The position numbers and the translations under genes were made by a program. 35,977 nt of DNA from contig PGEI01000024.1 in assembly GCA_002894305.1 (NCBI GenBank), forward strand, positions 1 through 35,977. The letters are read 5' to 3'. The notes beneath the pieces were generated by a model. That model worked only from the letters and a program-made list of their open reading frames with translations. It had not been told where the DNA came from and did no database searches. Each line of letters opens with the position of its first letter. Position 1 is the first letter of the stretch. Source of the DNA: Comamonadaceae bacterium CD01 (GTDB lineage Bacteria > Pseudomonadota > Gammaproteobacteria > Burkholderiales > Burkholderiaceae_C). Shown here piece by piece: positions 1 to 35,977 of the stretch.

Positions 1-12
1 CAGTGCTGTAGC

Positions 13-59
13 ACGGCAAGCGAAGCCGACAAAGTAACCGTTTGATTTGGAAATGGAAT
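13..59. repeat. Left copy of 47-bp terminal inverted repeat
   Basis: Positions 13-59 match the reverse complement of 35931-35977 at 42 of 47 positions, including the shared core caagcgaagccgacaaagta. The repeat lies just past the stop codon of the GGDEF gene, so it sits downstream of a gene, as the right copy does behind ubiX. It is most simply a dispersed intergenic repeat. No transposase or target duplication is visible. Confidence 0.75.
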
Positions 60-1529
60 CAGCGCTCGGAGCGCCGCTCGTGCCCCAGTGCGGCGTAGTA
101 GCGGGTTTTTTGCGCATACATGGACTGGTCGGCGCGGTGCACCACGGCCTCAAGCGCGTCACCCTCGCGCGCCACGGCCATGCCCATCGACACGCTCAGC
201 GCCTGGCCTGGGTAGAACTGGTTGTTCATCTCCTGCAGCGCGGTGATGCGCTCGACCATGATCCACGCGCCCTGCTCGTCGGTGGCCGGCAGCAGCATGC
301 AGAACTCGTCACCGCCGATGCGCGCCACGCAGGAAGTGCTGTCGGCCGCCTTGGCCAGCACCTCGGCGCAGCGGCGCAGCATGGCGTCGCCGGCGCCGTG
401 GCCGCGCTCGTCGTTGGTGGCCTTCAGGCCGTTCAGGTCGATCACCACCACCCCCACGGGCCAGGGGCCTTTGCGCGCCAGGCGGCTGAGCTCCTCCATG
501 TAGTAGGCGCGGTTGCGCAGGCCGGTCAGCACGTCGTGCTTGCCCAGGTATTCCAGGTAGGCCTCGGCCTTTTTGCGCGCGCTGATGTCGACCAGCGACA
601 CCAGCACCATGGCCCAGTCGTCCAGGCAGGCCTGCATGACCGAGAACTGCATGTGGATGTGCAGCGGCTCGCCGGCCAGGTTGTAGTTGATCACCTCGCG
701 CTGCTGGTTCAGGCGTCCTTCCCACAGGTCGATCAGCTGCTCGGCAAAGGTGTCGAGCATCTCGGCGCGAAAAATCTGGTCGACGCCGGCCAGCAGCTGC
801 GCCTTGTCGCTTGCGCCAAACAGTGCCAGCGTCGCCTGGTTGACGTCGATCACGCGGATCTCGCGCGCACAGCGCCCGACGAACTCGGGGTGTACCTTCA
901 GAAAGGTCTTGAAGTCGACGATGCCCTGCGCGCGGATGTCGTCCAGCAGCGGCTTGACGGCGCTGAAGTCCTCGACCCACAGCGACACCGGCGAGTGCGC
1001 GAAGATGTCGCGCGCATAACGCTCGCTGGTCTGCAGCTGGCGCTGCGCTGATTCCAGCGCGGTGATGTCCTGCAGCGACACGAGCACGCGGCTCCAGCTG
1101 TCCTCATGGCCGGGCAGGATGCGCGCGCTGATCTGCACGTCCAGGCGCCGGCCATCGAGCGTGTAGTTGACGCTGCGGCTGGCGTAGCCGCCCACGCCCT
1201 CCCACAGCTGCAGCATTTCCTGCTGCGCATGGTTGTGCATGTCGTCGCGCAGCACGCGGTTGAGCGAGGCGATCAGCGTGGCCTGGTCGGGCGCTGCAAA
1301 CAGCGTCAGCGTGCGCTGGTTGACCTCGATGATGCGAATGCTGGCGCCGTACTGCACGACGCACTCGGGGTGTGCGCAGGTGCGCCGCCAGGTCGGTGAC
1401 GCCCTGCTCGCGCCAGCGCTCGAACAGCTGGCGCACCGCGCTGTAGTCTTCCAGCCACAGCGACACCGGCGCCAGGTCGAACATGTGGGCGTAGTCAGCC
1501 TGGGCGGCCCGTGTTTCGCTGCGCTCCAT
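59..1529 (-). pseudogene. PAS-PAS-GGDEF diguanylate cyclase, frameshifted
   Basis: This is a signalling protein that would make cyclic di-GMP. Translation from the ATG at 1529 (SD GAGGA about 7 nt upstream) reads MERSETRAAQADYAHMF and a first sensor repeat. Near 1373 the frame is lost and continues in another frame as HPECVVQYGASIRIIEVNQ. The second sensor repeat (APVSLWLEDYSAV versus SPVSLWVEDFSAV) aligns through this point, with LKVHPE matching LR-x-HPE. One base stands where a codon is expected, so 2 nt are missing. Repaired, the protein would be about 490 residues: two PAS-like repeats, then a GGDEF domain. The active-site motif RIGGDEF is intact (GGDEF codons 302-316) and no RxxD inhibitory site precedes it. 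It is either a true pseudogene or a sequencing error. An upstream in-frame reading to 1645 exists but is non-homologous sequence. Confidence 0.8.
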
Positions 1530-1583
1530 CGTTTGTCCTCAACCCTAAAAGCAGTTGGATCGCAGTGTAGCGGCGCCGATACG

Positions 1584-1626
1584 AAAAAAAACCAGCCCGG
1601 CGCTGGCGCGGGCTGGTTGGTTTTTT
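1584..1626 (-). terminator. Rho-independent terminator of the helicase gene
   Basis: The 10-bp arms 1590-1599 and 1609-1618 (aaccagcccg / cgggctggtt) enclose a 9-nt loop. Read on the minus strand, the stem is followed by a run of eight T, about 30 nt past the helicase stop. A run of six T on the plus side makes it potentially bidirectional. Confidence 0.85.
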
Positions 1627-1648
1627 CATGCGCCGCAGCGCGCATGTA

Positions 1649-3586
1649 TCAACGCGGCTGGCGCGGTGCGCGCGCGCGCGCTTCGTAGGGGCGGCGGTCG
1701 CTCTCGCCGCGCCGTGCACCGGCGGGTGCCGGGCGCCCGGCACCGCCGGCCCAGGCGGAGCGCGGTGCGTCGCCGCCAAAACGGCGCTCACCACTGTCGC
1801 CGCGCGGGCCGCGGGCGTCGCGTGGGTGGTCGTGGCGGTACTCCTGGCGCGTTTCCTGGCGCGTTTCCTGGCGCTGGACACCGGCCCAGCCGCCGTGCTC
1901 GGGGCGCTGCGCCGCGTAGCCGGCGCCGGCCGGACGGTCAAAGCGGCGCTCAGGGCGAGCTCCGGCAAAGCGCTCGTCGCGGCGCTCGCCATAGGGCGCG
2001 CCGTGCGACGGCGCACGTTCGCCGCCGCGGCCGCCGCCTTGCGGGCCAAAGCCGGCACTGCGGTCGCTACGCCAGCCGCGCTGCTCGCGCGGCTCACCCT
2101 GGTCGAAGCGGCGGCGCTCGCCACCAAAGCGCTCGCCCGGGCCGCCGCGTCCGCCAAAGGAGTCGCGCCCGCCGCGGCCGCGCCCGTCAAAGCCCTGTCG
2201 GCGCGGGGAGCGCTGCTCGAAGCGCTGCGTGGGCTCCAGCCCTTCGACGACGGCTGCGGCCAGTGCCTGGTGCGTATAGCCTTCGATGTCGAAGATCTTG
2301 CGGCGGTCGCGGAACTCGGCAAAGGTGATGGCCAGGCCGTCGCGCCCGGCTCGGCCGGTGCGGCCGATGCGGTGGGTGTAGTCCTCGGCCTTCATCGGCA
2401 GGCCGTAGTTGAAGACGTGGGTGATGGTGGGCACGTCGATGCCGCGCGCCGCCACGTCGGTGGCCACGAGAAACTTCACCTGGCCCTTGCGCAGCGCCAT
2501 CAGGCGGCGGTTGCGCAGGCCCTGGCTGAGCGCGCCGTGCAACGCGACCGCGGCAAAACCGGCCTGCTGCAGATCCTGCGCCAGGCCGTCGCACTCGATC
2601 TGGGTGCTGGCAAAGACGATGGCCTGGTCGATGCTGGAGTCGCGCAGCCAATGATCCAGCAGCTTCCTCTTGTGGTCGGCGTTGTCGGCCCAGTACAGGC
2701 TCTGGCGGATGTTGGCGTGCTTTTCCTGCGGGCTGTCGACCTGCACCTTCTTGACGTTGGCGCCGCCCTCATTCATCACGCGCATGGCCAGCTGCTGGAT
2801 GCGCGGCGCGAACGTGGCCGAGAACATCATGGTCTGGCGGCGCTGCGCGGTCAGCTGGTTGACTTCGGCCAGGTCGTCGGCAAAGCCCAGGTCGAGCATG
2901 CGGTCGGCCTCGTCGACGACGAGGAACTGCACCTCGTCGAGCTTGATCTGCAGCGAGCGCTGCAGATCAAGCAGGCGCCCGGGCGTGGCGACGACCAGGT
3001 CGGCGTTCTGCAGCTTGGCGATCTGCATTTGGTAGGGCATGCCGCCCACCACGTTGGCGATGCGCAGGCCCTTGCAGTGCTTGACCAGGTCGATGGCGTC
3101 GTGCGCCACCTGCTGCGCCAGTTCGCGCGTGGGGCACAGCACCAGCGCGCCGGGCACGGCAGCCTTGAAGTTGCGCGGGTGCAGCGGGTTCTTGCGCTTG
3201 GAGCGCTTCGGGGGCGCCTCGCCGCGCTCGGCGGCCTGGGCTGCGGCCGCCTCGTATTCGGCGCGCTCGCGCTCGGCCTGGGCCGCGCGCTGCTGCAGGA
3301 TGGTGTGCAGCACCGGCAGCAGAAAGGCCGCGGTCTTGCCGCTGCCGGTCTGGCTGGAGACCATCAGGTCGCTGCCGCGGCCCTGCGCGTCGTCGGTGCC
3401 CAGCGCCAGCCCGATGGCGCGCTGTTGCACCTCGGTCGGCTGGGTGAAGCCCAGGTCGGCCACGGCCTGCAGCAGCTCGGGCGCCAGGCCCAGTGCGGCA
3501 AAACCGTTGGGGGTTGCAGCCTCGACGGCCATGGGGGAAGAAGCAGGCACGCTGTCGCCCTGCTCGTATGCAATTTCTGTCGTCAT
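1649..3586 (-). CDS. DEAD-box ATP-dependent RNA helicase with RG-rich tail
   Basis: This 645-residue RNA helicase uses ATP to unwind or remodel RNA duplexes in the cytoplasm, probably in ribosome assembly or mRNA turnover. The visible motifs are the Q motif (GFTQPTEVQ, about 47-55), motif I SQTGSGKT (78-85), DEAD (225-228), SAT (256-258) and HRIGRTGR (405-412). A charged insertion at about 98-145 (Ala/Glu-rich, then KRSKRKN) separates motif I from PTRELAQQ. From about residue 465 the protein is an Arg/Gly/Asp-rich, probably disordered tail of some 180 residues, typical of RhlE-type helicases that contact RNA non-specifically. ATG at 3586 was chosen because MTTEI fits the family. The frame stays open 12 codons upstream. 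The RhlE subgroup is likely but unproven. The gene appears monocistronic, with a strong terminator behind it. Confidence 0.9.
   Translation of the reverse strand: MTTEIAYEQGDSVPASSPMAVEAATPNGFAALGLAPELLQAVADLGFTQPTEVQQRAIGLALGTDDAQGRGSDLMVSSQTGSGKTAAFLLPVLHTILQQRAAQAERERAEYEAAAAQAAERGEAPPKRSKRKNPLHPRNFKAAVPGALVLCPTRELAQQVAHDAIDLVKHCKGLRIANVVGGMPYQMQIAKLQNADLVVATPGRLLDLQRSLQIKLDEVQFLVVDEADRMLDLGFADDLAEVNQLTAQRRQTMMFSATFAPRIQQLAMRVMNEGGANVKKVQVDSPQEKHANIRQSLYWADNADHKRKLLDHWLRDSSIDQAIVFASTQIECDGLAQDLQQAGFAAVALHGALSQGLRNRRLMALRKGQVKFLVATDVAARGIDVPTITHVFNYGLPMKAEDYTHRIGRTGRAGRDGLAITFAEFRDRRKIFDIEGYTHQALAAAVVEGLEPTQRFEQRSPRRQGFDGRGRGGRDSFGGRGGPGERFGGERRRFDQGEPREQRGWRSDRSAGFGPQGGGRGGERAPSHGAPYGERRDERFAGARPERRFDRPAGAGYAAQRPEHGGWAGVQRQETRQETRQEYRHDHPRDARGPRGDSGERRFGGDAPRSAWAGGAGRPAPAGARRGESDRRPYEARARAPRQPR
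1842..1874. repeat. 12-bp tandem repeat, 2.75 copies, inside the helicase tail
   Basis: The unit tcctggcgcgtt occurs at 1842-1853 and 1854-1865, and nine bases of it again at 1866-1874. It keeps the frame and encodes a repeated QETR-type segment of the disordered C-terminal tail, so copy-number change would alter tail length without a frameshift. Confidence 0.8.
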
Positions 3587-3761
3587 GGAAAAATTCACCC
3601 GCCGGGAAGGTGGGTGTCTCACATCAGTGGTTCATGAAATACATCAACCATCTGACGGAAGCAGGCGCCAGCGCGAAAAGCTGGGCCGGAGGGTTTTTTT
3701 GCAGCAAGGCGAATCGATGATTCGCCACTTGCACCCGGCGTAAGAAGGGAGATGTAACAAA

Positions 3762-3786
3762 CTTGCGCAGTGTTGTTTTGCGCAAG
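3762..3786. terminator. Weak stem-loop, possible terminator of the clpB transcript
   Basis: The arms cttgcgc (3762-3768) and gcgcaag (3780-3786) enclose an 11-nt loop, about 60 nt downstream of the small membrane gene on the minus strand. Only a short T-rich stretch follows, so termination here is tentative. The rest of 3587-3846 should hold the helicase promoter, but I see no clear -35/-10 pair. Confidence 0.3.
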
Positions 3787-3846
3787 CCGGCGATTATCGC
3801 ACGTTAAGGGTTTTCACGCAACAAGTGCTGTGTTCAGCAGCTGCGG

Positions 3847-4152
3847 TCAGGGCAGCTCGCGCGCGACGACGTCGGTCACGTCGGCGTGCGTGCGCGCGCC
3901 CTGCCCGGGTGGCTTGGGCGCAGTCCAGCGCGCGGTGCTGCGGTAGACCGTGCTCCAGCCATCGCGCGGATTCATGCGCATGACCCAGGGCGTGACGGGC
4001 TTGCCCGTCATACGCGCCCACAGTGCGCGCAGCCCCCAGACGGCGGCAAGAATTGCCACCGCCGCCAGCAGGCTGAAGAAAAAGACCAAGCCCATCGCGA
4101 ACGCGACGATGCGCAGTGTCCAGCGAATGGTGCTTGCCAGGATGTCGTTCAA
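3847..4152 (-). CDS. Small membrane protein of unknown function downstream of clpB
   Basis: This is a 101-residue protein (from TTG at 4152) with a hydrophobic stretch of about 25-30 residues (IVAFAMGLVFFFSLLAAVA), which is one or two membrane segments. A basic soluble C-terminal half follows (ALWARMTGKPVTPWVMRMNP). I do not recognise the family. The frame is open to an ATG at 4215, only 6 nt after the clpB stop. That ATG lacks a Shine-Dalgarno, whereas GAGGAG lies 5 nt before the TTG at 4152, so I prefer TTG. It is probably co-transcribed with clpB. Function is unknown, and nothing beyond co-location links it to heat shock. Confidence 0.65.
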   Translation of the reverse strand: MNDILASTIRWTLRIVAFAMGLVFFFSLLAAVAILAAVWGLRALWARMTGKPVTPWVMRMNPRDGWSTVYRSTARWTAPKPPGQGARTHADVTDVVARELP

Positions 4153-4221
4153 ACCGTTCTCCTCGGGGTCGTCGGCACGGGGCGCTGAAAGTGGGGCCCC
4201 GTGCATGGTTTGCATGGTAAA

Positions 4222-6825
<2,604 letters not shown>

Positions 6826-6867
6826 GGAGCGTTTCCTTTTTCAACAAACGAAAAACAATTGCTCCCC

Positions 6868-6895
6868 ACATGGCGCCAGCGCGCCGGTTTTCAAG
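6868..6895 (-). promoter_or_regulatory. Sigma-32 heat-shock promoter of clpB
   Basis: On the minus strand, CTTGAA (6890-6895) is followed after about 14 nt by CGCCATGTG (6868-6876), close to the sigma-32 consensus CTTGAA and CCCCATNTA. The -35 element contains the TGA stop codon of the upstream permease gene. The predicted start point is near 6860, leaving a leader of about 35 nt before the clpB ATG. Confidence 0.75.
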
Positions 6896-8075
6896 CGCCC
6901 CCGATGGGCTTGGCGCCCGGCTGCGCCACTGGCGGGGCGCGATTCTCCAGACGGGGCGCGGCCTGCTCGCCCCGTGCGAGCCACAGCACGGCGCCCCAGC
7001 TGGCCAGCGCCATTGCGCCCAGCCAGGCCAGCGGCCAGGCCGCCGCCTGCAGCGGCGCGCCCATCTGGTTGAGCTGCAGCGAGGCCTGGATGCCGGCGGT
7101 GCTGGGCGACAGCCAGCGCAGCCACTGCAGCGCCTCGGGGAGCGCCTGTACCGGCCAGGTGAAGCCGCCCAGAAAGGCCAGGGGCAGCGAGGTGAACAGC
7201 ACCACCTGCATCGCGCGCTCGCGCTCGGCCAGCCACCAACCCAGGAGCGCCGCGCAGCCGGCCACCGCCGGCACGAAGGCCGACAGCAGCACCAGCGCGC
7301 CCAGCGGGTTGCCGCCGCGCGGGTAGTCCTGCCAGACGAAGATCCAGCCGAAGTACAGCAGCCCGGCCAGCCAGCCCGGCGCGCACAGCGCCATCAGCCG
7401 CGCCAGCCAGGCGCGCGCGCCGTCGCCCGCGCGCCCGTTCTCGCGCAGCGTGCCGACGTGCAGCGCACCGCCCATCAGCAGCGTCTGCTGCAGGATCAGC
7501 ACCGCCACGGCGGCGACGACGAAGCTGCCGTAGCCTTCGGTCGGGTTGAACAGCGCCACCAACTGCAGCGACAGCGGCGCGCGGCTGGCCCGGGCCTGCA
7601 GCGCGCTCTGGCCGCCGGCCTGCAGGCGGCGCAGCTCGATGCCGGCCGACAGCGTGCCCACGGCCTCGGCAAAGCCGTACTGCACCTGCTTGGCGGCGAT
7701 CGGATAGGCGCCGTTGGCGTACACCGGCACCACCACGTCGGCCGCGCGCAGCACGTCGCGCTTGAAGTCGCGCGGCACGAGGGCGTAGCCCATCACCTCG
7801 CCGGCCAAGAGCGCGGCGCGCGCCTGGCCCTCATCGGCGGTGACGAGCTGCACTGCGATGCGCGGGCTGGCGCCGGCAAAGCGCAGCAGTTGGCGCGACA
7901 GTGCCGAATCGTCCTGCACCACCACGGCCACCGGCACGCGCTGCGCGACCTCGGTGGCGTAGAACCAGGGGTAGAAGAAGCCGTAGAGCAGCGGCGCGCC
8001 AAAGACCAGCAGCGCCACGCCCTTGTCGCGCAAGAGCGCGCGCAGCTCCAGCCGCAGCAGCGTGATGAAAACCAT
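6891..8075 (-). CDS. ABC-2 type transport permease (second of pair)
   Basis: This 394-residue inner-membrane permease has the ABC-2 / YhhJ-YbhR-type layout. An N-terminal membrane anchor (LLRDKGVALLVFGAPLLYG) is followed by a large periplasmic domain (about 40-170, VPVAVVVQDDSALSRQLL), then five or so hydrophobic segments. DDSALSRQLLR resembles DEDHSALSRQLVR in the preceding gene, so the two permeases are paralogues. The start at 8075 has GGGAGG upstream, and the longer open frame to 8588 overlaps the previous gene. It lies 13 nt after that gene's stop, in the same operon as hlyD and tolC. It probably pairs with the first permease in a heterodimeric exporter. The substrate is unknown. Confidence 0.88.
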   Translation of the reverse strand: MVFITLLRLELRALLRDKGVALLVFGAPLLYGFFYPWFYATEVAQRVPVAVVVQDDSALSRQLLRFAGASPRIAVQLVTADEGQARAALLAGEVMGYALVPRDFKRDVLRAADVVVPVYANGAYPIAAKQVQYGFAEAVGTLSAGIELRRLQAGGQSALQARASRAPLSLQLVALFNPTEGYGSFVVAAVAVLILQQTLLMGGALHVGTLRENGRAGDGARAWLARLMALCAPGWLAGLLYFGWIFVWQDYPRGGNPLGALVLLSAFVPAVAGCAALLGWWLAERERAMQVVLFTSLPLAFLGGFTWPVQALPEALQWLRWLSPSTAGIQASLQLNQMGAPLQAAAWPLAWLGAMALASWGAVLWLARGEQAAPRLENRAPPVAQPGAKPIGGA

Positions 8076-8088
8076 CACCCGCCTCCCA

Positions 8089-9261
8089 TCACCGCGCGCC
8101 CCAGCGTTCGGGCCGGCGCAGGCCGCGCGCCAGCCCGGCGCTGGCCAGCCCCAGCAGCGCCAGCGTGGCCAGCAGCAGGCCGGCGACGACGGGCAGCGTC
8201 TGCGCCGCCGGCGCGCCCATCTGCCACTGCTGCAGCTGCAACCGCGCGTAGTGGGTGTAGGGCATGGCCAGCGCCCAGCCGCGCGCGCTGCTGTCCATGG
8301 CCAGCAGCGGGTAGGCCACGCCGCTGAAGGCGAACGCCGGCGCCGACAGCAGCCCGGCCCCAGACAATGCCATGCGCAGCGACAAGGTGATGCCCGCCAG
8401 CGCCGCTCCCGCCGCCAGGCTGACCAGCACCAGCGCCGCCAGCGCCAGCGCCACCCATGCCATGCTTCCGGCCACCGCCCAGCCGCGCAGCTGCGCCAGG
8501 TAGAGCTGCGCGGCCACCGCGCCCAGCCACAGCGTGCACGCCGGCAGCGCCAGCTTGCCCACCAACGCGGCAAACACCTGCGGCCCACACGCCCGGGCGC
8601 CCAGCCAGTCGCCCAGCGTGCGGTCGCGCAGCTCGCGGCCCACGCCCCAGGCGCCGGCGGTCATCGCCAGGATGTGCACCAACGCCGGCACCAGCGCTGC
8701 GGCCAGGAACTGCTCGTAGTTGGTCGAGACATTGAACAGCGACACCAGCTGCGTCTTGACCGGCTCGATGCGCGTGCGCAGTGCCTGCCCGGGCGTGCCG
8801 CGCTTGGCCAACGCCTGCATCCGGGCGCCGGCCGACAGCGTGCCGACCACCTGGCGCAGGTCGCGCTGCAGCAGGCTGGACGCGGTGGCCAGTTGGGCGT
8901 TGTGCAAAAGCGTGACGTCTGCCGCGCCGCCGCGCTTGAGCGCGCGCGCCATGCCGGCCGGTATGTGCACCACGCCGTACACCGCCATGCGTTCCAGCGC
9001 GTCCTGCGCCTGGGCGCGGTTGAGCAGGCTCTGCTGCACCTGCAGGCCGGGCGCGGCGCCGAGCATGCGCACCAGCTGGCGCGACAGCGCCGAATGGTCC
9101 TCGTCCCACACCGCGATCGGCAGCCGGTAAGGCTGGCCTGCAGCAAAAATCCAGCACAGCAGCGCCATGGCCAGCCACGGCACCCAGGTCAGCATGGCCA
9201 GGTCGAAGGGCCGCGCGCGCAGCAGGCGCCACTCGCGGCGCAGGCTGGCGATGAAGCCCAT
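8089..9261 (-). CDS. ABC-2 type transport permease (first of pair)
   Basis: This 390-residue permease is related to its downstream neighbour. The N-terminal cytoplasmic start RREWRLLRARPFDLAML leads into a membrane anchor, then a periplasmic domain (PIAVWDEDHSALSRQLVR), then a cluster of hydrophobic segments rich in Ala, Leu and Gly. The start at 9261 overlaps the hlyD stop by one base (TGATG), and a GTG one codon upstream is possible. Families of this type (YbhS/YbhR, YhhJ) normally work with an ATPase of the YbhF/RbbA kind. None is encoded in the window, so either it is supplied in trans or the pair works differently. Substrate prediction is not possible. Confidence 0.88.
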   Translation of the reverse strand: MGFIASLRREWRLLRARPFDLAMLTWVPWLAMALLCWIFAAGQPYRLPIAVWDEDHSALSRQLVRMLGAAPGLQVQQSLLNRAQAQDALERMAVYGVVHIPAGMARALKRGGAADVTLLHNAQLATASSLLQRDLRQVVGTLSAGARMQALAKRGTPGQALRTRIEPVKTQLVSLFNVSTNYEQFLAAALVPALVHILAMTAGAWGVGRELRDRTLGDWLGARACGPQVFAALVGKLALPACTLWLGAVAAQLYLAQLRGWAVAGSMAWVALALAALVLVSLAAGAALAGITLSLRMALSGAGLLSAPAFAFSGVAYPLLAMDSSARGWALAMPYTHYARLQLQQWQMGAPAAQTLPVVAGLLLATLALLGLASAGLARGLRRPERWGAR

Positions 9262-10259
9262 CACTGCGCCTCGACCAGCACGCTCATTCCCGGGCGCGCG
9301 CCTTCGATCGGCACCAAGGGCCGAGCGTGCACCTCGAAGGTGCGCGCATCAAAGCCCTGGCTGCCGCGCGTGGCGCGCCAGGTGGCGAAGTCGGGCAGCA
9401 CGGCGACGTAATTCACCTCGAAGTCGGCCCGCAGATCGCCCAGCGCCGGCAGGCGCGCGGCAAAGCGGCTGCCCATGGCAAAGCGCTGCAGTTGCTCCTC
9501 ACGCACGTTGAGCACCACCCACTGGTCCTTTAGATCGACCACCGTGACCACCGCCACGCCCTGAGGCGAGAGCTCGCCCACCTTGGCCAGCACCTTGGCC
9601 ACCTCGCCGGCCACCGGGCTGCGCAGTGCGGTTTCGGCCTGCGCGGCCTGCACCTCGGCCACCACGCCGGCCACCTGGCGCGCCTGCGCGGCGGCGGCGG
9701 CCTGGTCCTCGGCGCGTGCGCCGCTGGCGGCCATGTCGTACTGCGCGCGGGCGGCGTCGGCCTGGGCACTGCTGGCGCGCCAGTTGGTGTGCGCCTCGTC
9801 GCGCTTTTGCGCCGCCACCAGCCCTTGATCGAACAGGCTTTGCACGCGCTGGTACGAGGTCTGCGCCAGCTCGGCCGCGGCCTGTGCGCGCTGCCAGGCC
9901 AGGCGCGCCATCTGCACCTCCTGCGGGCGCGCGCCGTGGCGGGCCTTGTCGGCCACGGCCTGCGCCGCCGCCTGGGCCGATTCGGCCTGCGCCAGCTTGG
10001 CGCGCACCTCGGGGCTATCCATCTCGACGAGCAGGTCGCCGGCCTGGATCTGCTGGCCCTCGGTCACCGCCACGCGTGCGATGCGCGCGCTGATCTTGGG
10101 CGCAATGTCGGTCTCGCGCGCCTCCATCTGACCCTGGAAATAGGGCGCCGGCGGCTGCGCCGCGCGCCAGAAGCCCCAGGCAACGAAGGCAAGCGCCACC
10201 AGGCCGGCCAGCAACAGAGGCCAGGACAGACGAGGGGAAGCGGCGGGCGTGGTGCTCAT
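9261..10259 (-). CDS. HlyD-family periplasmic adaptor protein
   Basis: This 332-residue membrane fusion protein links the inner-membrane permeases to the outer-membrane TolC channel. It has one N-terminal membrane anchor (LSWPLLLAGLVALAFVAWGF). The biotinyl-lipoyl half-motif is ARVAVTEGQQIQAGDLLVEMD at about 58-78. A long Ala/Gln-rich alpha-hairpin covers about 80-200, then the second lipoyl half (LRSPVAGEVAKVLAKVGE) and a beta-barrel region. It overlaps tolC by 4 nt (ATGA) and the permease by 1 nt, showing a tightly coupled operon. Related to the YhiI/YbhG group by context rather than by detailed comparison. Confidence 0.92.
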   Translation of the reverse strand: MSTTPAASPRLSWPLLLAGLVALAFVAWGFWRAAQPPAPYFQGQMEARETDIAPKISARIARVAVTEGQQIQAGDLLVEMDSPEVRAKLAQAESAQAAAQAVADKARHGARPQEVQMARLAWQRAQAAAELAQTSYQRVQSLFDQGLVAAQKRDEAHTNWRASSAQADAARAQYDMAASGARAEDQAAAAAQARQVAGVVAEVQAAQAETALRSPVAGEVAKVLAKVGELSPQGVAVVTVVDLKDQWVVLNVREEQLQRFAMGSRFAARLPALGDLRADFEVNYVAVLPDFATWRATRGSQGFDARTFEVHARPLVPIEGARPGMSVLVEAQ

Positions 10260-11719
10260 GGCGCGGTGATGGTGGTATCGGTGGGAATCAGGATGTCGGC
10301 CTGCGCCTGGTAGCGCGCGAAGTCTTCGCTGAGCCCGCAGGCCTGCAGCAGCGCGGCCAGCGCCTGCACGTACTGGTTGGCGGTCTGCGCGCGCTCGGTG
10401 CCGATCCTGGCCAGGTTGACCTCGGCCTCGATCAGCTCCAGCGTGGTGGACGTACCCTCGCGCAGGCCCGCCTGGCGCAGCTTGAGCAGCGCCTGCGCCA
10501 GGTCTTGCTGCGCCTGCTGGGCCAGGTACTGGCGGCGCGCCTGCTCTACCGCCAGCCAGTGCTTTTCAACCAGCAGCGCAATGTCGCTGCGCGCCTGCTG
10601 CTCGGCCAGCTGTGCCTGCTCGACGCTGCGCTGGCTGGCGGCGGCCAGCTGGTCGCGGTCGACGCTGTCCCACAGCGTCCAGCGCGCGGCCACGCCGGCA
10701 ACCCAGCTGGGCTTGCCCTGGGTGTTGACCTCGCGCAGGCCAAAGCCCAGTAACTGGGGCTTGCGCAGCGCCTCCTGCGCGTCGTGCAAGGCGCCGGCCT
10801 GGCTGCGCTTGGCCTGCACCTTGGCCAGGCCCGGGTGGTGTTGCTGCGCCGCATCCTGGAACCGTTGCAACGGCTGCAGCGGCTGGCTGAGCACGAACAG
10901 CGGGCTGCTGGCCTGCAGCGGCGCAGTCGCCTTGACCGTGCGCGCCAGCGCGGTGGCCGCCAGTTGTGCCTGGTCCAACGCCTGGCGGGCCTGCTGCTCG
11001 GCGTCGGCCAGCGCGGCGCGCGCCTGCAGGCGGTCGAGCTGCGAGGCCACGCCCGCCTCCAGCATCTGCTGCGCGGCGGCGTCATGCTCGCGCACCAGCG
11101 CCAGTGCATGCTGGCGCAACTGGGCGGCGCGCCGCGCCAGCTGGGCGCCGAAGTAGCGCTCGACCAGCAGGCTGTGCAAGGCCAGTGCGTCGCTCCGTGC
11201 GTCGGCCAGCGCCTCGTCGGTACGCGCCTGCAGGCCGGAGCGCACTGCGTCGGCCGCGCCGCCGACGTACAGCGGCCACAGCAGCGACACGCTGGCCGAG
11301 GCGCGGTTGTCGCTGCGCTGCAGGTTGTAGTTGCTGGGCAGCTGCGGTGCACCGCCCAGGCCGCCGCCCAGCGCCGGCGGCAGCAGGCCGATGACTCCAT
11401 CGAGCGAGTGGCGCGCCGGATCCAGGTCGATGTCGACCTGCGCCTTGTAGCGATAGGCCATGCCGGTCAGCGCCACCGTGGGGCCACCCAGCCCCTGCAT
11501 GCCCTCGCGGCGCAGGCGCGCGCCCTCGACGGCCCGCTCGCTGGCGGCGAGTTGGTCGGAGCCCTGCTGCAACTGCAGCCAGGCCTGCGAGAAACTCAAG
11601 GGCGCGGGGGCGGGTGCGTTGCCCGCCTGCGCCACCGCGGCAAGCAGCCATGCGCCGGCCGCAAACCATGTGGTTCGCCAGAAGCTGCGGCGTGGGCTGG
11701 GAGTCGCTGCGTCGTGCAT
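10256..11719 (-). CDS. TolC-family outer-membrane efflux protein
   Basis: This 487-residue outer-membrane channel subunit has a signal peptide of about 32 residues ending near AVAQA. The mature part has two repeats of long Gln/Ala-rich coiled-coil helices (LARRAAQLRQHALALVREHD and LAEQQARSDIALLVEKHW), the trimeric TolC tunnel architecture. It is the first gene of a four-gene export operon with hlyD and two permeases. No Shine-Dalgarno is evident before the ATG at 11719, so the start is uncertain. A basic stretch precedes the hydrophobic core, as expected of a Sec signal. The 97-nt gap behind moaE should hold the operon promoter, but I cannot point to a convincing one. Confidence 0.9.
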   Translation of the reverse strand: MHDAATPSPRRSFWRTTWFAAGAWLLAAVAQAGNAPAPAPLSFSQAWLQLQQGSDQLAASERAVEGARLRREGMQGLGGPTVALTGMAYRYKAQVDIDLDPARHSLDGVIGLLPPALGGGLGGAPQLPSNYNLQRSDNRASASVSLLWPLYVGGAADAVRSGLQARTDEALADARSDALALHSLLVERYFGAQLARRAAQLRQHALALVREHDAAAQQMLEAGVASQLDRLQARAALADAEQQARQALDQAQLAATALARTVKATAPLQASSPLFVLSQPLQPLQRFQDAAQQHHPGLAKVQAKRSQAGALHDAQEALRKPQLLGFGLREVNTQGKPSWVAGVAARWTLWDSVDRDQLAAASQRSVEQAQLAEQQARSDIALLVEKHWLAVEQARRQYLAQQAQQDLAQALLKLRQAGLREGTSTTLELIEAEVNLARIGTERAQTANQYVQALAALLQACGLSEDFARYQAQADILIPTDTTITAP

Positions 11720-11816
11720 GGTGCGAGGAAGGTGCTGGGGTGCTGGGATGGTGTCGTGGCAGGCGGCGCCGTTTGGGTACGGGCAGGTGCTGCATGTCCG
11801 CAGCGCCCAGGCAGCG

Positions 11817-12293
11817 CTATGGCGCCATCGGATCCAGGCTCAGCCCCCAGCGCGCCAGCGCCGCGTCGTCGCTGACACGGGCATCGACCCAGCGCGCGCC
11901 CTCGGGGGTTTGCTCTTTTTTCCAGAACGGCGCCTGGGTCTTGAGGTAGTCCATCAGGAATTCGCAGGCCTGGAAGGCCTCGCCACGGTGCGCGCCGGTG
12001 ACGGCGACCAGCACGATCTGGTCGAGCGGCTGCAAGGGCCCGACACGGTGGATGACGCGCGCCGCATAAATGCCAAAGCGCCGGTGCGCGTCGGCAACCA
12101 TGGCCTCGATGGACTTCTCGGTCATGCCGGGGTAGTGCTCTAGCTCCATCGCCGCCACCGCGTCGCCCTCATTGCGGTCACGCACCGTGCCGACAAAGCA
12201 GCACACCGCGCCCACGCGCGCGTCGCCGGCGCGCAGCCGCGCAAGCTCGGCGGAGACATCGAAATCCTCGGTCTGGATGGAAACGCTGGACAT
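11817..12293 (-). CDS. moaE: Molybdopterin synthase catalytic subunit MoaE
   Basis: MoaE, with MoaD, inserts two sulfurs into cyclic pyranopterin monophosphate to give molybdopterin. The 158-residue length fits the family. Visible conserved parts are GAVCCFVGTVRDRN, LEHYPGMTEKSI, the HRVGPLQPLDQIVLVAVTGAHRG region and KTQAPFWKKE, which carries the catalytic lysines. The start at 12293 (MSSVSIQTEDF) was chosen because 29 upstream in-frame codons show no family similarity and overlap the divergent intergenic region. In many Burkholderiales moaE directly follows moaD. Here three plus-strand genes separate them, so moaE must have its own promoter. Confidence 0.95.
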   Translation of the reverse strand: MSSVSIQTEDFDVSAELARLRAGDARVGAVCCFVGTVRDRNEGDAVAAMELEHYPGMTEKSIEAMVADAHRRFGIYAARVIHRVGPLQPLDQIVLVAVTGAHRGEAFQACEFLMDYLKTQAPFWKKEQTPEGARWVDARVSDDAALARWGLSLDPMAP

Positions 12294-12360
12294 GGCAGGC
12301 GATTGGGTGGATTTGCTACATTGCCCGCCTACTGTAACGCGCATAACGCGCATCCCTGCC

Positions 12361-12615
12361 ATGGCAACCCAAGCCTTCACCGCCCACGGCTACACGCTGT
12401 ACCCATCGCCACGCAACGAACACCGCATCATGTTCGAACACCATGTGTTCGTGCCCCACCCCTACGCGCTGATCGACCTGCCCAGCTTTGCGCTCGCCGG
12501 GCGCTCCAGCCTGTTTGCCGCCTGCCGCCTGTCGGACGGCAAGATGGGGCAGTTGGTCAGCTTCGAGCTGGAGGTCGACCTGGCGCACTTTGAGACGCAC
12601 TTCACGCCCGATTGA
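12361..12615 (+). CDS. Hypothetical protein, 84 residues
   Basis: This small soluble protein starts MATQAFTAHGYTLYPSP and ends DLAHFETHFTPD. I do not recognise a family. It is rich in His and Phe, has no signal peptide or membrane segment, and its codon use (C/G in third positions) resembles the neighbours, which supports coding. The start at 12361 was chosen because the frame upstream runs antisense through moaE. It follows a 9-bp tandem repeat (aacgcgcat twice, 12336-12353). It is the first of three small plus-strand genes lying between moaE and moaD. Confidence 0.6.
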   Translation: MATQAFTAHGYTLYPSPRNEHRIMFEHHVFVPHPYALIDLPSFALAGRSSLFAACRLSDGKMGQLVSFELEVDLAHFETHFTPD

Positions 12616-12647
12616 CGCCCGAAGCGGCGGCCTGCGCCGGCGCAACA

Positions 12648-12661
12648 TTGACGCACATCAA
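12648..12661 (+). promoter_or_regulatory. FNR/ANR-type box upstream of the DUF3149 gene
   Basis: TTGAC-GCAC-ATCAA matches the FNR/ANR consensus TTGAT-N4-ATCAA at 9 of 10 positions. A possible -10 (CACAAT, 12702-12707) would put the box near -60, a class I position. It suggests oxygen-limited control of the two small genes that follow. Confidence 0.55.
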
Positions 12662-12768
12662 CAACAGGACGCGGGTTCGCCCTGATGGCCAGGGGCTCTG
12701 CCACAATAACACTACTCGCTGCATGGGTAGCAATTCCTGCAAAACCCGCAGCATACGAAAGAGCCGTC

Positions 12769-12918
12769 ATGCGTTTGCTTCACGACCTGTTCACGACCGA
12801 CGTCGGCCTGTTCAGCGCCATTGGCATTGCCTTCATGCTGGGCATGGGCGGTTTCTTCTTCTGGCTGTTCACGCGCACCGACACCATGCCCAAGAAGGAA
12901 GAGGACACGTCGCAATAA
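12769..12918 (+). CDS. DUF3149-type small membrane protein
   Basis: This 49-residue protein has one membrane helix (GLFSAIGIAFMLGMGGFFFW) preceded by MRLLHDLFTTDV and followed by a short charged tail (KKEEDTSQ). The pattern LLxDLFTTDVGLxS...FMLGM fits the DUF3149 family of short single-helix proteins known from betaproteobacteria, whose function is unknown. The start at 12769 has GAAAGAG about 6 nt upstream. A longer frame from 12685 lacks a ribosome site. An FNR/ANR-like box lies about 110 nt upstream, so expression may rise when oxygen falls. Confidence 0.75.
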   Translation: MRLLHDLFTTDVGLFSAIGIAFMLGMGGFFFWLFTRTDTMPKKEEDTSQ

Positions 12919-12955
12919 GTTGCGGCAGCGCCTTTCGCAGGACAATGGCGCGGCC

Positions 12956-13285
12956 ATGCAAGACGACAGCCAGATTCACATACCACCGTCTTTTATTGCG
13001 CTGTACACGCGCGCCAGCGGGCGGCTTGGCATTGCGCGCGAGGCGCTGCTGCAGCGCTACGAGTTGTGTGAAGACCTGGCCTGCCAGCTTGTGGAGCAGG
13101 CGCAGCAGCTCTACCAAACCCACACGCCTTCGGAAGAACGGGTGCTGCGCCAGATCCATGCCGGGCTGGCGAGCGCCGAGTCGGGGCTGGACGCGTCCGA
13201 GGCACGCTGGGTGATGCTGCGCCTGGCCGAACTGCTGCAGTGGCGCAGCCCCGATCTGGGCGGTGACGGCGACGGCCAGGACTGA
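12956..13285 (+). CDS. Conserved small protein of unknown function, 109 residues
   Basis: This soluble, mostly helical protein starts MQDDSQIHIPPSFIALYTR and contains YELCEDLACQLVEQAQQLY and a helical end (WVMLRLAELLQW). I recall similar proteins in Comamonadaceae carrying vague chaperone or ATPase labels, but no Walker motif is visible, so I assign no function. It begins 37 nt after the DUF3149 stop, ends 18 nt before the convergent moaD stop, and is probably co-transcribed with the DUF3149 gene. Confidence 0.72.
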   Translation: MQDDSQIHIPPSFIALYTRASGRLGIAREALLQRYELCEDLACQLVEQAQQLYQTHTPSEERVLRQIHAGLASAESGLDASEARWVMLRLAELLQWRSPDLGGDGDGQD

Positions 13286-13304
13286 CCCGGACGCCGCCCT
13301 GCCG

Positions 13305-13565
13305 TCAACCGCCGGTGACCGGCGGGAAAAACGCCACCTCGGCGCCGCCGTCCGGCAGCGGCTGGCTCTCGCGCGCCATGGCCTGGTTCAGCGCCATGCG
13401 CACCGGCTTGCCGCGCGCCAGCACCTGGGCGTGGGCGCCGCCGCGGGCAATCAGCGCGTCGCGCAGCGCACCCAGCGTGGCGGCGTCGGTCGTCAGGGTT
13501 TCGCTCTCGCCCAGCGTCTCGCGGATCGAGGCGAAGTAGCGCAGGGTCACGGTCTTGGTGGTCAT
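13305..13565 (-). CDS. moaD: Molybdopterin synthase sulfur carrier subunit MoaD
   Basis: This 86-residue ubiquitin-like protein ends in the essential double glycine (FFPPVTGG). The terminal glycine is thiocarboxylated and donates sulfur inside the MoaD-MoaE complex. The start RYFASIRETLG and the hydrophobic pattern LGALRDALIARGG match the family. The start overlaps the moeA stop by 4 nt (ATGA), so the two are translationally coupled. The partner gene moaE is about 1 kb further on, beyond three genes in opposite orientation. Confidence 0.96.
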   Translation of the reverse strand: MTTKTVTLRYFASIRETLGESETLTTDAATLGALRDALIARGGAHAQVLARGKPVRMALNQAMARESQPLPDGGAEVAFFPPVTGG

Positions 13566-14797
13566 GTCAGCAATGCGGCAAAAGGCAAAAACCGTACCGT
13601 ATCACCACGGGCAATGGCCTGGCCCGGCGGGTTGTCGACCAGGCCGTCGCCCCAGACCGTCGAGGTGAGCACGCCCGAGCCCTGGTTGGCGAACAGCTCC
13701 AAAGCGCCCTGGGCGTTCAGGCGCGCGCGCAGGAACTCACGCCGCCGGTCGCCGCGCGGCCAGTCGAAGTCCGCGCGCACCGCCACGGCCTGCGGCGCCA
13801 CGTCCTGCACGCCCTGCAGCCGCAGCACGAAGGGGCGTACCAGCAGCGCGAAGGTGACGAAACTGGAGACCGGGTTGCCCGGCAACCCCATGAAATGCGC
13901 GCCGCCTGCCCCGTTCTCCACCCGGCCGTAGGCAAAGGGCTTGCCCGGCTTGATGGCCAGCTGCCATAGATCCAGATGGCCCAGCGCCTGCACCGCGGGC
14001 TTGACATGGTCTTCCTCGCCGACGCTGACGCCGCCGCTGGTCAGGATCAGGTCGTTGCCCTGCGCCGCCATCTGCAACGCGGCCACCGTGGCCTCGCGCT
14101 GGTCGGGCACGACGCCCAGGTCGGTCACGGCGCAGCCCAGGCGCTCCAGCATCGCGCGCAGAAAGAAGCGGTTGCTGTTGTAGATGGCGCCCGGCCGCAT
14201 GTCCTGCGGCGCAACCTCGCCCGGCATCACCAGCTCGTCGCCGGTGGAAAACAGCGCCACGCGCGGGCGCGCAGCCACGGTGAGCTGCGCCCTCCCCATG
14301 CTGGCAGCCATGCCCAAGGCAGCCGGGCCCAGGCGCGTGCCGGCGGCAAGCACCGTGGCGCCCAGCGCAATGTCCTCGCCCGCGCGGCGGATGTTCTGGC
14401 CCATCCTGGGCGCGGTGTTGATGCGGGCGCTGCCCTCGCCCTCCGGAACGCATTCTTCCTGCATGACCACGGCATCGGCGCCGGGCGGCACCGGCGCGCC
14501 GGTGAAGATGCGCGCGCAGCTGCCCGGTTGCAGCGGCTGGCCGACGCTGCCGGCCGGGATGCGCTGCGAGATGGGCAGCACCGCGCCGGGCTCGGCAACG
14601 TCGGCGCAGCGCAGCGCGTAGCCGTCCATCGCCGAGTTGTCCTGCGGCGGCACCTGCAGCGCCGAGACGATGTCCTCGGTCAGCACGCGGCCATCGGCGC
14701 TAAAGGTGGAGACGCTCTCGCGCCCGGCCAGCGGCATGGCCTGCGCCAGCAGCACGGCCAGCGCGTCGTCAAGCGATTGGAGGGCGGGACGGTTCAT
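13562..14797 (-). CDS. moeA: Molybdopterin molybdenumtransferase MoeA
   Basis: MoeA inserts molybdate into adenylated molybdopterin to complete the cofactor. The 411 residues show the standard layout: N-terminal domain with PPQDNSAMDGYALR, the GSCARIFTGAPVPPGADAVV segment, the MoCF-binding domain with STGDELV, YNSN and LTSGGVSVGEEDH, the KPGKPFAYG and GLPGNPVSS loops, and a C-terminal beta domain. The ATG at 14797 has AGGAGA about 7 nt upstream. The frame stays open further but overlaps mobB. It overlaps the mobB 3' end by 29 nt and moaD by 4 nt, so mobB-moeA-moaD form one operon, probably continuous with hom-thrC. Confidence 0.97.
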   Translation of the reverse strand: MNRPALQSLDDALAVLLAQAMPLAGRESVSTFSADGRVLTEDIVSALQVPPQDNSAMDGYALRCADVAEPGAVLPISQRIPAGSVGQPLQPGSCARIFTGAPVPPGADAVVMQEECVPEGEGSARINTAPRMGQNIRRAGEDIALGATVLAAGTRLGPAALGMAASMGRAQLTVAARPRVALFSTGDELVMPGEVAPQDMRPGAIYNSNRFFLRAMLERLGCAVTDLGVVPDQREATVAALQMAAQGNDLILTSGGVSVGEEDHVKPAVQALGHLDLWQLAIKPGKPFAYGRVENGAGGAHFMGLPGNPVSSFVTFALLVRPFVLRLQGVQDVAPQAVAVRADFDWPRGDRRREFLRARLNAQGALELFANQGSGVLTSTVWGDGLVDNPPGQAIARGDTVRFLPFAALLT

Positions 14798-15356
14798 GGC
14801 ATGTCTCCTCTTGGGTTGCGGCCGGCGAGCCCACGCCAAACCAGGCGGGATGGGCCAGCAGCCAATCGACTATCTGCGCGGGGCGGTTCAAATCCAGCAC
14901 CGGCTGGCGCGGCGCAGGCTGCAGCAGCTGCGGTGCGTCGGTGGCCACCGCGCGCACCCAGGCGTCGTGCGGGTAGCGCAACGGCCGCGCGCCGCGTTCG
15001 TCGTCGATCTGGCGCCAGACCTCGATCTTGGGCAGTTGCGCCTCGCGAAAGCCCTCGACCAGCACCCAGTCGACCGCAGGGTCGAGCTCGCGCAGCAGCG
15101 CATGCACGTCAGGCTCGTGCGGCGTTTCATATTCGCGCTGCAGCGCCAGGCGCTGGCTGGAGGCGACCAGCACCTCGTAGGCGCCGGCCTGGCGGTGGCG
15201 CCAGCTGTCCTTGCCCGGATGATCGATGTCGAAATGGTGGTGCGCATGCTTGAGCACCGACACGCGCAGCCCGCGCGCACGCAGCAACGCCACCAGCTGC
15301 TCGATCAGCGTGGTCTTGCCGCTGCGCGAGTAACCGGCAAAGCCGACGACCTTCAT
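14769..15356 (-). CDS. mobB: Molybdopterin-guanine dinucleotide biosynthesis protein MobB
   Basis: MobB is a GTP-binding accessory of the step that makes the guanine dinucleotide form of the cofactor used by DMSO-reductase-family enzymes such as nitrate reductase. The 195-residue protein opens with MKVVGFAGYSRSGKTTLIEQL, a P-loop, followed by SVLKHAHHHFDIDHPGKDSWRHRQAGA, DWVLVEGFREAQLPKIEVWR and a Pro-rich end. It starts 3 nt after the thrC stop and its last codons overlap moeA by 29 nt, so it is part of the same transcript. Confidence 0.94.
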   Translation of the reverse strand: MKVVGFAGYSRSGKTTLIEQLVALLRARGLRVSVLKHAHHHFDIDHPGKDSWRHRQAGAYEVLVASSQRLALQREYETPHEPDVHALLRELDPAVDWVLVEGFREAQLPKIEVWRQIDDERGARPLRYPHDAWVRAVATDAPQLLQPAPRQPVLDLNRPAQIVDWLLAHPAWFGVGSPAATQEETCHEPSRPPIA

Positions 15357-15359
15357 GCC

Positions 15360-16784
15360 TCAGGCGCCGCAGTGGCGCACGATCAGCGCCTTGACCTGGT
15401 CGACGTCGGCGGGCAGCACGGTCACGCGCTTGGGCAGGCTCTCGATGCCGTCAAAGCGCGCCGGGCGCTCGGGTGGACGGCCCAGCGCTTCCTCGATGGT
15501 CGCGGCGAACTTGATCGGCAGCGCGGTCTCCAGCACGATCATGGGCTCGGCGCCCAGGTGCTCGCGCGCGACCTTGATGCCGTCGGCGGTGTGCGTGTCG
15601 ACCATCTGGCCCAGGCGCTGCGCGCAGTCGCGGATGGTGGCCAGGCGGTCGGCGTGGGTGCTCTTGCCGCTGGCAAAGCCGAATCTGGCCGCAGCATCGG
15701 CAAACGCTGCGTCCTGGCTCAGGTCGAAGCGCCCCTGGCGCGCCACGCCGTCGGTGAACAGCGCGCGGGTGCGCGCGCCGTCGCGCCCGACCAGGTCGAA
15801 GACGAAGCGCTCGAAATTGCTCGCCTTGCTGATGTCCATCGACGGGCTGGAGGTCTCGTAGGTCGCCGCCGCGCCGCGAACCTGGTAGACGCCGGTGCGG
15901 AAGAACTCGTCGAGCACGTCGTTCTCGTTGGTCGCCACGACCAGGCGAGCGATCGGCAGGCCCATCTGGCGCGCCACATGGCCGGCGCAGATGTTGCCGA
16001 AGTTGCCGCTGGGCACGGTGAAGCTGACTTTTTCGGTGTCGGCCTGCGTTGCCTGGAAGTAGCCGGCGAAGTAGTACACCACCTGGGCCAGCAGGCGTGC
16101 CCAATTGATCGAATTGACGGTGCCGATCTTGTATTGGCGCTTGAACTCCAGGTCGTTGCTGACCGCCTTGACGATGTCCTGACAGTCGTCGAACACACCC
16201 TCGATAGCGATGTTGTGGATGTTCTCGTCCTGCAGCGAGAACATCTGCGCCTGCTGGAACGGGCTCATGCGCCCGTGCGGGCTGGTCATGAAGACGCGCA
16301 CGCCCTTTTTGCCGCGCATCGCATATTCAGCGGCGCTGCCGGTGTCGCCGCTGGTCGCGCCCAGGATGTTCAGCTCTTCGCCGCGGCGGGCCAGTTCGTA
16401 CTCGAACAGGTTGCCCAGCAGCTGCATGGCCATGTCCTTGAAGGCCAGCGTCGGGCCGTTGGACAGGGCTTCGATGAACAACTGGCCCTCGAGCCGGCGC
16501 AGCGGCGTGATCTGCGGCGTACCGAAGACCTCGGCGGTGTAGGTCTTGGCGCAGATTGCGCGCAAATCCTGCGCCGGGATGTCGTCGATGTACAGCGACA
16601 GGATCTCGAACGCCAGCGCGGCATAGCCCTGGTCGGCATAGGTCTGGCGCAGCTGCGCCAGCCGGCCGCCCACCTGGGGATAGGCCTCGGGAAGGTAGAG
16701 GCCGCCGTCGGGCGCCAGGCCTTCGAGCAGGATGTCGCAGAACTGGCGCGGCGTGGCGTCGCCCCGGGTGGAGAGGTAGCGCAT
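15360..16784 (-). CDS. thrC: Threonine synthase
   Basis: This PLP enzyme converts O-phosphohomoserine to threonine. The 474-residue length is usual for the proteobacterial long form. It starts MRYLSTRGDATPRQFCDILLEGL. The PLP lysine lies in PTLAFKDMAMQLL, the phosphate-binding stretch is GATSGDTGSAAEYAM, and the later VPSGNFGNICAG motif is present. The start overlaps the hom stop by one base (TGATG), giving a tight hom-thrC pair. Only 3 nt separate its stop from mobB. Confidence 0.98.
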   Translation of the reverse strand: MRYLSTRGDATPRQFCDILLEGLAPDGGLYLPEAYPQVGGRLAQLRQTYADQGYAALAFEILSLYIDDIPAQDLRAICAKTYTAEVFGTPQITPLRRLEGQLFIEALSNGPTLAFKDMAMQLLGNLFEYELARRGEELNILGATSGDTGSAAEYAMRGKKGVRVFMTSPHGRMSPFQQAQMFSLQDENIHNIAIEGVFDDCQDIVKAVSNDLEFKRQYKIGTVNSINWARLLAQVVYYFAGYFQATQADTEKVSFTVPSGNFGNICAGHVARQMGLPIARLVVATNENDVLDEFFRTGVYQVRGAAATYETSSPSMDISKASNFERFVFDLVGRDGARTRALFTDGVARQGRFDLSQDAAFADAAARFGFASGKSTHADRLATIRDCAQRLGQMVDTHTADGIKVAREHLGAEPMIVLETALPIKFAATIEEALGRPPERPARFDGIESLPKRVTVLPADVDQVKALIVRHCGA

Positions 16785-18145
16785 CAGTTGAGCTCCTCCT
16801 TGCGGATGCGCGTGATCGGCGCCAGCACCGTGGGCAGTTGCTGGATCTGCGCCAACGCTGCGTCCATGTCGCCCTCGCGCGTCTCGTGCGTGAGGATGAT
16901 CAGGTCGGTCTGCGTGCTGCCCTCGCCGCCCACCTCGTCGGCCTCGCGCTGCAACACCGCGTCGATGCTGATGCCCGCGCCGGCCAGCAGCCCGGTGATG
17001 CGCGCCAGCACGCCGGCCTCGTCGGCCACGCGAATGCGCAAGTAGTAGCTGGTCACCACGTCGGCCATCGGCAGCACCGGCAGCTCGCCGCCGGCGGCCG
17101 CCAGCGTGTGGCTCTGGAAGGCCAGCGGCGGCACGCGGTGCGCCGGGTCGGCGTCTATCAGGCGGGCGATGTCGATCAGGTCGGCGATCACCGCGCTGGC
17201 CGTCGGCTCGCTGCCCGCGCCCTTGCCGTAGTACAGCGTCGCGCCCACCGCGTCACCCTGAACCAGCACGGCGTTCATCGCGCCCTCCACGTTGGCGATC
17301 AGGCGCTTGGCCGGCACCAGGCAGGGGTGCACGCGCAGCTCCACACCACGGACGGCCGTGCCGTCGGCCTGCAGCCTCTCGGTGCGCTTGGTGATGCCCA
17401 GCAGCTTGATGCGGTAGCCCAGCTGCTCGGCATATTTGATGTCGGCCGCGGCGAGTTTGGTGATGCCTTCCACGTAGGCCTTGTCGAACTGCACCGGGAT
17501 GCCGAAGGCGATAGCGCTGATGATGGTTGCCTTGTGCGCTGCGTCCACGCCTTCGATGTCGAAGGTCGGGTCGGCCTCGGCGTAGCCCAGGCGCTGCGCC
17601 TCCTTGAGCACCACGTCGAAATCGAGCCCCTTGTCGCGCATTTCCGACAGGATGAAATTGGTCGTGCCGTTGATGATGCCGGCCACCCACTGGATCTGGT
17701 TGGCCGTCAGCCCCTCGCGAAGCGCCTTGATGATGGGGATGCCGCCGGCCACCGCGGCCTCGAAGGCGACGACCACGCCCTGCTCGTGCGCGGCCTTGAA
17801 GATCTCCTGGCCGTGCACCGCCAGCAGCGCCTTGTTGGCGGTCACCACATGCTTTCCGGCGGCAATCGCCTCCAGGACCAGCGCCTTGGCGATGCCGTAG
17901 CCGCCGATCAGCTCGACGACAACGTCGATGTCCGGGTTGGCAATCACTTCGCGCGCATCGCCCACCACGCGCACGCCGTCGCCCACGATGGAGCGCGCGC
18001 GCGCGGTGTCCAGATCGGCCACCATCGTGATCTCGATGCCGCGGCCCGCGCGGCGGCGGATTTCTTCCTGGTTGCGCGCCAGCACCTGGAAGGTGCCGCT
18101 ACCGACGGTGCCAATGCCCAGCAGGCCGACTTGGATGGGTTTCAT
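16784..18145 (-). CDS. hom: Homoserine dehydrogenase
   Basis: This enzyme reduces aspartate semialdehyde to homoserine with NAD(P)H, the branch point to threonine and methionine. The 453 residues start MKPIQVGLLGIGTVGSGTF, the nucleotide-binding loop. The TANKALLAVHG and GGIPIIKALREGL segments, GIINGTTNFILSEM, and the catalytic region EAQRLGYAEADPTFDIEG DAAHK follow. An ACT regulatory domain occupies about 370-450 (YYLRIRVADEAGVLARITGLL), so threonine feedback is likely. The start is ATG 18145; an in-frame TTG three codons earlier is less likely. The 264-nt gap upstream (18146-18409) contains a GC-rich stem followed by seven T on the minus strand near 18163-18190, possibly an attenuator, but I cannot define it well. 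Confidence 0.97.
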   Translation of the reverse strand: MKPIQVGLLGIGTVGSGTFQVLARNQEEIRRRAGRGIEITMVADLDTARARSIVGDGVRVVGDAREVIANPDIDVVVELIGGYGIAKALVLEAIAAGKHVVTANKALLAVHGQEIFKAAHEQGVVVAFEAAVAGGIPIIKALREGLTANQIQWVAGIINGTTNFILSEMRDKGLDFDVVLKEAQRLGYAEADPTFDIEGVDAAHKATIISAIAFGIPVQFDKAYVEGITKLAAADIKYAEQLGYRIKLLGITKRTERLQADGTAVRGVELRVHPCLVPAKRLIANVEGAMNAVLVQGDAVGATLYYGKGAGSEPTASAVIADLIDIARLIDADPAHRVPPLAFQSHTLAAAGGELPVLPMADVVTSYYLRIRVADEAGVLARITGLLAGAGISIDAVLQREADEVGGEGSTQTDLIILTHETREGDMDAALAQIQQLPTVLAPITRIRKEELN

Positions 18146-18409
18146 GGGTCTCAATCAATCAAAAAAACGGCGGCCCGGCTCGGCCAGGCGCCTTGAACGG
18201 TCAAAAACTCAGAGGTTGACAATAAATTGGCCGTGCCCGAAAGGCGCGCCAAAACGCACCCAATCGAGGCTGAGTGCTGCAGTTCCAGCAGTGCCTGCGC
18301 CCTGCAAGGGCAAAACGCAGCCACGACTCGGGCCGTGGCAAGTATTTGCAACGATGAGCGGGAGTGTTTTGGCGTGCAAAGCGGGCATGGGGAATTTTTT
18401 CTCAATCTC

Positions 18410-19651
18410 TCAGGCGACCAGCACCGCCTTGGCACGGCGCTGACGATACAGCGCCAGGAAGTCGGCCAGTCGGCCGATGGCCTCGCGCAGGTCATCCTCG
18501 TGCGGCAGAAAGACGATGCGAAAGTGCTGGTGATCCGGGTAGTTGAAGCCCGAGCCCTGCACCAGCATCACGCGCGTGGCGCGCAGCACCTCCATGAAGA
18601 ACTGGCGGTCGTCCTCGATCGGGTACACCTGCGGATCCAGGCGCGGGAACATGTACAGCGCCGCTTGCGGCTTGACGCAGGTGACGCCCGGGATCTGCGT
18701 GACCAGCTCGTAGGCCAGGTCGCGCTGGCGGCTCAGCCGCCCGCCCTCCCTGACCAGGTCGTTGATGCTCTGATAGCCGCCCAAAGCGGTCTGGATGGCC
18801 CACTGGCCCGGCACGTTGGAGCCGAGCTTGATGTTGGCCAGCATGTTCAGGCCTTCGATGTAGTCGCGCGCCGCGCTCTTGTCACCCGACACCACCATCC
18901 AGCCGGCGCGGTAGCCGCAGCTGCGGTAGGCCTTGGACAGTGAATTGAAGGTCAGCGTCAGCACGTCGGTCGACAGGCTGGCCAGCGCGGTGTGCCTGGC
19001 ACCGTCGTACAACACCTTGTCGTAGACCTCGTCGGCAAAGATCACCAGTTCGTTCTCGCGTGCGATCTGCACGATGGCGCGCAGCAGCTCGTCCGAGTAC
19101 AGCGCCCCCGTCGGATTGTTCGGATTGATCACGACGATGCCGCGCGTGCGCGGCGTGATCTTGCTTCGGATGTCGTCCAGGCTGGGCATCCAGCCGTCGT
19201 CCTCGTCGCACTGGTAGTGCACCGGCCTGCCACCGGCCAGGCTGGCCGAGGCGGTCCACAGCGGGTAGTCGGGCGCCGGAACCAACAGCTCGTCGCCATC
19301 GTCGAGCAGCGCCGTCGTGGCCATCACGATCAGGTCGCTGGCGCCGTTGCCCAGGTAGATGTCGTCCAGCGTCACGCCGGCCACGCCCTGCTGTTGGCTG
19401 TAGTGCATCACCGCCTTGCGCGCGGCGAAGATGCCCTTGCTGTCCGAATAGCCTGCCGAGTTGGGCAGGTTGCGGATCATGTCCTGCTGGATTTCCTCTG
19501 GCGCATCAAAGCCGAACGACGCCAGGTTGCCGATGTTGAGCTTGATGATCTTCTGGCCCTCGTCCTCCATCTGCCGCGCGGCATCGACGATGGGACCACG
19601 AACGTCGTACAGGACATGATTGAGCTTGGCAGATTTGTGGATGGGCTTCAT
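18410..19651 (-). CDS. alaA: Alanine-type PLP aminotransferase (AlaA-like)
   Basis: This class I aminotransferase of 413 residues is most like AlaA/YfbQ (glutamate-pyruvate transaminase). It starts MKPIHKSAKLNHVLYDVRGPI, with LNIGNLASFGFDAP and GYSDSKGIFAARKAV. The conserved INPNNPTGALY and FADEVYDKVLYDG motifs precede the PLP lysine in NSLSKAYRSCGYRAGW, and the substrate-carboxylate arginine region is HFRIVFLP. In Burkholderiales this gene commonly sits upstream of hom-thrC, as here. The start is ATG 19651; a TTG five codons upstream is also in frame. The hom-thrC context could also fit a role in amino-acid nitrogen balance with threonine. AlaC is the other candidate name. Confidence 0.88.
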   Translation of the reverse strand: MKPIHKSAKLNHVLYDVRGPIVDAARQMEDEGQKIIKLNIGNLASFGFDAPEEIQQDMIRNLPNSAGYSDSKGIFAARKAVMHYSQQQGVAGVTLDDIYLGNGASDLIVMATTALLDDGDELLVPAPDYPLWTASASLAGGRPVHYQCDEDDGWMPSLDDIRSKITPRTRGIVVINPNNPTGALYSDELLRAIVQIARENELVIFADEVYDKVLYDGARHTALASLSTDVLTLTFNSLSKAYRSCGYRAGWMVVSGDKSAARDYIEGLNMLANIKLGSNVPGQWAIQTALGGYQSINDLVREGGRLSRQRDLAYELVTQIPGVTCVKPQAALYMFPRLDPQVYPIEDDRQFFMEVLRATRVMLVQGSGFNYPDHQHFRIVFLPHEDDLREAIGRLADFLALYRQRRAKAVLVA

Positions 19652-19680
19652 GCGCACGGGCACCAATACGGGACGAAACC

Positions 19681-19686
19681 TATAAT
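19681..19686 (+). promoter_or_regulatory. Candidate -10 element in the alaA / Mth938 divergent gap
   Basis: A perfect TATAAT lies 45 nt before the ATG of the gene at 19732, in the 80-nt gap shared with divergent alaA. No good -35 is present at 17 nt, so activator help or a different start may apply. Confidence 0.35.
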
Positions 19687-19731
19687 TTGACCATAATTCA
19701 CCGCCGCGCCTGAGCGCGCAAGCCGCCTGCC

Positions 19732-20103
19732 ATGAAATTCCAGCACGATCGTCCCGACACCCAATCCGTCACAGCCTATGGGCCGGGCTGGATCAACGTC
19801 GACGCCGATCGCATCACGACCAGCGTGGTCGTGGGTTCGCGTGGCGAGCGCCAGGGCTGGCACTGCGCGCGCTTTGAAGACCTCACGCCCGCGCACTTCG
19901 AGCAGTTGGCGCTCTTGCAGCCCGAGGTGGCGATCTTCGGCAGCGGCAACCGCCTGCGCTTCGTACCGCCGGCCTGGCTCAAACCATTGGTCGATCGGCA
20001 AATCGGCATGGAGACCATGGACACGCAAGCTGCCTGCCGCACCTACAACATCCTGGCCGGCGAGGGCCGGCATGTAGTGGCTGCTCTACTGCTGGAAAAC
20101 TAA
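19732..20103 (+). CDS. Mth938-like domain protein (DUF498 family)
   Basis: This 123-residue single-domain protein starts MKFQHDRPDTQSVTAYGPGW. The LLQPEVAIFGSGNRLRFVPP stretch followed by GMETMDTQAACRTYNILAGEGRHVVAALLL is the hallmark of the Mth938-like family. The family includes the mitochondrial complex I assembly factor NDUFAF3, but the bacterial function is not established. Its start follows a perfect TATAAT by 45 nt. No operon partner is clear, since bcp lies 205 nt downstream past an inverted repeat. Confidence 0.85.
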   Translation: MKFQHDRPDTQSVTAYGPGWINVDADRITTSVVVGSRGERQGWHCARFEDLTPAHFEQLALLQPEVAIFGSGNRLRFVPPAWLKPLVDRQIGMETMDTQAACRTYNILAGEGRHVVAALLLEN

Positions 20104-20159
20104 ATTTAGTGGGTATCTCGCCGCAGGACGCTGGCGCCAGCTGGATGCGCAGCTAGCCA

Positions 20160-20190
20160 AAAACCGGGTTTTGCGTTAAAATCCGGTTTT
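20160..20190. terminator. Inverted repeat with embedded -10-like sequence, before bcp
   Basis: Perfect 8-bp arms aaaaccgg (20160-20167) and ccggtttt (20183-20190) enclose a 15-nt loop that contains TAAAAT (20177-20182). It could end the upstream transcript in either direction, or the TAAAAT could be the bcp -10. Sequence alone does not separate these. Confidence 0.4.
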
Positions 20191-20308
20191 GGCGGCCCGG
20201 GGCCAGCTTTGCTTGATACGGCGGCGTCGCACCGCGGCACGATCTGGCGGCATCACGACACATCCCCCAGGCCTTTCATCGACTTTACGCGGGAGAGATC
20301 TAAGCGCC

Positions 20309-20797
20309 ATGGCGATCGTTGTCAATAAACCCCTTCCTGAATTCGAAGCCGTCGCGACTGGCGACATCAAGGTTTCCAATACGTCACACATGGGCCAGGT
20401 GGTGGTGCTGTATTTCTACCCCAAGGACAACACGCCCGGTTGTACCACGGAGGCCATGCAGTTCCGCGACAAATACAAGGATTTTGTCAAGGCCGGCGCC
20501 GAGGTGTTCGGCGTCTCGCGCGACAACATGAAGTCGCACGACGATTTCAAGGCCAAGCTTGAACTGCCCTTCGAGCTGGTCGCCGACACCGAGGAAAAGC
20601 TGTGCCACATGTTTGGCGTGGTCAAGAACAAGATCATGTACGGCAAGAAGGTCAAGGGCATCGAGCGCTCGACCTTCCTGGTCGGCCCCGACGGCATCCT
20701 GGTGCAGGAATGGCGAGGCCTGAAGGTACCGGGTCATGTCGACGAGGTGCTCAAGGCCGTCAAGGCGCTCAAGCACCAGGTCAAGAAAGTGGCCTGA
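20309..20797 (+). CDS. bcp: Thioredoxin-dependent thiol peroxidase Bcp
   Basis: This 162-residue PrxQ/Bcp-type peroxiredoxin reduces peroxides in the cytoplasm using thioredoxin. The peroxidatic cysteine is in DNTPGCTTEAMQFRD. The usual resolving cysteine five residues later is replaced by methionine, so this is a one-cysteine version that must resolve through another thiol. The end GHVDEVLKAVKAL is family-typical. ATG 20309 was chosen because the 40 upstream in-frame codons are Arg-rich and unrelated. GGAGAG lies about 12 nt upstream. Confidence 0.95.
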   Translation: MAIVVNKPLPEFEAVATGDIKVSNTSHMGQVVVLYFYPKDNTPGCTTEAMQFRDKYKDFVKAGAEVFGVSRDNMKSHDDFKAKLELPFELVADTEEKLCHMFGVVKNKIMYGKKVKGIERSTFLVGPDGILVQEWRGLKVPGHVDEVLKAVKALKHQVKKVA

Positions 20798-20895
20798 GGC
20801 AGCCCTGCTGTTTTCTGTCGCAACCCCGTCCGGGAGCGCAGGCATAATGATTCAATGCCGCTGAAAGTCACTGGATCTGCCATCCTCTCCCGCAC

Positions 20896-20931
20896 AAGCC
20901 GCCAGGGCAACCTCGGCGGCTTTTGTTTTTT
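20896..20931 (+). terminator. Rho-independent terminator between bcp and phoH
   Basis: The 8-bp arms aagccgcc (20896-20903) and ggcggctt (20915-20922) are followed by ttgtttttt. The hairpin lies 98 nt after bcp and 40 nt before the phoH start. A CATAAT at 20843-20848 upstream could begin a short transcript ending here, and a 26-codon ORF (20855-20935) spans it. It may therefore terminate bcp, a small RNA or a phoH leader. Confidence 0.8.
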
Positions 20932-20970
20932 CTGAAATCGCTGCGCGCCATTTTTTCGCTTTCCATCACC

Positions 20971-22770
20971 ATGCCCCTGCCTCCCGCCCCCACCCAACCC
21001 GCAACCCTGCTGGCCAAGGACGCCTATGACAAGCCTGCGGCCCGGCAGGCCAGCGCCAGCAAACCCGTGGCCGCAGTCAAACCCGCGCCTGCGGCCAGTA
21101 GTGGGCGCAAGCCTGCCGCCAGCGCCAAGGTGGCCGCCATCCTGGTCGCACCGCCGGATGCGGTCGCCAGCCCTGCAGCCACCGCGGCGGTGCCAGACGC
21201 CACGCCGGTCGCCAAGCCAGCCCGGCGCGCACGCACGGCAGCGCCCACTCCGTCCGCACCGCCTGCCGCCGCTACGCCGGCATCGCTCGACTCTTCCATC
21301 TCCGTCCCTGCCGCCGCTCACCACCGCCACCACCACAGTCCAAGCACAGGCAAGAACAGCGCGAAAAACAATGCCAAGACGGCTGCCAAGATGTTCGTAC
21401 TCGACACCAACGTCCTGCTGCACGACCCGACCAGCCTGTTTCGCTTCGAGGAGCACGACGTCTTCCTGCCGATGATCGTGCTCGAAGAGCTGGACGCTCA
21501 CAAACGCGGCATGACCGAGGTGGCACGCAACGGCCGCCAGGCCAGCCGCATGCTCGATGCGCTGGCCGAAAGCCAGAGCGCCGACATTGCCAGCGGCCTG
21601 CGCCTGGACGCCACCGGCCAGCGTGCGGCGACCGGCAAGCTGTATTTCCAGACTGCACCGCTGTCCTACCAGCTGCCGGCCAGTCTGCCCCAGGGCAAGG
21701 CCGACAACCAGATCCTGGGCGTGGTCGAGGCGCTGCGCAAACTGCACGCGCCGCGCGAGGTGGTATTGGTGTCCAAGGACATCAACATGCGCGTGAAGGC
21801 GCGCGCGCTCGGTCTGCCCGCCGAGGACTACCAGAACGACAAGGTGCTGGACGACGGCGACCTGCTGTACTCGGGCGCACTGGCACTGCCCGCCGACTTC
21901 TGGAACAAGGCCGGCAAGAACGTGGAGAGCTGGCAGAACGGCGCGCACACCTACTACCGCATCGGTGGTCCGCTGGTGGCCACGCTGATGGTCAACCAGT
22001 TCGTCTATTTCGAGGCGCCGGGAGAACCCAGCCTGTACGCACGCGTGACCGAGATCCAGGGCAAGAGCGCAGTGCTGCGCACGCTCAAGGACTACGGCCA
22101 TGTGAAAAACGCCATCTGGGGCGTGACCACGCGCAACCGCGAGCAGACCTTCGCGATGAACCTGCTGATGGATCCAGAGGTGGATTTCGTCACGCTGACC
22201 GGCACCGCCGGTACCGGCAAGACGCTGCTGACGCTGGCCGCCGGCCTGTCGCAGGTGCTCGACGAGCGACGCTACACCGAGATCATCATGACGCGCGCCA
22301 CAGTGAGCGTGGGCGAGGACATCGGCTTTTTGCCCGGCACCGAGGAAGAGAAGATGGGCCCGTGGATGGGCGCGCTGGACGACAACCTCGAATTCCTCGC
22401 CAAGGGCGACGGCGGCAACGCCGGCGAATGGGGGCGCGCCGCAACCAACGACCTGATCAGGAGCCGCATCAAGATCAAGAGCATGAACTTCATGCGCGGC
22501 CGCACTTTCCTGAACAAATACGTGATCATCGACGAGGCGCAGAACCTGACGCCCAAGCAGATGAAGACGCTGATCACCCGCGCCGGCCCCGGCACCAAGA
22601 TCATCTGCATGGGCAACCTGGCGCAGATCGACACGCCCTACCTGACCGAAGGCAGCTCGGGCCTGACCTATGCGGTCGACCGCTTCAAGGGCTGGACGCA
22701 CAGCGGCCACATTCTGCTGGCGCGCGGCGAGCGCTCGCGCCTGGCGGACTTTGCCAGCGAGGTGCTTTGA
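20971..22770 (+). CDS. PIN-PhoH fusion protein (PhoH2/YlaK type)
   Basis: This is a 599-residue protein. An N-terminal extension of about 140 residues is Ala/Pro/Lys-rich and probably disordered, ending in an HHRHHH run. A PIN nuclease domain begins near residue 142 (FVLDTNVLLHDP, then VLEELDAHKRG, with conserved acidic residues). A PhoH ATPase domain has Walker A GTAGTGKT near 412-419 and the DEAQN motif near 521. PIN-PhoH proteins are reported to be RNA-unwinding and RNA-cleaving enzymes linked to toxin-antitoxin-like activity. The cellular role here is unknown. ATG 20971 begins MPLPPAPTQPA; the in-frame upstream codons run back into the terminator hairpin. It overlaps the next gene by 1 nt. 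Confidence 0.92.
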   Translation: MPLPPAPTQPATLLAKDAYDKPAARQASASKPVAAVKPAPAASSGRKPAASAKVAAILVAPPDAVASPAATAAVPDATPVAKPARRARTAAPTPSAPPAAATPASLDSSISVPAAAHHRHHHSPSTGKNSAKNNAKTAAKMFVLDTNVLLHDPTSLFRFEEHDVFLPMIVLEELDAHKRGMTEVARNGRQASRMLDALAESQSADIASGLRLDATGQRAATGKLYFQTAPLSYQLPASLPQGKADNQILGVVEALRKLHAPREVVLVSKDINMRVKARALGLPAEDYQNDKVLDDGDLLYSGALALPADFWNKAGKNVESWQNGAHTYYRIGGPLVATLMVNQFVYFEAPGEPSLYARVTEIQGKSAVLRTLKDYGHVKNAIWGVTTRNREQTFAMNLLMDPEVDFVTLTGTAGTGKTLLTLAAGLSQVLDERRYTEIIMTRATVSVGEDIGFLPGTEEEKMGPWMGALDDNLEFLAKGDGGNAGEWGRAATNDLIRSRIKIKSMNFMRGRTFLNKYVIIDEAQNLTPKQMKTLITRAGPGTKIICMGNLAQIDTPYLTEGSSGLTYAVDRFKGWTHSGHILLARGERSRLADFASEVL

Positions 22771-23147
22771 TGGCCGGCTGGATGACCGCGTTGCGCCTGG
22801 TGCCCTGGGGCAAGGTGATCGAAGCCACGCCCCAGATCACCCAGGCCGCGCGCCAGCTGCTGCGCGAGCGCCGCGGCGGCGCCGGGCAACCCGACCCACA
22901 CCTGCCACCCGCTGCGGCCGACGCATCTCCCCATGCCGAACAACTGGCCGCATTGCGCCAACAGGTACTGGCGCTGCAGCAAGGCCAGCGCGCCGATGCG
23001 GCGCTGCTGCAGTCGCTGGCCGAGCAGAATGCCCAGCTCGTGACCACGGTGGGCGCGCTGCGCACCGGCGTGCGGCGCATGGCCTGGGCCTGCATCGCGC
23101 TGGCGCTGGTGCTGGCCGGCCTGCTGGCCTGGTTGCTGCTGCGCTGA
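22770..23147 (+). CDS. Small coiled-coil membrane protein, unknown function
   Basis: This 125-residue protein starts MAGWMTALRLVPWGKVIEATPQITQAARQLL. A central Gln/Leu-rich stretch (QLAALRQQVLALQQGQ) could form a coiled coil, and a C-terminal hydrophobic helix (ACIALALVLAGLLAWLLL) anchors the end in the membrane. It starts on the last base of the phoH stop (TGATG), so it is co-translated. I do not recognise the family. Its job may relate to PhoH, but only the overlap supports that. Confidence 0.78.
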   Translation: MAGWMTALRLVPWGKVIEATPQITQAARQLLRERRGGAGQPDPHLPPAAADASPHAEQLAALRQQVLALQQGQRADAALLQSLAEQNAQLVTTVGALRTGVRRMAWACIALALVLAGLLAWLLLR

Positions 23148-23181
23148 ACTTCAGGGCGCAGGTACGTACGCGCTGCCGACG

Positions 23182-24600
23182 TCAGTAATCGTCGCCGTAG
23201 CCCATCGCCAGGTTTTCAAAGCGCGTCTGGTTCTTCTGGAAGAACAGCTTGACGGTGCCCGTCGGGCCATTGCGCTGCTTGCCAATGATGATCTCGGCGA
23301 CGTTGGGCTCTTTGCTCTCCTTGTTGTAGTAGTCGTCGCGGTAGATGAACATGATGATGTCCGCGTCCTGCTCGATGGCGCCGGACTCGCGCAGGTCGCT
23401 CATCATCGGACGCTTGTCCTGGCGCTGCTCGACCGAGCGGTTGAGCTGCGACAGCGCAATCACCGGGCACTGCAGCTCCTTGGCCAGCATCTTCAGGCCC
23501 CGCGAGATCTCGCCCAGCTCGGTCGCGCGGTTGTCCGAGCTGCTCGAGCCCGAGCCGCTCATCAGCTGCAGATAGTCGACCACGATCAGACCGAGCTTGC
23601 CGCACTGGCGCGCCAGGCGCCGGGCGTTGGCGCGCAGCTCCGACGGCGTGAGGCCCGGCGTCTCGTCGATGTGCATCGAGACCGTGCGCAGCCGCTCGAT
23701 CGCCTCGGTCAGACGCGGCCATTCCTCGTCGGAGAGCTTGCCGGTGCGCAGATTGCCCTGGTTGACGCGCCCGATCGAGCCGACGATACGCAGCGCCAGC
23801 TGCGCCGCGCCCATTTCCATCGAGAACACCGCCACCGGCAGGCCCTCGTTGAGCGCCACATGCTCGGCGATATTGACCGCAAACGAGGTCTTTCCCATCG
23901 ACGGGCGCGCCGCCAGCACGACCAGGTCGCCCGCCTGCAGGCCGCTGGTCATGCGATCGAGGTCGGAGAACCCGGTGGGCACGCCGGTCACGTCCATCGG
24001 GTTGTCGGCCATCTCCTGCACGCGGTCGAGCAGGTCGACCACCAGTGTGTCCAGCGACTGGAAGCCCTGCTTCATGCGCGAACCCTCTTCGCCGATCGCG
24101 AAGATCTTCTGCTCGGCCTCGTCCAGGATGCGGTCGATCGCCTTGCCCTGGGGGTTGAAGGCGTTGGTCGCGATCTCGTCGCTGGCGGTGACGAGTTTCC
24201 TCAGAATGGCGCGCTCGCGCACGATCTCGGCGTAGCGGCGGATGTTGCTGGCGCTGGGAACGTACTGGGCCAGGTTGTTCAGATAGACCAGCCCGCCCAC
24301 CTCCTGCGCCTTGCCCAGGCCCTGCAGGTGCTCGTGCACCGTGATCACGTCGGCCGGCTTGCTCGCGTTGATCAGCGCGTTGACCGCACCGTAGATCTGC
24401 TGGTGCTCGTGGCGGTAGAAGTCGCCCTCGGTCAGCAGGTCGCTGACGCGCTCCCAGGCCATGTTGTCCAGCAGCAGGCCGCCGAGCACGCTGGACTCGG
24501 CCTCGATCGAGTGCGGCGGCACCCGCAACTGCTCCACCGCATAGTCCATCTCGGACATCGGGGGAACATCATCAAACGGCGTGGATACGACAGCGGACAT
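23182..24600 (-). CDS. dnaB: Replicative DNA helicase DnaB
   Basis: DnaB is the hexameric 5'-3' helicase that opens the replication fork. The 472-residue length is normal. The N-terminal domain (IEAESSVLGGLLLDN) is followed by the linker, then the RecA-like domain with Walker A ARPSMGKTS (about 231-239), the DYLQLM Walker B segment, and the GEISRGLKMLAKELQCPVIALSQLNR and FIYRDDYY motifs. No intein is present. It is convergent with the coiled-coil gene and lies behind the rplI terminator. In many bacteria dnaB follows rplI. Here a 213-nt gap with a strong terminator separates them, so it should be transcribed independently. Confidence 0.98.
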   Translation of the reverse strand: MSAVVSTPFDDVPPMSEMDYAVEQLRVPPHSIEAESSVLGGLLLDNMAWERVSDLLTEGDFYRHEHQQIYGAVNALINASKPADVITVHEHLQGLGKAQEVGGLVYLNNLAQYVPSASNIRRYAEIVRERAILRKLVTASDEIATNAFNPQGKAIDRILDEAEQKIFAIGEEGSRMKQGFQSLDTLVVDLLDRVQEMADNPMDVTGVPTGFSDLDRMTSGLQAGDLVVLAARPSMGKTSFAVNIAEHVALNEGLPVAVFSMEMGAAQLALRIVGSIGRVNQGNLRTGKLSDEEWPRLTEAIERLRTVSMHIDETPGLTPSELRANARRLARQCGKLGLIVVDYLQLMSGSGSSSSDNRATELGEISRGLKMLAKELQCPVIALSQLNRSVEQRQDKRPMMSDLRESGAIEQDADIIMFIYRDDYYNKESKEPNVAEIIIGKQRNGPTGTVKLFFQKNQTRFENLAMGYGDDY

Positions 24601-24736
24601 GATTGAAGCGAACGAGAGCCCTGGAAGGACAGGAGGAACAGGAAATGGTAGCGACCGACGGCGCAGCCGTCACCGCACAACCCTGTGGACAAGCGGTGTG
24701 CAACCGGTGGGCAAGACGTGCATCGCGCGCGACAAA

Positions 24737-24766
24737 AGCAAAAGCCGCCTGCAGGCGGCTTTTGCT
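24737..24766 (-). terminator. Terminator of the rpsF-priB-rpsR-rplI operon
   Basis: The sequence is a perfect 30-nt palindrome with arms agcaaaagccgcc and ggcggcttttgct. On the minus strand it is followed by a short T-rich tail (tttgtc) and lies 47 nt after the rplI stop. The rest of 24601-24813 shows no credible gene. Confidence 0.85.
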
Positions 24767-24813
24767 GGCGGCTGGCACCGGATGGGTGCACTGCCGATTC
24801 GAGCGCTATGCGA

Positions 24814-25269
24814 TCAGGCTGTTTCGCCGTAGACCGAGACGGTCACGTCGATCGTGACGTCGGTGTGCAGCGACACCTCGACCGTGCTGTCGCTGACGGT
24901 CTTGATCGGACCGTTGGGCATGCGGATCTGCGACTTGACCAGCTTGGCAAAGCCCTGCTTGTGCAGTTCGTCGGCGATGTCCTGGTTGGTGACCGAGCCG
25001 AACAGACGACCGTCGACGCCAGCCTTCTGGGTCAGCTTGATGGTCGTGCCGGACAGCTTCTCGCCTTCGGCCTGGGCCGCGATCAGCTTTTCGGCGGCAG
25101 CCTTCTCCAGTTCGGCGCGCTTGGCCTCGAACTCGGCCTTGGCCGCTGCCGTGGCGCGGCGGGCGCGGCCCGTGGGGATCAGGAAGTTGCGTGCGTAGCC
25201 GTCCTTGACCTTGACGATTTCACCCAGGTTGCCCAGGTTGACGACCTTGTCGAGCAAGATGATTTCCAT
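24814..25269 (-). CDS. rplI: 50S ribosomal protein L9
   Basis: L9 binds 23S rRNA and stabilises the L1 stalk region. The 151-residue protein starts [32 protein letters not shown], the classic N-terminal RNA-binding domain, continues with a long helix ([18 protein letters not shown]) and ends in a C-terminal domain with [18 protein letters not shown]. It is last in the rpsF operon and starts 13 nt after the rpsR stop. Confidence 0.98.
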
Positions 25270-25282
25270 GGCAGTGCTCTCC

Positions 25283-25564
25283 TCAGATCTTGTGCTGGTC
25301 GGTGTAGGGCACCAGGGCCAGGAAGCGCGCGCGCTTGATGGCGGTATTGAGCTGGCGCTGGTAGATGGCGCGCGTGCCAGTCAGGCGCGCAGGCACGATC
25401 TTGCCGTTCTCGGCGATGAAGTCGCGCAGCGTATCGACATCCTTGTAGTCGATCTCTTCGACACCGGCGACGGTGAAGCGGCAGAAGCGCTTGCGCTTGA
25501 ACAGCAGCGACTGGGTGTTGCGCTTGGGGCGCCTGTCCTTGTTGAATTTTTTGAACGTGGCCAT
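25283..25564 (-). CDS. rpsR: 30S ribosomal protein S18
   Basis: S18 pairs with S6 on the central platform of the small subunit. The 93-residue protein contains [21 protein letters not shown] and the conserved [19 protein letters not shown] and [10 protein letters not shown] motifs. AGAGG lies 6 nt before the ATG at 25564. In operon order rpsF-priB-rpsR-rplI it follows priB by 17 nt. Confidence 0.98.
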
Positions 25565-25581
25565 AGGGGACCTCTTGAAAA

Positions 25582-25893
25582 TTACGTGTTTTGCATGTCC
25601 TGGATGTGAAACACCAAACCCTTGCCGCCGCGCCCGGCGGCCAGAAAGCCCCGGAAGTTCCAGCAGCTCCCGAGCGCCTGGCGGGCCAGCCGCTCGGCCA
25701 GCGGGCCAAAGGCAACCGCCTTGATGCTGGCACGGGCGAGCCGCTCGCCACCGCCCTCATGCTGCTGGGACTCATGTTCGAGCACCATGTCCAGCGCGGG
25801 CAGTCCCGCGGGTGTATAGCGCATGGCCTGCACTTGCGCGAGGCAGGCAGTCACGAGCCAGCGGTTGGCAGACGGGTTGTCGGGTGGGTTCAC
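25582..25893 (-). CDS. priB: Primosomal replication protein PriB
   Basis: PriB is a small OB-fold single-strand DNA-binding protein that works with PriA in restarting stalled replication forks. The 103-residue protein has [27 protein letters not shown] near the start and the C-terminal [20 protein letters not shown] strand, matching the family. Its position between rpsF and rpsR is the usual one. The start codon is uncertain. GTG at 25893 abuts the Shine-Dalgarno AAGGAG, and in-frame GTG at V14 is also possible. Confidence 0.92.
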
Positions 25894-25924
25894 TCCTTAT
25901 TGGACGGGCGGGAGAAAAAGCGGA

Positions 25925-26296
25925 TCAACGCTCGGCAGCGGCCTCGGCCTGGCTGGCCTTGCGGGCTTCTTCGCGCTCGACGGTCTTCATCATCACGGAA
26001 GGAGTAGTCTCGGCCTTCTTCTTCTGCACCGTCAGGTGGCGCAGCACGGCGTCGTTGAACTTGAAGGCATGCTCCAGCTCGGCCATCACGGCCTGGTCGG
26101 CCTCGATGTTCAGGCACAGGTAATGCGCCTTGGCCAGCTTGTTGATCATGTAGGCCAGTTGACGGCGGCCCCAGTCTTCCTCGCGGTGCACCGCACCGCC
26201 GCCAGCGGTGATCATGCCCTTGTAGCGCTCGAGCATGGCGGGAACCTGCTCGCTCTGATCCGGATGGATCAGCAAAATGATTTCGTAGTGACGCAT
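25925..26296 (-). CDS. rpsF: 30S ribosomal protein S6
   Basis: S6 is a small-subunit protein that binds 16S rRNA together with S18. The 123-residue protein starts [22 protein letters not shown] and has [21 protein letters not shown], the family core, ending in a charged Glu/Lys tail ([17 protein letters not shown]). AGGAG lies 6 nt before ATG 26296. The longer in-frame extension to 26485 is antisense sequence outside the gene. It is first in the operon, with a leader of about 80 nt carrying a hairpin. Confidence 0.97.
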
Positions 26297-26333
26297 GCAC
26301 ACTCCTTTTGGATGAAAGCCACCCGCCGCGTCT

Positions 26334-26355
26334 AGGTCTCTCACCCGAGAGACCT
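26334..26355 (-). promoter_or_regulatory. Leader hairpin of the rpsF operon
   Basis: The arms aggtctctc (26334-26342) and gagagacct (26347-26355) form a perfect 9-bp stem with a 4-nt loop, between the putative start point (about 26375) and the rpsF ATG. Leaders of rpsF operons in other bacteria bind the S6-S18 complex for autoregulation. I cannot confirm that this hairpin is that element. Confidence 0.45.
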
Positions 26356-26381
26356 GGCAGTGTGGCAAGGCAAAGCCGGGC

Positions 26382-26387
26382 ATTATA
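26382..26387 (-). promoter_or_regulatory. -10 element of the rpsF operon
   Basis: The minus strand reads TATAAT (plus attata). A transcript from about 26375 would have an 80-nt leader. No strong -35 is visible 16-18 nt upstream. Confidence 0.45.
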
Positions 26388-26448
26388 GCGCGCGCCCGGC
26401 ATTGCAGCGAGTCTGTACACTGCGCGCCTGCCTGCCATGGCTGCGGCG

Positions 26449-26476
26449 CTTGAAATCGGGCGCGGTGCGCCCATAT
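26449..26476 (+). promoter_or_regulatory. Sigma-32 heat-shock promoter of grpE
   Basis: CTTGAAA (26449-26455), 13 nt, then GCCCATAT (26469-26476) closely matches the sigma-32 consensus. It is 45 nt before the grpE ATG and faces away from the rpsF promoter. Confidence 0.8.
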
Positions 26477-26520
26477 GGCGTGCATTCATTGTTTTACCGC
26501 TGCACATTCCCCAAGCCAAC

Positions 26521-27057
26521 ATGACCGAGAACCACTCACCCGACCAAGCCCCCGAAGAAATCGAAACCGCGATGGCCGCCAGCGCCGCCGACGAGCTGGC
26601 CCGGCTGCAAGGTGAGCTCGAAGAGCTCAAGGCCAAGAGCGCCGATCTGGCCGACCAATTCCTGCGCGCCAAGGCCGAGGCGGAGAACGCACGCCGGCGT
26701 GCCGAGGAGGAAGTGAGCAAGGCGCGCAAGTTCGGCATCGAGAGCTTTGCCGAAAGCCTGCTGCCCGTGTGCGACAGCCTGGACGCGGCGCTGGCCATCG
26801 AAAGCGCCACCTCCGAGCAACTGCGCGAAGGCTCGGACGCGACGCTGCGCCAGCTGCTCAGCGCCTTCGAGCGCAACAAGGTCGTCATGATCGCGCCGGC
26901 CGCAGGCGAAAAATTCGACCCGCACCGCCACCAGGCAATCAGCATGGTCGCCGCCGACCAAGAGGCCAACACCGTCGTCACGCTGCTGCAAAAAGGCTAT
27001 CTGATCGCCGACCGCGTGCTGCGCCCGGCACTGGTGACGGTGGCCGCGCCCAAGTGA
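26521..27057 (+). CDS. grpE: Nucleotide exchange factor GrpE
   Basis: GrpE is the dimeric exchange factor that releases ADP from DnaK. The 178-residue protein starts [19 protein letters not shown] with an acidic, disordered head. A long helix ([22 protein letters not shown]) leads to [25 protein letters not shown] and [16 protein letters not shown], then the beta domain [18 protein letters not shown] 26521 fits the family, and the upstream in-frame codons belong to the promoter region. It is followed after 101 nt by dnaK. The heat-shock promoter at 26449 should drive it. Confidence 0.97.
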
Positions 27058-27093
27058 CGCCGGGGCGCCACGCACCCCTTTTGCACACGCAAT

Positions 27094-27122
27094 CTTGAAT
27101 TTCATAACGTAATCCACACGTA
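27094..27122 (+). promoter_or_regulatory. Possible second sigma-32 promoter, upstream of dnaK
   Basis: CTTGAA (27094-27099) is followed after 14 nt by CCACACGTA (27114-27122), which matches CCCCATNTA at 6 of 8 defined positions. It would begin 30 or so nt before the dnaK ATG. Confidence 0.45.
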
Positions 27123-27158
27123 GCAAACATCCAACTTACAGACCGGACGGAGAAAAAC

Positions 27159-29099
<1,941 letters not shown>

Positions 29100-29127
29100 T
29101 GCCACAGCGCTTGCGCTGACCCGCTCA

Positions 29128-29164
29128 CGCCGCGCCGGCCCCCGTCCAGGGAGCCGGCGCGGCG
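29128..29164. promoter_or_regulatory. Strong 12-bp hairpin in the dnaK-dnaJ gap
   Basis: The arms cgccgcgccggc (29128-29139) and gccggcgcggcg (29153-29164) are perfectly complementary with a 13-nt loop. No T-tract follows, so it is unlikely to be a normal terminator. It may slow RNA decay or polymerase and set the dnaK:dnaJ ratio. Confidence 0.6.
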
Positions 29165-29191
29165 CTGCACTTGCACGCAGGCCACACCACC

Positions 29192-30325
29192 ATGTCGAAA
29201 AAAGATTTTTACGAAGTCCTGGGCGTTCCCAAGAACGCCAACGACGACGACATCAAGAAGGCCTACCGCAAGCTGGCCATGAAGTACCACCCTGACCGCA
29301 ACCAGGGAGATGCGGCCAAGGGCGCCGAGGAGAAGTTCAAGGAGGCCAAGGAGGCCTACGAGATTCTCTCGGACGGGCAAAAGCGTGCCGCCTACGACCA
29401 GTACGGCCACGCCGGCGTCGACCCCAACATGCGCGGCCCGGGCGGCGCCGAGGGTTTTGGAGGCTTTGCCGAGGCCTTTGGCGACATTTTCGGCGACATG
29501 TTCGGCGGCCAGCGCGCAGGCGCACGCGGCGGGCGCCAGGTCTACCGCGGCAGCGACCTGTCGTACGCGATGGACATCACGCTCGAAGAAGCGGCCAACG
29601 GCAAGGACGCGCAGATCCGCATCCCCAGCTGGGACGCCTGCGACACCTGCCACGGCAGCGGCGCCAAGCCCGGCACCCAGGCCAAGACCTGCGGCACCTG
29701 CGGCGGCAGCGGCGCGGTGCAGATGCGCCAGGGATTTTTCAGTGTGCAGCAGACCTGCCCGCACTGCCGCGGCAGCGGCAAGATCATTCCCGAGCCCTGC
29801 ACCACCTGCCACGGCCAGGGCAAGGTCAAGCGCCAGAAGACGCTGGAGATCAAGATCCCGGCCGGCATCGACGACGGCATGCGCATCCGCTCGACCGGCA
29901 ACGGCGAGCCCGGCACCAACGGCGGCCCGCCCGGCGACCTGTACATCGAGATCCGCATCAGAAAGCACGACATCTTCGAGCGCGACGACGACGACCTGCA
30001 CTGCCAGGTGCCGGTCAGCTTCATCACCGCGGCGCTGGGCGGCGAGATCGAGGTGCCGACGCTGTCGGGCAAGGCGCTGATCGACATCCCCGAAGGCACG
30101 CAGGCGGGCAAGCAGTTCCGCCTGCGCGGCAAGGGCATCAAAGGCGTGCGCGCCAGCTACCCGGGCGACCTGTACTGCCACATCGTCGTCGAGACGCCGG
30201 TCAAGCTCACCGAGTACCAGAGAAAGCTGCTCAAGGAGCTCGACGAATCGCTGAAAAAAGGCGGCGCCAAGCACTCACCCAGCACCGAGAGCTGGACCGA
30301 CAAGCTCAAGAGCTTTTTCAGCTGA
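29192..30325 (+). CDS. dnaJ: Chaperone protein DnaJ (Hsp40)
   Basis: DnaJ is the co-chaperone that delivers substrates and stimulates DnaK ATP hydrolysis. The 377-residue protein has a J-domain ([18 protein letters not shown], then YHPDRN with the HPD signature), a Gly/Phe-rich linker and a cysteine-rich zinc domain with four CxxCxGxG-type repeats ([32 protein letters not shown]). C-terminal beta domains follow. ATG 29192 is the standard start; seven further in-frame codons upstream are not family-like. A bidirectional terminator follows at 30346. Confidence 0.99.
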
Positions 30326-30345
30326 CCCGCCCCGAGGCACGCAAC

Positions 30346-30375
30346 AAAACGGTACGCTGGATGCGTGCCGTTTTT
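30346..30375. terminator. Bidirectional terminator between dnaJ and tnaA
   Basis: The arms aaaacggtacgc (30346-30357) and gcgtgccgtttt (30363-30374), with one G-U pair, enclose a 5-nt loop and are followed by T. The minus strand also reads into a T-run, so it can end both dnaJ and the convergent tryptophanase transcript. Confidence 0.85.
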
Positions 30376-30394
30376 CATTGCGGGCCGCAGCAGA

Positions 30395-31765
30395 TCAAAC
30401 CCAGTCGAACTCGGCCGTGAAGTGGCGCAAAAACTTCGGCTGCTTGGTGATCTTCACGCCGCGAATGCTGGCGGCTTGTTCCTTCACCTCGGCGATCACC
30501 TCGGCCGCGTAGTCGAAGTGGCTTTGCGTGTACATGCGACGCGGAAACGCCAGGCGCACCAGTTCCATGCTGTGGTAGGTCTCGGTTCCATCCTGCAACC
30601 GCTTGCCGAACATCACCGAGCCGATCTCCACGCCGCGTATGCCGCCCTCCAGGTACAGCGCGTTGCACAGCGCCCAGGCGGGGTAGTGCGCGACTGGCAT
30701 ATCGGGCAGCACGGTCTTGGCGTCGATGTAGACCGCATGGCCACCGGTGGGGCGCACAAAGCCCACGCCCGCCTCGTCCAGCTTCTCGCCCAGATATTCG
30801 GCGGTGCGCAGGCGGTAGCGCAGGTAGTCCTCGTCCATGCCCTCCTGCAGGCCGACGGCCAGCGCCTCCAGGTCGCGCCCGGCCATGCCGCCATAGGTGG
30901 GAAAGCCTTCCATCATGATCAGGTCGCTGCGCACCTCGTCGAGCCACTCGTCGCTCCTCAGCACGATGAAGCCGCCGATGTTGACCATGCCGTCCTTCTT
31001 GGCGCTCATCGTCGCGCCGTCGGCGTAGCTGAACATCTCGCGCACGATGTCGGGAATCGGCGTGTTCTCGTAGCCGCTCTCGCGCATCTTGATGAACATG
31101 GCGTTCTCGGCAAAACGGCACACGTCCATGATGAAGGGCTTGCCGTATTTCTTCAGCAAGGCAGCGTAGGCACGGATGTTGGCCATCGACACCGGCTGGC
31201 CGCCGCCGGTGTTGTTGGTGACGGTGAGCATGCCGAACGGGATGCGCGCGCCCTCTTTTTGCAGCACTTCCTCGACGCGGGCGAGGTCGATGTTGCCCTT
31301 GAACGGCGCAATGGTCGCCGGCTGCAGGCCGACGGCCTCGACGCAGTCGAGCGCCTCCACGCCCATGTATTCGAGGTTGCCGCGCGTGGTGTCGAAGTGG
31401 CAGTTGTTGGGCACCAGGTCGCCTTTTTTGCACACCGCGGTAAACAACACCTTCTCGGCCGCGCGGCCCTGGTGCGTGGGTATGAAGTGCGCCATGCCGG
31501 TGATGTCCTGGATCACCTTCTCAAGCCGGTAGTAGCTGCGCGCGCCGGCGTAGCTCTCGTCGCCCTCCATGATGGCGCCCCACTGGCGGCTGGACATGGC
31601 GCCGGTGCCCGAGTCGGTCAGCCAGTCGATCAGCACGTCGTCGGCGCGCAGTTTGAAGACGTTCAGGTGCGCCGCCTGCAGCAGCTGCTCGCGCTCGGCG
31701 CGCGTGGTCATGCGGATGGGTTCGACGCTCTTGATGCGAAACGGCTCGATCAGGGTCTTGGGCAT
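30395..31765 (-). CDS. tnaA: Tryptophanase (tyrosine phenol-lyase family)
   Basis: This is a PLP enzyme of 456 residues that cleaves tryptophan to indole, pyruvate and ammonia. Family signs are EPFRIKSVEPIRMTTRAERE, the PLP lysine in MSAKKDGMVNIGG (K257) and the GGQPVSMANI loop. Three positions separate tryptophanase from tyrosine phenol-lyase. Residue 125 is Asp (HFDTTRG; lyase has Thr). The VEIG segment lacks the lyase arginine. Near the C-terminus His448 is in LRHFTAEF, where the lyase has Phe. All three favour tryptophanase, although the length equals that of the lyase. AAGGAG lies 7 nt before ATG 31765. No TnaC-like leader was found in the 31766-32031 gap shared with ubiU. Confidence 0.88.
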   Translation of the reverse strand: MPKTLIEPFRIKSVEPIRMTTRAEREQLLQAAHLNVFKLRADDVLIDWLTDSGTGAMSSRQWGAIMEGDESYAGARSYYRLEKVIQDITGMAHFIPTHQGRAAEKVLFTAVCKKGDLVPNNCHFDTTRGNLEYMGVEALDCVEAVGLQPATIAPFKGNIDLARVEEVLQKEGARIPFGMLTVTNNTGGGQPVSMANIRAYAALLKKYGKPFIMDVCRFAENAMFIKMRESGYENTPIPDIVREMFSYADGATMSAKKDGMVNIGGFIVLRSDEWLDEVRSDLIMMEGFPTYGGMAGRDLEALAVGLQEGMDEDYLRYRLRTAEYLGEKLDEAGVGFVRPTGGHAVYIDAKTVLPDMPVAHYPAWALCNALYLEGGIRGVEIGSVMFGKRLQDGTETYHSMELVRLAFPRRMYTQSHFDYAAEVIAEVKEQAASIRGVKITKQPKFLRHFTAEFDWV

Positions 31766-31941
31766 GGTGGTACTCCTTGGCTGTCTGTATGCACATGGGG
31801 CGCCCTTGCCGGCGGCCCAACTGAAGCGGCCAAAGGTAGCGCCGTGGCGCGGCCGTGGTGTCGGTCTTTTCCAACACAGGGGCAAAAAGGGCTGATCCAC
31901 TGCAAACGCAGGCTGCCTGCACCGATCGCTGCGCCCGGGTG

Positions 31942-31955
31942 TTGATGCAAATCAG
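31942..31955 (+). promoter_or_regulatory. FNR/ANR-type box in the tnaA-ubiU divergent region
   Basis: TTGAT-GCAA-ATCAG matches the FNR/ANR consensus at 9 of 10 positions. Its centre would lie at -41.5 of a transcript starting near 31990, with a weak -10 (TAAGGT, 31978-31983). That geometry is class II activation of ubiU. No suitable -10 is visible for tnaA. Confidence 0.65.
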
Positions 31956-32031
31956 GTCATGGTTATTGCCCGCTGCCTAAGGTGTGTAGCTTGTTTGCCG
32001 CCGCCGCGGCAAGGCTTGCAAGAGATTGAAC

Positions 32032-33075
32032 GTGACCACGACCAACCCCACCCCCGCCAGCACGCCGCTCGCCGCGCCCGAGCTGGTCTGCCCCGCCGGC
32101 AGCCTGCCAGCCCTGAAGAACGCCGTCGACGGCGGCGCCGACTGCGTCTACCTGGGCCTGCGCGACGCGACCAACGCGCGCAACTTCGCCGGGCTGAACT
32201 TCGACGAGAACGCCATCCAGACCGGTATCGCCTACGCCCACGGACGCGGCGCCAAGGTGTTGATGGCGCTCAACACCTACCCCCAGGCCAGCAACCCCGG
32301 CCCCTGGCGCGCCGCGCTGGACAAGGCGGCGCTGTGGGGCATAGACGCAGTGATCCTGGCCGACCCCGGCCTGATGCGCTACGCCTGCGAGCGCCACCCC
32401 GGCCTGCGCCTGCACCTGTCGGTGCAGGGCTCGGCCACCAACCACGAGGCAATCAACCTCTACCACCGCCAGTTCGGCATCCAGCGCGCGGTGCTGCCGC
32501 GCGTACTGTCGCTGGAGCAGGTGCGCCAGGTGATTGACCGCACACCAGTGGAGATCGAGGTGTTCGGCTTCGGCAGCCTGTGCGTGATGGTCGAGGGCCG
32601 CTGCGCGCTGTCGTCCTACGCGACGGGCGAGTCGCCCAACACCCATGGCGTGTGCTCGCCGGCCAAGTACGTGCGCTGGAAGGAGTCGCCCACGGGCGTC
32701 GAGTCGCGCCTGAACGGCGTGCTGATCGATAAATACGGCCAGGGCGAAAACGCCGGCTACCCCACACTGTGCAAGGGCCGCTTCGACGTGGAGGGCGAGA
32801 GCAACTACTACGCGCTGGAAGAGCCCACCAGCCTGAACACCCTGGAGCTGCTGCCCCAGCTCGTCAAGATGGGCGTGCGCGCCTTCAAGATCGAGGGCCG
32901 CCAGAGAAGCCCGGCCTACGTCGCCCAGGTCACCAAGGTGTGGCGCGAGGCCATCGACCACTGCATGGCGCAAGGCCACCTCTACGCCCCCAAGACGGCC
33001 TGGATGGCCAGCCTGGATCAAGTCGCCGAGGGCCAGCAGCACACGCTGGGGGCCTACCACCGGCCCTGGAAATGA
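32032..33075 (+). CDS. ubiU: O2-independent ubiquinone hydroxylation protein UbiU (U32 family)
   Basis: UbiU, with UbiV, hydroxylates the ubiquinone ring without oxygen, using an iron-sulfur cluster. The 347-residue U32 peptidase-like protein opens ELVCPAGSLPALKNAVDGGADCVYLG. Four cysteines in the UbiU pattern are present: C184 and C191 in LCVMVEGRC, C208 in GVCSP and C247 in TLCKG. GTG 32032 was chosen because AGAGA lies about 7 nt upstream. TTG at 32026 is in frame but too close to it. It is the first gene of the anaerobic quinone set, behind an FNR/ANR-type box. Confidence 0.93.
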   Translation: MTTTNPTPASTPLAAPELVCPAGSLPALKNAVDGGADCVYLGLRDATNARNFAGLNFDENAIQTGIAYAHGRGAKVLMALNTYPQASNPGPWRAALDKAALWGIDAVILADPGLMRYACERHPGLRLHLSVQGSATNHEAINLYHRQFGIQRAVLPRVLSLEQVRQVIDRTPVEIEVFGFGSLCVMVEGRCALSSYATGESPNTHGVCSPAKYVRWKESPTGVESRLNGVLIDKYGQGENAGYPTLCKGRFDVEGESNYYALEEPTSLNTLELLPQLVKMGVRAFKIEGRQRSPAYVAQVTKVWREAIDHCMAQGHLYAPKTAWMASLDQVAEGQQHTLGAYHRPWK

Positions 33076-33120
33076 GCCTGGATTTTCCCTTCCCCTTCCG
33101 AGGGAGCTGCCCTCTTGACC

Positions 33121-33225
33121 CCCTCCCCCTCTGGGGGAGGGCTGGGGTGGGGGCCAGCGCCACCGGCCACACCGCAGCGCCCGCACCAGCCGCCCCCATC
33201 CCTGCCTTCCCCCAACGGGGGAAGG
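33121..33225. repeat. Paired-hairpin (REPIN-like) element between ubiU and ubiV
   Basis: Two hairpins face each other. The arms ccctccccc (33121-33129) and gggggaggg (33133-33141) have a 3-nt loop, and ccttccccc (33205-33213) and gggggaagg (33217-33225) have a 3-nt loop. The sequence between is also roughly palindromic (ctggggtgggggc / gcccccatccctg). This is the layout of paired inverted REP sequences. It fills the 176-nt ubiU-ubiV gap and would fold strongly in the operon mRNA. Confidence 0.7.
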
Positions 33226-33251
33226 AGTAAACACCCGATACAGACGCCCCC

Positions 33252-34154
33252 ATGATGAAACTAGCCCTCGGCCCCCTGCAGTACTACTGGCACCGCGACA
33301 CCGTCTTCGAGTTCTACCAACAGATGGCCGAGACGCCCATCGACATCGTCTATCTGGGCGAGGCCGTGTGCTCGCGCCGCCACGAACTGCGCCAGGGCGA
33401 CTGGATGGACATTGCCCGCATGCTGCGTGACGCCGGCAAGCAGCCGGTGCTCTCGACCATGGTGCTGCTGGAGTCGACCTCGGACGTGGTCGCGATGCAG
33501 AAGATCGCGCGCGACGAGGAGTTCCTGATCGAGGCCAACGACATGGGTGCGGTCAACGCCCTGGCCGGCAAGCGCCCGTTTGTCGCCGGGCCGCAGCTCA
33601 ACCTGTTCAACGCCGACGCGCTGGCCTGGATGGCCAGCCTGGGCGCCTCGCGCTGGGTCATGCCGCTGGAGATGCGCCAGTCCGACCTGGCCATCCTGCA
33701 GCAAAGCCGCCCGCCGGGGCTTGAGACCGAGGTCTTCGCCTACGGGCGCATGCCGCTGGCGTTCTCGGCGCGGTGCTTTACCGCGCGCCACTACAACCTA
33801 CCCAAGGACGACTGCGGCTTCTCCTGCATCCACCACGCCGACGGCCAGCTGCTCAAGACGCGCGAGGGCGAGCCCTTTCTCGTGCTCAACGGCATCCAGA
33901 CCCAGTCGGCCAAGGTGCACAACCTGCTGGACGACGTGCCGCAGCTGATCGCCACCGGAGTCGACATCCTGCGTCTGTCGCCGCAGTCGCAGCACATGGC
34001 CGAGGTGATTGCCGCCTTCGACCAGGCGCGCCGCGCCGGCGAAGCCGCCGAAGGCGCACTGGACGCGCTGCGCCCGCTGATGCCCGCCGAGCCCTGCAAC
34101 GGCTACTGGCACGGCCGGCCTGGCATGGAGCTGGTCGAGCCGGCCACGGCGTAA
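33252..34154 (+). CDS. ubiV: O2-independent ubiquinone hydroxylation protein UbiV (U32 family)
   Basis: UbiV is the partner of UbiU and carries a [4Fe-4S] cluster. The 300-residue protein starts [13 protein letters not shown]. The likely ligands are C40 ([11 protein letters not shown]), C175 ([10 protein letters not shown]), C188 and C192 (KDDCGFSC), the four-cysteine pattern of UbiV. The ATG at 33252 or the next ATG at 33255 could be used; neither has a clear Shine-Dalgarno. The REPIN-like element just upstream may affect expression. The gene is probably in the same transcript as ubiU and ubiT. Confidence 0.93.
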
Positions 34155-34189
34155 GACCGCCGTAAACTGACAGAGCAAGGATGGACACG

Positions 34190-34717
34190 ATGATTGCCAC
34201 GCCCCCACCCCCAATCACATTGCCGCGCCCCGTCGGCGCGCTGCTTGCCCGCCTGCCGGCCTACCCCGGCTCGCTGCTGCTGGTCAAGGCCATCAACCTG
34301 GCGCTGGCGCGCCAGCTGCCCGACGACGTCAAGGCCCACCTGCTGGACAAGCGCATCAGCATCCGCGTGCGCGACGCCCGCCTGGCATTTGACTTCAGCT
34401 GGAACGGCACGCGCTTTGCCCCCGGCCGCCCCTGGCCCGAACCCGACCTGGCGATCAGCGCCAACGCGCAGGACTTTCTGCTGCTGGCCCAGCGCCGCCA
34501 GGATCCGGACACGCTGTTCTTCAACCGCCGCCTGGTGATGGAGGGCGACACCGAGCTGGGTCTTATCGTCAAGAACGCGCTGGACGCTCTGGAGCTGCCG
34601 GTGATGGACCCGATGCACTGGACGCCGCGCGCCGTGCTCGAACGCAGGGCGCCGCACCTGGCGCGCCAGCTGCCTCCGCTGCCTTCGCTGGGCAGGCTGC
34701 TGGGAGGCCGACCATGA
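34190..34717 (+). CDS. ubiT: Ubiquinone biosynthesis accessory factor UbiT (SCP2 domain)
   Basis: UbiT is an SCP2/sterol-carrier fold protein required for ubiquinone synthesis without oxygen, thought to hold hydrophobic intermediates. The 175-residue protein has a Pro-rich head (PPPPITLPRPV) and then an SCP2-like domain with hydrophobic strands such as DARLAFDFSWNG and DLAISANAQDFLLLA, followed by RRLVMEGDTELGLIVKNALD. A possible Shine-Dalgarno AAGGA lies 8 nt before ATG 34190; ATG 34181 is also in frame. The stop overlaps the next start by 4 nt, so the genes are coupled. Confidence 0.9.
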   Translation: MIATPPPPITLPRPVGALLARLPAYPGSLLLVKAINLALARQLPDDVKAHLLDKRISIRVRDARLAFDFSWNGTRFAPGRPWPEPDLAISANAQDFLLLAQRRQDPDTLFFNRRLVMEGDTELGLIVKNALDALELPVMDPMHWTPRAVLERRAPHLARQLPPLPSLGRLLGGRP

Positions 34718-35118
34718 GCGACGACAACCCCATCCAGCGCGAAGACCTGCCACTGGTGTATTCCTGCTCGGGCTGCTCCAGCGCCGCGCAACTGGCCAAT
34801 CAGGTGGCTGTGCAGATGGATCGGCGTGGCGTGGCCGAGATGTCGTGCATTGCCGGCGTTGGCGGCGACGTGCCGCAGCTGGTGCGCGTGGCCACGTCGG
34901 GCCGGCCCATCATCGCGCTGGACGGCTGCCCGCTGGAATGCGTGCGCCATTCTCTGGCGCGCCACGGCGTCGCACCCGCGCGCCACTACCAGCTGCACAA
35001 ATACGGCGTGAAAAAGCGCAAGCACCAGGACTTCGACCCGGCGCAGGCGGCGCAGGTGCTGGCCCAGGTCAGCCAGGATCTGCAAGAGCACCCGCTGACC
35101 GCCGCAGAACATGCCTGA
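34714..35118 (+). CDS. DGC-type putative zinc-binding protein
   Basis: This 134-residue cysteine-rich protein starts [31 protein letters not shown]. It contains [17 protein letters not shown] and the [12 protein letters not shown] motif from which the DGC domain family takes its name, giving CxxC, a lone C and CxxxC. Such proteins are annotated as putative zinc-binding and their function is unknown. GGGAGG lies 6 nt before ATG 34714. It overlaps ubiT by 4 nt and ubiX by 8 nt, which places it inside the anaerobic ubiquinone operon and suggests an uncharacterised role in it, perhaps metal or electron handling for UbiU-UbiV. Confidence 0.82.
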
Positions 35119-35695
35119 GCCGCGTCGCATCATCGTCGGCATCTCGGGCGCCAGCGGCGCGGTCTACGGCGTGGCGCTGCTGCGCGCGCTGCGCACCATC
35201 GAAGAAGTCGAGTCGCACCTGGTCGTCTCTGCCGCCGGCTGGCTCAACATCGCACACGAGACCGGCATGGACGCCGCGGCGGTGCACGCGCTGGCCGACG
35301 TCGTCCATCCGATCGACGCAATTGGCGCCAGCATTGCCAGCGGGTCGTTTGCTGCTTCAGGCATGGTGGTCGCGCCCTGCTCGATGCGCACGCTGGCGGC
35401 CATCGCCCACGGCCTGGCCGACAACCTGCTGACGCGCGCCGCCGACGTGATCCTGAAGGAGCGCCGCCGCCTGGTGCTGCTGGCGCGCGAAACGCCGCTG
35501 CACCTGGTGCACCTGCGCAACATGACGACGGTGACCGAAATGGGCGCCATCGTCTGCCCGCCGGTGCCGGCCTTCTACCAGAAGCCGCAGACCGTGGACG
35601 ACATCGTCCAACACAGCGTGGCGCGCGCTCTCGACCTGCTGGAGCTGGAGCATGATCTGGCGCCGCGCTGGCAGGGCCTGCCGAAGAACCCCTGA
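35111..35695 (+). CDS. ubiX: Flavin prenyltransferase UbiX
   Basis: UbiX transfers a dimethylallyl group to FMN, making the prenylated flavin cofactor used by the UbiD decarboxylase in ubiquinone synthesis. The 194-residue protein starts [20 protein letters not shown], the FMN-binding GxSGA motif. [20 protein letters not shown] and [18 protein letters not shown] follow. It overlaps the DGC gene by 8 nt, so translation is coupled. UbiD is not in the window. Unlike UbiUVT, UbiX acts in both aerobic and anaerobic synthesis, so an anaerobically driven copy may top up the cofactor. Confidence 0.95.
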
Positions 35696-35793
35696 TTTCA
35701 TGGCTGCCAGCGCCTTAGAGCGCGTTTACGATCTTGCGTCATGGCACGATTCAGCCTGACCCTGTGCAAGCGCCGCCCCTCACCCCTCCCCGC

Positions 35794-35921
35794 CGCAGCG
35801 AGACGCTGCGCTCTTCAGGCTGTCCAGTTGCGCGCAGGCGCAGCTGGAGCCGCAGCCTTCAGCCCCAAAGGGGCGAGGGCGATCGGTCGCTCTGGCTGTC
35901 CCCTCTCCCTGTGGCGAGAGG
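35794..35921. repeat. Cluster of small palindromes after ubiX
   Basis: Three short hairpins occur in order: cgcagcg/cgctgcg (35794-35810), gcccc/ggggc (35862-35874) and cctctc/gagagg (35902-35921). They resemble dispersed intergenic palindromes of Burkholderiales. No T-tract follows any of them. Nothing coding is supported in 35696-35930. Confidence 0.5.
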
Positions 35922-35930
35922 ACTGGGGTA

Positions 35931-35977
35931 ATTCCATTTCTATATCAACCGATTACTTTGTCGGCTTCGCTTGTCGT
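35931..35977. repeat. Right copy of 47-bp terminal inverted repeat
   Basis: This is the reverse complement of 13-59 at 42 of 47 positions and runs to the last base of the window. The repeat probably continues beyond the end, where the left copy suggests gctacagcactg-like sequence. Confidence 0.75.

Follow-up and report, generated by a model that had tools for sequence, protein, structure and literature searches.

An AnvM-like DGC-domain protein in an operon for anaerobic ubiquinone synthesis, and its possible role as an accessory factor of nitrate respiration

An operon for anaerobic ubiquinone synthesis in Comamonadaceae bacterium CD01 contains a gene of the DGC family. It lies in a contig of 35,977 nucleotides, here called the window, which is the whole stretch of DNA that was analysed. 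The tie of DGC to the UbiUVT pathway is not due to chance, but it is one-way. DGC tends to depend on a setting that employs UbiUVT, but not UbiUVT on DGC. We tentatively propose, with somewhat less than even confidence, that DGC belongs to the FNR/ANR regulon as an accessory thiol or metal protein, which would support the oxygen-labile Fe-S proteins of nitrate respiration. UbiU and UbiV would probably be among the proteins so supported.

The operon runs in the order ubiU-ubiV-ubiT-DGC-ubiX, with all genes on the plus strand. The neighbours of the DGC gene all score above the curated NCBIfam cut-offs: ubiU (32026..33075; NF047963, 554.8 bits, cut-off 440), ubiV (33252..34154; NF047965, 406.5 bits, cut-off 275), ubiT (34181..34717; NF047962, 138.2 bits, cut-off 46.9) and a ubiX-family flavin prenyltransferase gene (35111..35695; NF004685, 286 bits, cut-off 188; also TIGR00421). 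The DGC gene itself (34714..35118, plus strand), an open reading frame of 134 codons that starts with ATG and is recognised by the Pfam profile PF08859, is real. The overlaps on which a sequence-only reading of this DNA had built its case are confirmed by the coordinates. The stop of ubiT, at 34717, and the DGC start have 4 nt in common (ATGA), and the ATG of ubiX at 35111 precedes the DGC stop at 35118, which makes an overlap of 8 nt. Upstream of ubiU, a script scan found the FNR/ANR-like candidate box TTGATGCAAATCAG (31942..31955, plus strand), which agrees at 9 of 10 positions with the sequence that we take to be the FNR/ANR consensus and that was used for the box scan. A tryptophanase or tyrosine phenol-lyase-like gene (30395-31900, minus strand) diverges from ubiU; the FNR-type box lies in between.

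The match of the window protein to PF08859 (E 8.3e-36, 122.7 bits against a cut-off of 27) covers profile positions 1-106 of 106; it is a full-length DGC domain. The protein is 53% identical to the copy of AnvM from Pseudomonas aeruginosa (L102, alignment A2), which is annotated as 'anaerobic/virulence modulator AnvM' and whose gene adjoins narXL. Relatives found by tblastn in 30 plasmid records are mostly annotated as 'putative zinc-binding protein'. DGC was the sole significant Pfam family in the 40 family members scanned, NCBIfam matches being weak and scattered (best E 0.0015), and no DNA-binding domain accompanies it in the window protein or in these 40. By sequence, the window protein is a close relative, and probably the counterpart, of AnvM/PA3880. 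Since genomes with DGC usually have a single PF08859 gene, as seen in the family, order and phylum surveys described below, it is reasonable to treat the window gene in this way. A tree requires 8 changes of ubiT adjacency, 3 of them forced by its starred branches; with 40 short rows, a quick method and 20 of 37 inner branches open, it is too weak to prove orthology in detail.

The two proteins share their length class, five cysteines and the DGC motif; Cys45 of the window protein occupies the place of Cys44 in AnvM, and both are tied to genes of anaerobic respiration and to FNR/ANR-type boxes. Their settings differ. In P. aeruginosa anvM stands alone behind narXL, whereas the window gene shares its operon with ubiUVT and ubiX. 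The window protein adds one more member to a family that is already known and not wholly uncharacterised. The claim of the sequence-only reading that such proteins have no assigned role fails, because the P. aeruginosa homologue had already been studied (PMC6650552). According to the accessible text of that paper, the anvM transcript rises about 100-fold without O2, no other cysteine detected in the P. aeruginosa proteome is as sensitive to peroxide as Cys44, and a change of Cys44 to serine impairs the function of AnvM in vivo. The same text reports altered expression of more than 700 genes and two-hybrid contacts of AnvM with Anr and MvfR. Claims about virulence and a host receptor have also been made for AnvM. 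It further states that protein dissolved from inclusion bodies held no significant Zn, Cu or Fe, and that the anvM deletion reportedly had no anaerobic growth defect, the data not being shown in the paper. The Anr contact comes from this single paper, for which a published correction concerning duplicated images names Fig. 2I, as far as its accessible part goes (PMC7554671). This was the single DGC/AnvM study found; its accessible text presents AnvM as a virulence regulator and reports no biochemical activity (PMC6650552).

Scanning of contigs yielded 426 relatives of the window protein, of which the best 80 were retained. By record title they belong to Comamonadaceae (67), Burkholderiaceae (4) and Sphaerotilaceae (1), and 8 are without a family. 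Among these best 80 of 426, ubiT lies directly upstream of DGC in 79, the remaining locus being cut by the contig end; ubiU, ubiV and ubiT are all present in 75 and ubiX in 77. The gap between ubiT and DGC is 65 nt or less in 79 of 79 loci; the genes overlap in 62 and do so by exactly 4 nt in 50, while the gaps of -405 and -79 are the script's choices of start codon. The adjacency to ubiUVT that the sequence-only reading had suggested surveying is therefore conserved, 79 of the best 80 relatives standing behind ubiT. The best 80 loci were rejected as independent evidence, 67 of them belonging to one family. Because of this dependence, the argument is carried by genus-level tests and by wider surveys.

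Gene orders vary: DGC follows ubiT, is convergent with it or stands ahead of the ubi genes. At the level of the family, 20 of 32 DGC genomes have a UbiT match no more than 200 nt away from DGC. The order survey places it beside ubiT in 8 of 20 and on a separate contig in 11 of 20; the last genome, G115, has no UbiT. In the phylum survey DGC and ubiU share a contig, at most 11.5 kb apart, in 11 of the 11 genomes that have both. We also looked for a gene that might substitute for DGC behind ubiT: among the two largest downstream open reading frames at 20 DGC-less control loci, only one related pair (L166/L170) recurs.

A further gene is met in some of these operons. It encodes a membrane protein related to haemolysin III (PF03006, the assignment being checked in two members) and lies between ubiV and ubiT, e.g., at L089:4663-5283 and L097:4817-5491. 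By tblastn with the L089 protein it was detected in 33 of the 77 loci of the best relatives that hold ubiV and ubiT; it was not found in the window. Possibly, the operon for anaerobic ubiquinone synthesis has in it a second accessory gene.

The distribution of DGC relative to ubiUVT, on which the sequence-only reading had staked its proposal, is strongly non-random. The family survey (150 genomes) found PF08859 in 32, UbiT over cut-off in 46 and both in 30; the order survey (200 genomes) found PF08859 in 20, UbiT over cut-off in 68 and both in 19; the phylum survey (249 genomes) found PF08859 in 12, UbiU over cut-off in 82 and both in 11. Fisher tests of co-occurrence give p = 1e-17 (family), 3e-9 (order) and 3e-5 (phylum), the surveys having some genomes in common and the window's own genome being counted once in each. 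Counted by genus, the values are 2e-13 (family) and 2e-4 (order). The 32 DGC genomes of the family include G517 with a partial match (42.1 bits); a weak second match of G032 (L021) falls short of the cut-off and was disregarded.

The reverse does not hold. DGC is missing from 16 of 46 UbiT genomes in the family, from 49 of 68 in the order and from 71 of 82 UbiU genomes in the phylum. The E. coli control genome has UbiT over cut-off and a UbiU match, but no PF08859. Four genomes (G115, G469, G554 and G256) have DGC without UbiU over cut-off, and G115 has neither UbiT nor UbiU over cut-off. Among 14 control genomes PF08859 was found in Methanosarcina acetivorans only, and the plasmid search revealed close DGC proteins in haloarchaea. 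To our knowledge, the DGC-bearing haloarchaea and Methanosarcina make no ubiquinone. DGC shares with UbiT, UbiU and UbiV an operon, an FNR-type box ahead of it and a strong co-occurrence; it differs in being absent from most UbiT or UbiU genomes of the order and the phylum, and from E. coli, and in being present in some genomes without UbiU over cut-off. An obligatory component of the UbiUVT pathway should be found wherever the pathway works and should not be found without it; DGC behaves in neither way.

DGC goes with nitrate respiration. In the order survey narG exceeds its cut-off in 18 of 20 DGC genomes and in 26 of 49 genomes with UbiT and without DGC (p = 0.005), which bears out a link to anaerobic respiration as the sequence-only reading had envisaged it. 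The narG match passes its cut-off in 10 of 13 further DGC genomes, most of which either have DGC at a distance from ubiT or lack UbiT; these 13 comprise 11 of the 12 DGC genomes of the family survey that have no ubiT within 200 nt (G517 being left out), plus G559 and G256. NnrS was tried as a marker of DGC genomes and is not discriminating (20 of 20 against 44 of 49).

The neighbourhood points the same way. Genes up to about 8 kb from DGC were inspected at 30 loci from the order and phylum surveys and compared with those around ubiT at 20 control loci, hand-picked from the 49 UbiT-only genomes. The counts at DGC and control loci, respectively, are 7 and 1 for FNR-like regulators, 6 and 0 for narK, 6 and 1 for narL, 5 and 1 for narX-like genes, 7 and 2 for nrdD as well as for nrdG, 4 and 0 for ytfE, and 3 and 0 each for norR, narG, moaA, moaB and moeA-like genes; for hemerythrin they are 3 and 2 and for nosZ 0 and 1. 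In G115, nnrS is found 2 kb and narG 8 kb away from DGC. In 10 of 19 loci of the order survey (L110, L113-L121), none of the anaerobic marker genes sought was found within about 8 kb. The YtfE/DnrN-type Fe-S repair proteins, which adjoin DGC at the 4 of 30 loci just mentioned, may be compared with it as small accessory proteins of nitrate-respiration islands. This likeness is one of working only: YtfE has hemerythrin and ScdA_N domains, whereas DGC consists of PF08859 alone and has a predicted alpha/beta fold with cysteines.

FNR-type boxes are also found where DGC does not follow ubiT. Of the 23 DGC genes not directly behind ubiT, 9 have such a box within 150 nt upstream, against a mean of 0.08 and a maximum of 2 in 300 trials with shuffled upstream regions; some of the loci with boxes are mutually related. 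The 23 are what is left of 38 loci when the plasmid loci L103-L109, L135 and the seven in which DGC directly follows ubiT are taken out. Within 300 nt upstream, 10 of all 38 loci reach 9 or 10 of 10 box positions; single boxes of this quality are weak when compared with random stretches of the same loci (p 0.03 to 0.23).

A prominent characteristic of the DGC family is its cysteines, and the pattern described by the sequence-only reading (CxxC, C, CxxxC) is indeed present. In the window it comprises Cys18-Ser-Gly-Cys21 (34765..34776), Cys45 (34846..34848) and Asp70-Gly71-Cys72-Pro-Leu-Glu-Cys76 (34921..34941), the last combining the DGC motif with CxxxC; all codons are on the plus strand. Cys18, Cys45, Cys72 and Cys76 are identical in 118 of 118 distinct aligned sequences, the window included, as are Asp70 and Gly71 throughout the alignment; Cys21 is conserved in 117, the exception being a serine in the plasmid locus L107.

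An AlphaFold2 model built from 55 sequences (mean pLDDT 82.5, pTM 0.80) has strands at residues 14-17, 42-44, 66-70 and 90-93, which alternate with helices; its confidence drops below 50 at residues 49-51, right behind Cys45. The predicted fold is an open alpha/beta sheet in which Cys18/Cys21, Cys45 and Cys72/Cys76 follow strands 1, 2 and 3. Since the residues after these strands meet at one edge in open sheets, the cysteines should be placed there, as deduced from the secondary structure of the model. All five together could make one metal or thiol site. Searches of the PDB gave no convincing relative with the single sequence (best E 0.2) and none at E up to 10 with a profile. Structural comparison of the model retrieved a designed Rossmann protein with Foldseek (best E 0.0098) and a domain of a 2-oxoacid:ferredoxin oxidoreductase with VIA-align (best Z 7.7); this likeness is generic, Rossmann/flavodoxin-like only, and is evidence neither of kinship with a known protein nor of novelty of the fold.

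How could these observations be combined? The family, the overlaps, the conserved linkage, the FNR-type boxes and five near-invariant cysteines are what the sequences offer; binding of a metal or cluster by DGC is putative, from the cysteine pattern and its predicted placement. In the accessory role that we propose, DGC would probably share the FNR/ANR-type anaerobic control of ubiUVT and be translationally coupled to ubiT. Its cysteine site, with a very reactive central cysteine, would bind a labile metal, an Fe-S cluster or a persulfide. The protein would then load, protect or tune oxygen-labile Fe-S proteins during shifts between O2 and no O2. FNR/ANR, UbiU and UbiV are the proposed clients, perhaps also NrdG, MoaA and NarG. 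DGC would be helpful but not required, because Isc/Suf could supply the same clusters. Such an accessory role would explain the position in the ubiUVT operon, the wider context of nitrate respiration, the dispensability and the pleiotropic phenotype of AnvM. A narrower version, which we consider quite unlikely, would confine DGC/AnvM to maturing or protecting the oxygen-labile [4Fe-4S] clusters of UbiU/UbiV, which are U32 hydroxylases, and of FNR/ANR, in facultative nitrate respirers that alternate between O2 and its absence. If it were true, the published regulation by AnvM would be downstream of poorly charged Anr and of low anaerobic ubiquinone. The open-licence literature searched yielded no report of a family-wide tie between DGC and O2-independent ubiquinone synthesis. 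The surveys link the family across the Pseudomonadota to this synthesis and to nitrate respiration, and these links point to a metabolic or cofactor role beneath the regulatory effects.

Alternatively, DGC could be a thiol-switch regulator only: it would bind regulators of the FNR/ANR type and others, and would alter expression depending on the redox state of its central cysteine; its place in the ubi operon would then merely provide for simultaneous production. This reading is possible, if doubtful. The AnvM data, in the accessible part of the report, fit it well, with their more than 700 altered genes, the contacts with Anr and MvfR and the oxidation-sensitive Cys44 (PMC6650552), although some of the supporting images were corrected. 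The invariance of Cys45 and the frequent proximity of narL, narX-like or FNR-like genes also agree with a switch; the protein, however, comprises the DGC domain and no DNA-binding domain, its predicted fold is generic, and co-expression alone needs no overlap with ubiT, which is yet seen in 62 of the 79 loci among the best 80 relatives. MvfR is a Pseudomonas regulator and cannot account for conservation elsewhere. An unlikely reading is that of a general protein of nitrate respiration or NO stress, which would be tied to ubiUVT indirectly, by shared nar/nor/nos islands and regulators. The excess of narG in DGC genomes, the proximity of anvM to narXL and of DGC to norR, ytfE, nnrS and hemerythrin genes, and genome G115 with its nar surroundings and no UbiT or UbiU over cut-off would all be accommodated. 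Yet 2 of the 20 DGC genomes of the order survey have UbiT and no narG over cut-off, NnrS does not discriminate, and no nar or nor gene is as tight and as frequently repeated a neighbour of DGC as ubiT or ubiU. Of course, the tie between DGC and UbiUV may reflect only shared anaerobic regulation and denitrification islands, as in 11 of the 19 co-occurring genomes of the order DGC and ubiT are on different contigs and 10 of 19 loci are free of markers.

The sequence-only reading had seen in DGC a dedicated metal, sulfur or electron donor that UbiUV need for hydroxylation. Its premise stands: the literature, in the parts available, has [4Fe-4S] clusters needed by both UbiU and UbiV, and an unknown electron path for the hydroxylation (PMC10470549). 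The operon with its overlaps and the co-occurrence are likewise in its favour, and this non-random linkage is the part of the proposal that survives. The general need does not. Many UbiT or UbiU genomes, as counted above, lack DGC; E. coli, which makes ubiquinone with UbiUVT (PMC6747719, PMC10470549), has UbiT and UbiU matches without PF08859; and close DGC proteins occur on archaeal plasmids. In addition, P. aeruginosa without AnvM reportedly grows anaerobically (PMC6650552), whereas without ubiUVT it does not (PMC10247376), both according to the accessible text of these papers. For these reasons, ring hydroxylation does not in general require DGC as a donor. As a general requirement the dedicated donor is already largely refuted, and we regard it as highly improbable; a supporting, non-essential role of DGC on UbiUV is possible.

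DGC genes are also found on plasmids; of the 30 plasmid records with such genes, 20 are predicted to be conjugative. On a Klebsiella plasmid (L104) the gene (7980-8387) lies between two copies of IS26, in a stretch that has no ubi or nar genes. In Halomicrobium urmianum (L105:5119-6381) it stands behind a gene for an HTH_10/BAT-type regulator, with a peroxiredoxin-family gene and sufB in the vicinity. The DGC protein of G256 (L143/L139) is divergent, its GVGGDVP stretch being altered; neither UbiU nor narG exceeds its cut-off in that genome, and the copy is possibly decaying or re-purposed.
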